Shown in pieces: positions 1-64,000 of a stretch of 64,000 bases of DNA. Each line of letters begins with the position of its first letter. The stretch's first letter is position 1. The notes beneath the pieces were generated by a model that saw only the letters and a program-made list of their open reading frames with translations, was not told the DNA's origin and ran no database searches. The position numbers were made by a program, and so were the translations under genes. The DNA is from Catenuloplanes niger (GTDB lineage: Bacteria; Actinomycetota; Actinomycetes; Mycobacteriales; Micromonosporaceae): positions 682,001 through 746,000 of the forward strand of contig NZ_JAVDYC010000001.1 of NCBI RefSeq assembly GCF_031458255.1, given 5' to 3'.

Positions 1-2969
1 TTCAGGAAGCCGAAGAACTGCGTGGCCGCGTTGCCGACGATCCGGTTATGGATGCCCTTCGGAGCCTGGGTGGCGAACATCAGCCCCAGTCCGTACTTGC
101 GCGCCTGACTCGCCAGCGCCAGCGTGCTCTCGGTACAGGCGGTCACCACGCCCGACGGTGCGAACGTCTGCGCCTCGTCCATCACGAAAAGGCCGCCGAG
201 CGGCCGGTCACCCGCCGGATGCTGCTTGATCCAGGCGAACAGCGCCATCTGCAACTGGTTGACGAAACTCTGTCGCATCTCGTCCGTCGGAAGGCCGATC
301 AGGCTGATCACCGACACCCTGGCTCGCTTGCCGGGCGGTGGCGTCAACAACACGCCCGGATCGAGCGGGGTGCCGTCGCCGCCGAACAACGGATCGTTGA
401 CCATGGCCGCGCGAAGCGTCTCCGCCATGTCCGCAGCCAGTTCACCCGCCTTACCGAGCGACGTCACGTCGTCCGGAAGATCGGACATCAGGTCGACGAA
501 GTCGCTCAGAGTGCCGTGGTCCGTCCGATGCCCGAAGTAGTCGAGCGCCTGGCGCAGCACGGCTCTGCCGCGGTCTGCCTTCGCGGTGTTCGCCGCCATC
601 CGGGCTCGGGGCGCGAGCGCGGCGACCCCCGCGTCCAGTGCAAGCGCAAACTCGTCCGGTTCGTCGCGTACCGCCGCGAAGTCGGGCAACGGTTGCAGGC
701 TCAGCGGACGGCCGGCACCTCGGCGGGGGGTCCAGATCACCACGTCCGTGTTCGCGAGGTAGTCCCGGGCCCGGGCGGGATCGCCCTCCCGCCACGTGTC
801 GGGCGGATCGGGCCACGGATCACCGAGACGGGCCAGGTCATTGTTCGGATCCAATGCGATGACCGAGACCCCGTGCAGCGCGCACTCCTCCACCAGCCGG
901 CGGATCAGCACGGTCTTCCCCGAGCCGGAGCCCGCGAAGATGACCGCATGCTTTCGGAGCGACTCCAATGGCACCCGCACGCTCGCCCCCGTCTGTTCCT
1001 CCGTGCCGAGAAGCAGGTCAGGGATGTGATCTACCGGGGTCTCCTGCCGGGGAACCGAGGGCGCCGCGGATGGGGACGACCCGGTGGAAACCCGTGCCGG
1101 ACCACCCGAGGGGGACGGAGGATCCGGGTGCGAGACGTCGCCGCCGGGTGGCGGGCCGAAGACCATCCGGAACAATGCGGTCCGTCCGGCAGGGCGACGG
1201 GCCAGCAGGAAGTCGGGTAGTTCCGGATCGTCCTCGCTCAACAGCTCGGCGAGGGCCGCAAAAGTACGAAGATCTTCCTCCCTGATCTTCGTGATCACCC
1301 CGCCGAGGTCCAGGAACTGCTGCCTCACCCGCTGGCTGACCGGTCCTCTCGGCCAGGCCTCGTTCCGGATCAGGTAAGCGCGCCGACGGTCGACCGACGG
1401 GTTCAACCCGGCGAAACCCACCAGCCTTGCCACGCGTGCCTGCACCGCGCGTGCGTTGGTATGGGACAGAGCGCGGAACGACCAGATCGTCTGGTCCTCG
1501 GTCTCCTCGTTCAGCGTCTCCCTGAGCCAGGAGTGCACCGACGGGTTGCCTTCACCGCCCGGAAGCACCCGGTAGCGGGCCTGACGATCACCCTGCTCGA
1601 CCTTCCATGCCTGCAGCCCGGCTTCGAGGAGCCGGGACATCTCGCGGTCCTCGGTCTTCGCGGCGAGTGCCCCGTCGACCTGGGCGGCATCGCGCAGTTC
1701 CGCGAACCTGGCGTCGAACCGCGCCAGCCTCTCCCCCGATACCGGTTGGCGGGGCTCCGCGTAGGCCTGGGGCGGCTTCGTCAGGTCGATATCGGAAAGG
1801 ATCTCGCCACGGGCCAGACAGCGCCGGACGAAATCGTCGGCGCGTTCCATCAGCTGACGGGGTGTGAGGCTACCGGCCACGTCGAACGCATGATCCGGGA
1901 TCGGCCAGGTCGGATACGGAGGAGAAAACTCGGCCGTGCCGAACAGCGGCGCGAAGCGGACCTCGATCAGCTGCTTCGCGATCTCCTTGGACGGGAGCCG
2001 GCTCAACCGCGTCTCGTGCCTGAACCGGCCCGGCACCGACGGAGGTGCGTATTCGTTGATCAGACCCCATGAACTGGGCAGGCAGGCGACCACGATGACC
2101 GTACGACGTAGTTTCTCGCGCAGGTCCATCAGGCCGTAGCCGATGTCTTCGGCGAGCGTGACGAGCTCCGGCGAGGCACCGGAATCGGCCGCCGCCCCGG
2201 TCTCGGATCGCACATGCGCGAAGATGGGATCGATCTGGTCGACTGCCAGCATCGTCGGGCCGGTCCAGGCCAGCAGCCGGGAGATGCCTGCGCCGACCTC
2301 GGCCGGCTCGTCCACCCGGCCGGGAAGCCCCCAGGGACGAAGCTCTTCCCTCTCGATGTCGGGGAGCGACAGCAGCCACGCCTCTCCGAGGTCGCTGATG
2401 GTGTCATCGGACGACGCCAGCAGCACGAGCGCGCGGATGACACGTCGACACTCCTGCCCGAGATCGGGGTCCTTCGCACGCACGGCAGCGACGAACGTGT
2501 CGAGCACCTCCGGCGTCAGGAGACCCTCTCCGCGCACCGCATGCCGAACCGCGATGGGCACACCCGCGCGGTCACCGAGCCGGTCGAGCAGGATCGAGAG
2601 TTGCGAGTACCGATACGAGCCGGAACGGCGCAGTCCGCGCAGGAAGGTGTGCACGGTGCTGGTCCAGAACGATCGACCTTCGGCGATTCCCATCAGAAAG
2701 AAGTAGCCGCCCCGCTTCTGCACGCGTTCCCGCGCCCAGCGGAGGAGATGAGTCTTTCCCGCACCGTGTTGCCCCTCGATCACCAAGCCGACCGGGCTCC
2801 CCCCGGTGCTGCCGTCGGCGTTCTCGAACGCACGCAGCAGAGCCGCCCCGGCCTCTCCGTTGAGACCGTCCAGGTGGATGTCGAGCGCCGTCCAGACGTC
2901 TTCGGGAGTCGGTGCCCAGTCCAGCCGCCGCAACTCGCTGAGGGCACGACGTTGCCGCTGGTCGATCAC
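1..2969 (-). CDS. Double P-loop ATPase: N-terminal AAA-like domain plus C-terminal HerA/FtsK-like (DUF87) domain; C-terminus outside the window
   Basis: One uninterrupted minus-strand frame gives 989 visible residues and runs off the left edge. The N-terminal half has a Walker A GQHGAGKT (residues 66-73) and a Walker B-like LAVDQIDP (D244). The second half has Walker A GSGSGKT (680-686) and Walker B FVMDEAQ (D931, E932), followed by FATQAPKGIHNRIVGN, the sensor region typical of HerA-type helicase central domains. The GTG start overlaps the stop of the upstream winged-helix gene in a GTGA, so the two are probably co-translated. HerA-type ATPases form hexameric DNA pumps in end resection, conjugation and several phage-defence systems; a fused AAA-like domain on the N-terminal side is less usual. 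Role in DNA processing or defence is inference; no nuclease domain is visible here and the next gene is outside the window. Confidence 0.85.
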   Translation of the reverse strand, partial: MIDQRQRRALSELRRLDWAPTPEDVWTALDIHLDGLNGEAGAALLRAFENADGSTGGSPVGLVIEGQHGAGKTHLLRWARERVQKRGGYFFLMGIAEGRSFWTSTVHTFLRGLRRSGSYRYSQLSILLDRLGDRAGVPIAVRHAVRGEGLLTPEVLDTFVAAVRAKDPDLGQECRRVIRALVLLASSDDTISDLGEAWLLSLPDIEREELRPWGLPGRVDEPAEVGAGISRLLAWTGPTMLAVDQIDPIFAHVRSETGAAADSGASPELVTLAEDIGYGLMDLREKLRRTVIVVACLPSSWGLINEYAPPSVPGRFRHETRLSRLPSKEIAKQLIEVRFAPLFGTAEFSPPYPTWPIPDHAFDVAGSLTPRQLMERADDFVRRCLARGEILSDIDLTKPPQAYAEPRQPVSGERLARFDARFAELRDAAQVDGALAAKTEDREMSRLLEAGLQAWKVEQGDRQARYRVLPGGEGNPSVHSWLRETLNEETEDQTIWSFRALSHTNARAVQARVARLVGFAGLNPSVDRRRAYLIRNEAWPRGPVSQRVRQQFLDLGGVITKIREEDLRTFAALAELLSEDDPELPDFLLARRPAGRTALFRMVFGPPPGGDVSHPDPPSPSGGPARVSTGSSPSAAPSVPRQETPVDHIPDLLLGTEEQTGASVRVPLESLRKHAVIFAGSGSGKTVLIRRLVEECALHGVSVIALDPNNDLARLGDPWPDPPDTWREGDPARARDYLANTDVVIWTPRRGAGRPLSLQPLPDFAAVRDEPDEFALALDAGVAALAPRARMAANTAKADRGRAVLRQALDYFGHRTDHGTLSDFVDLMSDLPDDVTSLGKAGELAADMAETLRAAMVNDPLFGGDGTPLDPGVLLTPPPGKRARVSVISLIGLPTDEMRQSFVNQLQMALFAWIKQHPAGDRPLGGLFVMDEAQTFAPSGVVTACTESTLALASQARKYGLGLMFATQAPKGIHNRIVGNAATQFFGFL

Positions 2970-3610
2970 GACGGGCCGATCGAGATGAGATGCTTGTCCT
3001 CTCCGCCGATGGAGATCGCCGCGCTGCGTGCGTCCTGGGTGAGGCCCGCACGGTTGGGATCCGGGTCGAGCTGGATCTCACGCCGTCGGTCCATCTCGAC
3101 CAGCACCTCGTCGAGCTCGGTGCGGGGCACGTCAGCCAACCGGTCACGCAGCAGCGGAAGCCGGACCACGCTGCCGGGAGGGTCGGCGAGATCCCGGTAG
3201 GCGGCCCGCACCTGCTCCTCGATCGGCGGCGGAGCCGGCTGCGTGCCGTCCGGCCCGGGATCGGCGTCCACGTACAGGTCCGCGATCTTGGCGCCGGTGC
3301 GTTCCAACAGGAGTGCAACATGACGAAGAGTCGCGTAGTGCAGCCGCCACGCCCCATTCAGGTTCTCCGGCGGCGGAGACGTGAACTCCTCCCGAGCACG
3401 GGCCCAGCCCTTGTCCGTGAGCTCGATGAAGATGCGGCCGCGGACCCCCTTCTCCCACGTGATCAGCTTTTCGTTCGCCAACTCGGTTCGGGTAGCTCTG
3501 TCGATTTCCACGCGGTAGCCCGCTCTGAGATCTGGATTGGATGTCTTCGTCACCGACACCATCAGTGCAAGCAGGGCCTGGCGGGCCGACGTACCGAGGG
3601 CAGCTGTCAT
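2966..3610 (-). CDS. Tandem winged-helix protein coupled to the HerA-like ATPase
   Basis: 214 residues. The ATG at 3610 is preceded by GGAG about 9 nt upstream; the frame stays open to 3757 but that extension looks atypical. Residues about 5-70 look like a winged helix (LANEKLITWEKG, then a strand pair GRIFIELTDKG as wing). A second winged-helix-like region spans about 120-214 (LRDRLADVPRTELDEVLVEM, ending HLISIG). No enzymatic motif is visible. Its TGA stop overlaps the GTG of the ATPase gene, so the two likely work as a unit, with this protein perhaps recruiting the ATPase to DNA (inference). I do not recognise a named family. Confidence 0.75.
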   Translation of the reverse strand: MTAALGTSARQALLALMVSVTKTSNPDLRAGYRVEIDRATRTELANEKLITWEKGVRGRIFIELTDKGWARAREEFTSPPPENLNGAWRLHYATLRHVALLLERTGAKIADLYVDADPGPDGTQPAPPPIEEQVRAAYRDLADPPGSVVRLPLLRDRLADVPRTELDEVLVEMDRRREIQLDPDPNRAGLTQDARSAAISIGGEDKHLISIGPS

Positions 3611-3793
3611 GGCGCAGTCTCCGGGTTGGGAACACGACGCCGTCGCGCCGTTAAGGAGCATCTTGGCGGTTTCCAGGGCACGTGGGAAGCCACCCACCTC
3701 GCGTCGCCGCATCACCCCTGTCCGGTATCCGATATCAACGAGATCAACCAGCGCCATTGACGTCGGACATCATCACAATGATGTAGACGAGGA

Positions 3794-3819
3794 CGGAAAT
3801 TCCATTTGCGGGATTTCCG
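3794..3819. other. Hairpin in the 366-nt divergent intergenic region 3611-3976
   Basis: Arms CGGAAATTCC and GGGATTTCCG pair over 10 bp with one G-T wobble around the loop ATTTGC. A second small inverted repeat, CATCAT-CACA-ATGATG, lies at about 3766-3781. The region separates the winged-helix/ATPase unit (minus) from the FN3 protein gene (plus) and should hold both promoters. I see no gene in it. The hairpin could be an operator or leader structure. Confidence 0.4.
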
Positions 3820-3976
3820 CCTTACCTCTTCGCGCATCCGCCTTCGACTCTTGACTCAGGCTCGGCCGGGGGCGGCGAATCGTGGCGACGCGGACGAGGA
3901 CAGCCACCGTCACTGCGCATGTGCCGGGCGGCGCGGCCGACTCAAAACTCGTCTGATCTGGCATATTTTGTCGGGC

Positions 3977-5317
3977 ATGATCCTGAGATTTGCGCTGGTG
4001 GCGGGCTTTGCCGCCGCCACCGCGAGCGCGACAGCACCACAGCCCAGCGCATCCGCCGACGCGGCCGTGAAACCGCCCACCGCCACGGCACGTGCCGTCG
4101 TCGTGGAGCCGGTGGCGAGCACGACCGACACGCCCGCCGCGGCGGGACCGCCGGCCGCGCAGGTGGCGGGGATGACGGGTGGGCGGGTGCCGGATCCGCC
4201 GGTGGACGTGGTGGCGGTGGCGGGTGTGGCGTCGATCCGGGTGAGCTGGCAGAACCCGCCGGTCGAGACCGGGGTGTCGCACTATGTGGCGCGGGCGGAG
4301 CCGGGTGGTGGGACGTGCGGCACGCTGGACTGGCGGACGTTCGGGTGCGTGCTCGGCGTGCGGGCCGGGGCGTCCTATCGGGTCGGTGCGCGGTCGAACG
4401 GGACGAGTGCGCCCGCCTACGCGCCGGGCCGGGTGACTCCGCGCGCGCCGCGAGCTCCGGGTCGCGTACCGGCGGCGGCTTTGGATCTTGAAGTGCGGCG
4501 GGACGGTGGGCGGACCGAGGTCGGTGCGGACGGATTCCTGCCGCACTCGTCGGTGGCGCTGGCCGGTTATCGCGCGGACGGTTGGCGGGCGAGGTGGGCG
4601 GCGGCGCCGATGCCGGCGGCGGACGCGGACGGGCGGCTGACCGCGGTGGTGAGGCCGCCGGACGGGGTGGTCACGATGCTCGCGCACGGGGCCGATCCGG
4701 CCGGGGAGCCGCGCACGCTGACCGCGACGGTGCCCGGGAACCCCGGTGGCGGCGGTGGCCCGGCGGGCACCGGCGAGGGCCTGGCGGGCACCGGCGGGCG
4801 GGTGACGGTGCCGCTGGTGACCGGCCTGGCGCTGATCGCCCTCGGCACACTGGCGCTCGCCGTCACCAGCGGTGGCCGGACCCGCACCGGCAACGCGACC
4901 GGCCGGGACGACGCGACCCGCTCGGGAGCGGCAACCCACGCGGGAACGGCAACCCACGCGGGAACAGCGACCCACGCGGGAACAGCGACCCACGCGGGAA
5001 CAGCGACCCACGCGGGAGCAGCAACCGACGCGGGCGAACCGGCCCACGAGGGAGCAGCAACCGATGCGGGTGAACCGGCCCTCGCGGGAACAGCAGCTGA
5101 TGCGGGAACAGCGACCCACGCGGGCGATGCGGCCCGCGAGGGGGAAGCGGCCGCGGACGAGAAGGGCCACGCCGGCGAAGCGGCCCGCGCCGGAGAGGCG
5201 GCCGCGAAGGACCGGGTCCCGGCGGGGGAAGCGGCCCGCACGCGCGACGAGGCGCGCGCGGAGAGCGAAAGGCGGGCGGAGAGCGAAAGGCGGGCGGACG
5301 CCGACCGCGGCGCTTGA
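3977..5317 (+). CDS. Secreted FN3-domain protein with LAGTG sortase-like signal and long repeat tail
   Basis: 446 residues from the ATG at 3977; the open frame upstream is not protein-like. A signal peptide (MILRFALVAGFAAATASA) is followed by an FN3-like domain at about 65-155 (SIRVSWQNPPVETGVSHYVA; two Cys). LAGTG at 269-273 precedes a hydrophobic stretch (VPLVTGLALIALGTLALAV) and the basic residues RTR. This is the layout of an actinobacterial LAxTG cell-wall sorting signal for a class E sortase. Unlike normal substrates it does not end there: about 145 more residues follow, with THAGTA hexapeptide repeats then a charged Glu/Arg/Ala tail. It may be sortase-anchored with the tail released, or simply a single-pass membrane protein with a repeat cytoplasmic tail. 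No sortase gene lies in the window. Confidence 0.75.
   Translation: MILRFALVAGFAAATASATAPQPSASADAAVKPPTATARAVVVEPVASTTDTPAAAGPPAAQVAGMTGGRVPDPPVDVVAVAGVASIRVSWQNPPVETGVSHYVARAEPGGGTCGTLDWRTFGCVLGVRAGASYRVGARSNGTSAPAYAPGRVTPRAPRAPGRVPAAALDLEVRRDGGRTEVGADGFLPHSSVALAGYRADGWRARWAAAPMPAADADGRLTAVVRPPDGVVTMLAHGADPAGEPRTLTATVPGNPGGGGGPAGTGEGLAGTGGRVTVPLVTGLALIALGTLALAVTSGGRTRTGNATGRDDATRSGAATHAGTATHAGTATHAGTATHAGTATHAGAATDAGEPAHEGAATDAGEPALAGTAADAGTATHAGDAAREGEAAADEKGHAGEAARAGEAAAKDRVPAGEAARTRDEARAESERRAESERRADADRGA
4931..5038 (+). repeat. 18-bp in-frame tandem repeat, six units, inside the FN3 protein gene
   Basis: Six abutting units of the form gcgacccacgcgggaaca encode the hexapeptide ATHAGT. 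Degenerate copies continue to about 5140. Near-identical neighbouring units suggest expansion and contraction by slippage or recombination. Confidence 0.9.
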
Positions 5318-5539
5318 CGGATGAGCCGCCGGGACCGGGGCGGTGACGACCGGTTCGGTGAACGCGGGTGCCGCCGCGTGGCCGGCCGCTCACGCGGGAC
5401 GCTTTCGAACCGTCCGGACCGCCGGACATCCGCCGTACGGCCAGTTTCCGCGGGTTCGCCGGTGGCGCGCCGGGTGGCGGGGCTGAGCTGTGGGGGCCGG
5501 GCCGGCGGGTCCGGCGATCATCGGTGACAGGGGGACGAG

Positions 5540-5998
5540 ATGAAGGCCATCGCGGCAATCGCGGCGGGGGTGCTGGCGGGGACGCTGAGCGCGACGGCGG
5601 CGTTGGCGGGGCCGCTGCCGGTGCCGACCGCGACGATCACCAAGCCGGCCGGGCCGCTGACGAAACCGTCGCTGCACGGCGAGCCGGTGCCGATCGCGTT
5701 CGCGGGCAAGGGTGTGCAGGCCGGGAAGACGGTGTCGGGCACGCGGTACCGGTGGACCGCGTACGGCACCGGCGGCGTGAAGAAGGTGCTGTGCACCGGT
5801 AGTTCGGTGCCGCAGCGGGGGCCGATCGACGACAAGATCGCCATCTACCGCAACTGCGCGAGCTTCACCGCGGAGCTCGGCATGCTGTACGGCGACGTCA
5901 CGTCGACGACCTGGACGGTCCGGCTGGAGGTCTTCGGCACGTCCGGCGCGCCCGGCGTGGACAAGGAGAAGGTGAAGCTGGTCTACGTGGCACTCTGA
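5540..5998 (+). CDS. Small secreted protein of unknown function
   Basis: 152 residues with a good ribosome-binding site (agggggacgag) before the ATG. A signal peptide (MKAIAAIAAGVLAGTLSATAALAG) precedes a mature part with two cysteines (VLCTG, RNCASF) that could form a disulfide. The sequence looks like a small beta-rich exported protein. It lies between the FN3/LAGTG gene and the PQQ-propeller gene, all on the plus strand and all exported. The 222 nt before it (5318-5539) hold no gene I can support. Confidence 0.75.
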   Translation: MKAIAAIAAGVLAGTLSATAALAGPLPVPTATITKPAGPLTKPSLHGEPVPIAFAGKGVQAGKTVSGTRYRWTAYGTGGVKKVLCTGSSVPQRGPIDDKIAIYRNCASFTAELGMLYGDVTSTTWTVRLEVFGTSGAPGVDKEKVKLVYVAL

Positions 5999-6087
5999 GG
6001 GTGCAGACATCGAACATGATCGTCATTTAGCCTGTGCGAGGCGGTCCCTTGTGGCGCACGCCACACCGCCGCACGGGGGTGATGGAC

Positions 6088-7659
6088 ATGCGATACCTGC
6101 ACCGTTTCGCCGCGATCGCGGCCTTGGTGCCACTGCTCGCGGTCACCGCGGACCCGGCCGCCGCGGTGCCGCGGGGCTCCGGTGACTGGCCGACCTGGCA
6201 GGGTGACCTGCGCGGCTCCCGGCACAATCCGGATGAGCGGCGGATCACCCCGGCCACCGTGGGCTCGCTGAAGCTGAAGTGGGCGTTCGCGTACCCGGAC
6301 AGCGAGATGCCGGCGAAGAGCCAGCCCGCGGTCGTGGACGGCGTCGTCTACGTCGGCGGGCCGGACGGCGTGTTCTACGCGCTGGACGCGCGGACCGGCG
6401 CGACCCGGTGGACGTTCGCGACGAGCTCGGTCGACCCGGCGGCCGGCGTCGGGTTCGTGCTGGACGGGCCCACGGTGGTGGACGGCCGGGTCTTCTTCGG
6501 TGACAGCCGCGGCTACGTCTACGCGCTCGACGCGCGGACCGGGCGGGTCCGGTGGGCGCGCGACACGGAGACGCACCCGGCCGGCATCCACACCAGTTCG
6601 CCGCTCCACTACGACGGCAAGATCTACATCGGCGCGTCCAGCGGGGAGAACACCGGTGGCGCCGACTATCCGTGCTGCACGTTCCGCGGGCACATCGACG
6701 CGCTGGACGCGCGGACCGGCGCGGTGGTCTGGCGCTACTACACGGTGCCGGAGCCGCGGCGGGTGGGCACCTGGCCGAGCGGCGCGGCCCGGTTCGAGCC
6801 GTCCGGCGCCGGCGTCTGGAGTTCCCCGGTCATCGACCCCAGGACCGGCACGCTGTACGTCGGTACGGGCCAGAACTACACCGGCAGCGCGGGCGACTTC
6901 GACTCGCTGTTGGCGCTGGACGCGCGGACCGGTGCGGCGCGGTGGAAGCAGCAGGTGACGGACGCGGACACCTGGCGGGCGCTGTGCAACGAACCGGACG
7001 CTGCCGGGTACTGCCCGGGGCTGGCCGACGGCACCGCGCTGGACTACGACATCGGCGCGACGCCGAACCTGTTCCGGGCCGGCGGGCGCACCATGGTCGG
7101 CGTCGGCCAGAAGAGCGGCGTCTACCACGTGTTCGACGCGGCGACCGGCGCGGTGTCCTGGCGGCGGCAGCTGTCCGAGCCGTTCCCGAGCGGCGGCATC
7201 TCCGGCATCCAGTGGGGCAGCAGCTACGACGGGCAGCGGCTGTACGTGGCCACCTGGTTCGCGGATCCGGGCACGCTGTTCGCGCTGAACCCGGCGGACG
7301 GCGCGCTGCTGTGGCAGACGCCGAACCCGGCGGACGGCTGCACCACCGGTGGCTCGGCCGCGTTCCCGGACGTGTGCGCGCTCGCCCACACGCCGGCCGT
7401 GACGACCAGCCCGGGCCTGGTGTACGAGGGCAGCCAGGACGGCAAGATGCGGATCTACTCGGCCCGGACCGGCGAGGTGCGGTGGCAGTTCGACACGGTC
7501 CGCGAGTTCGCCGGGGTGAACGGGCTGACCGGCTTCGGCGGCGGCGTCTCCGGCAACGGCGGTGCCGTGGTGTCGAACGGCATGGTCTACGTGCAGGTCG
7601 GCTACTACCCGACGTACGCCAGCCCGCATGGGCACGTATTGCTGGCATTCGGGTTGTAA
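6088..7659 (+). CDS. Secreted PQQ-type beta-propeller protein (polyvinyl-alcohol-dehydrogenase-like)
   Basis: 523 residues from the ATG at 6088, which has GGGGG at a proper distance; the ATG at 6082 is too close to it. A signal peptide (HRFAAIAALVPLLAVTADPAAA) leads into repeated propeller blades, seen as recurring YALDARTG, VYALDARTGRVRW, LLALDARTGAARW and HVFDAATGAVSW. The opening WPTWQGDLRGSRHNP and the paired Cys (CCTF) match PQQ-binding-like propellers annotated as BamB-like or polyvinyl-alcohol-dehydrogenase-like. There is no cytochrome c CxxCH motif, so any electron transfer would need a partner. Extracellular oxidoreductase or a scaffold propeller; substrate unknown. Confidence 0.8.
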   Translation: MRYLHRFAAIAALVPLLAVTADPAAAVPRGSGDWPTWQGDLRGSRHNPDERRITPATVGSLKLKWAFAYPDSEMPAKSQPAVVDGVVYVGGPDGVFYALDARTGATRWTFATSSVDPAAGVGFVLDGPTVVDGRVFFGDSRGYVYALDARTGRVRWARDTETHPAGIHTSSPLHYDGKIYIGASSGENTGGADYPCCTFRGHIDALDARTGAVVWRYYTVPEPRRVGTWPSGAARFEPSGAGVWSSPVIDPRTGTLYVGTGQNYTGSAGDFDSLLALDARTGAARWKQQVTDADTWRALCNEPDAAGYCPGLADGTALDYDIGATPNLFRAGGRTMVGVGQKSGVYHVFDAATGAVSWRRQLSEPFPSGGISGIQWGSSYDGQRLYVATWFADPGTLFALNPADGALLWQTPNPADGCTTGGSAAFPDVCALAHTPAVTTSPGLVYEGSQDGKMRIYSARTGEVRWQFDTVREFAGVNGLTGFGGGVSGNGGAVVSNGMVYVQVGYYPTYASPHGHVLLAFGL

Positions 7660-7706
7660 GTCGGATTCCCCGGTGCCGGCAACCCGGACGACCGACAATC
7701 GACCGG

Positions 7707-10055
7707 GTGAGCAACGCGCGGTGGGCCCTGCTCGCGGGGCTGCTCCTGGTCGCCGTCGCGCCCCTGCTGCCCGCGGCCGGGCAGCAGGTGGCGTTCGCGG
7801 TGCTCGCCTCGGCCGCGTCCGTCACCGCGGTGCGCCGGGCCCGCCGCGACCCGGCCCGCCCGGCCGCGTGGTGGCTGCTCGGCGCGGCCACCGCGACCGG
7901 CGCGGTGTGCAGCGCGGCCTGGGCGCTCGCGTTCGCGGCCGGCACACCGCCGGCCGGCTTCTCCGTGATCGACGCCGCCTATGTCGGGATGTACCTGCTG
8001 GTGGGCACGGCGCTGCTGATGTTGGCCGCCGGGCGTGGCCCACGGCTGGCCGGCGTGGTCGAGGCGGGCGTGGTGGTGTGCACCGCGATGCTGCTCGGCT
8101 GGTTCGCGCTGTACGACCCGCTCATCCACGAGGCCGGCACCTGGCACGGCATGACCGGGGCCATGGTGTACCCGCTGCTGGACCTCTTCCTGGTGTTCGC
8201 CGTCGTGCGGCTGGTCGCGGTCGTCGGCCGGCTCACCGTCAAACACGTGTTCCTGCTGCTCGCGGTCGCCTCCGTGACGGTCGCGGACGTCTCGTACTTC
8301 ACCTCGGTGTTCCGCGGTGAAGGGTGGCACGGGCCGGCCATCAGCGCGGCCGGCTGGTCGCTGTTCCACCTGATGCTGAGCGCGGCCGCGGGTTACCCGT
8401 CGCCGCCGGACACCGGGCAGGGCCGGATCGTGCCGAGCCGCGGCGTGGCCGCGCTCTACGTGACGCTCGTGGTGATCAACCCGGCCGTCACCGCGGTCGC
8501 GTTCCTGCTGGACCTCAGCGAGCGCGAGTTCGCGCCGATCGACGTGATGCTGCCGATGACCATCACGTCCGTCGTCGGCATGCTGCTGGTGCTCCGCCTG
8601 AACCACACCCAGCAGCGGTTGGCGCGGCTGGCGCTGCGCGACGAGCTGACCGGGCTGCCGAACCGTGTGCAGCTGGAGCTGTGGCTGGCCCGTGCCCGGC
8701 GCGGCAGTCTGCTGGTGCTCGACCTCGACGACTTCAAGCACGTCAACGACAGCCTCGGCCACACGGCCGGCGACGCACTGCTGGTCACCGTGGCCGGCCG
8801 GCTGCGCGCGGTGGTGCACGGCCACGGCCAGCTGGCCCGACTCGGCGGCGACGAGTTCGCGATCCTGGCCGACCCGGCGGACCGCCCCGCCGGGGGCGGC
8901 CCGGCGGCGAGCGACCCACCTCGGCGCCGCCCGGTCCGCGGCCGCGCGGCCGAGAACGGCCGGGTCGGCGGCCGTACGACCGGAAACGGCCCGGTCGGCG
9001 GCCACGCGGCAGGGAACGGCCCGGTCGGGGACGGCGCGGTCGATGCGGCCGGAGGCGGCCGGGCCGACGCGCCGGTGACCGCGCTGGCCGACCGGGTCCG
9101 CGCCGCGCTGCGTGAGCCGGTCGACGTGGCCGGGCACCGGCTGCACCTGACGGTCAGCATCGGGGTGCGGCGGCTGGACCACAGCCCCGGCGCGCTCGGC
9201 GACGCCGACCTCGCGCTCTACGCGGCGAAGGCGGCCGGCAAGGACCGCGCGGTGGTGTACGAGGCCGCGCTGCGGGAGACCCGGCTGCGGCGGCTCGCGA
9301 TCGTGGAGCGGCTGCGCACCGCGCTGCTCACCGACGAGATCACGGTGCACTACCAGCCGATCGTGACGCTGCGGACCGGCCGCGTCGACGCGGTGGAGGC
9401 GCTGGTGCGCTGGCAGGCGCTGCCGCCGGACGCGTTCATCCCGGCGGCCGAGGACAGCGGGCTGATCGTGCCGCTCGGCGAGCAGGTGCTGCGGGCCGCC
9501 TGCCGCGCGGCCGCGCCGTGGCACGCCCGGCACGGCACGTCCGTCACCGTGAACGTCTCACCGCGTCAGCTGCGCGAGCCGGACTTCGCGGTCACGGTCC
9601 GGCGCGCGCTGCTCGACTCCGGCCTGCCCGCGACCGCGCTGATCCTGGAGATCACCGAGGGTGTGCTGGTCGGCTCCGCGCTCACCACCGCGCACCTGAA
9701 CGAGCTGCGCCAGGACGGCGTCCGGGTCGCGGTCGACGACTTCGGCACCGGCTACTCGTCGCTGGCCTACCTGCGTGACCTGCCGATCGACATCCTGAAG
9801 ATCGACCGCTCGTTCCTGCGTCCCGGCCCGGCCTCGGAACCCATGATCCGCGCGGTCGTCGACCTGGCGCACAGCCTCGGTCTGGTGACGGTCACCGAGG
9901 GCGTGGAGACCGCGGAGCAGGCCGCCGTGCTGGTCGCGCTCGGCTGCGACCGGGGCCAGGGCTGGCACTTCGGCCGCCCGTCCCCGGCCGAGCAGGTGAC
10001 GGCACTGCTGGAGACCGGCACGGGCGCCCGGCTCATCGACCGGGAAGCGCCGTGA
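7707..10055 (+). CDS. Membrane-anchored GGDEF-EAL cyclic-di-GMP protein
   Basis: 782 residues from a GTG at 7707. About seven or eight hydrophobic segments (residues 1-255) form an integral-membrane sensor. The GGDEF domain begins near DELTGLPNR (about 312) and has an intact GGDEF motif at 380-384, but no RxxD inhibitory site at the usual place. About 65 residues of Gly/Pro/Arg-rich near-repeats (NGPVGG units, about 389-455) interrupt this domain after the motif. The EAL domain has EAL at 564-566 and NVSPRQL, EITEG, DDFGTGYSS, KIDRSF and EGVET, so it looks catalytically complete. Likely a dual cyclase/phosphodiesterase; the insertion may impair cyclase output. It ends 8 nt before the convergent exonuclease gene. 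Confidence 0.9.
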   Translation: MSNARWALLAGLLLVAVAPLLPAAGQQVAFAVLASAASVTAVRRARRDPARPAAWWLLGAATATGAVCSAAWALAFAAGTPPAGFSVIDAAYVGMYLLVGTALLMLAAGRGPRLAGVVEAGVVVCTAMLLGWFALYDPLIHEAGTWHGMTGAMVYPLLDLFLVFAVVRLVAVVGRLTVKHVFLLLAVASVTVADVSYFTSVFRGEGWHGPAISAAGWSLFHLMLSAAAGYPSPPDTGQGRIVPSRGVAALYVTLVVINPAVTAVAFLLDLSEREFAPIDVMLPMTITSVVGMLLVLRLNHTQQRLARLALRDELTGLPNRVQLELWLARARRGSLLVLDLDDFKHVNDSLGHTAGDALLVTVAGRLRAVVHGHGQLARLGGDEFAILADPADRPAGGGPAASDPPRRRPVRGRAAENGRVGGRTTGNGPVGGHAAGNGPVGDGAVDAAGGGRADAPVTALADRVRAALREPVDVAGHRLHLTVSIGVRRLDHSPGALGDADLALYAAKAAGKDRAVVYEAALRETRLRRLAIVERLRTALLTDEITVHYQPIVTLRTGRVDAVEALVRWQALPPDAFIPAAEDSGLIVPLGEQVLRAACRAAAPWHARHGTSVTVNVSPRQLREPDFAVTVRRALLDSGLPATALILEITEGVLVGSALTTAHLNELRQDGVRVAVDDFGTGYSSLAYLRDLPIDILKIDRSFLRPGPASEPMIRAVVDLAHSLGLVTVTEGVETAEQAAVLVALGCDRGQGWHFGRPSPAEQVTALLETGTGARLIDREAP

Positions 10056-10063
10056 CCGGGTGA

Positions 10064-11068
10064 TCAGAACAGCGACAGCTGACCCGGGGTCGGCTCGCGG
10101 CGGTGGCGCACCGGGCGGCGGAAGACCGGCGGGTGCGGCTCGGCCACGCGGGGCGTCGGCGTGCGGCGCGCGGTCAGCGACCAGAGCGCCGGGCCGAGCG
10201 TGAGCCCGCCGCCGATGCCGAGCGCGGCGCGGACCCGCCCGGTGTCCAGCGGGAGGCGCGCGCCGTCCAGGTGCGGGATGGGCAGGTCGGCGCGCATGCG
10301 CATCAGGCGGCGGTTGCGGGCGACGACGTCGCGGGACTCGGGCGCGGCGAGCCGGCCGGCCGCCACGTCGCCCACGGCCGCGCGGACCGCGTGGCCACCG
10401 GCGGTGTCCAGGTCGGCCCAGGCCGCGTCGACCGTGCCGAGCGCGGCGAGCAGCCGGGCGGAGATCGCGGCACCGAAACCGCGCACGCCGGGCAGGTTGT
10501 CGGACGGGTCGCCGCGCAGCGCCGCGTAGTCGAGGTACTGGTGCGGGTGCACGCCGCACAGCTCGTGCAGGCCGGCCGCGTCGATCAGCACGGCCTCGTC
10601 GAAGCCGCCGTTGCGCAGCCGCAGCACCGAGGTGGTCTCGTCGATCAGCGCGAACGCGTCCCGGTCGCTGGTCATCAGGATCGCCCGCCACCCGGCCCGG
10701 CGGGCGTGCGCGGCGGAGCTGGCCAGCACGTCGTCGGCCTCGAAACCGGCCGGGATCACGGTGCACAGCCCGGCGGCCGCGAGCAGCTCCGGCGCGGCGG
10801 CCAGCTGGGCGACCAGATCACCGGGTTTGTCCGGGCGCTGCGCCTTGTAGGCCGGGTAGTCGGCGCGGCGTTCCGACGAGACCGGGCAGTCGAACCCGAC
10901 CACGATCGCGTCCGGCCGCAGCCGGGAGACGGCCCGTGCCGCGTACCGGGCGAAGCCCCGCAGCGCCCACGCCTCCAGATCGCCCGGGTCGGCCGCGCCC
11001 GCGTGATAGGTGCGGTGGATCAGACTGTTCCCGTCCAGCACGAGCAGCAGCGGAGACGGGTTCGGCAC
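10064..11068 (-). CDS. Stand-alone 5'-3' exonuclease (PolA N-terminal / FEN-like) with C-terminal clamp-binding motif
   Basis: 334 residues from a GTG. It matches the 5'-nuclease domain of DNA polymerase I: LLLVLDGNSLIHR at the N-terminus, FDCPVSSERRADYPAYK (arch region), GFEADDVLAS, TSDRDAFALI and GDPSDNLPGVRGFG (helix-hairpin-helix). The metal-binding acidic residues appear present. There is no polymerase domain. The last residues are QLSLF (330-334), the canonical sliding-clamp binding pentapeptide, so the enzyme probably docks on DnaN for flap or RNA-primer removal or repair. Clamp docking is inferred from the motif only. Convergent with the GGDEF-EAL gene. Confidence 0.9.
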   Translation of the reverse strand: MPNPSPLLLVLDGNSLIHRTYHAGAADPGDLEAWALRGFARYAARAVSRLRPDAIVVGFDCPVSSERRADYPAYKAQRPDKPGDLVAQLAAAPELLAAAGLCTVIPAGFEADDVLASSAAHARRAGWRAILMTSDRDAFALIDETTSVLRLRNGGFDEAVLIDAAGLHELCGVHPHQYLDYAALRGDPSDNLPGVRGFGAAISARLLAALGTVDAAWADLDTAGGHAVRAAVGDVAAGRLAAPESRDVVARNRRLMRMRADLPIPHLDGARLPLDTGRVRAALGIGGGLTLGPALWSLTARRTPTPRVAEPHPPVFRRPVRHRREPTPGQLSLF

Positions 11069-11137
11069 CCGAAGAGCCTACCCCCTTCCGCGTGTACGGC
11101 CCCCCGCCCGCACCCGGGCGGACGTAGGCTCGGCGGC

Positions 11138-12010
11138 ATGACGACGCAGACGCGGACGCTCGCCGTGCCCGGCGCGGAGCTGGCCTACGACGTGCGCGGG
11201 CCGCTGCCCACCACGGACGGCCGCCCGGTGCTCCTGATGATCGGCCAGCCGATGACGGCGGACGGCTTCGAGGCGCTCGCCGGCCACTTCACGGACCGGA
11301 CCGTGGTCACGTACGACCCCCGCGGGCTGGGCCGGAGCGTGCGCACCGATGGCGAGGTGACGCACACGCCGCAGCGGCAGGCGGCGGATCTGCACCTGCT
11401 GATCGAGGCGCTGGGCGCCGGGCCGGTCGAGATCTTCGCCAGCAGCGGCGGCGCGGTGACCGGGCTGGAGCTGGTGGCACGCCACCCGGGCGACGTGCGC
11501 ACGCTGGTGGCGCACGAGCCGCCGCTCAACTCGGTGCTGCCGGACGCGGCCGCGGCCGAGCGGGCCCGGGCCGGGTTCCACGACGCGTACCAGAAGAGCG
11601 GCTGGGGCGCCGGGATGGCCGCGTTCATGGTGATGACGTCCTGGCAGGGCGAGTTCACCGACGAGTACTTCGCACAGCCCGCACCGGACCCGGCCGCGTT
11701 CGGGATGCCGGCCGACGACGACGGCACGCGGGAGGACCCGCTGCTGTCCGCGGCCTCGTGGGCGGTCTCCGACTACCGGCCGGACGTGGCCGCGCTGACG
11801 GCCGCGCCGACCCGGGTGGTGATCGCGGTCGGCGAGGAGACCGGCAACACCTACACCGGCCGGACCGCGCTCGCCACCGCGGCGCTGCTCGGCCAGGGCG
11901 CGACCGTGTTCCCGAGCCACCACGGCGGTTTCCTCGGCGGCGAATTCGGCTACGCGGGCAAGCCGCCGGAGTTCGCGGCGCGGCTGCGCGAGGTGCTCGC
12001 CAACGCCTGA
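11138..12010 (+). CDS. Alpha/beta hydrolase
   Basis: 290 residues from ATG 11138. An alpha/beta hydrolase core is visible: strand VLLMIGQPM, VVTYDPRGLGRS (oxyanion/strand region), nucleophile elbow ASSGG with Ser103 (first Gly of GxSxG replaced by Ala), a late strand TRVVIAVGEETG and HHGGF supplying the likely catalytic His. It resembles actinobacterial hydrolases of unknown substrate, often annotated as esterase or haloperoxidase-like. Divergent from the exonuclease gene with 69 nt between starts. Substrate cannot be inferred. Confidence 0.85.
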   Translation: MTTQTRTLAVPGAELAYDVRGPLPTTDGRPVLLMIGQPMTADGFEALAGHFTDRTVVTYDPRGLGRSVRTDGEVTHTPQRQAADLHLLIEALGAGPVEIFASSGGAVTGLELVARHPGDVRTLVAHEPPLNSVLPDAAAAERARAGFHDAYQKSGWGAGMAAFMVMTSWQGEFTDEYFAQPAPDPAAFGMPADDDGTREDPLLSAASWAVSDYRPDVAALTAAPTRVVIAVGEETGNTYTGRTALATAALLGQGATVFPSHHGGFLGGEFGYAGKPPEFAARLREVLANA

Positions 12011-12210
12011 CCGCCCGCGCCGGGGCGTCCGCACCGCGGCTCCGGACCCGCCCGCCACGGCATGCGCGCTCCGGATACCGCGCATGGCGCCGACCGTCGC
12101 CGCGCGGGCACCACCGCGGGCACAGACCGCACGAGCACAACTGCCGGCACGGACCGCACGGGCACGACCACAAGCGCAGACCGCACGGACACGGACCGCG
12201 GACACGGACC

Positions 12211-12285
12211 GCGCGGGCACGAACCGCGCAGGCACGAACCGCGCAGGCACGAACCGCACGGGCACGAACCGCACGGGCACGAACC
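12211..12285. repeat. 15-bp tandem repeat in the 342-nt gap after the hydrolase gene
   Basis: Five abutting units of gcgcaggcacgaacc or gcacgggcacgaacc, preceded by degenerate copies back to about 12100. The gap 12011-12352 otherwise shows nothing convincing; short open frames across it are low-complexity by-products of the repeat. Confidence 0.85.
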
Positions 12286-12352
12286 GCGCGTGACGTTCGG
12301 TTGACCGCCGGCCCGCACGCGGCGGTGGTCGGCGGCCGATACGGTGCTCCGC

Positions 12353-13288
12353 ATGGATTTCGACGACATCGCGGGCCGGCTCGGTGTGCCGGTCGAGGAG
12401 ATCGCCCGGGTGGACCGGCTCGCCGGTGACCGGCCGTCCGCGCCGCTGCCCGACCGTGCCGACGCGCCCGCGCTGCTGGAGCGGCTCGCGGTGCGGCCGG
12501 ACGACGCCGCGGAGATCATGGCGGGCTGGCCCTCGGAGTCGTGGCCGCCGGAGCTGCGCTGGCTGCTCGACCGGTCGATCGCGCTGGTCCGCGCGGACCT
12601 CGGCGGCTACGACTGGCTGGCACCCGGCCCGGAGCTGCCGCGTGACCGGGGCCCGGCCTGGCGGCACCTCTACGTGTACGCGTACCTGGCGCTGACCGGC
12701 GTCGCGCTCGGCTACCACCGCGAGCATGACATCCCCGAGGCCGTGTCCTGGGCGACGCTGGCCGACCTGGGCCGCAACCTCGCGATCGACCGGCGGATGA
12801 ACCGCGAGGGCTGGCCGGTCATGCAGGCCTGGCTGACGCTGCACGTGCGCGGCGGCCTCTACGAGCTGGGCCGGCTCCAGGCCCACCGCGGCGACGGCAC
12901 CATCGGCCTGCACATCCCGGACTCGGGGCCGCTCACCCCGGCGGCGATCACGGCGTCGCTCGACGAGGCCCGCGCGTTCTTCCCGCGGCACTTCCCGGAC
13001 GAGACCTACACTGCGTTCTCCTGCGGTTCCTGGCTGCTCGACCCGCAGCTGCGCGAGTACCTGCCGGCGGACTCCAACATCATCCGGTTCCAGGACCGGT
13101 TCACGCTCGACCCGTACGAGGAGCCGGAGGGTCTGGACGCCGACCTCGAGGTGCGCCGCTTCGTGTTCCGCACGCTGACCACGCCGCTCGACCGGCTGCC
13201 CCGGGACAGCGTGCTGCAGCGCGCGATCGTCGACCACCTGCGCTCCGGCCGGCACTGGCAGTGGCGCCGCGGCACCTTCCCGATCTAG
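12353..13288 (+). CDS. Acyltransferase-domain-like protein (DUF5596/GNAT-like type)
   Basis: 311 residues from ATG 12353. The protein looks like the actinobacterial family annotated acyltransferase domain-containing (DUF5596 followed by a GNAT-like C-terminal domain): a helical N-terminal part (ADAPALLERLAVRPDDAAEI), then WATLADLGRNLAIDRR, GLYELGRLQ, LHIPDSGPLTP, FSCGSWLLDPQL and FQDRFTL. These segments recur in that family as I remember it. Substrate and acyl donor unknown. Monocistronic by position, with only 35 nt before the following kinase gene. Confidence 0.75.
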   Translation: MDFDDIAGRLGVPVEEIARVDRLAGDRPSAPLPDRADAPALLERLAVRPDDAAEIMAGWPSESWPPELRWLLDRSIALVRADLGGYDWLAPGPELPRDRGPAWRHLYVYAYLALTGVALGYHREHDIPEAVSWATLADLGRNLAIDRRMNREGWPVMQAWLTLHVRGGLYELGRLQAHRGDGTIGLHIPDSGPLTPAAITASLDEARAFFPRHFPDETYTAFSCGSWLLDPQLREYLPADSNIIRFQDRFTLDPYEEPEGLDADLEVRRFVFRTLTTPLDRLPRDSVLQRAIVDHLRSGRHWQWRRGTFPI

Positions 13289-13323
13289 GTCGCCGGCCTC
13301 CGGCGTACTGCTAGATTCGCTAC

Positions 13324-15009
13324 ATGTCGGATTTGTCGGAACAGATCCGGCCGGAGATCGACTTCGAGGCGCTGTTCGGTGCGTTGCCGGCGCTGTTCCT
13401 CGTCCTGGACCCGGAGTTCCGGATCGTCGCGGTGAACGACGCCTACCTGGACGCCACCATGACCCGGCGGGCGGAGATCGTCGGCCGCGACATCTTCGCC
13501 GTGTTCCCGGACAACCCCGACGATCCCGCGGCGACCGGTGTGGCGAACCTGCGCGCCTCGCTGGAGCGGGCCGCGCGCACCCGCCGGCCGGACAGCATGG
13601 CCGTGCAGAAGTACGACGTGGCCCGCCCGGACGGCGGCGGCTTCGAGGAACGCTACTGGAGCCCGCGCAACGTGCCGATCACCGACGCGCAGGGCCGGCT
13701 CGCGTACCTCGTCCACCACGTCGAGGACGTCACCGAGTTCGTCCTGCTGCAACGCCAGGGCGTGCGGCACACCGCGGAACTGGAGGAGTGGGCCGGACAG
13801 ATGCAGGCGGTGATCCTGCGCCGCTCCCAGGAACTGCACGAGGCGAACCGGCTGCTGCGCGCGGCGAACGACGCGAAGAACGACTTCCTGTCCCGGGTCA
13901 GCCACGAACTGCGTACCCCGTTGAACGCGATCCTGGGTTTCAGCGAACTGCTCAGCCTCAGCGTGCCGGAACCGGAACACCACGACTGGTCCACCATGAT
14001 CCTGAAGGCGGGCCGGCACCTGCTGGTGCTGCTCGACGACGTGCTCGACATCTCCCGCATCGAGGGCGGCCACCTCACCCTGGAGGCCGAGGCGGTGCCG
14101 GTCGGGCCGCTGATCGACGAGGCGCTCGCCCTGATCCGGCCGATCGCGGACGCGGCCGGGGTGCACCTGACACCGCCACCGCGGCTGCCCGCCGACCTGT
14201 GCGTCAGCGCGGACCGGCACCGGCTCCGCCAGGTGCTGATCAACCTGCTGTCCAACGCCGTCAAGTACAACCATCCCACCGGTACGGCGAGCGTCTCCGT
14301 GGGCCGGCGACCCGACGGCATCCTGCGCATCCGGGTGGTGGACACCGGCCGCGGCATCCCACCGGAGGCGGTCGGCCGGCTGTTCACCCCGTTCGAGCGG
14401 CTGGACGCGGCGCGGGCCGGCTTCGAGGGCACCGGGCTCGGCCTCGCGCTGTCCCGCCACCTGACCCTCGGCATGGGCGGCACGCTCGAGGTGTCCAGCA
14501 TCCCCGGGCGCGGCAGCACGTTCCGGATCGATCTGCCGGTCACCACCGGATCGGCGCGCGAGGCCCAGGTGGTGAACGCGGCGAGCCTGGAACCGCGCAC
14601 GTACGCCGCACCGCGCACCGTGCTCTACGTCGAGGACGTCGCGGAGAACCTGCGGCTGGTCGAACAGATGCTGGCCCGCCGCCCCTCGGTCACGCTGATC
14701 GGCGCGATGCTCGCGGTCACCGGCCTGGACCTGGCCCGCGCGCACCACCCCGACCTGATCCTGCTGGACCTGCACCTGCCGGACATGCCCGGCGAGGCAC
14801 TGCTGGAACTGTTGCGCGCGGACCCGGTCACCCGCGACATCCCGGTCGTGGTGCTCAGCGCGGACGCCACCCAGCACCACATCGACGCGCTGCACGCGTG
14901 CGGCGTCGCCGCCTACCTCACCAAGCCGATCGCGATGCGCGACCTGCTCGACACGCTCGACACGCTGCTCGCCGCGCCCGCCGCCGCGGAACCCTCGATC
15001 GCGGTGTGA
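13324..15009 (+). CDS. Hybrid sensor histidine kinase (PAS - HisKA - HATPase - receiver)
   Basis: 561 residues without transmembrane segments, so cytosolic. Residues about 15-140 form a PAS domain ([19 protein letters not shown]). A helical linker follows, then HisKA with the phospho-acceptor His194 in SHELRTPLN. The HATPase domain has the N box ([12 protein letters not shown]), G1 (DTGRGIP) and G2 (GTGLGLALS). The C-terminal receiver (from TVLYVEDV) carries Asp482 in [11 protein letters not shown] and the conserved Lys in TKPI. No partner regulator gene is adjacent, so the receiver may pass phosphate to a distant protein. Confidence 0.92.
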
Positions 15010-15010
15010 C

Positions 15011-15577
15011 TCACTGCCCGGTGCGGCCGTCGATGCACTCGCGCAGCAGGTCGGCGTGGCCGCAGTGCCGGGCGTACTCCTCGATCATGTGGACCAGCAC
15101 GTCGCGGACCGCGGTCGGCTCGCCGCGCGCGGTGGTCCGCACGGTGCCGAGGTCCGCCTCCGTGATCGAGTCCAGCCAGGCATCCGCGTCGGCGACCTGC
15201 GCGCGCCAGGACGCGAACGCGTCCGCGACCGCCTCCGGCGTGCCGGCCGCCTCGGCGAAGTCGAGATCCTCGTCGTCCGGCCGCCAGTAGATGCGCGGCA
15301 CGTCGAGACGGCCGCGCAGCACCCGGTGGAACCAGTTGTGCTCGACCCGCGCCATGTGCCGCACCAGCCCGAGCAGGCTCATCGTGGACGGCGGCACCGA
15401 CCGGGCGGCCAGCTGCTCCGGCGTCAGGTCACGGCACTTGAGCTCCAGCGTGAGCCGGTAGTTCGTCAGGTACTCCCGGATCGTGGCCAGCTCACCGACC
15501 GGGTTTCCCGAGGTGCGCGGGTCCTCCTCCGGCTTCAGGAACATCCCACCGAACCCCACCGCACGCTGTTCCGCCAT
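15011..15577 (-). CDS. DinB-like / DUF664 family protein
   Basis: 188 residues from the ATG at 15577 (a longer open frame to 15685 has no protein character). The helical bundle contains the family's histidines: LLGLVRHMARVEHNW near residue 75 and HMIEEYARHCGHADLLRE near the C-terminus. These match the metal-ligand His positions in DinB/DUF664 proteins, which include mycothiol-dependent enzymes; whether this one uses mycothiol cannot be seen. The stop lies 1 nt from the end of the convergent hybrid kinase gene. An alternative start is the internal Met about 12 residues in. Confidence 0.8.
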   Translation of the reverse strand: MAEQRAVGFGGMFLKPEEDPRTSGNPVGELATIREYLTNYRLTLELKCRDLTPEQLAARSVPPSTMSLLGLVRHMARVEHNWFHRVLRGRLDVPRIYWRPDDEDLDFAEAAGTPEAVADAFASWRAQVADADAWLDSITEADLGTVRTTARGEPTAVRDVLVHMIEEYARHCGHADLLRECIDGRTGQ

Positions 15578-15725
15578 CCCGCCACGATGCCGCCTACCCA
15601 CGGCCGGGCACAACAGGGTTTTCCGCGACCACCCACCCCACCGGCAGGGAGGCCGCCCGCGGCCGACCGGTGCCCGCGGGAGCACCGGGACCCGGCCACG
15701 CCGGAAGCGGGAGAACGATGTGGAA

Positions 15726-16904
15726 TCAGATCTGGGGGACGTCCCACTCGACGATCAGCCGGTCCAGGCCGCGGAAGTTGAGGCTCGGCCGCCAGGCCGG
15801 TTCCGCGTCGTCCTCGGCGAGGCGCAGGCCGGGCAGGCGGTCCAGCAGCGCGCGGAGCACGATGTCACCCTCCAGCCGGGCGAGGCCGGAGCCGATGCAG
15901 AAGTGCCGGCCGTGCCCGAACGCGAGGTGCCGGGCCTGGCCGGTGCGCTTGAGGTCGAGCGTGTGCGGGTCCGGGAACGCGGCCGGGTCCCGGTTCGCGG
16001 CGCCGCAGACGAGCAGGATCGGCTGTCCCGTCTCGATCCGCTTGCCGCCGAGCTCCAGGTCCTCGGTGGCGCGGCGAAGGATCATCGGCAGCGGGCTGTC
16101 GTAGCGCAGCAGCTCCTCGAGCGCGGTCGCCGGGTCCTCGGTGAGCGCCGGGATCTGGCCCGGGTTCCGCAGCAGCGCGAGGAGCGCGTTGCCGAGGAAG
16201 TGCGTGGTGGTCTCGTGGCCGGCGAGCAGCAGCAGGATCGTGTTCGCGACCGCCTCGTCCCGGTCCAGGTCACCGGCGCGCAGCAGCGCCTCCGGCCGGT
16301 CGATCAACGTGTCGAAGTACTCGGCCATGCCACGGATCCCCCGATCCGTGGCCGCCTTCTCCGCCGGCGTCAGCCGCGCGTTGCCGAACGCGACCGCCAC
16401 GTCGTTCGACCAGGCGAGCAACTGCTCACGATCCCCCGCGGGTACGGCGACGAGCGCGCAGATCGCGTTGAACGGCAACGGCACCGCGAGGTCGGCCACC
16501 ATGTCCATCCGCCCGCGCGGAAGCACATCGTCGATGATCTCGTGGACCGCCTGCGTGATCATCGGCCGCAGCGCCTCGACGGACCGGGCCGTGAAGGTGC
16601 GGCCGGCCGCCTTCCGCAGCCGGGTGTGCTCCAGCGCGTCCCGGTAGAGCATGGTCCGGGAGATCACGGTGGCGAACTCACGAAGGTCGCCCATGACGTC
16701 CCCCGGATCCGGAAACCGGACGGAGGACAGACGGGCGTCGTTCGCGGCGGCGCTGACCAGCTCGTGGCCGGTCACCACCCAGGCGCTGAGGGCGCGGTCC
16801 CAGTAGCAGGGGTCGGCGTCGCGGAGGCGGTCGTAGAACCCGTAGATGTCCCGCTGCACCTCCGGCCGCACGGCGGCCAGCAGCGTCCGGGGTCGGTCGG
16901 TCAC
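15726..16904 (-). CDS. Cytochrome P450
   Basis: About 392 residues, usual for actinobacterial soluble P450s. The start is one of two adjacent GTGs (16907 or 16904) behind a strong GGAGGAG. Diagnostic motifs: I-helix LLLLAGHETTTH, K-helix ExxR in ALEELLRYD, and the haem loop FGHGRHFCIG with Cys336 as iron ligand. It needs ferredoxin and reductase partners; none is adjacent. Neighbours do not form a recognisable biosynthetic cluster, so the substrate is unknown. Divergent from the LamG protein gene (163 nt between starts). Confidence 0.95.
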   Translation of the reverse strand: MTDRPRTLLAAVRPEVQRDIYGFYDRLRDADPCYWDRALSAWVVTGHELVSAAANDARLSSVRFPDPGDVMGDLREFATVISRTMLYRDALEHTRLRKAAGRTFTARSVEALRPMITQAVHEIIDDVLPRGRMDMVADLAVPLPFNAICALVAVPAGDREQLLAWSNDVAVAFGNARLTPAEKAATDRGIRGMAEYFDTLIDRPEALLRAGDLDRDEAVANTILLLLAGHETTTHFLGNALLALLRNPGQIPALTEDPATALEELLRYDSPLPMILRRATEDLELGGKRIETGQPILLVCGAANRDPAAFPDPHTLDLKRTGQARHLAFGHGRHFCIGSGLARLEGDIVLRALLDRLPGLRLAEDDAEPAWRPSLNFRGLDRLIVEWDVPQI

Positions 16905-17067
16905 CACAGTCGCTCCTCCACGGGTCGAGCAGGCGATAACGGTATCAACCCGGCGCTTCGCCGATCGCCGCTCCGCCCACCTGATCACACTCGGCGATTA
17001 TTCCTTTACTCCTGGACGGCGGGCTTTCTACAGTGCAGCGTCCACAAGTCACGATCCGGGGGTACCG

Positions 17068-19356
17068 GTGCTCTCACCGTCTCGGCCACGACCTGCCCGG
17101 AATCGGTTCCGGTCACGTCCTGGCACAGCGTCACTGATCGTTCTCTCCGTCGCGGCCGGGTCGCTGCCGCTGTTACCGGGCACCGCCGTCGCGGCCCCGG
17201 GAACGCCGGCGGGCATCGCCGGACGCAACACCCCACCCACCGCGCCGACCGGTCTGCAGCCCGCCGGGAACGGCTCCACGTGCGGCGCCGTCGGCACGCT
17301 GACCGCCACCTTCCAGGCGGTCCCGCACGACCCCGACGGCGGCAGCCAGTCGGTGGAGTGGCAGTGGGCCGAGGTGGACGCCACCGGCACCTACCGGCCG
17401 CTGCCCGCACCGGCCGCGACGACCGCGTCCAGCGGCGGCGTCGCGCGTGCCGAGCCCGTCCCGCTGACCGAGGGGACGGCGTACGCGTTCCGGGCCCGCT
17501 CCACCGACGCGGCCCCGCGTCCGGCCACCGGACCGTGGTCGGCGTGGTGCGAGTTCCACCCGGACGTGACCCGGCCGGCGCAGCCCACGATCACCATGGT
17601 GACCGCGCCGACCGGTCCGGGCACCCCGGTGGAGTACCGGATCACCAGCCCGGACGCGGACGTCACGACGTTCCGGTACGGCTGGTCGCAGACACCGCTG
17701 AGCGAGGTCGCCGCGACCACGTCCGGTGCGCTGCGGACCGCCACGGTCCGGCTCAGCGCGCCGACGTACGGCCTGATCAACCTGTACGCCTACGGCGTCG
17801 ACGCCGCGCGCAACGACGGCGTGCTCGGCAGGAGCGCGGACTTCATCGTCCCCGCACCGCGTGCGGCGATCGCGCACTTCGGCCTGGAGACCTACCCGGG
17901 CACGAACGAGAGCGCCGCACTCGCCGACCAGCAGCCGGCGTGGGGCGGTGATACGCCGCTGACCACGACGGGCACGGTCTGGACCGAGCACGCCCGGCTG
18001 CGCAACGTACGCACGCTGACGTTCGGCGATCCCACGGCACGGGCCGAGGCGCCCGGCCTGACGCCGGACACCACCGCGTCGTTCTCGGTCGCGGCCTGGG
18101 TCCGGCTCGACGACCTCGACGGCACCCAGACGATCGCGGCCACCGACGGCGGCCCCGGCGGGTGGAGCCCGTTCCGGCTCCAGTTCCGCGGCGACGACGA
18201 CCGCTGGTGCATGACGCTCAACGCCCGCCTCGACGACGGCACCGCGGTCAGCGCCTGCTCCCCCACCGCGCCGGTCGCGGGCCGGTGGACGCACGTGGCG
18301 GGGTCGTGGGACGCCACCGAGGGCACCATCCGGATCTGGGTGGACGGCGTGCCGACGGCCGTGCCGTTCACGACCCCGCTGACCACCGGCGCGCCGTTCC
18401 TGCTGGGCCGGGCCACGAACGCCGGTGGCGCCGCGGAGCAGCTGCGCGGCGGTCTCGCCGACGCCCGGTTCTTCGACCGGGTGCTCACCGCCGCCGACCT
18501 CACCGGCACGGTCGCCTCGGATCCCGGCTCGGGTGGCCTCACCCGGATCGGCCTGCTGCACCCGGTGCAGGTCGCCGACTGGAGCTTCGGACTCGCGGGA
18601 TGGTGCTACGAGGAGGGCAACTACCAGTCGTGGGACTGGGTCTGCCAGGCGCCGGACTCGTCCCCGTTCAACCGGCGGCTCTCCACGACCACCGGCGCGT
18701 CCGTCGCCACCGACCGCGACGGCGGCAACGCGCTCGAACTGAACGGCACCCACTTCACCGACGACCCGTCGGACCCGCACCACGGCGAGTCCACCGTCGA
18801 GCGCGCGTACGCCCAGTGGAACACCGCACCGGCGGGGCAGGAGGAGACCTGGGTCCACAGTCCGATCGTCCGCACCGACCAGTCCTTCACCGTCTCCGCG
18901 TGGCTGCGACCGGACGCGCTGCCGGCCGGCACGCACCCGGCCGTCTCGATCGCCGGCGACGTCCGCTCCGCCGTGGAGATCGGCATCCGCACGTACACCG
19001 TCGACGGTGTCGCCCAGCGCCGGTGGGCGATCGTCTCCGCCGGCTCCGACTCGGCCGCCGCACCGGTCAGTGAGGTCTCCGGCGGCGTCGTCGACGAGGC
19101 CGGCCTGGGCTCGACCTGGACGCACGTCACGGCCGCGTTCGACGCTTCGACCGGGACGGCACGCCTGTACGTGAACGGCGACCTGGTCGCCGACGGCCCG
19201 TGGCAGGGCCGGTGGCCGGCCAACGGACCGCTGACGCTCGGTGCCGGCCGGGACGGCGGCGCCTGGACCGGGCAGTGGTACGGCGCGCTCGACGACGTCC
19301 GCGTCTTCCACGGTGTGGGCACCGACGGCTGGGTGCGCACCCTCGCCACCGGCTGA
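17068..19356 (+). CDS. Secreted protein with two LamG-like (concanavalin-type) domains
   Basis: 762 residues from a GTG at 17068 with GGGGG just upstream; the frame is open further 5' but that part overlaps the P450 gene. After a signal peptide (ending LLPGTAVAA) come FN3-like beta segments (APTGLQPAGNGSTCG; ATGPWSAWCEF). A first LamG domain covers about 310-480 (SFSVAAWVRLDDL, RWTHVAGSWDATEGTIRIWV) and a second about 560-755 (SFTVSAWLRPDALP, TWTHVTAAFDASTGTARLYV). No catalytic domain is visible, so carbohydrate or surface binding is most likely. A strong hairpin terminator follows. Confidence 0.85.
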   Translation: MLSPSRPRPARNRFRSRPGTASLIVLSVAAGSLPLLPGTAVAAPGTPAGIAGRNTPPTAPTGLQPAGNGSTCGAVGTLTATFQAVPHDPDGGSQSVEWQWAEVDATGTYRPLPAPAATTASSGGVARAEPVPLTEGTAYAFRARSTDAAPRPATGPWSAWCEFHPDVTRPAQPTITMVTAPTGPGTPVEYRITSPDADVTTFRYGWSQTPLSEVAATTSGALRTATVRLSAPTYGLINLYAYGVDAARNDGVLGRSADFIVPAPRAAIAHFGLETYPGTNESAALADQQPAWGGDTPLTTTGTVWTEHARLRNVRTLTFGDPTARAEAPGLTPDTTASFSVAAWVRLDDLDGTQTIAATDGGPGGWSPFRLQFRGDDDRWCMTLNARLDDGTAVSACSPTAPVAGRWTHVAGSWDATEGTIRIWVDGVPTAVPFTTPLTTGAPFLLGRATNAGGAAEQLRGGLADARFFDRVLTAADLTGTVASDPGSGGLTRIGLLHPVQVADWSFGLAGWCYEEGNYQSWDWVCQAPDSSPFNRRLSTTTGASVATDRDGGNALELNGTHFTDDPSDPHHGESTVERAYAQWNTAPAGQEETWVHSPIVRTDQSFTVSAWLRPDALPAGTHPAVSIAGDVRSAVEIGIRTYTVDGVAQRRWAIVSAGSDSAAAPVSEVSGGVVDEAGLGSTWTHVTAAFDASTGTARLYVNGDLVADGPWQGRWPANGPLTLGAGRDGGAWTGQWYGALDDVRVFHGVGTDGWVRTLATG

Positions 19357-19364
19357 CGCGGTGG

Positions 19365-19407
19365 CCCGGTCCTCCGGCGGCGCCGTGCGGCGCGCCGGAG
19401 GACCGGG
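19365..19407 (+). terminator. Rho-independent-like hairpin after the LamG gene
   Basis: Perfect 15-bp stem CCCGGTCCTCCGGCG / CGCCGGAGGACCGGG with a 13-nt loop, starting 9 nt after the stop. There is no U-tract, as is common in high-GC actinobacteria. Confidence 0.8.
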
Positions 19408-19482
19408 TCTGCCGATCGGCGGGACGATCCCTTACCAAAGTCGCATCCGGGCGGGCCGGTGCGGCTCGTACCGTCAACGCCC

Positions 19483-20316
19483 GTGAACATCCTCGAAGCG
19501 ATCCTGCTCGGTGCCGTCGAAGGCTTCACCGAGTTCCTGCCCGTGTCGAGTACCGGGCATCTGACGATCCTGGAGAAGCTGCTCGGCTACCGGATCGACG
19601 CGCCGGACGTGACCGCGTTCACCGCGATCATCCAGCTCGGCGCGGTGCTGGCCACGGTGATCTATCTGCGGGCGGACATCGCGCGGATCGTACCGGCCTG
19701 GTGCCGCGGGCTGTTCGACGCCGCGCACCGAGGTGCCGACTACCGGTTCGGGTGGGCGGTGATCCTCGGGTCGGTGCCGATCGCGATCGTCGGGCCGCTG
19801 TTCAAGGACCGGATCGAGACGACGCTGCGCAGCCTGTGGTTCGTCGGCGGTGCGCTGATCGTGTGGAGCGGCGTGCTGTGGTTCGCCGACCGGGCCGCCA
19901 CCCAGCGCCGGCACGAGACGGACGTGACCTGGAAGGACACCCTGATCATCGGTGCCGCGCAGTGCCTCGCGCTGATCCCGGGCGTGTCCCGGTCCGGCGC
20001 CACCATGTCCGCCGGGCTGCTGCGTGACCTGGACCGGGTGACCGTGACCCGGCTGTCGTTCTTCCTGTCGGTCCCGGCGCTGACCGCGGCCGGCATCCTC
20101 CAGGGCGTCACCCGGTACGACACGATCGCGGCCGGGATCGGCTGGGTGCCGACGCTGGTCGCCACCGTGGTCAGCTTCGCCGTGGCGTACGCGTCGGTGA
20201 CCTGGTTGCTGAGGTTCGTCGCCCGGCACACGTACACGGTGTTCATCGTCTACCGGGTCGTGCTCGGCGTGGTCGTCCTCGCGCTGGTCGCGACGAACAC
20301 GATCCCGGCCGTGTAG
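19483..20316 (+). CDS. uppP: Undecaprenyl-diphosphatase (BacA/UppP)
   Basis: 277 residues from a GTG at 19483, matching the usual N-terminus (VNILEAILLGAVEGFTEFLP). Both signature regions are intact: EGFTEFLPVSSTGHL near the N-terminus and PGVSRSGATMSAGLL in the middle, which supply the catalytic Glu, Ser, His and Arg. Several transmembrane helices follow. It dephosphorylates undecaprenyl diphosphate so the carrier can be reused for cell-wall synthesis; high dosage gives bacitracin resistance in other bacteria. It sits upstream of a two-component system but a direct-repeat operator lies between them. Confidence 0.95.
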   Translation: MNILEAILLGAVEGFTEFLPVSSTGHLTILEKLLGYRIDAPDVTAFTAIIQLGAVLATVIYLRADIARIVPAWCRGLFDAAHRGADYRFGWAVILGSVPIAIVGPLFKDRIETTLRSLWFVGGALIVWSGVLWFADRAATQRRHETDVTWKDTLIIGAAQCLALIPGVSRSGATMSAGLLRDLDRVTVTRLSFFLSVPALTAAGILQGVTRYDTIAAGIGWVPTLVATVVSFAVAYASVTWLLRFVARHTYTVFIVYRVVLGVVVLALVATNTIPAV

Positions 20317-20323
20317 CGGGCCG

Positions 20324-20339
20324 TTCAGCGCCGTTTCAG
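20324..20339 (+). promoter_or_regulatory. Direct repeat TTCAG-N6-TTCAG upstream of the response regulator gene
   Basis: Two TTCAG half-sites 11 nt apart lie 16 nt before the regulator start. The same arrangement recurs before the downstream PepSY gene (22503-22518). One helical-turn spacing of direct repeats is what OmpR/PhoB-type regulators bind, so autoregulation is likely (inference). Confidence 0.55.
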
Positions 20340-20354
20340 CATCCGCGCGGGACA

Positions 20355-21041
20355 ATGGCGGACGTGCGTGTGCTGGTCGTCGACGATGAGGTGCGGTTCA
20401 CCCGGACGCTGCGGGCCGGGCTGGAGGCCGCGGGCTTCGCGGTCGACGTGGCCCACGACGGCGTGGACGGGCTGTGGCTGGCGCGGGAGAACACGTACGA
20501 CGCGATCGTGCTCGACCTGATGCTGCCGAAACTGAACGGCTACCGGGTGTGCGCCACGCTGCGGGCGGAGCGGAACTGGACGCCGATCCTGATGCTGACC
20601 GCGAAGGACGGCGAGTGGGATCAGGTCGAGGGTCTGGACACCGGCGCGGACGACTACCTGACCAAGCCGTTCTCGTTCCCGGTGCTGGTCGCGCGGCTGC
20701 GCGCGGTGACCCGGCGCGGGCCCCGGGAACGACCGGTGCTGATCGAGGCCGGTGACGTGCGGCTCGACCCGGCGGCGCGGCGGGTGTGGCGCGGCGACGC
20801 GGAGGTGGAGCTGACCGCGCGGGAGTTCGCGCTGCTCAGTCACTTGGCCCGGCACAAGGGGGACGTGGTGTCCAAGCGGGACATCCTGGACACGGTGTGG
20901 GGTTTCGACTTCGACGGCGACCCGAACATCGTCGAGGTCTACGTCCGCCACCTCAGGAACAAGATCGACCGGCCCTTCGGCCGGGAGACGATCCAGACGG
21001 TACGTGGTGCGGGCTATCGCCTCGGGACCGACGGTGCCTGA
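20355..21041 (+). CDS. OmpR/PhoB-family response regulator
   Basis: 228 residues. Receiver domain with acidic pair D10-D11, phospho-acceptor Asp54 in IVLDLMLPKLNG, and the conserved Thr/Lys (MLTAKD, TKPFSF). The C-terminal winged helix (Trans_reg_C) shows VELTAREFALLSHLARHKG, VVSKRDILDTVW and VEVYVRHLRNKI. Its stop overlaps the GTG start of the kinase gene by 8 nt, so the pair is translationally coupled. Probably controls itself and the PepSY gene downstream. Confidence 0.95.
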   Translation: MADVRVLVVDDEVRFTRTLRAGLEAAGFAVDVAHDGVDGLWLARENTYDAIVLDLMLPKLNGYRVCATLRAERNWTPILMLTAKDGEWDQVEGLDTGADDYLTKPFSFPVLVARLRAVTRRGPRERPVLIEAGDVRLDPAARRVWRGDAEVELTAREFALLSHLARHKGDVVSKRDILDTVWGFDFDGDPNIVEVYVRHLRNKIDRPFGRETIQTVRGAGYRLGTDGA

Positions 21042-22512
21042 CGACCGGCCGGACCGGGCTTCGGCGTCGGAGCGGGCTTCGGCGTCGGCGTCGGAGCGGG
21101 TTTCGGCGTCGGCATCAGGGCCGTCGGCATCAGGGCAGGCCTCGGCGGCCGGGCGGGCGTCGGGGCGGGCCTCGGCGTCCGTGAAGGTGCGGGCGACCGC
21201 CGGTGCGGTGCTGGTGGTGGCGATCGCGCTGATCGCCGGCGCGGTCGCGCTGGTCGTGATGGTCCGGGAATCGCTGCGCGACGGCCTGGAGGCCCAGGCG
21301 GAACAGCAGATCGCCACGCTGGCCACGCAGCTCGGCGCGGCGCGACCCGGGACGCCGGGCCCGGATCCGGCACCGGCACCCGACGGGACCGCGCCGCGGA
21401 CGGCGGATGAGGACGACGACGAGGAGCCCGAGGACCTCGTATGGCAGGTGATCGACGCGAGCGGCGCCGTGGCCGGCGCGTCCCGGTCGCTGCCCCGGGC
21501 GCTGCCGGCCGAGGACACCGCCCGGTTCACGCTGCCCGGCGCCGACCATCCGTACCTGGTGCGCACCGATCGGGCCGGCGGGTGGACGATCGCGGTCGGC
21601 GTCTCGCTGGAGGACGTCGACAACGGCACCGAAGCGCTGGTCACGCCGCTGCTGACCGGTATTCCACTGCTCCTGCTGGTCTGCGCGGCCGTCACCTGGA
21701 TCGTGGTCGCGCGGGCGCTCGCGCCGATCGAACGGATCCGCCGCGAGGCCGAGGAGATCACCGGCGACCGCTTGGACCGCCGCGTGCCCGAGCCCGCGTC
21801 CCGCGACGAGGTGCATCGGATGGCCCGCACGATGAACCGCATGCTGGCCCGTCTGCAGGCCTCGCGCGAGCGGCAGCAGCGGTTCGTCGCGGACGCCTCG
21901 CACGAGCTGCGGTCGCCGCTGACCAGCATCCGGCAGGCCGCGGAGGTGGCGGACGCGCTGCCGGCCGGCTACCTGGCGGAGACCGTGCTGGAGGAGTCGG
22001 CCCGGATGTCCCGGCTGGTCGACCAGCTGCTGGTGCTGACCCGGGCCGGGGAGGGGGCGGTCACCCGTACCCACGCGGATGTCGATCTTGATGATCTGCT
22101 CCTGGCCGAGGCCGCGCGCGTGCGCCGGGCCGGGCTCACCGTCGACACCACCGGGGTGGCCGCGGGGCGGGTGCGCGCGGACCGGGTCGCGATGGGCCAG
22201 GTGGTCCGGAACCTGGCCGACAACGCGGCCCGGCACGCCACCGCGCGCGTCGCGGTCGCGCTGCGCCGGACCGCGGACGGCGTCGAGCTGACGGTCGACG
22301 ACGACGGCCACGGCATCGCCGCCGACCAGCGCGAACGCGTCTTCGACCGGTTCGTCCGCCTGGACGAGGCGCGGGCCCGCGACGACGGCGGCAGCGGTCT
22401 CGGCCTGGCGATCGTCAAAGAGATCATCAACGGGTACGGCGGGAGCGTCACCGCCGCGGAGTCACCGCTGGGCGGCGCCCGGTTCACGGTCCGGCTCCCG
22501 TCTTCAGGCTGA
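21034..22512 (+). CDS. Sensor histidine kinase, partner of the preceding regulator
   Basis: About 492 residues from a GTG at 21034. The N-terminus is an odd Ala/Ser-rich run (ASASERASASASERVSASAS) of about 40 residues before the first transmembrane helix (about 55-75). An extracellular sensor part (acidic run EDDDEEPEDL) and a second helix follow, then HAMP, HisKA with His290 in DASHELRSPLTS, and an HATPase domain with N box NLADNAARH, G1 DDDGHGI and G2 GSGLGLAIVKEI. Classic EnvZ-type architecture. A later start would remove the repeat-like N-terminus, so the true start is uncertain. Confidence 0.92.
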   Translation: MPDDRPDRASASERASASASERVSASASGPSASGQASAAGRASGRASASVKVRATAGAVLVVAIALIAGAVALVVMVRESLRDGLEAQAEQQIATLATQLGAARPGTPGPDPAPAPDGTAPRTADEDDDEEPEDLVWQVIDASGAVAGASRSLPRALPAEDTARFTLPGADHPYLVRTDRAGGWTIAVGVSLEDVDNGTEALVTPLLTGIPLLLLVCAAVTWIVVARALAPIERIRREAEEITGDRLDRRVPEPASRDEVHRMARTMNRMLARLQASRERQQRFVADASHELRSPLTSIRQAAEVADALPAGYLAETVLEESARMSRLVDQLLVLTRAGEGAVTRTHADVDLDDLLLAEAARVRRAGLTVDTTGVAAGRVRADRVAMGQVVRNLADNAARHATARVAVALRRTADGVELTVDDDGHGIAADQRERVFDRFVRLDEARARDDGGSGLGLAIVKEIINGYGGSVTAAESPLGGARFTVRLPSSG

Positions 22513-22518
22513 TTTCAG
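22503..22518 (+). promoter_or_regulatory. Second TTCAG-N6-TTCAG direct repeat, before the PepSY gene
   Basis: Identical half-sites and spacing to 20324-20339, overlapping the stop codon of the kinase gene and 50 nt before the PepSY start. Supports the PepSY gene as a target of the two-component system. Confidence 0.55.
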
Positions 22519-22567
22519 GAAGGCCGGCGCAGGCTGTGCCCGTAACCTCACCGGAAGGGCACATCAC

Positions 22568-23143
22568 ATGAACATCGCCAGGCTCCGCAGCAAGCGCGTG
22601 ATCGTCTCCACCGTCGCGGTGGTCGCGGCCCTCGGCATCGGTGGCGGCGTGTGGGCCACCGCGGCCGGCGCCGACGTCGGCAGCGGCGAGCGCGACCGGG
22701 CCGGCACCGCCGCGGTGCAGGCGGTCGGCGGCGGCACAGTCGTCGACGTCGAGGCCGGCGACGACGACGGCGAGGCCTACGAGGTCGAGATCCGCAAGGA
22801 CGACGGCACCGAGGTGGACGTCACGCTGGACGAGAACTTCGCGGTCGTCACCCAGGAGCCCGAAGCGGCCGAGACCGAGGACGGCGAGACCGAGGACGGC
22901 GAGACCGGCGGCACCGAGGCCGGCGACCGCGCCCTGACCGACGCGGAGCGCACCTCGGCCGAGCAGGCCGCGATCGCCGCGGTCGGCGCCGGCAGCACGA
23001 TCCTCTCGCTCGAGGCGAGCGACGGCACCGGCGACGACGCCGGCGTCGCCTACGAGGCCGACGTGCGCGACAGCGCCGGCGCCGAGTGGGACGTGGACCT
23101 GGACGCGGCCTTCAAGGTCCTCACCAAGACCGAGGACCGGTAG
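22568..23143 (+). CDS. Exported PepSY-domain protein
   Basis: 191 residues, RBS GGAAGGG. A signal or anchor segment (VIVSTVAVVAALGIGGGVWA) is followed by two PepSY-like repeats, about 45-95 (VVDVEAGDDDGEAYEVEIRK ... VDVTLDENFAVV) and 125-190 (ILSLEASDG ... AYEADVRD ... WDVDLDAAFKVL), joined by an acidic linker (ETEDGETEDGET). PepSY proteins often sit beside two-component systems and modulate envelope proteases or the sensor. Here the context and shared direct-repeat operator fit a regulated envelope-stress output. Confidence 0.85.
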   Translation: MNIARLRSKRVIVSTVAVVAALGIGGGVWATAAGADVGSGERDRAGTAAVQAVGGGTVVDVEAGDDDGEAYEVEIRKDDGTEVDVTLDENFAVVTQEPEAAETEDGETEDGETGGTEAGDRALTDAERTSAEQAAIAAVGAGSTILSLEASDGTGDDAGVAYEADVRDSAGAEWDVDLDAAFKVLTKTEDR

Positions 23144-23150
23144 CCGGGCC

Positions 23151-23183
23151 GGCCGGTGCGGGAGGGTGACCCCCGCACCGGCC
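23151..23183 (+). terminator. Hairpin after the PepSY gene
   Basis: 12-bp stem GGCCGGTGCGGG / CCCGCACCGGCC with a 9-nt loop, 8 nt after the stop. Confidence 0.7.
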
Positions 23184-23243
23184 GCCGGGCCGGCGAGCGC
23201 GCAGTGACCCGCGGACGCGGCCGGACTCTGCGAGAATGCGGGC

Positions 23244-23402
23244 ATGGGCGACTCTGAGGAGAAGATCGGCCGGCGCGCGCTCTTCGGCCGGACCACGCTG
23301 CTGGCCGCGGGCGCCGCGGTCACGCTGCTGGGGCTGACCGGCTGCCCCGGCGGCGAGCAGGACGACAGCGACGATGACGACGGCGGCGATGACGACGACT
23401 GA
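23244..23402 (+). CDS. Very small Tat-type lipoprotein with acidic tail
   Basis: 52 residues from ATG 23244. The N-terminus has a twin arginine (GRRALFG), a hydrophobic core (TTLLAAGAAVTLLGL) and a lipobox LTGC. The 18 residues after the Cys are nearly all Gly and Asp (EQDDSDDDDGGDDDD). This is a plausible Tat-exported lipoprotein whose mature part is a metal-binding-like acidic peptide. No clear RBS. A strong hairpin follows at 23411-23440. It may belong with the upstream PepSY/two-component group. Confidence 0.6.
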   Translation: MGDSEEKIGRRALFGRTTLLAAGAAVTLLGLTGCPGGEQDDSDDDDGGDDDD

Positions 23403-23410
23403 CGCGACGG

Positions 23411-23440
23411 TGCGGCCCCCGGCTCCGGCCGGGGGCCGCA
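23411..23440. terminator. Bidirectional hairpin between convergent genes
   Basis: Perfect 13-bp stem TGCGGCCCCCGGC / GCCGGGGGCCGCA with a TCCG loop, placed between the small lipoprotein (plus) and the GH87-like gene (minus). Confidence 0.85.
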
Positions 23441-23444
23441 CCGC

Positions 23445-23504
23445 GTTCAGCGCGTGACGGTGCCGTTCAGCGCGTGACGGTGCCGTTCAGCGGGTGATGG
23501 TGAA
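23445..23504. repeat. Three 20-bp direct repeats across the 3' end of the GH87-like gene
   Basis: Units at 23445-23464 and 23465-23484 are identical (gttcagcgcgtgacggtgcc); 23485-23504 is a diverged copy holding the gene's own stop codon. Read on the minus strand each unit would encode NGTVTR-stop, so the gene's tail appears to have been duplicated twice downstream. Confidence 0.85.
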
Positions 23505-26045
23505 CTGTGAGCCGGGCTGGATGACGATGTCGCCGTCCGCCGAGTTCGTGATGGTCACGTTCGTCAGCACCGCGTTGCCGCGCGCGCCGCTCATCGCGAG
23601 GATGCCCGCGCCGTTGTTCGACCGGTCGATGCGCACGTTCGTGATCGCCACGTTCGGCATGTTCCCGCCGCCGGTCTTGAACTGGATGCCGTCGTAGGTG
23701 GAGTCGACGATCTCGGTGTCCCGGATGACCACGCCGGTGATGTCGCGCCCCTGCGGGAAGAGCGTGATCGCGCCGAACTCCTGGTCCTCGTTCCAGAACG
23801 CGCCGCCGGTACGGTACAGGCCGTTGTTCGCGATCAGCGTGGTCCCGCCGAACGGCAGCGGGCTGTGGTCGGTGGCCAGCATGATCCCGGGGTAGTTGGC
23901 CGTGTCGGACACCAGGTTGCCCTCGATCGAGTTGTTCGCGCCGCCGTAGATCGCGATCCCGTTCGCCCGCCACGGCAACTGCACCGTGTTGTTCAGGAAC
24001 CGGTTACCGGACGCGATGTCCACGGACTGGTCGCGCACGTACGGGTTGGCCCACACCGCGAGCGAGTCGTCGCCCGTGGTCCGGAACGACGAGTTGACCA
24101 CGCGCGAGTTCTTCGTACCGTTGCTGAAGTTGATGCCGTCCGCGAACGTGTTCCGGATGCGCATGCCGGAGAACTCGAGGTTGTTGCCCGGGTTCCAGTA
24201 CGCGGGCGTGTCCGAGTAGTCGCGGCCGACCCAGGCGCCCACGTTGACGTGCTCGATCCACACGTTGCTGATCCGCGTGTCCCGGCCGAACCGTCCGTTG
24301 AGGCCGTGCCCGCGGTTGGCCCGGTTCTGCGTGTTGCCGAAGATCGCCAGGTCGGAGATCTGCGTGTTGTCGTCGATGTCGAACCCGACGTTGCCCTCGT
24401 GCGGGTGGTTGATGCCGCCGACCGCCTGGTGCGGCTGGGTGTCGGAGTAGAGCACGGTGTGCCACATGCCGGCGCCGCGGATCACCACGTTGCGCAGGCC
24501 GCGCTGGTTGTACTGGCCGCGGTTCGGGTCCGGGGAGAGGATCTTGGCTTCCTGACGCCAGCGGCCGGCCGGGATCCAGACGCAGGGGATCACGCCGTTC
24601 TCGTCGTCGGTGACCGCGCGCTGGATCGCCGCGGTGTCGTCCAGCCCGTCGTTCGGCACCGCGCCGTAGGTGGTGACCGACGTGCACCCGGCCGGCGCGG
24701 ACGCGGGCGGCGCGACCTGCTCCAGGTCGATGAGGTCGATGACGTGGAACGCCGCGGTGTCACCGGCGTCGCGCTGCAGCCGGAACCGGGTGCCGGCCGG
24801 GTAGGACGTGCCGAGCAGCGCGCTGGTCTCGTCGAAGAGCCGGCGGGCGTCCGCGGACGGCGTGTTCGACAAACTCTCGGTGTCGTCCGTGGTGCCGTAG
24901 AGCCAGCTGTTCCGCGACGACAGCGTCAGCTTGCGGTGGAACTGGTCGTTGACGTACAGGCTGATGGTGTGGTCCTGGCCGCCGCCGTTCGGCGCGTCCG
25001 GCACGGAGTTGCGGACCACGATCGAGTTCGCCGGGACGGTGGACGTGAACTCGACGAACTGGCCGGTGCCGGTCAGCCGCACCGACTTCCGGCCGGACGA
25101 CTCGGAACCGAAGTTGGTGTGCCCGAACGTGCGCAGCGGGTCCGCCTCCAGCAGCGTGCCGTTGTGCCGCGCGGCCTCGGCCTCGTACTCCGTGTAGGGC
25201 AGCGCGGCGCCGCGGCCGACCGCGATCGGCCGGGACAGCGCGTTGTTCGTCTCGTTCGTCTCCGGGACCGCGCCGGTCGCGTCCGCGGTGGCGGTCACGG
25301 TCGCGCCGCCGTTCACCGCGGTCCAGGTGCCGGCGATCGCGACGGTGGCGGTCGCACCGGCCGCGACGGACGGTGTCGCACCGGTCAGCGTGGTGCCGCC
25401 GACGGTGACCCGCGTGGTGGACGCGGCCGCCGTGGCGTTGCCGCGGTTCTGCACGGTGACCGAGAACGACACCGCGGCGCCGGCGGCCGGGTTCGCCGGC
25501 GTCGTGGTGACGCCGGTGACCTGCAGGTCCGGGCCGACCGGCGCCGGCGTCCAGTCGCCGATCACCTGCAGCTCGCCGATCTGGGCGCCGGGCGCGCCGG
25601 TGTTCGCGAAGAACTGCAGCTGGACGTCCGCGGCGCGGCCGGTGACCGGGATGGTGACGGTGTTGCGGTTCGCGGCCGGGTCGAACCGGTGGTCGGTGCG
25701 GGCCCGCAGCGGGGTGAACCCGGTGGCGGCCGCGGCCCGGCCGTTGACCTGCAGCTGCTGCGTACGGGCGGCCCAGATCGGGTCCGGGTTCAGCTTGATC
25801 ACGAGGGCGGTGACGTCGGCGTCCGCGCCGAGCTTGACGGTCAGCGTGGCCGGGAAGCCGTTCGACTCCCAGTAGCTGCCGACGTTGCCGTCGGTGGCGT
25901 TCGGCGCGACGAACGAGAAGACCGTCGAGGACGCCTCGACCGGCTTGCCGGGCGCGAGGTCGGCGGCGGCCGCCCGGGCGGGCGTGGGGACGAGGGTGGC
26001 TGCGGCGACCGTGACCGCCGCCAGGAGAAGGTGCGTCAGCTTCAT
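23487..26045 (-). CDS. Secreted GH87-like alpha-1,3-glucanase / mycodextranase
   Basis: 852 residues from ATG 26045 with a signal peptide ending PTPARA. Domains in order: discoidin-like (about 28-175), CARDB-type beta domain (about 180-275, SFSVTVQNRGNATAA), CBM35-like domain (about 285-440) and a right-handed beta-helix with pectate-lyase-like repeats (about 460-852, TTYGAVPNDGLDDTAAIQ). Asp636 (FADGINF) and Asp659-Asp660 (TGDDSLAVW) have the 23/24-residue spacing I recall for the three essential Asp of GH87 enzymes. That supports hydrolysis of fungal or bacterial alpha-1,3-glucan outside the cell. GH28- or GH55-related beta-helices are the alternative. Confidence 0.78.
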   Translation of the reverse strand: MKLTHLLLAAVTVAAATLVPTPARAAAADLAPGKPVEASSTVFSFVAPNATDGNVGSYWESNGFPATLTVKLGADADVTALVIKLNPDPIWAARTQQLQVNGRAAAATGFTPLRARTDHRFDPAANRNTVTIPVTGRAADVQLQFFANTGAPGAQIGELQVIGDWTPAPVGPDLQVTGVTTTPANPAAGAAVSFSVTVQNRGNATAAASTTRVTVGGTTLTGATPSVAAGATATVAIAGTWTAVNGGATVTATADATGAVPETNETNNALSRPIAVGRGAALPYTEYEAEAARHNGTLLEADPLRTFGHTNFGSESSGRKSVRLTGTGQFVEFTSTVPANSIVVRNSVPDAPNGGGQDHTISLYVNDQFHRKLTLSSRNSWLYGTTDDTESLSNTPSADARRLFDETSALLGTSYPAGTRFRLQRDAGDTAAFHVIDLIDLEQVAPPASAPAGCTSVTTYGAVPNDGLDDTAAIQRAVTDDENGVIPCVWIPAGRWRQEAKILSPDPNRGQYNQRGLRNVVIRGAGMWHTVLYSDTQPHQAVGGINHPHEGNVGFDIDDNTQISDLAIFGNTQNRANRGHGLNGRFGRDTRISNVWIEHVNVGAWVGRDYSDTPAYWNPGNNLEFSGMRIRNTFADGINFSNGTKNSRVVNSSFRTTGDDSLAVWANPYVRDQSVDIASGNRFLNNTVQLPWRANGIAIYGGANNSIEGNLVSDTANYPGIMLATDHSPLPFGGTTLIANNGLYRTGGAFWNEDQEFGAITLFPQGRDITGVVIRDTEIVDSTYDGIQFKTGGGNMPNVAITNVRIDRSNNGAGILAMSGARGNAVLTNVTITNSADGDIVIQPGSQFTITR

Positions 26046-26203
26046 GAGCGTCCTGCTTTTCCGGGCGACGCAGCAGAAATTCCGGCCTTTTGCCGACTTC
26101 TTGCGGCGCGGGACATTCAATGTTTCAGATATGTCACTACTTCGTCAACGGTGGGTGCGCTGCACCCAGGCTCGCCCGCATGATCCGGCCTACAGTGGGC
26201 CGC

Positions 26204-27055
26204 ATGGCTTCCTCACCGCTCGGCGACTTCCTGCGGCGCAGCCGGGACAAGGTCTCCCCCGCCGACGTCGGCATCTCCAGCACCGGCACGCGCCGGGTCG
26301 CCGGGCTGCGCCGCGAGGAGGTCGCGATGCTGGCCGGCGTCAGCGTCGACTACTACGTACGCCTGGAGCAGGGCCGCGAGCGCACGCCGTCCGCCCAGAT
26401 GCTCGACGCGCTCAGCGGCGCGCTGCTGCTCGACGAGGACGCCCGCATGCACCTGTTCCGGCTGGCCGGCCTGGCCCCGCGCGGCGGCGTCGACACCGGC
26501 CCGGAGCGCGCCGACCCGGCGCTGCTCGCGCTGATGGACGCCTGGCCGGACAACCCGGCGCTGCTCTACGGCCGCGCCTACGACGTGCTCGCCGCGAACC
26601 CGCTGGCCGAGGCGCTGTTCAACGGCTTCCCGTTCTCCCGCAACCTGATGCTGACCGTCTTCCTCGACCCGGCCGCCCGCGCGCTCTACCGCGACTGGCC
26701 GACCGTCGCCGCCAACTCCGTCGCCGGCTTCCGGCTCGCCTTCGGGGCCGCCCCGCACCACCCGCGCATCCGCGCCGTGCTGACCACGCTGACCGAGCAC
26801 AGCCCGGAGTTCCGCACGCTCTGGGCCGACCACCGCGCCCGCGGCAAGTCCCTCGAGGTCAAGTCGTTCCACCACCCCGAGGTCGGCGACGCCACGCTCC
26901 GCATGCACACGTTCGACGTCCGCGCCGCCCCCGGCCAGGAACTGGTCGTCTACCACGCCGACCCGGGCACCCCGTCCGCGGACACGCTGCGCCTCCTCGC
27001 CTCCGTCGCCGCGACCGCGCCGGCCACCGGCCTCAGCGCAGCGGGTACGGAATGA
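26204..27055 (+). CDS. XRE-family regulator with MLTR ligand-binding domain
   Basis: 283 residues from ATG 26204 (another in-frame ATG at 26180). The N-terminal HTH is visible in TRRVAGLRREEVAMLAGVS followed by DYYVRLEQGRERTPSAQML, the hallmark of the MmyB-like transcriptional regulators. The rest (about 105-270) is the MLTR ligand-binding domain (RAYDVLAANPLAEALF, GFRLAFGAAPHHPR). Such regulators usually control a divergent short-chain dehydrogenase; here the divergent gene is the GH87-like glucanase, with 158 nt between starts. The 3' end overlaps the convergent ramB by 23 nt. Confidence 0.9.
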   Translation: MASSPLGDFLRRSRDKVSPADVGISSTGTRRVAGLRREEVAMLAGVSVDYYVRLEQGRERTPSAQMLDALSGALLLDEDARMHLFRLAGLAPRGGVDTGPERADPALLALMDAWPDNPALLYGRAYDVLAANPLAEALFNGFPFSRNLMLTVFLDPAARALYRDWPTVAANSVAGFRLAFGAAPHHPRIRAVLTTLTEHSPEFRTLWADHRARGKSLEVKSFHHPEVGDATLRMHTFDVRAAPGQELVVYHADPGTPSADTLRLLASVAATAPATGLSAAGTE

Positions 27056-28415
27056 ACGTGCTGCGGTTCTCGTCGAGGTCGAGCAGGCCGTTGATCGGGG
27101 CCGCCGCGCGCTGCGGGCAGTTCGACCGCTCGCACGTCTTGCAGCCGGGCCCGATCGGCGTCGCCGCGGCCACGTCGTGCAGGTCCGTCCCGGCCGAGTA
27201 GACCAGCCGGCCCGCGTGCCGGATCTCGCAGCCCAGTCCGATCGCGTAGACCTTGCCGGGCTGGCCGTACCCGCCGTGGTGCCGGGTGATCGTCCGGGCG
27301 ATCCACAGGTAACGCTGCCCGTCCGGCATCGCGGCCACCTGGGTGACCACCCGGCCGGGCGCGCCGAACGCCTCGTAGACGTTCCACAGTGGGCACGTGC
27401 CGCCGGTACGGGAGAACGGGAAGCCGGTCGCGGACTGCCGTTTGGACAGGTTGCCGGCCCGGTCGACGCGCACGAACGAGAACGGCACGCCCCGGGCCCG
27501 CGGCCGCTGCAGCGTGCTGAGCCGGTGGCAGATGCTCTCCCAGCCCATCCCGAAGTGCTCGGTGAGCAGCTCGATGTCGTACCGGCGCTGCTCGGCCGCC
27601 TCCAGGAACCGCCCGTACGGCAGGATCAGCGCGGCCGCGAAGTAGTTGGCCAGCCCGACCCGGGTGAGGATCTGCGTCTGCACGTCGTCGAAGCGTTCCT
27701 CCTCGACGATCTCGTCGATCACGTCGGCGTACTCCAGCAGCGCCAGCTGCGCCGCCATCCGCATCGCCTCCTGCCCGGCCCGCAGCGACGTGGAGAGGTG
27801 CAGCGTGCGCGTCTGCGGCCGGTAGCGGTGCAGGTCACCGCCGAGCGCGGCGGCGTCGTCGTGCGCGATGCCGATGCCGTGCCGCTCCGCCAGGTGCGTG
27901 CGCAGCCGGGCCCGGACCTCGCCGCGGCGCAGCCCCATCGCGCCGGCCAGCCGCTCGGCCGCCTCGTCCAGGTCCGGCACGTAGTTCTGCCGCCGGTAGA
28001 AGAACTCGGTCACCTGGTCGTGCGGGGTACGGCCGAGCTGCTCCCGGTCGCCGACCAGTTCGGTGAGCTGGTCGGCGACCTGCCGGTACCGCCGGTGCAG
28101 GTCGATGACGGCCTCGGCGACGTCCGGCAGCCGGCCGGCGAACTCGGTCAGCGCCGCGACGCCACCGGCGCCGTCCAGTGCCTCGCGCAGCGCGGCGGCC
28201 AGCTGCGGCGTGGCGTGCGGGGAGAACACGCCGGGGTCGACGCCGAACAGCTCCGTCGCGCGGATCAGCACCGGCGCGGTCAGCGGCCGCACGTCGTGCT
28301 CGATCTGGTTGAGGTAGCTGGGCGAGATGCCGAGGTGCCGGGCCAGCTCGGTCTGGTTCAGCCCACGGTCCTCGCGCAGCCGGCGCAGCCGCGCCCCGGC
28401 GAAGATCTTCGTCAT
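27033..28415 (-). CDS. ramB: RamB-type short-chain fatty acyl transcriptional regulator
   Basis: 460 residues from ATG 28415 with a clear GGAGGTGG. The N-terminal XRE helix-turn-helix ([20 protein letters not shown]) is followed by a peptidase-M78-like central domain and a C-terminal ScfR-type domain with a Cys cluster ([14 protein letters not shown]). RamB represses or tunes glyoxylate-cycle genes in Corynebacterium and Mycobacterium. It is divergent from aceA, the classical target, with paired TACTGC(A/G)AA boxes between them. Confidence 0.9.
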
Positions 28416-28434
28416 CGACCACCTCCGTTGGCAG

Positions 28435-28490
28435 TACTGCAAATATGCCGGTTAACAGGTTGGCAAGCCACCGCCGAAACTTCGCAGTAA
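28435..28490. promoter_or_regulatory. Probable RamB operators in the ramB-aceA intergenic region
   Basis: TACTGCAAA at 28435-28443 (plus) and TACTGCGAA on the minus strand at 28481-28489 form a widely spaced inverted pair. They resemble the TTTGCAAA-type RamB box of corynebacteria. The first abuts the ramB RBS (autoregulation); the second lies about 80 nt before the aceA start. Confidence 0.5.
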
Positions 28491-28568
28491 TTGGCTTCTT
28501 GCGTGCCTCGACGCCCTTTCCGCCCCCGTGTGACCGTGGGTTTCCAGCCACGGACGAAGGAGTGGGCG

Positions 28569-29831
28569 ATGACGGCGGACGAACTGCGGCGCGAATGGGA
28601 CACCGACCCGCGATGGAACGGCATCGCACGCTCGTACACCCCCGAGGACGTCATCCGGCTGCGCGGCGTCGTGCGGGAGGAACACACCCTCGCCCGGCGC
28701 GGCGCGCAGCGGCTCTGGCAGCTGCTGCACGACGAGGACTACGTGCCCGCGCTCGGCGCGCTGACCGGCAACCAGGCCGTGCAGATGGTCCGCGCCGGGC
28801 TGAAGGCGATCTACCTGTCCGGCTGGCAGGTCGCGGCGGACGCCAACCTCGCCGGCCACACCTACCCCGACCAGAGCCTCTACCCGGCCAACTCGGTGCC
28901 CGCGGTGGTCCGCCGGATCAACAACGCGCTGCTGCGGGCCGGGCAGATCGCCACCGCGGAGGGCGGCGACGGCGTCGACTGGCTCGCCCCTATCGTGGCG
29001 GACGCGGAGGCCGGCTTCGGTGGCGTGCTCAACGCGTACGAGCTGATGAACGCCCTGATCGTGGCAGGCGCCGCCGGCGTGCACTGGGAGGACCAGCTCG
29101 CCGCCGAGAAGAAGTGCGGGCATCTGGGCGGCAAGGTCCTGGTCCCGACCGGTCAGCACGTGCGGACGCTGGAGGCGGCCCGGCTCGCCGCGGACGTCGC
29201 CGGTGTGCCGTCCCTGATCATCGCGCGGACCGACGCCCAGGCCGCCACGCTGCTGACCACGGACGTGGACGAGCGGGACGCGCCGTTCGTCACCGGCGAC
29301 CGTACCGCCGAAGGGTTTTACCGGTTCCGCAACGGCATCGACGCGTGCGTCGCCCGGGGCCTCGCCTACGCACCGCACGCGGATCTGCTGTGGATGGAGA
29401 CCAGCACGCCGGACCTGGAGGTCGCCCGGCGGTTCGCCACCGCGATCAAGGAGCGGTACCCGGACCAGCTGCTGGCCTACAACTGCTCGCCGTCGTTCAA
29501 CTGGCGCCGGCACCTGGACGAGACCACGATCGCGAAGTTCCAGCGGGAACTCGGCCACATGGGCTACCGGTTCCAGTTCATCACGCTGGCCGGCTTCCAC
29601 GCGCTCAACTACTCGATGTTCGACCTCGCGCACGGGTACGCCAGCGACGGCATGCCCGCGTACGTGCGGCTGCAGGAGCGCGAGTTCGCCGCGGAGGCGC
29701 GCGGCTACACCGCGGTCAAGCACCAGCGGGAGGTCGGCACCGGCTACTTCGACCTGATCAGCACCGTGCTCAACCCGGCCGCGGAGACCACCGCGCTGCA
29801 CGGCTCGACCGAGGCGGAGCAGTTCGCATGA
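28569..29831 (+). CDS. aceA: Isocitrate lyase
   Basis: 420 residues from ATG 28569 with AAGGAG at good distance. The catalytic signature [14 protein letters not shown] is intact (Cys and His of KKCGH), as are [20 protein letters not shown] and YNCSPSFNW. It cleaves isocitrate to glyoxylate and succinate, the first step of the glyoxylate shunt. Its TGA overlaps the ATG of aceB (ATGA), so both shunt enzymes are made from one coupled operon, controlled by the divergent ramB product. Confidence 0.97.
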
Positions 29832-31414
29832 GATACCGGATCAAGGGCGGCCTGACCGGGCGCTACGACGAGGTGCTCACGCCCGCGGCGCTGGACTTCC
29901 TGGTCGCGCTGGACGGCCGGTTCGCCGGCCGCCGGACCGTGCTGCTGAACGCGCGCCGGGTGCGCCGCACCCGCTGGGCCCGCGGTCAGGTGCCCGGCTT
30001 CCGGCCGGAGACCGCGCACATCCGGGCCGGCGCGTGGCGGGTGGCGCCGGCGGCACCCGGGCTGCGCGACCGGCGGGTCGAGATCACCGGCCCGCCGGAG
30101 CCGAGGATGGCGGTGAACGCGCTCAACTCCGGCGCGAACGTGTGGATGGCCGACTTCGAGGACGCCACGTCCCCGACCTGGGACAACCTGATCTCCGGGC
30201 AGCTGACGCTGATCGACGCGAGGGACCGCCGCCTCGACTTCACCGACGCGCGCGGCAAGCGGTACGCGCTCGGCGACCGCACCGCGACGACCGTGGTGCG
30301 GCCGCGCGGCTGGCATCTCGCGGAGAAGCACGTGGTGGTCGACGGGCGGCCGATCTCGGCGAGCCTGTTCGACTTCGGGCTCGCGCTGTTCCACGGCAGC
30401 CACTACTTCTACCTGCCGAAACTCGAGGACCACCACGAGGCACGGCTGTGGAACGACGTGTTCCGCTTCGCCCAGCGCCGCCTCGGGCTGCCCGCCGGGA
30501 CGATCCGGGCCACCGTGCTCATCGAGACGATCACCGCGGCGTTCGAGATGGACGAGATCCTGTACGAGCTGCGCGAGCACGCGGCCGGGCTGAACGCGGG
30601 CCGGTGGGACTACATCTTCAGCGTCATCAAGAACTTCGGGCAGCGACAGGAGTTCGTGCTCCCGGACCGGTCCGCGGTCACCATGACGGTGCCGTTCATG
30701 CGCGCCTACACGGAACTGCTGGTGCGCACCTGCCACCGGCGCGGCGCGTACGCGATCGGCGGCATGTCCGCGTTCATCCCCAGCCCGGCCGTGCCCGACG
30801 CGCTCGACCGGGTCCGCGCGGACAAACAGCGCGAGGCCGGCGACGGCTTCGACGGCTCCTGGGTCGCGCACCCCGGCCTGGTCGACGTGTGCCGTGCCGC
30901 GTTCGGCGACCGGGTGAACCAGCTCGACCGCGCCCGGGACGACGTGGACGTCACCGAGGCGGACCTGCTCGCCGTCGACAAGACACCCGGCCGGGTCACC
31001 GCGGCCGGCCTGCGCGCGAACGTGTCCGTGGCGCTGCGCTACCTCGACGCGTGGCTCGGCGGCACCGGCGCGGTGGCGCTGTCGCACCTGATGGAGGACG
31101 CCGCGACCGCGGAGATCGCCCGCTGCCAGGTGTGGCAGTGGCTGCACCACCGCACACCACTGGCGGACGGCGGCACGGTCACCCCCGGACTGGTCGAGTC
31201 GATCCTCGCGGAGGAACTGACGTCGCTGTCCGCCGACCGGGCGCGGGCGGCCGCGGACGTGTTCCGGCACGCCGCGCTCGGCGAGCACCTGCCGGAGTTC
31301 CTCACCACCTACGCGTACGCCCACCACCTCACAGCGGACCCAGCACCGACCGCGGGGCGGCGTCCAGCGCCAGCGTCTCCAGGACCGTCAGCAGCTGCCG
31401 TTCCTCGAACCTGA
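29828..31414 (+). CDS. aceB: Malate synthase A
   Basis: 528 residues, normal for malate synthase A. Seen: [69 protein letters not shown] and the [10 protein letters not shown] region. It condenses glyoxylate with acetyl-CoA to malate. Its start overlaps the aceA stop by 4 nt. The last 28 or so residues (after TTYAYAHHL) are Pro/Ala-rich and run 86 nt antisense into the convergent hemerythrin gene, which suggests the original stop was lost or that this tail is non-conserved. Confidence 0.95.
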
Positions 31415-31799
31415 AGTGCGACTCCATGATCGCGGCCACGCCCTCCAGGTGCCGGTCCAGTTCCGCGGGCGGGGCGGCCCGGTCCACGGCGGCCTGGAGC
31501 CCGCCCAGCAGGTAGGCGATCATGGAGTGGTCCTGTTTCAGGGCCCGCAGCGTGTCGCGCAGCCCCGGGTGCCGCTCCGCGATCGCCGGGAACAGCAGGC
31601 GGTCCTCACCCTCGTGGTGGGCCGTCAGCGCGGCGCAGAACCCGTGGCAGAACAGCAGCAGGTCCCGGGTGGCCGGCTCGGCGGGCTCGCCGGCGGCCAC
31701 GGCCTGCCGGGTGACGGCCAGTGCGTCGCGCAGGCGCTCGTGAACGCCGCGCAACTCCCGGCTCCAGGCGATCAGCCTGGCGTGCTCGCCCTCACCCAC
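31329..31799 (-). CDS. Hemerythrin HHE-domain protein
   Basis: 156 residues from a GTG. The four-helix hemerythrin-like bundle shows its iron ligands: [30 protein letters not shown] and HFRFEERQL. Such cytosolic proteins bind a di-iron centre and serve in oxygen, redox or nitric-oxide sensing. The 3' end overlaps the end of aceB by 86 nt. The 169 nt before it (31800-31968) hold a small inverted repeat ACGACGAT-CATC-ATCGTCGT at about 31817 that could be an operator. Confidence 0.9.
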
Positions 31800-31968
31800 G
31801 GGTGACGGGCGAAGGGACGACGATCATCATCGTCGTGCTCCCCTCGATCCGGCGCCTCCATGCCTGGCACGGTCTGCCACCGGCACGCGACGCTGCGCCC
31901 GATCCTACGCCGGCACGGTTCCCGCCGCCGCCCCGGAGCCCCGGAACGGGCGAGCCGCGCGGCCGGTG

Positions 31969-32628
31969 TCAGGCGGCGCGGCCGGTGGCGTAGCGGATGC
32001 CGCCGAGCAGGTGGGCGAGCATGGCGGGCTCGGTGTAGGAGGCGTCGGTGTGGCCGAGCGCGGTGTAGAAGGACCGGCCGCCCAGCGAGTCGTGGCACCA
32101 GGCGAGCGGGTGGTCCGCGCCCATCTTGCCGCCGGTGTAGGACGTCTCGTCGGCGCGCAGCAGCACGTGCACGGCGTCACGCGGGTTGGTGCGGAAGTCG
32201 TACCACTCGTCGGTCCGCGACCACGTCTCCGGCAGGTGCGCGGTGGCCGGGTGGGTGCGGTCCTCGACCAGGACACGGGCCGGCTGCACCTCGGGGTGGG
32301 TGTCGAACCGGGCGCCGACCAGCGTGCCGAAGAACGGCCAGTCGTACTCGGTGGTGGCGGCCGCGTGGATGCCGACGACACCACCGCCGCCGCGCACGTA
32401 GCCCTCCAGGGCGTCACGCGCGGCGGGGTCGTCGGAGAGGCTGCCGCTGGTGCTGAGGAACGTGACGGCGGCGAACCCGGCCAGCTCGGCCGGGGTCAGC
32501 ACCGCCGGGTCCTCGGTCGCCACGACCTCGAACCCGTGGTCGCGGCCGAGCGCGGTCAGCGCCGCCACCCCGGCCGGGATCGAGTCGTGCCGGAAGCCCG
32601 TCGTCCGGCTGTACACCAGGATTCGCAC
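31969..32628 (-). CDS. ThuA-like domain protein
   Basis: 219 residues from a GTG at 32628 that gives the family's usual beginning (RILVYSRTTGFRHDSIP). Other family segments: TFLSTSGSLSDD, GGGGVVGIHAAATTEYDW, FDTHPEVQPARV, LPETWSRTDEWYDF and PLAWCHDSLGGRSFYTALGH. ThuA-like proteins have a class-I glutamine-amidotransferase-like fold and are linked to trehalose or other carbohydrate metabolism, often without a proven reaction. The longer frame to 32739 is less likely to be translated. Confidence 0.9.
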   Translation of the reverse strand: MRILVYSRTTGFRHDSIPAGVAALTALGRDHGFEVVATEDPAVLTPAELAGFAAVTFLSTSGSLSDDPAARDALEGYVRGGGGVVGIHAAATTEYDWPFFGTLVGARFDTHPEVQPARVLVEDRTHPATAHLPETWSRTDEWYDFRTNPRDAVHVLLRADETSYTGGKMGADHPLAWCHDSLGGRSFYTALGHTDASYTEPAMLAHLLGGIRYATGRAA

Positions 32629-32724
32629 CCGGCCGAGCCTAGCGGGCGCTCCGGCCGGACGACGATCCGGCGGTGGAACACCAGACGCATCGAAGATCAT
32701 GCCGCCACGCAGTCCGCACAAGAC

Positions 32725-32766
32725 GGTCGGGCCCGTCACGGAGACAGATCCGTGACGGGCCCGACC
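32725..32766 (-). terminator. Strong hairpin after the subtilase gene
   Basis: Perfect 18-bp stem (GGTCGGGCCCGTCACGGA with its complement) and a GACAGA loop, 16 nt downstream of the subtilase stop on the minus strand. Confidence 0.85.
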
Positions 32767-32782
32767 ACCGGAGGAAATCCCG

Positions 32783-35700
32783 TTACTGCACCGACGCCAC
32801 GGCCACCACCGCGGTGCCGACGACCGCGCCCTGGTCCGTGACCACCTGCATCTCGCCGGTCAGCGAGCGGCCCGCCGGCGGCACGGTGGCCGCCGTGATG
32901 GTGCCGTTCACCGTCAGCGTCGCGCCGTTGGCCAGCGTCGTGAACGCCTGCGGCGCCGCGAGCGAGCCGAGCGCGGGCGAGTAGTACGCGTCCCGGTACT
33001 CGAACGTGGTCGTCCCGGCCGGGACCGCGTACCCGTCGATCTCCACCCGGTACGTGCCGGCCGGCGGGTTCGCCAGCGACACCGACTCCTCCGAGTCACC
33101 GTCCGCGCTGCGGGCGATGTACGAGGTGGAGCTGCCCAGGTAGAGGAACAGGTCGAGGTCCGCGATCGGGTCGCTGGTGCCGCCGATCGCCACGTCCAGG
33201 CGGGTGGTGCCGGCCGGGACCTCGATCGTGTACTCCAGCGTCTCGCCGTTCGCGATGGTCGGCCGGGTCTGCAGGACGCTGCCCAGCGCACCGCCCTGAC
33301 CGCTCGCCTTGATCGGCCCGAACGCGTTCTTCGCGGTCCAGGTCAGCGGCGTGGCGACGCCGGCCTTGACCGAGGCGAGCTCGGTGAGCGCCGGCGTCAG
33401 CGTGACGCCCTGCGCCGCGGCCGTGATGGTGTACGGGTTCGACAGCATCGGCGACGTGCGCCGCGACTCGACCTCGATCTCCCAGATGCCCGGCGCCGGG
33501 TTCCGGTAGTCACGCTCGATGCCCTTGCACGGCGAGACCGGCTCGTAGTTCGGGTAGCAGTCGACCGTCGAGGTGGAGTCCCGCGGGATGCCGGACGGGT
33601 CGATCGCGATGAACCGGGTCTGCGAGCCGGCCGCGAGACCGGACAGGTTGACCTGCAGCGCACCGGCACCGGCCGGCACGTTGACGAAGTACGACCGGGT
33701 GTCGTTCCGGTCGACCTTGCCGGAGGCGGAGAACGAGTACGCCGGCTTCGGCAGCTCGGCCGCCGCGACGACGGTCGTCATCACCTCGTAGTCGACGACC
33801 GGGGTGGCCGGGTCGTCGACCTTCAGCAGCGCCGCGTGCGCGCCGGCCGACGGCTTCGCCGTGACCGACACCGTGATCGTCTTGTTCAGCGGCACGGAGA
33901 CGAACGTCGGCGCGTTGAACGTGCCGTCGTTGCCGACCCAGCTGAGCTTGTGGGTGATCGCGCGGTCCGGGCCGGACGTACGGGTGATCTTGATCTGGTA
34001 GGTCTTGGCCTGGCCCGGCTTGTGCCCGCCCTCGGACGCCGCGCACCGGTTGTAGATGCCCGGTCCCTGGTGCGGCGTCGGCTCGTCGTCGATGCCGATC
34101 AGGCCGGACAGCGGCGTGCAGACCGGCGCCGTGGACGTGTAGGTCCGCGTCTCCAGGTCGGACCTCAGCAGCTTCCAGGCCGCCTGCACGTCGAACAGGC
34201 CGTAGCCCTGCTCGTACGCCGTGACGTCCTTGATGAAGCGGGCCGAGGTGTAGATGCCGCGGCGCAGCTGCGCCGGGGTGAGACCGCGGTCGTTCGCGCG
34301 GGCCGCGGAGAGCAGCAGCGCGGCCGCGCCGGCGGCCTGCGGGGACGCCATCGACGTACCGTTGAACATGGCGTAGCCCGGCGGCAGCGCGTATCCGGCC
34401 TGCGCACCCGGCTGACCCGGCTGCCAGGTCGGCACCGAGGAGATCGCGGAGCCCGGCGCCACGATGTTCGGCTTGAAGCCGCCGTCCTCACGCGGGCCGC
34501 GCGAGGAGTACGGGTGCATGCCGTACGCCGTGTTCACCACCGAGCCGTAGTTCGCCAGCCAGGTCTCCTTGCTGATGCTGGAGCCGACCGAGACCACGTC
34601 GGCCGCGGTCGACGGGTCGCCGAGCGTGTTCAGGCCGGGGCCGGAGTTGCCCGCGGAGATGAACATCTGCACGCCGTAGTCGTTGATCAGCCGGTTGTAG
34701 AGCATGGTCCACGCGTTGCGGCCGTCGTTCAGGCCGGAGAGGCCGCCGATCGACATGTTGATCACGTCGACCCGGCGGTTGACCACCATGTCGACCATGC
34801 CGTCGGTGAGCGCGGCGTAGGTGCAGCCACCACCCCAGTTGCAGGCCCGGCCGGAGACGACCTTCGCGCCCGGCGCCTGGCCGTCGAAGGCCTCGTTGCC
34901 GAACATGTTGCTGCCCGCGGCGATGCCGGCGACGTGCGTGCCGTGCGCGCTCTCCACGATGCCGACGTTCACCCAGTCGTAGCCCTGGTAGTCCTCGCGG
35001 TACTCCACGACGAACGGCATGTGCTCGGCGATCGCGGTGGCCGGGTTGTCCGTACCGAAGTGGCCGACCTGGAACTTCTCCTTGTACGGCCGCATCACGG
35101 TCTCGTCGGTGAAGCTGCGGTCGAGGTCCGTGTCGACCCGGACGTCGTGCGTCACCGGGTCGTAGAGCACGCCGAACGCGTCCGCGGTGTCGCCGTCGCG
35201 GTTGACGTCGCCGCCCGGCTCGCTACCGGCGGTGACCGACTCGCGGAACACGTTGATGTAGTGGTTCCCGGCCGGCAGCGTCCAGGTGACGCCGAGGTAG
35301 GCGACGCTCGGCCCGGCGACCGGCTGCACCATCGGGCGCCAGGTCGCGTCCTCCAGCGGGTCGGTCGCGGTGAACCAGTCGACGATCTTGCGCTCGCCGG
35401 TGGACGTGGTCTGCAGCGCCGGGTGGTCCAGGTCGACGCCGGAGTCCATCACGCCGATGGTGATGCCCCGCCCGTCGTACGCCGGGTTCTTCTTCTTGAA
35501 GTCCACCGACCCGGTGTCGTCGGTCGGCATGTACGGGTTCTTGGCCGGCGTGCCGGCGCCCGGGCCGGCCGCCGCCTTCGCGGCCGCCCCGGCGGAGAGC
35601 CCCTCGGCCGGGTCGGGAAGACGAAGCGTCCGGTCCAGGTCGAGCGCGTCGACGCTCGGCAGCTGCGCCGCGCGCACGACCGCGCCGGTGGGGACCTTGG

Positions 35701-36019
35701 CCAGCACGTAGCCGAGCTTGTCGACGCTGCGCGAGACGGTGGCGCCGAGCGCCCGCAGCTCACCGGCGACCGCGCCGGCCCGGCCGGTGTCGGTGGCGAC
35801 CAGGACGGTCACCGTCGGCTTGCCGCTGGCCTCGGCCTCGGCGAGCAGCTTCGCGTCCTCGGCGCCGAGCGCCTCGGCCGGTGAGGCCTTGGGTATCTCG
35901 GTCTCTATCGGATCCGCGCTCGCCGGGCTCGCGCCCGGGAGCATGACGGCGCCGACCGCGAGGCCGGACGCCAGGAGTGTGGCGAGACTCCGCCGACCCC
36001 TGCTGGAGAGGTGACTCAC
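32783..36019 (-). CDS. Large secreted S8 (subtilisin-like) serine peptidase
   Basis: 1078 residues from a GTG at 36019 with GGAGG upstream. A signal peptide (LASGLAVGAVMLPGASPASA) and an inhibitor-I9-like propeptide (about 65-135) precede the catalytic domain. The triad is Asp192 (GVMDSGVD), His359 (SAHGTHVAG) and Ser556 (NGTSMASP), with oxyanion Asn458 (SAGNSGPG). A long insert lies between Asp and His (about 205-340). The C-terminal 430 residues contain beta-sandwich and PPC-like domains (FSASGKVDRNDTRSYFVNVP and RPTIANGETLEYTIEVPAG). Likely an extracellular nutrient protease. Confidence 0.95.
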   Translation of the reverse strand: MSHLSSRGRRSLATLLASGLAVGAVMLPGASPASADPIETEIPKASPAEALGAEDAKLLAEAEASGKPTVTVLVATDTGRAGAVAGELRALGATVSRSVDKLGYVLAKVPTGAVVRAAQLPSVDALDLDRTLRLPDPAEGLSAGAAAKAAAGPGAGTPAKNPYMPTDDTGSVDFKKKNPAYDGRGITIGVMDSGVDLDHPALQTTSTGERKIVDWFTATDPLEDATWRPMVQPVAGPSVAYLGVTWTLPAGNHYINVFRESVTAGSEPGGDVNRDGDTADAFGVLYDPVTHDVRVDTDLDRSFTDETVMRPYKEKFQVGHFGTDNPATAIAEHMPFVVEYREDYQGYDWVNVGIVESAHGTHVAGIAAGSNMFGNEAFDGQAPGAKVVSGRACNWGGGCTYAALTDGMVDMVVNRRVDVINMSIGGLSGLNDGRNAWTMLYNRLINDYGVQMFISAGNSGPGLNTLGDPSTAADVVSVGSSISKETWLANYGSVVNTAYGMHPYSSRGPREDGGFKPNIVAPGSAISSVPTWQPGQPGAQAGYALPPGYAMFNGTSMASPQAAGAAALLLSAARANDRGLTPAQLRRGIYTSARFIKDVTAYEQGYGLFDVQAAWKLLRSDLETRTYTSTAPVCTPLSGLIGIDDEPTPHQGPGIYNRCAASEGGHKPGQAKTYQIKITRTSGPDRAITHKLSWVGNDGTFNAPTFVSVPLNKTITVSVTAKPSAGAHAALLKVDDPATPVVDYEVMTTVVAAAELPKPAYSFSASGKVDRNDTRSYFVNVPAGAGALQVNLSGLAAGSQTRFIAIDPSGIPRDSTSTVDCYPNYEPVSPCKGIERDYRNPAPGIWEIEVESRRTSPMLSNPYTITAAAQGVTLTPALTELASVKAGVATPLTWTAKNAFGPIKASGQGGALGSVLQTRPTIANGETLEYTIEVPAGTTRLDVAIGGTSDPIADLDLFLYLGSSTSYIARSADGDSEESVSLANPPAGTYRVEIDGYAVPAGTTTFEYRDAYYSPALGSLAAPQAFTTLANGATLTVNGTITAATVPPAGRSLTGEMQVVTDQGAVVGTAVVAVASVQ

Positions 36020-36221
36020 GAAGGTCCTCCGTGAACGGGGCCCTGGGGTACAGGGCTCGACATGAATCTTCTAGTGGCTTGAAGATCCATATGTCAATGC
36101 GACCGCCGTCGTTTTCCGAAGTGGATTTCAACACCGATTCACATTTGCTTACGAATCGGTTTCCCGCCTGTTTCGCGCGTGAGCAGCGACAATGACCTGA
36201 CAGGGGGTACGTCACATGAAG

Positions 36222-36253
36222 TTGCACCCAGTGCAACGGTGCACTTAGTGTAA
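36222..36253. promoter_or_regulatory. Two tandem operator copies upstream of the TetR gene
   Basis: A perfect palindrome TTGCAC-CCA-GTGCAA (36222-36236) is followed after 2 nt by a related copy GTGCAC-TTA-GTGTAA (36239-36253). The second ends 5 nt before the tetR GTG, so binding would block transcription or initiation. Typical of TetR autorepression. Confidence 0.7.
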
Positions 36254-36258
36254 GAACC

Positions 36259-36882
36259 GTGTTGCCCACCGACCGCCGAGCCGCGCTCAAGGCGCGTCAC
36301 CGCCGCGCGATCATCGACGCGGCCACCGCGCTCATCTCGGAGAGCGGTGCGGCCCGGTTCAGCGTGGACCAGCTGGCCGCGCGGGCGGACGTCTCCCGGC
36401 GCACGGTCTTCAACCACTTCGCCTCGATCGACGACATCGTCACGACCGCGTGCACCGACGTGCTCGGCGTCGTGGTCGAGAACTTCCGCGCGGTCTTCAG
36501 CGCCAGCCCGATCGAGCCCGGCAACCGCGCGTCGATGTTCGCGGCCGTCACCGCCGCGCTGCGGGCCACCGACGTGCCGAGCGTCATCGCGTTCATCTGG
36601 CAGGCGCTCGGCGGGTTCGGCCCCGGCGACCCGCGACCACACCAGATCTTTCAGGCCACGTTCTCCCGTACCACCGACGAACTGGCTCGTGAACTGGCCG
36701 AACGCAACGCGGCCGAGGACTCGCTCGACGCGGAACTGCTGGTCAGCTCGCTCATGCACGGCGTCGAGGTGATCGCGCACCACTGGATCGCCGAGACCGG
36801 CGCCGCGACCGACGACGCCGCGCTCGCGCTCTGGGGCCGGCTCCTCGACCGGCTCATCGACAACATCCGCACCGGCTACTGA
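36259..36882 (+). CDS. TetR/AcrR-family regulator
   Basis: 207 residues from a GTG directly behind the operator pair. The N-terminal helix-turn-helix reads RRAIIDAATALISESGAARF, VDQLAARADVSRRTVFNHF, the typical TetR pattern. The remainder is the helical ligand-binding domain. The MMPL transporter gene starts 26 nt downstream on the same strand, so this is most likely its local repressor, sensing a substrate of that exporter (inference). Confidence 0.93.
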   Translation: MLPTDRRAALKARHRRAIIDAATALISESGAARFSVDQLAARADVSRRTVFNHFASIDDIVTTACTDVLGVVVENFRAVFSASPIEPGNRASMFAAVTAALRATDVPSVIAFIWQALGGFGPGDPRPHQIFQATFSRTTDELARELAERNAAEDSLDAELLVSSLMHGVEVIAHHWIAETGAATDDAALALWGRLLDRLIDNIRTGY

Positions 36883-36908
36883 CCGTACGATCGGAAAGCA
36901 AAGGGACC

Positions 36909-39398
36909 ATGGCAGAGATGTTGTATCGCCTGGGACGCTTCAGCGCCCGGCGAGCGTGGGCAGTCCTGATCACCTGGCTGGTGATCCTGGGCCTGTCCGT
37001 CACCGCCTACTTCGTCGCGGGCGGCGCGCTGTCGTCGCAGGTGACCATCCCGGGCACGGAGACCGCGAAGGTCACCGACCAGCTCGCACAGCGGTTCCCG
37101 GTGGCCAGCGGCGGCACCGGCACGATCGTCTTCCACACCGCGGACGGCACGCCGTTCACCGCGGAACAGCAGGCCGCGCTCGGTGCGCTGCTGACCTCCA
37201 CCGGTGAGCTGGACGGCGTCTCCGCCACCCGCGACCCGTTCGCCACCGCGCAGCAGATCGCCGCGCAGACGGAGCAGCTCACCGCGGGCCAGCAGCAGAT
37301 CGACGCCGAGCGCGCCAAGCTCGACGCCGGCCAGGCGCAGCTGGACGCGGGCCGCCAGCAGCTGGAGTCCGCGAAGGCGCAGGCACCGCCGGCCGCCGCG
37401 GCCCAGTTCGCCGCGCAGGAGGCGCAGCTCGCCGAGCAGCAGGCCCAGCTGGACGCGGGCCGCACCCAGCTCGACGCGGAGGCCGCCAAGCTCGACGTCG
37501 GCCGCCAGCTGCTCGAGATGTCGTCCGGCATCCGCACCGTCTCCGAGGACAACACCACCGCGGTCGGCGCGGTCGTGTTCACCGAGGCGCAGATGGACGT
37601 CACGCCGGAGACCAAGGAGCGCGTGGTCGACCACGTCACCGACGGTGTCCCGGCCGGCGTCGAGGCGGACTTCTCCAACGAGATCACCCAGACCGTCCCG
37701 CAGGTCTTCGGCGTCGGCGAGGCGGTCGGCCTGGTGGTCGCCGCGATCACGCTGATCGTCATGCTCGGCACGCTGATCGCGGCCGCGCTGCCGCTGATCG
37801 GCGCGCTGGTCGGCGTGGGCGTCGGCGTCACCGTGTCGCTGGCCATGTCCGGCGTCATCGACATGCTCTCGATCACGCCGGTGCTCGGCGTGATGCTCGG
37901 CCTCGCGGTCGGCATCGACTACAGCCTGTTCATCCTCAACCGGCACCGCCGCCAGCTGCTGGCCGGCATGGACGTGCACGAGTCGATCGGCCTGGCCAAC
38001 GGCACGTCCGGCAACGCGGTCGTGTTCGCCGGCTCGACCGTGCTCGTCGCGCTGCTCGCGCTGAACGTCACCGGCATCGGCTTCCTCGGCCTGATGGGCA
38101 CGGTCGGCGCGATCTGCGTCGCGGTCGCGGTGATCATCGCGGTCACGCTCACCCCGGCGCTGCTCGGCCTGCTCGGCCTGCGCGTGCTGACCAGGAAGGC
38201 CCGCGCCACGATCGGGCAGCCGCACCACGACACCACCCCGACCGCGCCGATGGGCACCGGGCGCGCGGTCCTCACCGTGATCGCCACGCTGGCCGTGCTC
38301 GTCGTGGTCGCGATCCCGGCGCTGTCCATGCGGCTCGGGCTGCCGGACGGCTCGTCCGAGTCCGAGGACTCCACGCAATACCAGGCGTACACCATCACCG
38401 AGCGCGCGTTCGGCGCCGGCGTCAACGGCCCGCTGCTGGTCGTGGCGGAACTGCCGGCCCCGGTCGCGAACGAGGAGGCCGCCCGCCCCGAACAGGTCCG
38501 GATCGGCAACCTGCTGCTCGGCCACGCGGACGTCACCGCGGTCGCACCGATCGGCCTCTCCGACGACCGGCAGCTGCTCGCGTTCCAGGTCATCCCGGCC
38601 GAGGGCCCGAACAGCGTCTCCACCGGCCAGCTCGTCCGCGACCTGCGCGCGATGTCCCCGATCGAGGGCGACGTGACGCTCGGCGTGGCCGGCAGCGCCA
38701 GCGGCAACATCGACGTCTCCGAGCAGCTCTCCGACGCGCTCCCGCTCTACCTCGCGGTCGTCGTCGGCCTCTCGCTGATCATCCTGATCTTCGTGTTCCG
38801 CTCGATCCTGGTCCCGCTGACCGCCACCCTGGGCTTCGTCCTGTCGCTGTTCGCCACGTTCGGCGGCATCACCGCGATCTTCCAGTGGGGCTGGCTCGGC
38901 GCGATCTTCGACGTGCACGACCCGGGACCGATCCTGAGCTTCCTGCCCACGATCCTGATCGGCATCCTGTTCGGCCTCGCCATGGACTACCAACTGTTCC
39001 TGGTCTCCGGCATGCGCGAGGCCTACGCACACGGCGCCCCGGCCCGGCTCGCCGTCCGCCAGGGCGTACACGCCGGCCGCGTCGTCGTCACCGCCGCCGC
39101 GATCATCATGATCTCCGTCTTCGGCGGCTTCATCTTCAGCCACACCACGATGATCCGCTCGATCGGCTTCGGCCTCGCCTTCGGCGTCCTCGCCGACGCG
39201 TTCCTGGTCCGCATGCTGCTCATCCCGGCCGTCATGCACCTGCTCGGCCGGTCCGCCTGGTGGATCCCGCGCTGGCTCGACCGCCTCCTGCCCAACGTCG
39301 ACGTCGAGGGCGCCGCCCTGGAACGCCGCCACCCCACCGCCCCGCACGAAACCCCGGAGAACACCGGCCACACCACGCCGGCCACCACCACCCCCTGA
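36909..39398 (+). CDS. MMPL-family RND transporter with coiled-coil extracytoplasmic loop
   Basis: 829 residues, two MMPL halves each with one leading transmembrane helix, a loop and five more helices (for example LAVGIDYSLFILNRHRR and LFGLAMDYQLFLVSGMRE, the paired proton-relay-like signatures). The first loop (about 110-210) is an unusual coiled coil of repeated 7-residue units (AQLDAGRQQLE, KLDAGQAQLDAG), like the YhgE/Pip-type repeats. MMPL proteins export lipids, drugs or siderophores using the proton gradient. Probably de-repressed through the upstream TetR protein. Substrate unknown. Confidence 0.95.
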   Translation: MAEMLYRLGRFSARRAWAVLITWLVILGLSVTAYFVAGGALSSQVTIPGTETAKVTDQLAQRFPVASGGTGTIVFHTADGTPFTAEQQAALGALLTSTGELDGVSATRDPFATAQQIAAQTEQLTAGQQQIDAERAKLDAGQAQLDAGRQQLESAKAQAPPAAAAQFAAQEAQLAEQQAQLDAGRTQLDAEAAKLDVGRQLLEMSSGIRTVSEDNTTAVGAVVFTEAQMDVTPETKERVVDHVTDGVPAGVEADFSNEITQTVPQVFGVGEAVGLVVAAITLIVMLGTLIAAALPLIGALVGVGVGVTVSLAMSGVIDMLSITPVLGVMLGLAVGIDYSLFILNRHRRQLLAGMDVHESIGLANGTSGNAVVFAGSTVLVALLALNVTGIGFLGLMGTVGAICVAVAVIIAVTLTPALLGLLGLRVLTRKARATIGQPHHDTTPTAPMGTGRAVLTVIATLAVLVVVAIPALSMRLGLPDGSSESEDSTQYQAYTITERAFGAGVNGPLLVVAELPAPVANEEAARPEQVRIGNLLLGHADVTAVAPIGLSDDRQLLAFQVIPAEGPNSVSTGQLVRDLRAMSPIEGDVTLGVAGSASGNIDVSEQLSDALPLYLAVVVGLSLIILIFVFRSILVPLTATLGFVLSLFATFGGITAIFQWGWLGAIFDVHDPGPILSFLPTILIGILFGLAMDYQLFLVSGMREAYAHGAPARLAVRQGVHAGRVVVTAAAIIMISVFGGFIFSHTTMIRSIGFGLAFGVLADAFLVRMLLIPAVMHLLGRSAWWIPRWLDRLLPNVDVEGAALERRHPTAPHETPENTGHTTPATTTP

Positions 39399-39509
39399 CC
39401 CTTGTTCCCATTCCCGCTTCCGGCGGGCCCACCTTCCGCACGCTCCCGCGGGCACCGGTCGTCGCTGGCGCTCCTCCCTGCGGGATCCGAGGGTGGCTGA
39501 GCAAACCCC

Positions 39510-39542
39510 GGGGTGCCCGCCGCTTCCAGCGGCGGGCACCCC
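39510..39542 (+). terminator. Hairpin terminator after the MMPL gene
   Basis: 14-bp perfect stem GGGGTGCCCGCCGC / GCGGCGGGCACCCC, loop TTCCA, followed by CCTTTCT, about 110 nt after the stop. Confidence 0.85.
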
Positions 39543-39854
39543 CCTTTCTCCACCCCACCACTCCCCACCCAGGCCCCCGCCGGCCCCCACCCCGCGCAGC
39601 ACACACCCGCCACACCGCACCACACCCGCAACACGCCACACCGCATACCGGGCCGCGCGGGTCCACACAAGCCCGAGCAACCCGGCCCACGCGGCACGCG
39701 GCACGGCACGGCACGCGGCACGGCACGGCGCGGCACGCGGCACGGCACGGCGCGGCGCGGCGCGGCATGGCACCTCCCAGACCGGCTCTGCGCGCCCCGC
39801 CCGGCAGGCCCGGCACGTGTCCGGCACGACGCGGGATTCAGCACGACGCGAGGT

Positions 39855-39902
39855 CCGGCATGCCGCGGGTCCGGCACGCCGCGGGTCCGGCACGCCGCAG
39901 GG
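39855..39902. repeat. Three 16-bp tandem repeats in the non-coding interval
   Basis: Units ccggcatgccgcgggt, ccggcacgccgcgggt and ccggcacgccgcaggg abut each other. Looser copies lie just upstream, together with CGGCACGCGGCACGGCA-type simple repeats. Confidence 0.8.
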
Positions 39903-40302
39903 CGCGGGGCCGCAGGGCGCGGCCGGGCGCGGCGGGAACACGCGACGGAATGGCGGACGAAGTCGGCGTTCATCGCCGGACAGTTGGCCAGCGACGAGCA
40001 ACGCATGGGTCTTATCGGAGGGAACTTTCAGGGCCCAGTCGCTGAACGCCACCCACGTCGATCCAGGCGCAGCGCAGCACGGCCGAATGTCGAAATACCG
40101 TTATAGCCCGGGCATCGGAGGACGGGAGTCCCGTGTCCCCGCGGTGATCCGAGCACGCCTCGAGCAGCAACCGGCAACGACATGACAACAGCCCTCGCGA
40201 ACAGCGAAATACGTTCTACCCGAAATATCACGAGATAGCCTCATGCCACGATATTGCTGCACGGCGATCGCCGCCTGACCGCAGAACGCCACCGCCCCGC
40301 AC

Positions 40303-40385
40303 CCTGAGTGATCAATCAGGTGAGCAAAAAGGTGATCGACTGCGATATTTGACCTACCTTTTGCCCACCTGATTGATCACTCAGG
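40303..40385. repeat. Long imperfect inverted repeat (about 30-bp arms, 22-nt loop)
   Basis: Left arm 40303-40333 begins cctgagtgatcaatcaggtg; right arm 40356-40385 is its complement with one mismatch and one bulged A. The arms end in AAAAAGGT / ACCTTTT. This AT-richer hairpin lies inside a lower-GC patch. It could be a terminator, a structured RNA, or a remnant of a small inverted-repeat element. No target-site duplication or transposase is visible. Confidence 0.8.
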
Positions 40386-40523
40386 CGCCGAAGCCGCGGT
40401 CCCGAAATCGACTGAGGCGGCGAGAGAGCACGCCTGGACGCTTTATACCGAAATTTCGGGCACGAAGTGCCCGAGTCCGCCACAGGTCGGCGAGCCAGCA
40501 CCGAGCGCCTCGCCGAAGCCGGC

Positions 40524-40739
40524 GCCCAGCAGCGCGAGCCAAGGCCGCCCTGCGGGCAGACGACGCAACGCGAGCCAAGGTCATCCAGCGCACAGACAAC
40601 GCAACGCAAGCCAAGGCCATCCAACGCACAGACAACGCGACGCGGGCCAAGGCCATCCAGGGCGCAGGCAACGCAACGCGGGCCAAGGTCGTCCTGCGGG
40701 CAGGCGGCGCAGAGCGGCGCGGCCACGGTCGTCCGGCAG
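40524..40739. repeat. 36-bp minisatellite, six abutting units
   Basis: Units begin at 40524, 40560, 40596, 40632, 40668 and 40704, sharing the core gcgagccaaggccatcca. Inner units are most alike, outer ones diverged. The array is flanked by direct copies of CGAAATTTCGGGCA(C/T)GA at about 40449 and 40804. No spacers separate the units, so it is not CRISPR. Confidence 0.9.
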
Positions 40740-41217
40740 ACAATGCACCGCTGCGCGGCCGAGTTGGTTCGGCGAGACACCACGCCGAATCGGCGGCTTA
40801 TCACGAAATTTCGGGCATGAGCTGCTGAGTTTCGACCGGCCTGCACGCCACGCCGCCATGCGGTCACAGGGCGGCGGGTGCAGTGGGACACGAACGGCGG
40901 CGGACCCGTATCGAGATTCGGTCACGGGCCCGGGACCGGCGCCCACCCGCAGCCCGGACAGAAGCGGCGGGTGCGACAGCACGCGAACAGCGACGGGCTG
41001 GGAGGTGCCATGCCGCGCCTACTCGTGTCGAGATTCGGGCGCGGAAGGGCCCGGTTCCGCGGGTGCGGCGCGAGCGAGAGCGGCGGGATGTGCGGGGAGG
41101 GGGTGCCGGCGACAACCGGTCACGCGGGAGCATGCGGGACGGGATCACGCCGGGAGTGGGCAGCGCAAGGAGGGGTGGGGCGTGCCCGGCCGGGGAGCCG
41201 GCCGGGCACGCTGCGGA

Positions 41218-44200
41218 TCAGCGGCGGGCGGTGGTGACCAGGGCGGCCACCTCGGCGTCGGTGAGGGCGCGGTCGTAGGCGTGGACGTCGTCGATCGCGC
41301 CGGACCACCAGTCGGTCTCGTTGCCGGCGTACTTGGCGCGGCCGAGCGCCAGCGAGCCGGTGCTGACCACGACCGGGCCGGCCGTGGTGCCGGCGACCCG
41401 GACGCCGTCGACGTACAGGTGGATCTGGTTGCCGTCGCGCACGCCGGCCAGGTGGTACCAGCGGTCGATGTCGGGCGTGACGACGTGCCGGGCGCGGTTG
41501 CCGCCGGGCGTGCTGAAGGCGAACGCGCCCTGGCCGTACTGCAGGTAGAACGGGCTTTCGGTGCGCCGCCCGTCCTGGCTGATCGCCGAGGCGTAGTTGC
41601 CGGGCAGTTCGTCCAGGGACACCCAGGCCGCCACCGTGTACGACCCGGAGGTGTCCAGGACCGGGCCGGCGGTCTCGGCCGCGTCGCCGTCGCCGTCGAA
41701 CGCGAGCCCGGAGCCGGACACGCCGGGCACCCACCGCGTGTCACCGGTCAGCGTCAGGTCGGCCGTGCCGCCGCTGCTGTCCCGGGCCGTGGTGCCGGTG
41801 TTCTCGTCCAGCGTCCAGTCACCGCGGCCGGGGAACGTGGCGTCCTCGCCCGCGCCGGCGCCGGCCGCGATCACCTTCTGGTTGATCGCCCGCACCGCGG
41901 CCGCGTCCACCTTGAGGTCCCGCCGGTCGTACGTCCAGAGGCCGTTGAGCTCGTTCTCCAGGTCGGTGATCTGGGTGTAGACCGATCCGGACAGTTCCGC
42001 GCCCGCGGCCTCGAGGTAGAAGCGGTCGGTGTTGTCGACGTACTTGGCGGTGAGCGCGGCCTTGTCCGCGACGCCGCTGTAGATCACGGTCGGCGCGCCG
42101 GGCCACATGTGACCGGGCGTGCGGAGCGTGAAGCCGCCGTGCTCGCCGTCCATCGCGACGCGGGTCGCGTCCGGGAACGCCGGGTCGGTGTTGTTGTAGT
42201 CGTGGTGGTCGATGACGTCGCCGCGGCCGGAGTCGCCCTTGGAGTCGCAGCAGTTCACGCCGGAGTGCGCGTTCACGATCCGGGACGGGTCGGCGGCCTT
42301 GACCTGGTCGGCGATCTGCCCGGTGGCGGTGCGGTCCCACTCGCCCCAGCCCTCGTTGAAGACCACCCAGCCGATGATCGACGGGAAGTTGTGGAACTGG
42401 CTCATCATCTCGCGGCCCTGGTGGAGGAACGCCTCCTGGCCGGCCGTGGTGCGGATGGTCGCGGAGACGAAGTCCTGCCAGACCAGCAGGCCGAGCTCGT
42501 CGGCGTGCCGGTACCAGCGGGCCGGTTCGACCTTGATGTGTTTGCGGACCGCGTTGAAGCCGAGCCGCTTGGTCTCCTCCAGGTCGAAGCGCAGCGCCTC
42601 GTCGGTCGGCGCGGTGTAGAGGCCGTCCGGGAAGAAGCCCTGGTCCAGTGTGGCCAGTGAGAAGACCGGCTTGCCGTTGAGGACCAGCTTCGGGAAGCCG
42701 CCGACCGTGCTGACCTCGATCTGCCGCATGCCGAAGTAGCCGCGGACCCGGTCGGTGCCGCGCCCCTGGGTGAGCGTGACGTCGAGGTCGTACAGGTACG
42801 GGTCGTCCGGGCTCCACAGCCGCGGGTTACTGATCTTCAGGGTGAGCGGCGTGTTGGCGGTGCCGGTGACCGTACCGACGCGGCGGCCCTGCTTGTCCAG
42901 CGCGGTCGCGGTGACCGGGGCGTTGGTGCTCGCGACGACCGTGACGGTGAGCGCCGAGTTCGCCACGTCCGGCGTGGTGACCAGGTCGGAGATCGCGGTG
43001 GTGGCGACCGGTTCCATCCAGACCGTCTGCCAGATGCCGGACGACGGTGTGTAGACGATGCCGCCCGGGTTCAGCGACTGCTTGCCCTTGGGCTGGTCGT
43101 TGCCGGTGGTGTCGGTGACGCCGACGATGATCTCTTGCGGGCCGCGGCCGCGCAGCGCGTCCGTGATGTCCGCGGTGAACGCGGTGTAGCCGCCGGTGTG
43201 CTCGGCGACCGGCGTGCCGTTCACCCAGACCCGGGCCTGGTAGTCGACCGCGCCGAAGTTCAGCTTGATCCGCTTGCCGGACCAGTCGCGCGGGACGGTG
43301 ACGAGCTTGCGGTAGAACATGTGGTCCTCGCGCCGCTCGATGCCGGACAGCAGCGACTCCACCGGGTACGGCACGATGATCCGCTCGTCCAGCCGCTTGC
43401 CGAACACCGGTGCCTCACCGGCCTCCGCGTCCGCGAACTCCCACGGCCCGTTCAGGTTCAGCCAGTCCTTGCGGATCAGCTGCGGGCGCGGGTACTCCGG
43501 CAGCGGCTTGTTCCGGTCGACCTTGTCGCCCCACGGCGTGGTCAGGCGCTGCGTGGAGGCGTTGGCCGAAGAACGGATCACCAGCGGTACGGTCTCGCCG
43601 CCCACGACCAGGCCGCCCTTGCCGTCGTAGGTGACCCGGACGCGCTGGTCCTTGAGCACCTTCTCGGCCAGCGTGACGGTGAGGCGGTTTCCGCGTGCCG
43701 ATACCGCGCTGACCGGCATGGGTACGGTGTCGACTTCAACCTTGAGGCTGGCCGCCGACGGAGCGCTCTCGACCCGCTTCTCGAAGTCGGCCGTCAGCGT
43801 GCGGCCGTCCTTCGCGACGGCGAACGTCACCGGGAAGACCTGGAACCCGTCCGGCGGCGTGAAAGCGCTCTCCGGAACGATCTGCTTCGAGAGCCCGGCG
43901 CCCGACCAGCGCAGGTACAGGTTCGCGCCGCCGATGTCCTGGAACATCTCGATCCGCACGTCGTGCGTCTCGCCCGCGGTCAGCCGCACCGGCGCGCTGG
44001 TCTGCTCCACGTCCCAGTCGCCGACCCAGTGGTCGATCACCGGCTGCCCGTCCAGGAAGAACCGGAAGCCGTTGTCGCCGGTCAGGTAGAACGTGTAGTC
44101 ACCGGTGGCCGGCGCGGTGAGCCGGCCGGTCCAGCGGGCCGTGGTGTGCTCGGTCCGCCCGGTCAGCGACTCGAACGTCCCGGCCAGGCCGGGCAGGTCG

Positions 44201-44391
44201 ATGTTCGGGTCGAGCAGCACGCCGCCCGGCTCGGCGAAGTCCCGCGCGCCGGGCGCGGACATCCGGAAGTACTCGCCCTTCAGACCGTGCACAGTGGCCG
44301 GTGCGGCGGACGCGGCGCCGGGCGGAACCACGAAGATCGATAGGATCAGCAGTGCTGCCAGCAGAAATGGCCTCAGAGGCGGACGCGGCAT
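41218..44391 (-). CDS. Secreted glycoside hydrolase family 2 enzyme with PA14 and LamG domains
   Basis: 1057 residues from ATG 44391 with GGGAG just upstream; in-frame starts further 5' would only lengthen the signal region. A signal peptide (LLAALLILSIFVVPPGAASA) is followed by a PA14 domain (about 35-170, YTFYLTGDNGFRFFLDGQPV), a SwmB-like beta domain (about 185-275), GH2 sugar-binding, Ig-like and TIM-barrel domains (about 300-840) and a C-terminal LamG domain (about 860-1055). The acid/base is the Glu of VVFNEGWGEWD; the nucleophile is probably the Glu of MDGEHGG. Probably an extracellular beta-galactosidase- or beta-mannosidase-like enzyme; exact substrate unknown. Confidence 0.9.
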   Translation of the reverse strand: MPRPPLRPFLLAALLILSIFVVPPGAASAAPATVHGLKGEYFRMSAPGARDFAEPGGVLLDPNIDLPGLAGTFESLTGRTEHTTARWTGRLTAPATGDYTFYLTGDNGFRFFLDGQPVIDHWVGDWDVEQTSAPVRLTAGETHDVRIEMFQDIGGANLYLRWSGAGLSKQIVPESAFTPPDGFQVFPVTFAVAKDGRTLTADFEKRVESAPSAASLKVEVDTVPMPVSAVSARGNRLTVTLAEKVLKDQRVRVTYDGKGGLVVGGETVPLVIRSSANASTQRLTTPWGDKVDRNKPLPEYPRPQLIRKDWLNLNGPWEFADAEAGEAPVFGKRLDERIIVPYPVESLLSGIERREDHMFYRKLVTVPRDWSGKRIKLNFGAVDYQARVWVNGTPVAEHTGGYTAFTADITDALRGRGPQEIIVGVTDTTGNDQPKGKQSLNPGGIVYTPSSGIWQTVWMEPVATTAISDLVTTPDVANSALTVTVVASTNAPVTATALDKQGRRVGTVTGTANTPLTLKISNPRLWSPDDPYLYDLDVTLTQGRGTDRVRGYFGMRQIEVSTVGGFPKLVLNGKPVFSLATLDQGFFPDGLYTAPTDEALRFDLEETKRLGFNAVRKHIKVEPARWYRHADELGLLVWQDFVSATIRTTAGQEAFLHQGREMMSQFHNFPSIIGWVVFNEGWGEWDRTATGQIADQVKAADPSRIVNAHSGVNCCDSKGDSGRGDVIDHHDYNNTDPAFPDATRVAMDGEHGGFTLRTPGHMWPGAPTVIYSGVADKAALTAKYVDNTDRFYLEAAGAELSGSVYTQITDLENELNGLWTYDRRDLKVDAAAVRAINQKVIAAGAGAGEDATFPGRGDWTLDENTGTTARDSSGGTADLTLTGDTRWVPGVSGSGLAFDGDGDAAETAGPVLDTSGSYTVAAWVSLDELPGNYASAISQDGRRTESPFYLQYGQGAFAFSTPGGNRARHVVTPDIDRWYHLAGVRDGNQIHLYVDGVRVAGTTAGPVVVSTGSLALGRAKYAGNETDWWSGAIDDVHAYDRALTDAEVAALVTTARR

Positions 44392-44550
44392 CGGTACTCC
44401 CATCACGGGCGACGACGTTGCCGATCCACATTGACTGATCTTTATTCCAGATGTCAACAGAACGAAACATAACCGTGCACGAGATGGCACGAACGAACAT
44501 CCACCGTCGGCCGGTCGCGGCTGCCGACGGCGGACGGGAGGTCGCCGCCG

Positions 44551-44811
44551 TCAGCGGCGGCGGTTCAGGCGGCGGGTGAGGTGCCGCACGGTCAGCGGCG
44601 CCAGGAGCAGCAGGCCGCCGGCGAACGCGGCCGTGCCCAGCCCGACCCGCAGCACCGCGGTCAGCAGCAGCGCCCAGGCCACCACGACCAGCAGCGCGGC
44701 CAGCGCGTACACCCTGATCACCTGCGGGCCCGGCCGCGGGTCCTCGGTCAGCCCGGCCACGATCTCGTCGAACCGGCGGCGCTCGTCGCCGGAGAGAGGC
44801 GCATCTCCCAT
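44551..44811 (-). CDS. Small DUF3040-like membrane protein
   Basis: 86 residues from ATG 44811, or 89 from a GTG at 44820. The N-terminus (APLSGDERRRFDEIVAGLTED) resembles the PLSEHEQRLLEQIE-type opening of DUF3040 proteins. Two transmembrane helices follow (VYALAALLVVVAWALLLTAV and LGTAAFAGGLLLLAPLTV) and a basic C-terminus (RHLTRRLNRRR). Function unknown. It lies next to other small stress-type genes. Confidence 0.75.
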   Translation of the reverse strand: MGDAPLSGDERRRFDEIVAGLTEDPRPGPQVIRVYALAALLVVVAWALLLTAVLRVGLGTAAFAGGLLLLAPLTVRHLTRRLNRRR

Positions 44812-44876
44812 GCCGGCCACACTGCGCCGCCGGATTGACGAACCATGCCCGGGATCATGACGGTACGGTGACGGTG

Positions 44877-45278
44877 CTACCGCCCGCCGCGCGCCTTCCT
44901 GGTGCTCGAGTCGTTCGCCTTCTGGATCGCGTCGACCAGCTCGGGCTTCGTCATCCGGGACCGCCCACGGATCTCCAGCCGCTTCGCCACGTCCATCAGG
45001 TGCTCCTTGCTGGCGTTCGCGTCCACCCCGCCGGCCGTCTTCGCGCGCGTGTTCCGCCCGCCGGCCGCCTTCGCGTCGCTCGGCCCCTTCTTCTCCTTCG
45101 GCTCCCAGTGGTCGCCCACCTTCTCGAACGAGTGCTTGACCGCGGAGAACGCGGTCCGGTGCGCCCGCTCGCCCTCCCCGTACTGCTCCACCGCCGAGTC
45201 GTGCGTCTTCGCGTACGTGTCCTGGGCCTTCTTCGGCGACCGCTTCAGCGTGCTCGGCATGTCCTCACGGGCGGGCAT
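44877..45278 (-). CDS. ChaB-like protein with Rho-N/SAP-like C-terminus
   Basis: 133 residues from ATG 45278 with a strong GAGGAGGT. Residues about 7-65 match ChaB (PSTLKRSPKKAQDTYAKTHD, HRTAFSAVKHSFEKVGDHW). A Lys/Ala-rich linker leads to a C-terminal helix-extended-loop-helix motif (KEHLMDVAKRLEIRGRSRMT, KPELVDAIQKAN) like Rho-N/SAP nucleic-acid-binding segments. Probably a general-stress nucleic-acid-associated protein. Divergent from the small acidic protein gene at 45378. Confidence 0.85.
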   Translation of the reverse strand: MPAREDMPSTLKRSPKKAQDTYAKTHDSAVEQYGEGERAHRTAFSAVKHSFEKVGDHWEPKEKKGPSDAKAAGGRNTRAKTAGGVDANASKEHLMDVAKRLEIRGRSRMTKPELVDAIQKANDSSTRKARGGR

Positions 45279-45343
45279 GACGTACCTCCTCGTCGCATCG
45301 TGTTCCCCTTCCCCGTACCCGGCGCCGCGCGCATCATGCGATT

Positions 45344-45368
45344 GTTTGCCGCCCCGCCACCCGGGAAG
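45344..45368 (+). promoter_or_regulatory. SigB/SigF-type promoter for the 65-residue protein gene
   Basis: GTTT (45344-45347), 15 nt, GGGAAG (45363-45368) matches the GTTT-N14/16-GGG(T/A)A type. Transcription would begin almost at the ATG (45378), so the message would have a very short leader. Confidence 0.45.
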
Positions 45369-45377
45369 CCGGGACCC

Positions 45378-45575
45378 ATGACCCCACCCGAGAAGCTGCC
45401 ACCGCTCGGCCGGCCCGCCGGCGACGACTCCCCCGACCGGGACCCGGACTTCGCCGGCGAGCACGAGGACACCGCGGTCGGCAAGGACATCACCGCCGGC
45501 ACGGACGACGCGACCGAACCGGAGTCGCCGGCCGGCTGGTCCGGCATGGAATCGCCGCACGGCCGCCCGGACTGA
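45378..45575 (+). CDS. Small acidic protein, function unknown
   Basis: 65 residues, strongly acidic and probably disordered (DRDPDFAGEHEDTAVGKD, ending near TEPESPAGWSGMES). No signal peptide or membrane segment. The PES-GW-GM ending is a pattern I associate with small actinobacterial hypothetical proteins. A GTTT-N15-GGGAAG promoter and stress-gene neighbours support a real gene, but the absence of a strong RBS leaves doubt. Confidence 0.55.
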   Translation: MTPPEKLPPLGRPAGDDSPDRDPDFAGEHEDTAVGKDITAGTDDATEPESPAGWSGMESPHGRPD

Positions 45576-45597
45576 CCGGGTCCACCGCGGCCGGGTG

Positions 45598-45623
45598 GTT
45601 TCCCCGGTCGCCACGCCGGGTAG
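45598..45623 (+). promoter_or_regulatory. SigB/SigF-type promoter for the CsbD gene
   Basis: GTTT (45598-45601), 16 nt, GGGTAG (45618-45623), 56 nt before the csbD-like ATG. Close to the general-stress consensus; a sigma factor of that group is encoded at 50767-51552. Confidence 0.6.
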
Positions 45624-45678
45624 CCGGATAGGCGAACGGCTCGGAACCGATTCGGGCCTGCACCACACGGAGGTCGTC

Positions 45679-45852
45679 ATGGGCACCGATGACAAGATCG
45701 ACAACAAGGTCGAGGAAGCCGGCGGCAAGGTCAAGGAGCACGTGGGCCGCGCTACCGACGACCGCGACCTCGAGGCGGAGGGCAAGGCCGATCAGAGCAG
45801 CTCCCACGTCAAGCAGGCCGTCGAGCACGTCAAGGACGCCTTCAAGTCCTGA
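45679..45852 (+). CDS. CsbD-family general stress protein
   Basis: 57 residues from ATG 45679 with CGGAGG 8 nt upstream. Typical CsbD pattern: DKIDNKVEEAGGKVKEHVGR, then DRDLEAEGKADQ and a terminal helix. Small hydrophilic helical protein made under general stress in Bacillus and actinobacteria; molecular function unknown. A near-consensus SigB/F promoter lies upstream and a perfect hairpin terminator downstream, so it is monocistronic. Confidence 0.93.
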   Translation: MGTDDKIDNKVEEAGGKVKEHVGRATDDRDLEAEGKADQSSSHVKQAVEHVKDAFKS

Positions 45853-45868
45853 CGTCCCCCCGACGCTC

Positions 45869-45901
45869 ACGGGTGGCCGGCGATCATCGCCGGCCACCCG
45901 T
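45869..45901. terminator. Perfect palindromic terminator after csbD
   Basis: 16-bp arms ACGGGTGGCCGGCGAT / ATCGCCGGCCACCCGT around a single C, 17 nt after the stop. The remaining 160 nt to 46060 show no gene. Confidence 0.85.
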
Positions 45902-46060
45902 TGTCGTTCCCGGATCACCGTCCGGCCGGCGCTTCGCACGGCATCACCCACCGCCGATCGGTAGCGATTCGGCCCCGCCGATCACGGTGCGGAAAGGCCG
46001 TCATCCGGCCCGCGGAACAACGATTCCGCTCGCCGCCGGACATTCCCGGTAGGCGCCGCT

Positions 46061-47188
46061 TCAGGAGCGTGCGATGAATTGGGGATTCTCGATCAGGAAC
46101 GTGCCGAGCGTGCCCGATTTCGCCGCGGCCAGCATCTGCAGGGATTTGGCGTCGAGGTCCTCGTAGGCGATGCCGTCGACCAGCACCGTGTTGACGTTTC
46201 CGGCATTCGTCTTGATCAGCGTGAGATCGTTGGCGGCGACGCCCTTGAGCGTGAAGAGGAAGTCCGCGGGCGGGATGCCGCCGGTGTCCAGCACGAACGC
46301 GTCACCGGCCGCGCCGACCAGGTTGTCGAGCTTGCCGAGGTCGGTGAGGACGCCGCGCGAGGTGGCCTGCTTGACGATGGCCTTGATGAGCTGCTGCTGG
46401 TGGCGCTGGCGGCCGTAGTCGCCGTCGCTGAGGCTCTTGCGGATGCGGGCGTAGTCGAGCGCCTCGGTGGCGTTCATCGTCCGGCAGCCCTTCCGGTGCA
46501 CCAGCGGCGTGACGCCGGGCGGCAGCTGGATGCCGTAGTCCTCGGAGTACCAGCCCTGCACGAGTTTGCCGGCCGCGTCCACGCCGAGGTGCGCGGACTC
46601 GGCCTCCTCGTCGACGCACATGTCGACGCCGCCGAGCGCGTGGATCACGCTGGCGAAGCCGCCGAAGTCGATGATCGCGGCGCCGTTGAACCGGATGCCG
46701 GTGGCCTTGTTGATCGTCGTGGAGAGCAGCGTCATGCCGCTGGCGCGTTTCTCCGGTTCCGTCCCTTCGATCTGGTGTCCGTACGAGAAGGCGGAATTGA
46801 CTTTGTACGAGCCACCCGCGAAATCGGCCTTCGGGTACGGCGGGATCTCCACCAGCCAGTCGCGCGGGATGGAGATCAGGTATGCCTGGTCGTGCGTCTC
46901 CGGGATGTGCAGGATGATGATCGTGTCGGACAGCACGGCGGTCTCCGAGGAGCCCTCCGGCCGGGCGTCGATGCCGACGAGCAGCAGGTTCACGGCACCA
47001 TCGATGTTGTTGCCGGCCGCGCCGTCCTGCGCGTCCGCCGCGCCCTCCAGCAGCGAGCCGGGCGTGAGCGAGCCGGTCACCCGGTTGATCACCGTGTGCG
47101 CCGCGACCAGCGTGCCACCGCTCAGGACGACCAGCACCGCGCCGAATATGAGGAGCAGCCGCGCCCACAGCGGGTCCGTGCGAGCCAT
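46061..47188 (-). CDS. LytR-CpsA-Psr (LCP) family cell-wall polymer transferase, copy 1
   Basis: 375 residues from ATG 47188 (GAGGTG at proper distance). An N-terminal anchor (LLLIFGAVLVVLSGGTLVAA) is followed by the LCP catalytic domain: NLLLVGIDAR, SDTIIILHIPETH, AYLISIPRDWLVEIP, KVNSAFSYG, GFASVIHALGGVDMCV and LDYARIRKSLSDGDYGRQRH, with the conserved Asp and Arg residues. LCP proteins move glycopolymers from undecaprenyl diphosphate onto peptidoglycan. A closely related gene lies divergently 169 nt away, a recent duplication. Confidence 0.93.
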   Translation of the reverse strand: MARTDPLWARLLLIFGAVLVVLSGGTLVAAHTVINRVTGSLTPGSLLEGAADAQDGAAGNNIDGAVNLLLVGIDARPEGSSETAVLSDTIIILHIPETHDQAYLISIPRDWLVEIPPYPKADFAGGSYKVNSAFSYGHQIEGTEPEKRASGMTLLSTTINKATGIRFNGAAIIDFGGFASVIHALGGVDMCVDEEAESAHLGVDAAGKLVQGWYSEDYGIQLPPGVTPLVHRKGCRTMNATEALDYARIRKSLSDGDYGRQRHQQQLIKAIVKQATSRGVLTDLGKLDNLVGAAGDAFVLDTGGIPPADFLFTLKGVAANDLTLIKTNAGNVNTVLVDGIAYEDLDAKSLQMLAAAKSGTLGTFLIENPQFIARS

Positions 47189-47357
47189 GTGCACACCTCA
47201 TCCCCCGAAAAGCCGGAAGCCGCAACGCTAGTCATTTATGACCGCCGATGGCAAGGGTGTGACGTGCGTCGCTTTGCGGATCGAATTAGGCTCCTGACGA
47301 CTTCCCGAGATGTCAACAGGGAACAGGAACATCACACTGACGGGGGGAGCACCGAGG

Positions 47358-48515
47358 ATGGCATTCGGGCGAAAAATTCCGTTCTGGGCGCGAATCGTTC
47401 TCATCCTCGGCGCGGTACTCGTCGTGGCGAGCGCCGGAACGGTGATCGGCGCACGGATGCTGATCAATCAGGCGACCGAGTCGATTCCGCAGACCACGCT
47501 GATCGAGGGGGACGCGCGGGCGCCGAAACGCGAGCCGGGCGAGGCCATCGACGGCGCGATCAACCTGCTGCTGGTCGGCATCGACGCGCGGGCGGACGGT
47601 GGCGGCAGCGACGGCGACTCGGTCCGCTCCGACACGATCATCATCCTGCACATCCCGGAGACGCACGACAAGGCGTACCTGATCTCCGTCCCGCGGGACT
47701 GGCTGGTCGACATCCCGGCGTACTCGAAGAACAACTTCGCCGGGATCAGCGACAAGGTCAACACCGCGTTCTCGGCCGGGTACGCGGGTGAGGGCGACCG
47801 GCTGACCAAGCTCGGCCGGGGCATGGAGCTGCTGGCGACCACGCTCAACAAGGCGACCGGCATCCGGTTCAACGGTGCCGCGATCATCGACTTCAACGGG
47901 TTCGCCAGCGTGATCCACGCGCTCGGCGGCGTGGACATGTGCGTCGCCGAGCCGGCCGAGTCCGCGCACCTCGGCGTGGACGCCGAGGGCAAGCTGGTGC
48001 AGGGCTGGTACTCGGAGGCGTACGGTATCCAGCTCCCGTACGGCATCCAGCCGTACGTGCACCGGGCCGGCTGCCGCACGATGAGCTCGACCGAGGCGCT
48101 CGACTACTCGCGCATCCGCAAGAGCCTGCCGAACGGCGACTACGACAGGCAGCAGCACCAGCAGCAGCTGATCAAGGCGATCGTGGCGAAGGCGACCACC
48201 CGCGGCGTGCTCACCGACCTGAGCCGGCTCAACGACCTGGTCGCCGCGGCCGGTGACGCGTTCGTGCTGGACACCGGCGACGCCGCGATCGCGGACTACG
48301 TCTTCACGCTCCGCGGCCTACGCGCCGACGACATGGTGCTGCTGCGGACCAACGCCGGGAAGACCAACACCCAGATCATCAACGGTACGTACTTCGAGGT
48401 GCTCGACCCGACCTCGATGGACATGCTGCAGGCCGCGAAGGACGGCACGCTCGCCGCGTTCCTGGCCCAGCACCCCGAGTTCGACGCCGAGTCGACGGCC
48501 GCGCGGACGGACTGA
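47358..48515 (+). CDS. LytR-CpsA-Psr (LCP) family cell-wall polymer transferase, copy 2
   Basis: 385 residues from ATG 47358, preceded by GGGGGGAG; a longer frame from 47310 is possible. Same architecture as the divergent neighbour: anchor (IVLILGAVLVVASAGTVIGA), then NLLLVGIDAR, SDTIIILHIPETHDKAYLIS, PRDWLVDIP, KATGIRFNGAAIIDF, LGGVDMCV and LDYSRIRKSLPNGDYDRQ. The two share long identical stretches (ATGIRFNGAAIIDF, ESAHLGVDA), so they are paralogs from an inverted duplication. Different C-termini and loops suggest some specialisation. Confidence 0.93.
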   Translation: MAFGRKIPFWARIVLILGAVLVVASAGTVIGARMLINQATESIPQTTLIEGDARAPKREPGEAIDGAINLLLVGIDARADGGGSDGDSVRSDTIIILHIPETHDKAYLISVPRDWLVDIPAYSKNNFAGISDKVNTAFSAGYAGEGDRLTKLGRGMELLATTLNKATGIRFNGAAIIDFNGFASVIHALGGVDMCVAEPAESAHLGVDAEGKLVQGWYSEAYGIQLPYGIQPYVHRAGCRTMSSTEALDYSRIRKSLPNGDYDRQQHQQQLIKAIVAKATTRGVLTDLSRLNDLVAAAGDAFVLDTGDAAIADYVFTLRGLRADDMVLLRTNAGKTNTQIINGTYFEVLDPTSMDMLQAAKDGTLAAFLAQHPEFDAESTAARTD

Positions 48516-48520
48516 GAAGG

Positions 48521-48549
48521 GTGGGCGCGGCACCCGGCCGCGCCCACCG
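48521..48549. terminator. Hairpin between convergent LCP and DUF2231 genes
   Basis: 12-bp stem GGTGGGCGCGGC / GCCGCGCCCACC, loop ACCCG, only 5 nt after the LCP stop and 6 nt before the end of the DUF2231 gene. Serves both directions. Confidence 0.85.
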
Positions 48550-48554
48550 CCGGG

Positions 48555-49025
48555 TCATCGGGACAGTGAGCTGGCGGCGTCCGGGTGCGCGTCCTCGTGC
48601 ACGCCGATGCCGAGCCGGTCGACCAGCTCGCCGCCGAACCAGGCCGCGATGCTGCCCGCGACCAGCGCGAGCACCTCGAGCGTGAACGGCAGCGCGCCCG
48701 GCTGGTGCGTCCCGTCGAGGCGCAGCAGCCAGGCGATCCCGAAGAGCACCAGCACCAGGCCGTTGAGCGTGCCGTGCAGCAGCCCGATCCGCTTGGCCCG
48801 GGTGCCGGCCGGGATGCTGGTCCAGTCCAGCCAGCCGGTGACGGCCGCGACGATCGCGCCGACCAGTCCGGCGGTGATGTTCCAGAAGCCGACCTGGCCG
48901 AAGATCTCGTTGCCGGTGACCAGCCGGACCAGGTCGAAGATCGCACCGGTCACCAATAGACCGAGCGGGAAGACGATGACCATCTGGTGCACCGGGTGTC
49001 CCAGTGCGCGCACTCGTGTCTGCAT
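48555..49025 (-). CDS. DUF2231 membrane protein
   Basis: 156 residues from ATG 49025 (GTG at 49043 is an alternative). Four transmembrane helices: MVIVFPLGLLVTGAIFDLVR, NITAGLVGAIVAAVTGWLDW, LHGTLNGLVLVLFGIAWLLR and LEVLALVAGSIAAWFGGELV. The opening ALGHPVHQ and the conserved D and W residues match DUF2231, a family linked to haem or cytochrome-like membrane proteins of unknown role. The C-terminus is short and acidic. Confidence 0.88.
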   Translation of the reverse strand: MQTRVRALGHPVHQMVIVFPLGLLVTGAIFDLVRLVTGNEIFGQVGFWNITAGLVGAIVAAVTGWLDWTSIPAGTRAKRIGLLHGTLNGLVLVLFGIAWLLRLDGTHQPGALPFTLEVLALVAGSIAAWFGGELVDRLGIGVHEDAHPDAASSLSR

Positions 49026-49123
49026 GCGACGGCGCGTACCCACGTGGATGCCGTCGAACCGCGTCGTTTGAAGTGGACTCCCCGGGGCACGCGCTCCTCC
49101 TCGGCGTCGAGAGGAGACAGCAC

Positions 49124-49540
49124 ATGAGACGCGCGGTTGTCACGATCGCGGTGGGTGGTGCGGCCGGGATGGCCGCGGTCGCGGCCACCCGGCGGCTGCG
49201 TCAGGCCCGGGCCGGCGATGACCGCTGGCACAGCATCACGGTCAACCGGGAGCCGGAGGAGGTCGGGCCGCAGCCGCAGCCACTGCACGACCTGGGCGAG
49301 GCGATCCAGGTCCGGGTCCGCCCGGCGCCCGGCGGACGCGGCACCGAGATCGCCGCACGCTGCGTGGACGCCGGCCCGGACGGGGTGCGCGCGCTGCGCC
49401 GCGCGCTGCGCGAGACGCGGACGCTGGTGGAGACCGGCGAGGTGCTGCTGCCGGACGCGCCGCCGACCACCCGCCGCACCCCGCTGGGCGCGCCGCTGGC
49501 GTACGCGACACGGCACGGACGGCAGGAGGGACGGCTGTGA
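49124..49540 (+). CDS. Small protein coupled to the following dehydrogenase gene
   Basis: 138 residues from ATG 49124 with a strong GAGGAGA. A hydrophobic N-terminal segment (VTIAVGGAAGMAAVAATRRL) may anchor it. The rest (SITVNREPEEV, AIQVRVRPAPGGRGTEIAAR, ALRETRTLVETGEVLLPD) looks like part of an SRPBCC-type beta-strand/helix fold but is too short for a full domain. Its TGA overlaps the GTG of the dehydrogenase gene, so the two are co-translated. Function unknown. Confidence 0.75.
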   Translation: MRRAVVTIAVGGAAGMAAVAATRRLRQARAGDDRWHSITVNREPEEVGPQPQPLHDLGEAIQVRVRPAPGGRGTEIAARCVDAGPDGVRALRRALRETRTLVETGEVLLPDAPPTTRRTPLGAPLAYATRHGRQEGRL

Positions 49541-50706
49541 AGGCACTGTGCTGGGAAGGCGTGAACAAGCTCGCGGTCCGGGACGTGCCCGACCCGCGGC
49601 TGCGCAACGAGCAGGACATCGTGGTGAAGGTGCGCAAGACCGTCACGTGCGGCTCGGACCTGCACCTGATCGGCGGCTACATCCCATTCATGAGCCGCGG
49701 TGACGTGCTCGGCCACGAGTTCGTCGGCGAGGTCGTCGAGGTCGGCGCGCAGGTCCGCAAGCACAAGGTCGGCGACCGGGTGGTGGTCAGCTCGTTCATC
49801 TCCTGCGGGAAGTGCTGGTACTGCTCCCAGCAGCTCTACTCGCTGTGCGACAACGGCAACACGAACCCGGCGATCACGGAGGCGCTGTGGGGCTTCTCCC
49901 CCGGCGGCTGCTTCGGCTACTCGCACGCGATGGGCGGCTTCGCCGGCAGCCACGCCGAGTACATCCGGGTGCCGTACGGCGACGTCGGCGCGTTCACCAT
50001 CCCGGACGAGGTCGACGATCTGCGCGCCCTGTTCGCCTCCGACTCCGCCGCGACCGGCTGGATGGGCGCGGACCTCGGAGGTGTGCGGCCGGGCGACGTG
50101 GTGGCGATCTGGGGCGCCGGCGCGGTCGGGCAGATGGCCGCGCGCGCGTCCGTGCTGCTCGGCGCGGAACGCGTGCTGATCATCGACCGGTACGACAACC
50201 GGCTCGACCAGGCCGCGAAGTTCGCCGGCGCGGAGCCGCTGAACTACCTGCGGGACGACACCGGGTCCGCGCTGCTGGAGGCGACCGGCGGCCGCGGCCC
50301 GGACGTGTGCATCGAGGCGGTCGGCATGGAGGCGCACACCCCCGGCCCCCAGCAGGCGTACGACAAGGTCAAGCAGCAGCTGCGGTTGCAGACCGACCGC
50401 CCGGCCGCGGTCCGCGACGCGATCTACCAGGCCCGCAAGGGCGGCAGCGTGTTCGTGCTCGGCGTCTACGCCGGGTTCGTCGACAAGTTCCCGCTCGGCG
50501 CGATGATGAACAAGGGCCTGACCGTCCGCGGCGCGCAGATGCACGGCCAGCGCTACATCCCGATGCTGCTGGAGCGGATGGCGCGCGGCGAGCTGGTGAC
50601 CGAGCACCTGGCCACGCACGTGATGCCGCTGGACCGCGGCCCGGAGGGCTACCGGATGTTCAAGGACAAGGAGGACGGCTGCGTGCGCGCGGTCTTCGAG
50701 CCGTGA
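49537..50706 (+). CDS. Zinc-dependent alcohol dehydrogenase, formaldehyde-dehydrogenase-like
   Basis: 389 residues, medium-chain dehydrogenase. Catalytic zinc ligands appear in TCGSDLHL (Cys) and GHEFVGEVVE (His-Glu); a structural-zinc-type Cys cluster is CGKCWYCSQQLYSLC. The Rossmann motif is GAGAVG with IDRYDNR after the second strand, suggesting NAD(H). The beginning (MKALCWEGVNKLAVRDVPDP) is typical of the actinobacterial group annotated glutathione-independent formaldehyde or zinc-dependent alcohol dehydrogenase. Substrate uncertain. Confidence 0.9.
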   Translation: MKALCWEGVNKLAVRDVPDPRLRNEQDIVVKVRKTVTCGSDLHLIGGYIPFMSRGDVLGHEFVGEVVEVGAQVRKHKVGDRVVVSSFISCGKCWYCSQQLYSLCDNGNTNPAITEALWGFSPGGCFGYSHAMGGFAGSHAEYIRVPYGDVGAFTIPDEVDDLRALFASDSAATGWMGADLGGVRPGDVVAIWGAGAVGQMAARASVLLGAERVLIIDRYDNRLDQAAKFAGAEPLNYLRDDTGSALLEATGGRGPDVCIEAVGMEAHTPGPQQAYDKVKQQLRLQTDRPAAVRDAIYQARKGGSVFVLGVYAGFVDKFPLGAMMNKGLTVRGAQMHGQRYIPMLLERMARGELVTEHLATHVMPLDRGPEGYRMFKDKEDGCVRAVFEP

Positions 50707-50713
50707 CCGGCCC

Positions 50714-50746
50714 GGCCGGTGCGTGACCCGGGGTCACGCGCCGGCC
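50714..50746. terminator. Hairpin between convergent ADH and sigma-factor genes
   Basis: About 15-bp stem with one G-T wobble (GGCCGGTGCGTGACC / GGTCACGCGCCGGCC), starting 7 nt after the ADH stop. Confidence 0.75.
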
Positions 50747-50766
50747 CGGCGGGCTGCCGGCGGGGC

Positions 50767-51552
50767 TCAGGTCGCCTGCATCCGGGTCCGCAGCGTGGTG
50801 AGTGCGCGCTGGAGCAGCCGGGACACGTGCATCTGGGAGATGCCCAGGTGCTCGCCGATCCGGGCCTGCGTCCACTCCTGGTAGAAGCGCAGTGAGATGA
50901 TCTCGCGTTCCCGCGGGCTGAGCGCGCGCAGCGCCGGCCCGAGGTCGAGCAGCGACTCGGTCAGGTCGAAGCCCGGGTCGTCGCCGCCGAGCAGGTCGCC
51001 GAGCTCCTTGCTGTCGCCGTCGTCGGCGACCGGGCGGGAGAGCGAGACCGCGGAGTACGCCTGCGCGCCCTCGATGCCCTCGATCACCTGCTCCTCGGTG
51101 ACCCGCAGGTGGGCGGCGAGCTCCGGCACGGTCGGGCTGCGGCCGAGCGACTGGGTGAGCGTGGTGGCCGCGTCGATGATGGCCAGCCGCATCTCCTGCA
51201 CGCGGCGCGGCACCCGGACCGACCAGGTGCGGTCCCGGAAGTAGCGGCGCAGCTCGCCGAGCACGGTCGGGACCGCGAAGCCGACGAACTCGCCGGCCGC
51301 CGGGTCGTACCGGTCGATCGCCTTGATCAGGCCGACGGCCGCGACCTGGCGCAGGTCCTCGTCGGCCGCGCCCCGGCCGGTGAAGCGCCGGGCCAGCCGG
51401 TTCGCCATCGGCAGCCACGCCTCGATCGCCCGCTGCCGGGCCTGCGGGCGCCGCCGGTCGCCGTCCTCCAGCGCGGTGAAGGCGGCGAGGGCCTGGGTGG
51501 CCCGGGTGTCCTCGTCGACGGCGAGGTCTTCCACGGTTACGGTGCTGCTCAC
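50767..51552 (-). CDS. SigB/SigF-family RNA polymerase sigma factor
   Basis: 261 residues from a GTG at 51552 with GGAGGA. Regions in order: sigma-2 (NRLARRFTGRGAADEDLRQV, GLIKAIDRYDPAAGEFVGFA, VPTVLGELRRYFRD), sigma-3 (RRVQEMRLAI, SPTVPELAAHLRVTEEQV) and sigma-4 (ALSPREREIISLRFYQEWTQ, ARIGEHLGISQMHVSRL). This is the group-3 B/F/G type that reads GTTT/GGGTAT promoters. No anti-sigma or anti-anti-sigma gene is adjacent. It probably drives the CsbD gene nearby. Confidence 0.95.
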   Translation of the reverse strand: MSSTVTVEDLAVDEDTRATQALAAFTALEDGDRRRPQARQRAIEAWLPMANRLARRFTGRGAADEDLRQVAAVGLIKAIDRYDPAAGEFVGFAVPTVLGELRRYFRDRTWSVRVPRRVQEMRLAIIDAATTLTQSLGRSPTVPELAAHLRVTEEQVIEGIEGAQAYSAVSLSRPVADDGDSKELGDLLGGDDPGFDLTESLLDLGPALRALSPREREIISLRFYQEWTQARIGEHLGISQMHVSRLLQRALTTLRTRMQAT

Positions 51553-51638
51553 GGCAGTCCTCCGAGTGGGATCATGAACGGGGGACAGCCTGGCTTCCCC
51601 CGATCAGCGCTCCCAACCGGGTCAGTTTTCACCGAATC

Positions 51639-53024
51639 TCACGAAACGCAGGCGGGCAGGCCCTCCAGTGTGCCGTCGCGGAACTCGGCGATCCGGTCGA
51701 ACGCGCCCGCGCTCGCGTTCTGCGCCGACCGGCCGAGCGTGAGCAGCGCGGTGACCGCCTCGTCCAGGTCGCCCGGGGAGAGCCGGACGTCGCTGTCCGG
51801 GCCGCGCCGCAGCAGGTCGTTCGTCCAGGTCCCGGCGAGGCAGTCGGTGGTCAGCCGGCCGTCCCGGTCGGTGCTGGAGCCGCCGCGGCGCTCCTGCGCG
51901 GCCTGCGCGAACAGGCCGCCGAGCAGCATGCCGAGCGCGTTGTCGCCGATCCGCTGGTGCAGCGCCGGCCCGAGCCGGGTGTCGTCGAACGCCACGAACC
52001 CGCCGGACGCGCAGTAGAACGCCTGGCCGTCGAGGCTGCCGGCACCGTCCGGCGCGGTCCGGCCGGCGCAGTCCGGCGCCGCACCGTCGAACGGCACGAT
52101 GCGCAGCGGTGCCCAGGCCGCCCCGCCGGCGATCCGCGGGTACGCGCGCGCCCAGTACTCCTGCACGTCCGTGCCGAGCAGTTCGACGGTCTGCGCGTAC
52201 GGCAGGTCGCCGCCGGTCGCCGCCTCCTGCGCGCTGGTGAACGGCACCTCGGTGATCGGCAGGTTCTGCGCGTCGTACTCCGCGCACCGGCCGGCGCCCC
52301 GCTCGACGCCGTCCTGGAACGCGCGGATCCGGTCGAACGCATTGCCGTGCGCCTGCGGGTTCGTCGCGGACGTGCCCGGCTCGTCGCGCAGCTGCAGAAT
52401 CCCGGCGACCGTGTCGTCCAGCTGCTGCGCGGACGGTGCGGCGAAGCCGGTGGACCGCCCGGCGATCACGTCCGCCACCCAGGCACCGGCGTAGCAGTCG
52501 GCCTGCTGCTCGAGGACCACGGTCGGCTGGTCGGTGACGCCGAGCCGGGCCTGGACGCCGTGGCCGTACTCGTGGGCCAGCACCACGCCGGTCAGCAGCG
52601 CGCCGAAGTCCTGGTGGAGCTGGGGCAGCAACACCTCGGCGTCCCACGCGATGAAGTCACCGGCCGGGCAGTAGAACGCGTTCGGCTGGTACTCCCCCGG
52701 CGCGTCCCCGCAGGCCGGCGGCGGGTCGTTGCGGGTGTACGGGTGATGGCCGCCGCGCACCGGCTGGAACGCGGCACCGTCGGCGAGCCGCGGGTACGCG
52801 GTGCTCCAGAAGCGCTCGACGTCGGTCAGCGCGCTCTCGGCGGTGCGGTTCGCCTCCTCCGGGGAGACCGGTGCGCCGGTCGCGCCGAACCCGTCGCCGG
52901 GGTTGCCCGGCAGCCGCGGCGGGTCCTCGAACCCACCGGAGGTGACCACCACACAGCCGCTCAGCAGCGTCAGCACCGTCGCGGCGGCCGCCAGGGCACG
53001 CGCGCTCGTCCCAGCGAAGTCCAT
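51639..53024 (-). CDS. Lipoprotein metallopeptidase-like protein with active and degenerate halves
   Basis: 461 residues from ATG 53024; lipobox LLSGC (Cys24). The first half is a neutral zinc metallopeptidase (YPZJ-like): FYCPAGDFIAWD, then AHEYGHGVQ (zinc-binding HEYGH, 151-155) and ADCYAGAWV. The second half repeats the plan: YWARAYPRIAGGAAW aligns with FWSTAYPRLADGAAF and FYCASGGFVAFD with FYCPAGDFIAWD, but the HEYGH position reads GLFAQAAQ, so this half cannot bind zinc the same way. A fused active/inactive pair on the cell surface; substrate unknown. Confidence 0.88.
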   Translation of the reverse strand: MDFAGTSARALAAAATVLTLLSGCVVVTSGGFEDPPRLPGNPGDGFGATGAPVSPEEANRTAESALTDVERFWSTAYPRLADGAAFQPVRGGHHPYTRNDPPPACGDAPGEYQPNAFYCPAGDFIAWDAEVLLPQLHQDFGALLTGVVLAHEYGHGVQARLGVTDQPTVVLEQQADCYAGAWVADVIAGRSTGFAAPSAQQLDDTVAGILQLRDEPGTSATNPQAHGNAFDRIRAFQDGVERGAGRCAEYDAQNLPITEVPFTSAQEAATGGDLPYAQTVELLGTDVQEYWARAYPRIAGGAAWAPLRIVPFDGAAPDCAGRTAPDGAGSLDGQAFYCASGGFVAFDDTRLGPALHQRIGDNALGMLLGGLFAQAAQERRGGSSTDRDGRLTTDCLAGTWTNDLLRRGPDSDVRLSPGDLDEAVTALLTLGRSAQNASAGAFDRIAEFRDGTLEGLPACVS

Positions 53025-53073
53025 GCGGGACCGGATGCCCGCGCCGGCCGGCGGCAAACCGGCCCGGCGACGA

Positions 53074-53391
53074 TCAGCCCTCGACGCCGGTCGCGGTGTG
53101 TGCGGAGCCGACCGGCTTGGACTCCGGCGAGCCACGTTCCCGCAGGTAGATGGGGAGCACCACCATCGAGAAGACGGCCAGCAGCTCGGACTGCCAGTTC
53201 TGGAACGTGCGGTTCCAGAAGTCGGGGGTGAGCAGGTACTCGCCCCACGTCACCGGCTCCTGGCGGGCGCGCAGCTGCTCCGCGTTGAACGCGACGACGC
53301 CGGCCGCGGACTGCGCCTGGCCGGCCAGCGCCAGCAGGAACAGCAGCGCGAAGCACAGACTCAGGCCGTTCCGGCGCAGCCGCTCCCTCAT
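53074..53391 (-). CDS. DUF6766-family small membrane protein
   Basis: 105 residues from ATG 53391. One transmembrane helix near the N-terminus (LCFALLFLLALAGQAQSAAG), a loop (GEYLLTPDFWNRTFQNWQSE) and a second helix (LLAVFSMVVLPIYL) ending in RERGSPESKPVG, matching the DUF6766 pattern. Its start overlaps the stop of the upstream lipoprotein gene by 4 nt, so both form an operon. Function unknown. Confidence 0.85.
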   Translation of the reverse strand: MRERLRRNGLSLCFALLFLLALAGQAQSAAGVVAFNAEQLRARQEPVTWGEYLLTPDFWNRTFQNWQSELLAVFSMVVLPIYLRERGSPESKPVGSAHTATGVEG

Positions 53392-53753
53392 CGGTGCAGC
53401 GCCGCGACGGTGAAGACCAGCGCGAGCCCGGCGGCGACGACCCGCCAGCCGCCGGCGAACTCGGCCAGGAACACGGTGTCGGTGTCCAGCACGACCTGCG
53501 CCTGGTCGACGTAGACGCGGGACCGCCGGACCGCCCCGGGCGCGGGCAGGTCCTCGGCCGCGAGCGCGTCCGCGCAGGCGCCGTCCAGTGACGCCGCGGT
53601 CTCCGGGGCCAGCAGCGCGCACGCCGCGGCCGGGTCGGTCGCGGCCGCGGCCAGGAACCGCGTCGCCACGTCCGAGGCCGCGCCGGCCCGGTCCGTCGCG
53701 GTGGCGCACCCGGCGAGCGCGAGCGCCGGGATCAGCAGAACGGATCTCCTCAT
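53388..53753 (-). CDS. Small lipoprotein, function unknown
   Basis: 121 residues from ATG 53753. Lipobox ALAGC at residues 12-16. The mature part (ATRFLAAAATDPAAACALLA, DLPAPGAVRRSRVYVDQAQV, FLAEFAGGWRVVAAGL) resembles short NTF2-like lipoproteins and ends in a hydrophobic helix (LALVFTVAAL). Coupled by an ATGA overlap to the DUF6766 gene. Divergent from the methyltransferase operon. Confidence 0.8.
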   Translation of the reverse strand: MRRSVLLIPALALAGCATATDRAGAASDVATRFLAAAATDPAAACALLAPETAASLDGACADALAAEDLPAPGAVRRSRVYVDQAQVVLDTDTVFLAEFAGGWRVVAAGLALVFTVAALHR

Positions 53754-53849
53754 GACCGGACGAGGATTCCCACCGCTGGGTGTTCTACACGTGCCCGAGG
53801 GCGCGGAACGGGCACGATTGAACGGGGCACGACGGGGCATCCCGGGCCG

Positions 53850-54788
53850 ATGACCAAGCCCGAACACCTGCTGAGTCTCGGTGCCGCGCTCAAGGCGGCC
53901 GGATACGCGTTCACCACCGTCACGCCCGCCACGCACGAGCGGGTCAACCGCCGCCCGGAGAACGCGCGGGCCACGGACCTGCGTGGCGTCTTCGGCTGGA
54001 GCCGGCCGTTCGGTCCGGGCGTGCTGCCGGACGAGATCGTGGACCTGATGGACGCGGCGGAGGTACTGGACCGGGACGGCGACGTGTGGCGCAGCCTGGT
54101 GCGGTTCTCCACGTTCGACGGGGAGTTGTTCGTACACTCCGCGTTCCCGACCACGGACGCGGACGCGGTCTTCTTCGGTCCGGACACGTACCGGATGGCG
54201 GAGGCCGCGGCCGCGCACGTCATGCACCGGCGCCGGCCGGTCCGCCGGGCCGTGGACATCGGCTGCGGCACCGGCGCCGGCGCGATCACGGTGGCGAAGC
54301 GGGCGCCGGCCGCGGAGGTGTTCGCGGTCGACATCAACGACACCGCGCTCGAGTTCACCCGGGTCAACACCGCGCTCGCCGACGTACGCAGCGTGCGGGC
54401 CTGCCACAGCAACCTGCTCAAGGACGTCGACGGTACGTTCGACCTGATCGTCTCGAACCCGCCGTTCATGATCGACCCAGCCGGGCGGGCGTACCGCGAC
54501 GGCGGCGGCTCCGGCGGCCACGACCTCTCCCTGTCGATCATCGACGCGGCCGTGGAACGCCTCGACCCGGGCGGCTCGCTGGTGCTGTTCAGCGGCGCCG
54601 GCATCGTCGACGGCGAGGACCCGCTGCGGGCCGCCGCCGCGGACCGCCTGGCCGGCACGGACCTGACCTGGTCCTACCGGGAGGTCGACCCGGACGTGTA
54701 CGACGAGGAACTGGACGGCGACGCGTACCGGCACGCGGAGCGGCTCGCCGTGGTCGTGCTGACCGCCTCCCGCTCGGAGTGGTCCTGA
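53850..54788 (+). CDS. Class I SAM-dependent methyltransferase with NPPF motif
   Basis: 312 residues. The methyltransferase domain starts near 125: SAM motif I VDIGCGTGAGAITV, acidic motif II AVDIND, and catalytic motif IV VSNPPFM. NPPF is used by HemK/PrmC-, RsmC- and N6-adenine-type enzymes that methylate planar amides or amino groups. The N-terminal 120 residues look like an auxiliary recognition domain. First gene of a four-gene operon. Target (protein, RNA or small molecule) unknown. Confidence 0.88.
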   Translation: MTKPEHLLSLGAALKAAGYAFTTVTPATHERVNRRPENARATDLRGVFGWSRPFGPGVLPDEIVDLMDAAEVLDRDGDVWRSLVRFSTFDGELFVHSAFPTTDADAVFFGPDTYRMAEAAAAHVMHRRRPVRRAVDIGCGTGAGAITVAKRAPAAEVFAVDINDTALEFTRVNTALADVRSVRACHSNLLKDVDGTFDLIVSNPPFMIDPAGRAYRDGGGSGGHDLSLSIIDAAVERLDPGGSLVLFSGAGIVDGEDPLRAAAADRLAGTDLTWSYREVDPDVYDEELDGDAYRHAERLAVVVLTASRSEWS

Positions 54789-54790
54789 CC

Positions 54791-55600
54791 ATGACGATTC
54801 AGGCGAGCGTGACGTACATCGGCAACGCCACGACGCTGCTGCGCCTCGGCGGCTTCACGCTGCTGACCGACCCGGCGTTCCGGCCGGCCGGCAGCCGCTA
54901 CCACCTCGGCTACGGCGCCTGGACCAAGCGCGTGCTGGACCCGGCCGTCGGGCTCGGCGACCTGCCACCGCTGGACGCCGTGCTGCTGTCGCACCTGCAC
55001 TCCGACCACTTCGACAGCGCGGCCGGCCGCGGCCTCGCGCCGGACCTGCCGATCCTCACCACGCCACAGGCCGGCCGGAAGCTGCGCCGCAAGCGGTTCT
55101 CCGCCGCGCACGGGCTGCCGACCTGGGAGAACCGTGACATGTCGCGCGGCCGGCAGCGGCTGCGGGTGACCGCGGTGCCCGGCCGGCACGGTCCCGGCGT
55201 GGTCGACCGGCTGCTGCCGGACGTGATGGGCTCGGTGGTCGAGCTGTTCGAGGACGAGGTGTGCCGGCTGCGCCTCTACGTCACCGGGGACACGCTGCAC
55301 CGGCCGATGCTGGCCGAGGTGCCGCGGCGGTGCGGTGACATCGACGCGATGCTGATCCACCTGGGCGGCACCCGGCTGCTCGGCATGCTGCTGACCATGG
55401 ACGCGCGGCAGGGCGCGGACCTGACCGAGGTGATCCGGCCCCGGTTGACGCTGCCGATCCACCACGAGGACTTCGCGGTCTTCACGTCGCCGGTCGGCGA
55501 CTACTTCGCGGCGGCCCGGGACCGGGGGCTGGCCGGGGTGCAGCCGATCGGGCGCGGCGACACGGTCACGCTGCCGCTGCGCACCGAGGCGGGCGCCTGA
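54791..55600 (+). CDS. Metallo-beta-lactamase-fold hydrolase
   Basis: 269 residues, start 2 nt after the methyltransferase stop. The metal-binding motif HLHSDHFD is intact, and VPGRHGPG, VTGDT and IHHEDF supply later ligands. The opening (VTYIGNATTLLRLGGFTLLT, DPAF) is that of the UlaG/NAPE-PLD-like branch rather than true beta-lactamases. Its stop overlaps the next ATG by 1 nt (TGATG). Confidence 0.9.
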   Translation: MTIQASVTYIGNATTLLRLGGFTLLTDPAFRPAGSRYHLGYGAWTKRVLDPAVGLGDLPPLDAVLLSHLHSDHFDSAAGRGLAPDLPILTTPQAGRKLRRKRFSAAHGLPTWENRDMSRGRQRLRVTAVPGRHGPGVVDRLLPDVMGSVVELFEDEVCRLRLYVTGDTLHRPMLAEVPRRCGDIDAMLIHLGGTRLLGMLLTMDARQGADLTEVIRPRLTLPIHHEDFAVFTSPVGDYFAAARDRGLAGVQPIGRGDTVTLPLRTEAGA

Positions 55601-56736
55601 TGCACGACGCGCTGCCGGACGCCGGTCCCGGCGTGCTGACCGCGGACCCGGTCGTGCCCACGCTGGGCGTCGAGGAGGAGTTCCTGGTGCTCGACCCGCG
55701 CACCGGCGAGAACGCGCCGGTCGCCGACCGGGTGCGGGACGCGCTGCCGGACGCGGTGCGCGAGTTCGGCCGGCCGGAGTTCCGGCGCAGCATGGTGGAG
55801 ATGGTCACGCCGGTCTGCACCCAGCTCCCGGAGCTCTCCTACCACCTGCGCCGGCACCGGCGCGCGGCCGCGCTGGCCGCACGCGGGCTCGGGGCGCGCC
55901 TGGTCGCGATAGGTGCCACGCCGGTCCGCGAACCGGATCTCTCGGTCCCGGACGGCGAGCGCTACCGGACCATGGCGGAACGGTTCGGCGCGATCGCCCG
56001 CGAACCGGCGCTGTGCGGCCTGCACGTCCACGTCGGCGTGCCGGACCGGGAGCTGGCCGTGCGGGTCTGCGCGCACCTGCGCGTCTGGATGCCGCTGATC
56101 CAGGCGATGACCGCGAACTCACCGTTCTTCGACGGCGCGGACACCGGGCATGCGAGCTGGCGGGGCGTGCGGATCCAGCGCTGGCCGACGATCGGGCCGT
56201 CCCCGGTGTTCGGCTCGGCCGCCGAGTACGACGCGACCGTGGCGAGCCTGGTCGAGTCCGGCGCGATGATCGACCGCGGGATGGTCTTCTGGTACGCCCG
56301 GCTCTCCGACCGGTACCCCACGGTGGAGATCCGGGTCGGCGACGTCTGCGCGACCGCGCGGGACACCGTGCTGGTCGCCGCGCTGCTGCGGGCGCTGGTC
56401 GCCGCGATCACGGAGCGCCCGGACGACGACGTGCCGGACGTCCCGGACAGCGTGTTGCACGCGGCGCACTGGCGGGCCGCCCGGGAGGGCCTGGACGGCG
56501 ACCTCTTCGACGTACGCACCGGCCGCGCCCGCCCGGCCTGGGACCTCGTCGACGACCTGGTGACCGCCGTGACGCCGGCGCTGACCCGGCACGGCGACCT
56601 GCAGCCGGTGCTGACCGCGCTGTCCGGGCTGCGGCGCTTCGGCACCGGCGCCGCCCGGCAGCGCCGTCTGCTGCGGGCCTCCGGCAGCCTGCCGGAGGCG
56701 CTGACCGCGCTGGCCCGCCTGACCGTGAACGGATGA
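55600..56736 (+). CDS. Carboxylate-amine ligase (YbdK / glutamate-cysteine ligase 2 family)
   Basis: 378 residues. GCS2-type signature at the N-terminus (GVEEEFLVLDPRTG), then CGLHVHVGVPD, NSPFFDGADTGHASWR and TVEIRVGDVCATA, which form the ATP-grasp-like ligase core of the YbdK family. These enzymes join a carboxylate to an amine using ATP, with weak glutamate-cysteine ligase activity in E. coli. Actinobacteria use mycothiol, so glutathione synthesis is unlikely. Located between MBL and M20 genes in one operon. Confidence 0.9.
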   Translation: MHDALPDAGPGVLTADPVVPTLGVEEEFLVLDPRTGENAPVADRVRDALPDAVREFGRPEFRRSMVEMVTPVCTQLPELSYHLRRHRRAAALAARGLGARLVAIGATPVREPDLSVPDGERYRTMAERFGAIAREPALCGLHVHVGVPDRELAVRVCAHLRVWMPLIQAMTANSPFFDGADTGHASWRGVRIQRWPTIGPSPVFGSAAEYDATVASLVESGAMIDRGMVFWYARLSDRYPTVEIRVGDVCATARDTVLVAALLRALVAAITERPDDDVPDVPDSVLHAAHWRAAREGLDGDLFDVRTGRARPAWDLVDDLVTAVTPALTRHGDLQPVLTALSGLRRFGTGAARQRRLLRASGSLPEALTALARLTVNG

Positions 56737-56744
56737 GGAACGCC

Positions 56745-58100
56745 ATGCACGCGCACGTGGACCGGGACGCGCTCGTCGCGGACCTGATGGACTGGATCCG
56801 GCTGCCGTCCGTGCACGGCGTGCCGGAGAACGCGATCGACCTGGAACGCTCCGCGCGCTGGCTGGCCGGTGCGCTGCGGGAGACCGGCTTCCCGGAGGTG
56901 GAGGTCGCCGACCCGGGCGGCGCACCGGCCGTGATCGCCCGCTGGTGCGCCGCGCCGGGAGCGCCGACCGTGCTGGTCTACAGCCACCACGACGTGCGGG
57001 CCGCCAAGGAGGAGACGTGGGCGGAGACGCCGGCGTACCGGCCGGTGCTGCGCGACGGATACGTCTACGGCCGGGGCGCCTCGGACGCGAAGGGGCAGAT
57101 CGTGGCGCACCTGTGGGGCGTGCGCGCCCACCTGGCGGCGACCGGGCGGTCCGTACCGGCGGTGAATCTGATCTGGCTCGTCGAGGGTGAGGAGGAGACC
57201 GGCTCGGCGCACCTGGCCGGGCTGCTGGCGGAGCACGGCATCGAGGCCGACCTGGTCGTCTACTCGGACACGCTGCTGTGGCACCGCGACCACCCGGCGA
57301 TCTGCATGAGCATGCGCGGTGGACTGAACGCGCGGATCGAGGTGTACGGGCCGCTGCGCGACGTGCACAGCGGCGCGGTCTCCGGGCCGGCGCCGAACCC
57401 GCTGGTGGCGCTGGCCCGGCTGATCGGCCGCCTGCACGACGACAAGGGCCGGGTGACGCTGCCCGGCTTCTACGACACGGTGACCGGGCCGGGCGAGCGC
57501 ACCCGGGCCGCGTTCGCGGCGCTGCCGTACTCGGACGAGGACTGGCTGGCCCGCACGGAGACGCGCAGCATCGGCGGTGAGGAGGGGTTCACGGTGCTGG
57601 AGCGGCTGTGGGCGCGGCCGGCCGTGGAGGTGCTGACCGTGGTCGCCGGCGACCCGGACGGCCCGGCCCGGGGCGCGGTCCCGGCCGTGGCGACCGCGAG
57701 CATCACCATGCGCACCGCACCGGGTCAGGTGTGCGCCGAGGTCGCCGATCAGCTGCGCCGCTGGGTGCGGGACACGATCGACGAGGGCGTGGCGTACGAG
57801 CTGACCGTCGCGGAGGAGCTGGCGCAGGAGCCGTACCGGACGCCGGACGACCTCCCCGCCGTGGCCGTGCTGGAGGCGGCGATGCGCGACGGGTTCGGCA
57901 CGTCCGCCGTCGGGCGGATGGGCAACGCCGGCGGCGGCCCGGCCGACCTGCTGTCCACGGCCACCGGCGCGCCGGTGCTGTTCTTCGGCACCGGGCTGCC
58001 GGAGGACCGGTGGCACGACGGCGACGAGCGTGCCTCGGTCGACGTGCTGGTCGCCGGCGCGGCCACGCTGGCCTCGTTCTGGGGCCGGCTCGGGCGCTGA
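56745..58100 (+). CDS. M20-family metallopeptidase (dipeptidase-like)
   Basis: 451 residues from ATG 56745, which has GAGGA 6 nt upstream; the ATG at 56733 overlapping the previous stop (ATGA) is an alternative. Metal ligands and catalytic residues: SHHDVRA, GRGASDAKGQ, LVEGEEETGS, and the C-terminal GFGTSAVGRMGNAGG region. M20 dipeptidases of this type hydrolyse peptides with an unblocked N-terminus. Together with the upstream ligase it could make and break a dipeptide-like metabolite (inference). Confidence 0.92.
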   Translation: MHAHVDRDALVADLMDWIRLPSVHGVPENAIDLERSARWLAGALRETGFPEVEVADPGGAPAVIARWCAAPGAPTVLVYSHHDVRAAKEETWAETPAYRPVLRDGYVYGRGASDAKGQIVAHLWGVRAHLAATGRSVPAVNLIWLVEGEEETGSAHLAGLLAEHGIEADLVVYSDTLLWHRDHPAICMSMRGGLNARIEVYGPLRDVHSGAVSGPAPNPLVALARLIGRLHDDKGRVTLPGFYDTVTGPGERTRAAFAALPYSDEDWLARTETRSIGGEEGFTVLERLWARPAVEVLTVVAGDPDGPARGAVPAVATASITMRTAPGQVCAEVADQLRRWVRDTIDEGVAYELTVAEELAQEPYRTPDDLPAVAVLEAAMRDGFGTSAVGRMGNAGGGPADLLSTATGAPVLFFGTGLPEDRWHDGDERASVDVLVAGAATLASFWGRLGR

Positions 58101-58112
58101 CCCCGTCGTGGT

Positions 58113-58137
58113 GTGCCCGGTGATCGTCACCGGGCAC
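58113..58137. terminator. Hairpin between convergent M20 and ctaD genes
   Basis: 11-bp stem GTGCCCGGTGA / TCACCGGGCAC with loop TCG, in the 48-nt gap between the two stops. Confidence 0.75.
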
Positions 58138-58148
58138 CACCCGCCTCC

Positions 58149-59891
58149 TCAGTGGTCGCGGTAGGTGGCGCCGTCATCCGACTCCGGTGTCGCGGGCGTC
58201 GCGCCGCCCTCCGGCGGCCCGGCGATCGACTGGGAGCCGGCCGCCAGCTCCGGGAACTTCGCGTCGAACGCCGGCCGCTCGGAGCGGATGCGCGGCATGC
58301 GGTCGAAGTTGCGCAGCGGCGGCGGGCTGCTGGTCGCCCACTCGAGGCTGTTGCCGTGCCCCCACGGGTCGTCCACGGTGGCGAGCCGGCCGGCCCGGTA
58401 GGAGTGCCAGCAGTTGTAGAGGAACGGCAGCGTGGACAGGCCGAGCACGAACGACCCGACGGTGGAGAACGTGTTCAGCGCCGTGAAGCCGTCCTGCGCC
58501 TGGTAGTCCGCGTACCGCCGGGGCATGCCCTCGTTGCCGAGCCAGTGGTGCACCAGGAAGGTGGCGTGGAAGCCGAGGAACGTCAGCCAGAAGTGCAGCT
58601 TGCCGAGCCGCTCGTCGAGCATCCGGCCGAACATCTTCGGGAACCAGAAATAGATGCCGGAGAACACCGCGAACACGATCGTGCCGAACAGTACATAGTG
58701 GAAGTGCGCGACCACGAAATACGTGTCGTGCGTGTGGAAGTCCACCGGCGGGCTGGCGAGCAGCACGCCGGACAGCCCGCCGAACAGGAACGTCACCATG
58801 AAGCCGAGCGCGAACAGCATCGGCGACTCGAACGTGAGCTGGCCGCGCCACATCGTGCCGATCCAGGTGAAGAACTTCAGCCCGGTCGGTACGGCGATCA
58901 GGTAGCTGAGGAAGCTGAAGAACGGCAGCAACACCTGTCCGGTGGCGAACATGTGGTGCGCCCACACGCTCATCGACAGCGCCGCGATCACCAGCGTGGC
59001 CGCGACCAGCGTCTTGTAGCCGAACACCGGCTTGCGGCTGAACACCGGGATGACCTCGGTGATGATGCCGAAGAACGGCAGCGCGATGATGTAGACCTCG
59101 GGGTGCCCGAAGAACCAGAACAGGTGCTGCCACAGCATCGGCCCGTTCGTCGCCGCGTCGTAGACGTGCGCGCCGAGCGTGCGGTCCGCCGCGAGCGCGA
59201 GCAGCGCCGCCGCCAGGAACGGGAAGACCAGCACCACCAGCAGGCTGGTGACCAGGATGTTCCACGTGAAGATCGGCATGCGGAACATGGTCATGCCGGG
59301 CGCGCGCAACGTCAGGATCGTGGTGATCATGTTGACGCCGCCGAGGATCGTGCCGAGGCCGGACAGCACCAGCCCGGTGATCCACAGGTTCCCGCCGATG
59401 CCCGGCGAGTGCGCGCCGTCGGACAGCGGCGTGTACGCCGTCCAGCCGAAGTCGGCCGCGCCGCCGGGTGAGATGAAGCCGCCCATCACGATGACGCCGC
59501 CGAACAGGTACAGCCAGTACGCGAACGAGTTCAGCCGCGGGAACGCCACGTCCGGCGCACCGATCTGGATCGGCACCACGTAGTTGGCGAACGCGAACAC
59601 CACCGGCGTCGCGAAGAACAGCAGCATGATCGTGCCGTGCATGGTGAACAGCTGGTTGTACTGCTCCGGGCTGAGGAACTGCATCTCCGGCCGGGCCAGC
59701 TCGGCGCGCATGACCAGCGCCATCAGGCCGCCGAGCATGAAGAACACGAACGACGTGACCAGGTACATGATCCCGATCTGCTTCGCGTCCGTGGTGCGCA
59801 GCAACCGGGCCAGCGCCGACCCACGCACGGCCGGGCGGACCGGCGCCGGCCGGGCCTGGATCGTCGTGGGCTTCGGCACGAGGGTCGTCAC
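58149..59891 (-). CDS. ctaD: Cytochrome c oxidase subunit I
   Basis: 580 residues from a GTG at 59891 with AGGAG. Twelve transmembrane helices are expected. Haem and copper ligands are present: FTMHGTIM (haem a His), [10 protein letters not shown] (CuB His with the cross-linked Tyr), WAHHMF (two CuB His) and [10 protein letters not shown] (haem a3 and a His). It forms the catalytic core of the aa3 terminal oxidase. No subunit II, III or ctaB gene is adjacent, so this is a stand-alone copy. Divergent from an HxlR regulator. Confidence 0.97.
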
Positions 59892-59944
59892 GGGATCACT
59901 CCTAATGGCGTGGGGGCGCGGCCCCGCGTGCCCCAGCATCGACG

Positions 59945-59984
59945 CAGGTAAACGTCCTGTCCAGCGGTCACTTGCCGTTACCTG
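59945..59984. promoter_or_regulatory. Inverted repeat between ctaD and the HxlR gene
   Basis: CAGGTAA (59945-59951) and TTACCTG (59978-59984) are 7-bp arms 26 nt apart in the 100-nt divergent intergenic region, the second just before the HxlR start. Candidate operator for HxlR control of itself and ctaD. Confidence 0.45.
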
Positions 59985-59991
59985 GGAGCTG

Positions 59992-60393
59992 ATGGAGAGT
60001 AAGCAGGTGGGAAACCGTCACGAGATCGCCGCCCTGCCGCCCGAGTCCGACCTGGCCCGCGCCGACTCACTGGCCCGCGAGATCTTCTCCGACATCGCGA
60101 ACAAATGGGCGCTGCTGATCATCGAGTTCCTCGGCCTGCGCGGCACCATGCGGTTCGGCGAGCTGCGCGACGAGATCGGCGGCATCAGCCACAAGATGCT
60201 CACCCAGAACCTGCGCACGCTGGAACGCAACGGCCTGGTGACCCGGACCGTGCACCCCACCATCCCGCCCCGCGTCGACTACACGCTCACCGACGCCGGC
60301 GACGCCCTCCGTGCCGTCGTCGACGGCATGTGCGACTGGACGCAGCGCTTCCTGCCGCACATCGAGGCGTCGCGTACCGATTACGACGCCTGA
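59992..60393 (+). CDS. HxlR-family transcriptional regulator
   Basis: 133 residues from ATG 59992. HxlR winged helix: [60 protein letters not shown] and [15 protein letters not shown]. Lacks the N-terminal Cys used by many redox-sensing members. Divergent from ctaD and upstream of the lasso cluster; which one it controls is unclear. Confidence 0.93.
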
Positions 60394-60610
60394 GCATTCT
60401 TTCGAATAACCGTCAATTGTCTTCTCGGGTGTTTTGGTCGACTTCGTGACGCAAATTCCATGCGCGCCCACCATGGGATGAACACGAGCCGGCCCCATTG
60501 CCCGCGCTCATTAATCGTCGATAACGTTCTCGCCGTCGGAAACGGTGGCCCCGCTGATAATCCGACGAGCTCGGAGTCGCCGGCGCGCCCGGTGGCACCG
60601 AATTAAAAAT

Positions 60611-60624
60611 GCATCGGCCGATGC
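60611..60624. promoter_or_regulatory. Perfect 14-bp palindrome upstream of the lasso precursor
   Basis: GCATCGGCCGATGC lies 46 nt before the precursor ATG in a 277-nt intergenic region (60394-60670) that is clearly richer in A+T than the genes around it (for example aattaaaaat just upstream). Candidate operator for the lasso operon; otherwise I see no gene there. Confidence 0.45.
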
Positions 60625-60670
60625 GATTAGTCATGTCCACGGCGAAAGCCGATTACCGAAAGGTGGCCTC

Positions 60671-60781
60671 ATGACCTCCTACGAGAAGCCCACGCTGACC
60701 CCGCAGGGCGACTTCCGCACCGAGACCGGCATCGGGAACAAGGGCCCGAAGGACCTGCTGGGCGGCAAGCAGCTCCTCTGA
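60671..60781 (+). CDS. Lasso peptide precursor (lagmysin-like)
   Basis: 36 residues, RBS GAAAGGTGG. The leader (1-20) has the YxxP recognition motif (YEKP, 4-7), Leu9, GDF (13-15) and Thr19 at position -2, as in lasso leaders. The predicted core (21-36) is IGNKGPKDLLGGKQLL: Ile1 would be joined to the side chain of Asp8 in an 8-residue ring, with the tail LLGGKQLL threaded. The D-L-L-G-G-x-x-L-L pattern and 16-residue length match lagmysin (LAGQGSPDLLGGHSLL as I remember it), but most ring residues differ. Followed by cyclase, RRE, peptidase and exporter genes, so the call is firm; ring size is inferred. Confidence 0.92.
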   Translation: MTSYEKPTLTPQGDFRTETGIGNKGPKDLLGGKQLL

Positions 60782-60793
60782 TCACGGTGCACA

Positions 60794-60822
60794 CCGGGCG
60801 GCGGCAGCACGCCGCCGCCCGG
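60794..60822 (+). terminator. Hairpin between lasso precursor and cyclase genes
   Basis: Perfect 12-bp stem CCGGGCGGCGGC / GCCGCCGCCCGG with loop AGCAC, 12 nt after the precursor stop and 25 nt before the cyclase start. A leaky terminator here would make precursor mRNA exceed enzyme mRNA. Confidence 0.75.
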
Positions 60823-60847
60823 CCCCTGCGGAGGAAGGACCAGCGCC

Positions 60848-62692
60848 ATGACCCGCCCCTCACACCTCGCCGGACTGTCCGACTGGTTCCTCGTGCTCCC
60901 GGACGACCCGGCCGCCACCGCCGCCGCCGAGCGGTTGCGGCCGTTCGCCGGCCGGGCCGTCGGACATCCCGGTGGGCGGCCCTGGCTGCTCGGACGGTGG
61001 ACCGTCGAGCGGCTCACCGTCGGCACGGCCGGTGACGTCACCGTCGCGGTCTCCGGCACCCACGTCGTCCCGGTCGAGGCCGCGCGCGAGGCCGCCGAGC
61101 GCGTCCGGTCGGCCGGGCGGGTCGACGGCGCGGTGCTCGACGCCCCGGGCAGCTATCACGTGGTCGTGCGGACCCCGTCCGGGACGTACGTCCGCGGCGG
61201 CGCCACCGAGGTGCGTCGCGCGTTCGTGACCCGCACCGGCCCGGCACCGCTCGCCGCGGACCGCGCCGACGTGCTCGCCGCGGTCCACGACGCCGGTCTC
61301 GACCCCACCCGGCTGGCCCTGCACCTGCTCGACCCGCAGACACTCCATCCGCTGGCCGGGACGCCGGTCTGGGCCGGGATCGACGCGGTCCCGGCCGGAT
61401 CATGGGCGCGGATCGACGCCACCGGCCGCGTCGCGTTCCGGCCCTGGTGGCGCCCGCCGGAGCCGGTCACCCCGATGGCGGAGGCCGCGGCCGGGCTGCG
61501 CGACGCGCTGACCGACGCGGTGCGGGTACGGACCGCCGGGCGCCCGCTGGTCACCACCGACCTGGGCGGCCTCGACTCGACCGCGGTGTGCAGCGTCGCC
61601 GCCACCCGCGGCGGGACCACGGTCGCGGCGTACACGGTGGACGTGCACGACCCGCTCGGCGACGACGTGCGGTGGGCCGCGCACACCGTCGCGGCGCTCG
61701 GGATCGAACATCACCTGGTGCCCGCCGAGCGCATGCCGATGACCTACGACGGGCTCACCGGCCCGGGCGAGAGCTGGGACGAGCCGTGCCTGACCACGGT
61801 GGACCGCAACCGCTGGAAGACGCTCATGCGGATGGCCGTGGACCGCGGCTCCACGCTGCACCTGACCGGGATCGGCGGCGACGAACTGCTCTACGGCTCC
61901 GTCGCCCACCTGCACACGCTGCTGCGCCGGCGGCCACGGCCGGCCTGGCGCGCGCTGCGCGGCTTCGAGGCGAAGTACCGCTGGTCCCGCGGCGAGACGC
62001 TGCGTCAGCTGGCGGACCGGCGGCCGTACCGGGCGTGGCTGGCCCGGGCCGGGGACGAGCTGACCGCGCCACCGCCCTCGCTGCGTGAGCCGCTGCTCGA
62101 CTGGGGCAGCCCGCCGCGGCTGCCGCCGTGGACCACGCCGGATACGGTCGCGGCCGTCCGGGCACTGCTGCACGCGACGGCCGCGCACGCGGAGCCGCTC
62201 GCGCCGTCCCGGGGCCGGCACCGGGAGCTGGAGGCGATCCGGTCGCTGTCCCGCACCACCCGGCAACTGCGCCAGATGGCCGCGCCGCTGGGCCTGGACT
62301 ACGCGGCACCGTACTACGACGACCGGGTGGTCGAGGCCGCGCTGCGCACCGATCCGGCGGACCGGATCACGCCCTGGCGGTACAAGCCGCTGATCGTCGA
62401 GGCGATGCGCGGCGTGGTCCCGGAGGCCAGCCGCGAACGCGCCACCAAGGCGAACGCGATGGTGGAGGAGGAGAACGGCCTGCGCCGGCACCGCGCCGAC
62501 CTGCTGACGCTCTGCGACTACTCCCGGCTGGCCCGGCTCGGGCTGATCGACGCGGTCGCGTTCCGGGCGGCGTGTGCCCGGCCACCCGCCAGTGACCTGC
62601 AGATCGGCGTGCTGCACCAGACCCTCGCCTGCGAGGTCTGGCTGCGCGCGCTGGAGGAGACCACCGTTCCCGCCGGAGGAGGACCGAGATGA
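60848..62692 (+). CDS. Lasso peptide macrolactam synthetase (asparagine-synthase-like cyclase)
   Basis: 614 residues from ATG 60848 with GGAGGAAGG upstream. The N-terminal part (about 1-170) corresponds to the glutaminase-like domain without its nucleophile. The C-terminal ATP-pyrophosphatase domain has the PP-loop LGGLDSTAV (240-247; usual Ser replaced by Leu), TGIGGDELLYGS and DYAAPYYDDRVVEAAL, as in lasso cyclases. It adenylates the Asp8 side chain and closes the ring. Its stop overlaps the next ATG by 4 nt. Confidence 0.93.
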   Translation: MTRPSHLAGLSDWFLVLPDDPAATAAAERLRPFAGRAVGHPGGRPWLLGRWTVERLTVGTAGDVTVAVSGTHVVPVEAAREAAERVRSAGRVDGAVLDAPGSYHVVVRTPSGTYVRGGATEVRRAFVTRTGPAPLAADRADVLAAVHDAGLDPTRLALHLLDPQTLHPLAGTPVWAGIDAVPAGSWARIDATGRVAFRPWWRPPEPVTPMAEAAAGLRDALTDAVRVRTAGRPLVTTDLGGLDSTAVCSVAATRGGTTVAAYTVDVHDPLGDDVRWAAHTVAALGIEHHLVPAERMPMTYDGLTGPGESWDEPCLTTVDRNRWKTLMRMAVDRGSTLHLTGIGGDELLYGSVAHLHTLLRRRPRPAWRALRGFEAKYRWSRGETLRQLADRRPYRAWLARAGDELTAPPPSLREPLLDWGSPPRLPPWTTPDTVAAVRALLHATAAHAEPLAPSRGRHRELEAIRSLSRTTRQLRQMAAPLGLDYAAPYYDDRVVEAALRTDPADRITPWRYKPLIVEAMRGVVPEASRERATKANAMVEEENGLRRHRADLLTLCDYSRLARLGLIDAVAFRAACARPPASDLQIGVLHQTLACEVWLRALEETTVPAGGGPR

Positions 62693-62946
62693 CCACCATG
62701 TTGCGCAACGGCATCCTGATGACCGAGACCGAGTACGGCGTCGTGCTGCTGGACGAGCACACCGGCGCCTACTACACACTCAACCCGACGGCCGCGCTCG
62801 TGGTGCGCACGCTGGACTCCGGCGGCGACGACGAGGCCGCCGCCGCGGCGCTGGTCGCCCAGTTCGGCGCGGACCCGGGGACCGCGGGCACGGACGTGGC
62901 CGAGCTGGTCGGTTCGCTGCGCACGGCGGGGCTGCTGCGCCGATGA
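62689..62946 (+). CDS. PqqD-like RiPP recognition element
   Basis: 85 residues, start overlaps the cyclase stop (ATGA). Winged-helix RRE pattern: GVVLLDEHTGAYYTLNPTAA, LVVRTLDSGGDDEAAAAALV, then VAELVGSLRTAGLL. In actinobacterial lasso systems this separate protein binds the YxxP leader motif and delivers the precursor to the peptidase and cyclase. Its stop overlaps the next start. Confidence 0.93.
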   Translation: MTTMLRNGILMTETEYGVVLLDEHTGAYYTLNPTAALVVRTLDSGGDDEAAAAALVAQFGADPGTAGTDVAELVGSLRTAGLLRR

Positions 62947-63359
62947 GCATGCCGGAGACCATCCCGTACAACCCGGCGTCGTTGCCCTTCACCACCCGAT
63001 GGGCCGCGCGCGTCGCCGTGACGGCGGCCCGGTTGCTGGCCCGCCGCCGCCCGGACCGGGTCCGGCGGGTGATGGGCGTGCTGCACCGCGGCACCCGCCC
63101 GGCCGGCGCCGCCCAGGCACTGGCCGCGTACCGGGCGGTGACCGCGGCGAGCCTGTACTGCGCGGGACGGGAGGGCTGCCTGCCCCGGTCGATCGCGGTC
63201 GCGCTGCTCTGCCGCGCGCGCGGCAGCTGGCCGACCTGGTGCGTGGGTGTGCGGCGGCTGCCGCCGTTCGCCGCGCACGCCTGGGTGCAGGTGGACGGCG
63301 AGCCGGTCGGCGAGGAGTTCCCCGCCGACTACTTCCGGCTGTTCTACTCGGTCGGATGA
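62943..63359 (+). CDS. Lasso leader peptidase (transglutaminase-like)
   Basis: 138 residues, start overlaps the RRE gene (ATGA). The catalytic Cys-His-Asp arrangement is visible: REGCLPRSIAVALLCR (Cys) and HAWVQVDGEPVGE (His and Asp), matching the transglutaminase-like lasso protease family without its fused RRE. It removes the leader after residue 20. The ABC exporter gene begins 6 nt downstream. Confidence 0.93.
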   Translation: MSMPETIPYNPASLPFTTRWAARVAVTAARLLARRRPDRVRRVMGVLHRGTRPAGAAQALAAYRAVTAASLYCAGREGCLPRSIAVALLCRARGSWPTWCVGVRRLPPFAAHAWVQVDGEPVGEEFPADYFRLFYSVG

Positions 63360-63365
63360 CGCCGG

Positions 63366-64000
63366 ATGCGTGCCGACCTGGCTCGCTGGCGCGACGTACG
63401 GCGGCTGACCGTGGGACACCGGCGCGCGATCGCGGTCGCGGCCACACTCAGCCTGGCCGGTTCCGCGCTGGCCCTGGCGCAGCCGATCCTGGCGCGCGAC
63501 GCGGTCGACACGGCCGCGGCCGGTACCGTGCCGTGGCCGGTGCTCGGCGCGCTGGTGCTGCTGTTCACGGCGCAGGCCGGCACGATGGCGCTCGCCCGTT
63601 ACGTGCAGGCGCGCACCGGCGAGACCATGATGCTGCGGCTGCGCCGCGCCCTGATCGACCACCTGCTGCGGGTCCGGATCCGGGACCTGGACCGGCACCG
63701 GGTCGGTGACCTGATCGCCCGCGCCGGCGGCGACACGGCCGTGGTGCGCACGCTCATCGCGCAGAGCCTCGGCTCCGGCATCGCCGGCGTCGCGGGCCTG
63801 GCCGGGACCGTGGCGCTGCTGGCCTGGCTGGATCCGTGGCTGCTGATCGCGGTCAGCGTGATGTTCGCGATCGCGGTGGCGGCGCTGCTGGCGATCGTGC
63901 GGCGGCTGCGGACGGCCTCGCGTGGCGCGCAGGAGGCGGAGGGAGCGCTGGTCGCGGACCTGGAGCGGGCGCTCGGCGCGATCCGCACGGTCCGCGCCGG
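63366..64000 (+). CDS. ABC transporter, lasso exporter (C-terminal part outside the window)
   Basis: About 211 residues are visible from ATG 63366. An N-terminal transmembrane domain of the ABC exporter type is seen: AIAVAATLSLAGSALALAQP, VPWPVLGALVLLFTAQAGTM, LRRALIDHLLRVRIRDLDRH, RVGDLIARAGGDTAVVRTLI (coupling helices) and WLDPWLLIAVSVMFAIAVAA. The nucleotide-binding domain is beyond the right edge. By position it should export the mature lasso peptide and give self-immunity. The ATG at 63356 belongs to another frame. Confidence 0.88.
   Translation, partial: MRADLARWRDVRRLTVGHRRAIAVAATLSLAGSALALAQPILARDAVDTAAAGTVPWPVLGALVLLFTAQAGTMALARYVQARTGETMMLRLRRALIDHLLRVRIRDLDRHRVGDLIARAGGDTAVVRTLIAQSLGSGIAGVAGLAGTVALLAWLDPWLLIAVSVMFAIAVAALLAIVRRLRTASRGAQEAEGALVADLERALGAIRTVRA

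Follow-up and report, generated by a model that had tools for sequence, protein, structure and literature searches.

Organisation of the operon

The window, the whole 64,000-nucleotide stretch of DNA analysed here, carries on its + strand a lasso peptide operon (60671-63998) in the order A-C-B1-B2-D, whose exporter reading frame leaves the window. Its features are as follows.

60611..60624, no strand assigned: GCATCGGCCGATGC, a perfect palindrome of 14 bp lying upstream of the precursor gene; a terminator scan also lists this site on the - strand
60671..60781, + strand: precursor gene (A), 36 aa, with leader MTSYEKPTLTPQGDFRTETG and predicted core IGNKGPKDLLGGKQLL
60731..60778, + strand: predicted core, 16 codons, with a predicted Ile1-Asp8 ring, from homology with lagmysin (LAGQGSPDLLGGHSLL) in the same alignment register
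60794..60822, + strand: hairpin with a perfect 12-bp stem and a 5-nt loop, between the precursor stop and the cyclase RBS; a T run is absent after the stem
60848..62692, + strand: macrolactam cyclase (C), 614 aa, Asn-synthetase-like, with the loop DLGGLDS
62689..62946, + strand: RRE, a PqqD-like leader-binding protein (B1), 85 aa
62943..63359, + strand: leader peptidase (B2), 138 aa, transglutaminase-like
63366..64000, + strand: ABC exporter (D), first 211 codons

The exporter gene is complete just beyond the window (577 aa; end at G000:C1:747099, L002:5366-7099), and all five frames of the operon are open. The cyclase and RRE genes overlap by 4 bp, as do the RRE and peptidase genes, and 6 bp separate the peptidase from the exporter. 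An earlier note on this DNA had placed a precursor, cyclase, RRE, peptidase and exporter in one coupled operon; gene calls and family matches bear out the operon, but because 66 bp and the hairpin within them separate the precursor from the cyclase, 'coupled' is right only for the four genes from the cyclase onward.

Lasso precursors are defined by a YxxP...G...T-x leader and an Asp or Glu at core position 7-9. The window precursor has the leader motif and an Asp at core position 8, and the cyclase, RRE and transglutaminase-like peptidase genes are adjacent. The precursor matches DUF5972 (8.3e-9) and reaches 19.9 bits against the NCBIfam model lasso_leader_L3 (cut-off 19); the open-access papers searched make no mention of DUF5972/PF19397. 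The cyclase matches Asn_synthase (1.1e-38); the closest cyclase model in NCBIfam has a cut-off of 300 bits, of which the window cyclase reaches 256. The usual cyclase motif is SGGxDS, from which DLGG(L/V)DS departs, a form common to 20 of 20 family members including lagmysin's own cluster. The RRE matches lasso_PqqD_Strm (2.5e-28) and, among solved structures, TfuB1 (6jx3, E 8e-11) and weakly TbiB1 (5v1u, E 0.0074), while the exporter matches ABC_membrane and ABC_tran. The peptidase, the only B2-type peptidase found in the 9.74 Mb genome, matches lasso_biosyn_B2 (2.4e-36); no PDB relative was found by sequence at E 0.01. Its Cys in GC(L/V)(P/A)RS and His in AHAW are conserved in 20/20 aligned proteins. 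The acid at His+12 is a yardstick for B2 peptidases, and an altered catalytic acid (Glu at His+12) was considered and dropped because several other B2 proteins have Gly or Pro there, in a comparison of 16 loci in which the search pattern was misplaced in some, the window's peptidase included. Judged from its sequence, the locus is very probably a complete class II lasso peptide operon of the lagmysin family with a predicted product.

The operon is flanked by convergent HxlR and RidA genes, which adjoin in one sister species. The palindrome upstream of the precursor is invariant across the three aligned operon-carrying genomes of the genus and is possibly an operator or a 5'UTR element. Position 60611, where the earlier note began its description, is its first base.

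Predicted core and mass

Cleavage of the leader after Thr-Gly would release IGNKGPKDLLGGKQLL, which is predicted to close an Ile1-Asp8 ring. Like the rest of the lagmysin family, the core has 16 residues, Asp8 and DLLGGxxLL. Thr-Gly directly precedes the core in all 25 aligned precursors, lagmysin included, most of which were collected by patterns demanding TG (one pattern demanded only T). The cyclised mass of about 1631.97 Da ([M+H]+ about 1632.98) calculated by hand in the earlier note agrees with the recomputed values of 1631.9722 Da and 1632.9795. By a simple count the core has a net charge of about +2 (Lys4, Lys7, Lys13) versus -1 for lagmysin. Apart from lagmysin's own, the core strings tried are absent from the open-access papers searched, which is as far as the description of the core as new holds, since the same core is encoded in a second species of the genus and near-identical cores in others. 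The lagmysin family is already known, and the peptide predicted from the window looks new to it.

The hairpin after the precursor gene

The gap between precursor and cyclase was compared with shuffles that keep dinucleotides, a hairpin being called exceptional if at most 1 of 100 shuffles is as good. It is exceptional in 24 of the 28 lagmysin-type clusters with a testable gap and unexceptional in four (L021, L059, L064 and L069, the same-family relative G320 included). Among other cluster types with a gap of at least 40 nt it is exceptional in 1/10 (2/10 at 5/100); the gaps of 11 other clusters were too short for the comparison. Folding energy is mildly low over the 100 nt after the window precursor (z -1.9) and clearly so over the 70-nt gap (z -3.6). 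No intrinsic terminator is listed on the + strand of L002 1-8000, and the two Rfam matches over L002 2300-3000, at 16.8 and 14.4 bits, fall far short of the respective gathering scores of 41 and 70. An origin as a dispersed repeat is unsupported, the stem pattern occurring at three places in the 9.74 Mb genome versus two for a reversed control pattern. The hairpin is a practical concern for heterologous expression; the strategy that a review table gives for astexin-1 is 'RBS substitution/removal of the hairpin' (PMC7549694).

Alternative explanations

Could the hairpin be a mere by-product of G+C-rich DNA? The DNA is indeed G+C-rich, the stem pattern and its reversed control are found at similar numbers of places, and 150-bp stretches before the precursor pass in 2/20 cases at 1/100 and 4/20 at 5/100. 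However, with dinucleotides preserved in the shuffles, 17 of 20 precursor-cyclase gaps pass at 1/100, whereas stretches within the cyclase gene pass in 0/20 and 0/20 (5/100 adds one in-gene stretch and nothing else) and the other gaps in 0/6 (cyclase-RRE), 0/11 (RRE-peptidase) and 1/10 (peptidase-exporter), which makes this explanation very unlikely. More improbable still is that the operon is as described and yields a different product, either through a cut one residue earlier, giving a Gly start, a 9-membered ring and a mass of 1688.99 Da, or through C-terminal trimming after cyclisation. In favour of the earlier cut, the residue just before the predicted core is Gly, a common first residue of lasso peptides; against this, the lagmysin leader likewise ends in TG, its core is listed as starting after TG, and with a cut after TG the Asp falls at position 8 in 19/19 distinct cores of the clade.

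It is unlikely, if less so than either of these, that the operon is silent or decaying and that no peptide is made. G098, of the same genus, is without the operon at the same site and has 586 bp of other DNA instead. Operon remnants were sought in this gap and rejected, the one strong DNA match being the shared end by RidA and the others short and weak. With supports of 47 and 69 for the order of species in the flanking-gene tree of the genus, loss of the operon in G098 is no more than favoured. Standing against decay in the window are the five open frames, the identical core in G096 and synonymous changes of 0/34 and 1/32 in the precursor gene versus 15.8% and 21.0% in the enzymes and exporter. 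No precursor match was found on named plasmids at E 1.

Proposed mechanism and function

The preferred reading, a working operon with a cut after Thr-Gly, would proceed as follows. Leader binding through YxxP is a general trait of lasso RREs, and the RRE encoded here would bind this motif. B2 would cut after Thr-Gly, and C would activate Asp8 with ATP and join it to Ile1 by an amide bond, so that the ring encircles the tail. Export of the peptide, of 1631.97 Da and about +2 net charge, would fall to D. The most likely role of the hairpin past the precursor gene is to protect or terminate a portion of the transcript, which would let precursor be made in excess of the enzymes.

Residues 1-4 of the core are variable beside a nearly constant half, G5-P6-K7-D8-L/V-L-G-G-K-Q-L-L, which suggests that it is the constant half that is read, by either the enzymes or the target. 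A peptide that is nearly fixed except at four highly variable ring residues is what would be expected if residues 1-4 tune specificity and the remainder serves making or binding. Antagonism against related actinomycetes is tentatively predicted as the use of the peptide, at somewhat less than an even chance, with signalling ranked next. The locus provides an exact mass and a ready five-gene operon for a lagmysin relative from a genus differing from that of the lagmysin-core genomes found.

Comparison with lagmysin and other lasso peptides

Lagmysin is listed as a class II lasso peptide with the core LAGQGSPDLLGGHSLL (PMC12427821), which agrees with the DLLGGxxLL half given in the earlier note. 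Its precursor and that of the window have the leader motif in common, as well as a core of 16 residues that follows TG and contains Asp8 and DLLGGxxLL. The cores agree at 8/16 positions and differ at the other eight (1-4, 6, 7, 13, 14), so the window core is not lagmysin itself. Clusters with the lagmysin-type GSPD core have precursor, cyclase, RRE and peptidase ordered as in the window (L060, L061, L067); these three, and L030, which counts for the hairpin only, have a hairpin downstream of the precursor. A same-strand cyclase follows 49/49 precursors matching the search pattern; the A-C-B1-B2 order recurs in 20/20 longer lagmysin-type loci and an exporter homologue comes next in 18/20, though many of the loci compared are close kin and hence not independent.

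In the cyclase tree the window falls in a 26-row clade (support 100/99) together with four lagmysin-core (GSPD) rows. The commonest core form is the Lys-rich GPKD(L/V)LGGKQLL, with Pro6 in 15 and Lys13 in 16 of the 19 distinct cores. Because the neutral lagmysin branch is nested within the tree, lagmysin looks derived within the family. The window core does have three Lys, but its description as a basic variant of lagmysin is doubtful in direction, since the cores of the clade as a rule contain two to four Lys/Arg and it is the nested lagmysin that departs from this. A wider, speculative proposal, which may well not hold, is that the family has a conserved RNA element, a strong hairpin 3' of the precursor gene whose stems change with pairing kept, beside unusually few silent precursor changes, and that the precursor message is separately stabilised and sets the precursor:enzyme ratio; the Lys-rich GPKD...GGKQLL would be ancestral, and lagmysin would have branched off from it with its charge reversed and a different target.

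The Streptomyces GPKD(L/V)LGGKQLL cores (L012-L015 and others) have a ring end GPKD and a tail LGGKQ(L)L that are identical or nearly so to those of the window, whereas their residues 1-4 differ (IKDT, ATGS or LAGS, for example), their genes are mostly further apart and their cyclases are about 50-56% identical. The LLxxxGxDRLILSKN-like cores, which we take to be Citrulassin-type, share the DUF5972 match and the Thr-Gly junction with the window precursor. Their ring and tail are unlike the window's, their cyclases form a separate clade, and their precursor-cyclase gap is 24-28 nt in 7/7 loci, too short for the hairpin comparison.

Organisation of the operon

The lasso peptide operon of Catenuloplanes niger is real, complete and ordinary, and through it the lagmysin family gains a new member in the form of a predicted peptide. 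A five-gene lasso operon had already been claimed in the earlier note, and this is borne out by five ORFs, all on the + strand and all identified by profile searches:

60671-60781, + strand, precursor, 36-aa ORF; DUF5972 above cut-off and lasso_leader_L3 at 19.9 bits vs 19 (profile searches)
60848-62692, + strand, cyclase, 614 aa; Asn_synthase (profile search)
+ strand, RRE, 85 aa; lasso PqqD-type (profile search)
+ strand, B2 peptidase, 138 aa; lasso B2 (profile search)
+ strand, ABC exporter, first 211 codons inside the window; 577 aa in the surrounding genome stretch (L002), ending at G000:C1:747099

Among solved RREs, that of the window matches TfuB1 and, weakly, TbiB1. At its 3' end the exporter gene meets a RidA-type gene running in the opposite direction, behind which an epimerase-type gene follows, so no tailoring gene lies directly downstream of the operon. 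The ATP-loop motif of the cyclase is usually SGGxDS; it is DLGG(L/V)DS in 20/20 family cyclases and DLGGLDS in the window. The Pfam entry DUF5972 (PF19397, 'unknown function') matches all 25 lasso precursors of our alignment, including lagmysin and citrulassin-type precursors, which suggests that it is a family of lasso precursors.

Core peptide and its relatives

Thr-Gly directly precedes the core in 25/25 aligned precursors, most of which were collected with a pattern that required TG in two collections and T only in a third. Lagmysin is listed in a review as a class II peptide with the core LAGQGSPDLLGGHSLL (PMC12427821), which is encoded exactly, after TG, by two genomes (G1118 and G1120). 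Because Thr-Gly precedes the aligned cores and the lagmysin genomes encode the listed core after TG, the window core is predicted to be IGNKGPKDLLGGKQLL, with a ring from Ile1 to Asp8 and an 8-residue tail. The recomputed masses of this predicted product are 1649.983 (linear), 1631.972 (cyclised) and 1632.980 ([M+H]+), the last two in agreement with the earlier hand calculation. The window core is identical to lagmysin at 8 of 16 positions, namely G5, D8, L9, L10, G11, G12, L15 and L16.

A precursor search of 354 family genomes returned five matches at E <= 0.01. One has a core of citrulassin type, and the remaining four belong to the window itself, two members of the genus, G096 (core identical to that of the window) and G095 (IGNRGPKDLLGGKQLL), and the same-family relative G320 (IGAHGPKDLLGGKQLL). 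In one same-class genus, probably Streptomyces, 58/392 genomes match the precursor at 1e-4, and the best 30 of these 58 matches include 16 of lagmysin type from 16 genomes. Matches number 12/394 in the class sample and 5/396 in the phylum sample, the window counted. Apart from the window, the lagmysin-type loci in these samples are L046 and L047, with L008 and L009 as looser cases. The genome_contigs scan, which used two peptide patterns only, (P/K)QGDFR(T/A)E and PKDLLGGK, and from which genomes near the window's own may be absent, gave four loci, all from Streptomyces, with 61-64% precursor identity and GPKDLLGGKQ(L/A)L. In the open-access papers searched, none of the core and tail strings tried was found except lagmysin's own. 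A sister group of precursors (L010, L035, L036, L037 and L039) carries LGxxxGPE(R/K) at the ring end and would close the ring through Glu.

Lagmysin as the exception

In a cyclase tree of 48 rows, drawn with a midpoint root, 26 rows form a single clade (support 100/99) whose first split separates the window clade of three genus members and G320 (100/99) from 22 rows (100/99). Four of these 22 rows have GSPD cores at residues 5-8, two of them the exact lagmysin core; their sister group (96/89) comprises the other 18, whose cores are of GPKD or a related type. Because the next rows outside the clade, L068 and L069 (the latter flagged as a long branch), both carry GP(K/R)D, Pro6-Lys/Arg7 would by parsimony be old and Ser6-Pro7 and His13-Ser14 of lagmysin newer. 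Mixed states in two of the 18 GPKD-side rows, L070 (TAKD, His13) and L071 (SAPD), count against this simple story.

The 19 distinct cores of the clade are nearly fixed at Asp8, Leu10 and Gly11 (19/19 each), Gly12 (18/19) and Gly5 (17/19), followed by Lys13 (16/19), Pro6 and Lys7 (15/19 each), while positions 1-4 are the most variable. By a simple count excluding His, the cyclised charge is +1 or +2 in 17/19 and -1 in the two GSPD cores. The peptide had been described as a basic variant of lagmysin; its core is basic, but the direction of variation is doubtful, since 17/19 clade cores are positive and lagmysin is a nested exception. Given the cyclase tree and these charges, the window core is better put as a predicted typical member of the family, of which lagmysin would be the neutral exception.

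Genomic site

The operon is flanked by HxlR and RidA genes and occupies the same site in G095 and G096. It is absent from a further genus member, G097, where the aligned HxlR and RidA coding ends face each other 5 bp apart. In another, G098, the site holds 586 bp of different sequence with a 51-nt inverted repeat of 92% complementarity (L078 3405-3455 and 3827-3877), and this stretch may be a small mobile element. In G320 neither neighbour was found in the 19.5 kb analysed. The likeliest history, on a weak flanking-gene tree, is gain before the split of the window genome, G095, G096 and G098, followed by loss in G098.

Silent sites of the precursor gene

Synonymous changes in the precursor number 0/34 against G096 and 1/32 against G095, compared with 15.8% and 21.0% in the enzymes and exporter. 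Equally low values occur in 0/1111 and 2/1031 sliding windows of the same size, and the binomial tails are 0.003 and 0.005, respectively. This near-absence of silent change, in a comparison of only three close genomes, suggests that the RNA or codons of the precursor gene may be under constraint. Upstream of the gene lies a perfect 14-bp palindrome (60611-60624), invariant in three aligned genus carriers, which is a possible operator.

A hairpin between precursor and cyclase

60794-60822, hairpin with 12 uninterrupted base pairs and a loop of 5 nt, within the 66-bp precursor-cyclase gap and ahead of the cyclase GGAGG

The genes had been described as one coupled operon, which does not hold for this junction, where 66 bp with a hairpin part the precursor from the cyclase. 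Folding of 60779-60848 gives a z of -3.6, with 0/200 shuffles equally stable; for the 100 nt after the precursor stop z is just -1.9, and an equally long perfect stem occurs in 0/60 shuffles.

The gaps of 49 loci were surveyed (28 lagmysin-type, 10 others of at least 40 nt and 11 others too short), a stem being exceptional if equalled in at most 1/100 dinucleotide shuffles, or 5/100 at a looser level. Such stems are found in 24/28 lagmysin-type gaps, the exceptions being L021, L059, L064 and L069, vs 1/10 others (2/10 at 5/100), counts which are not independent events as many loci are close kin. In a control set of 20 longer loci, the precursor-cyclase gap passes in 17/20 at both levels. At 1/100 and 5/100, respectively, two stretches within the cyclase pass in 0/20 and 0/20 and in 0/20 and 1/20, cyclase-RRE gaps in 0/6 and 0/6, RRE-peptidase gaps in 0/11 and 0/11, peptidase-exporter gaps in 1/10 and 1/10, and the 150 bp upstream of the precursor in 2/20 and 4/20. 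Some stems are near-identical GGG(T/C)GGCGGC forms, and at the other extreme those of L012, L063, L066 and L070 are unrelated in sequence.

No T run follows the window hairpin, which rules out a textbook terminator; we infer a protective or partly terminating stem. The entry for astexin-1 in the table of a review reads 'RBS substitution/removal of the hairpin' (PMC7549694), and on the basis of this entry the principle of a lasso precursor gene with a 3' hairpin is not new but already known.
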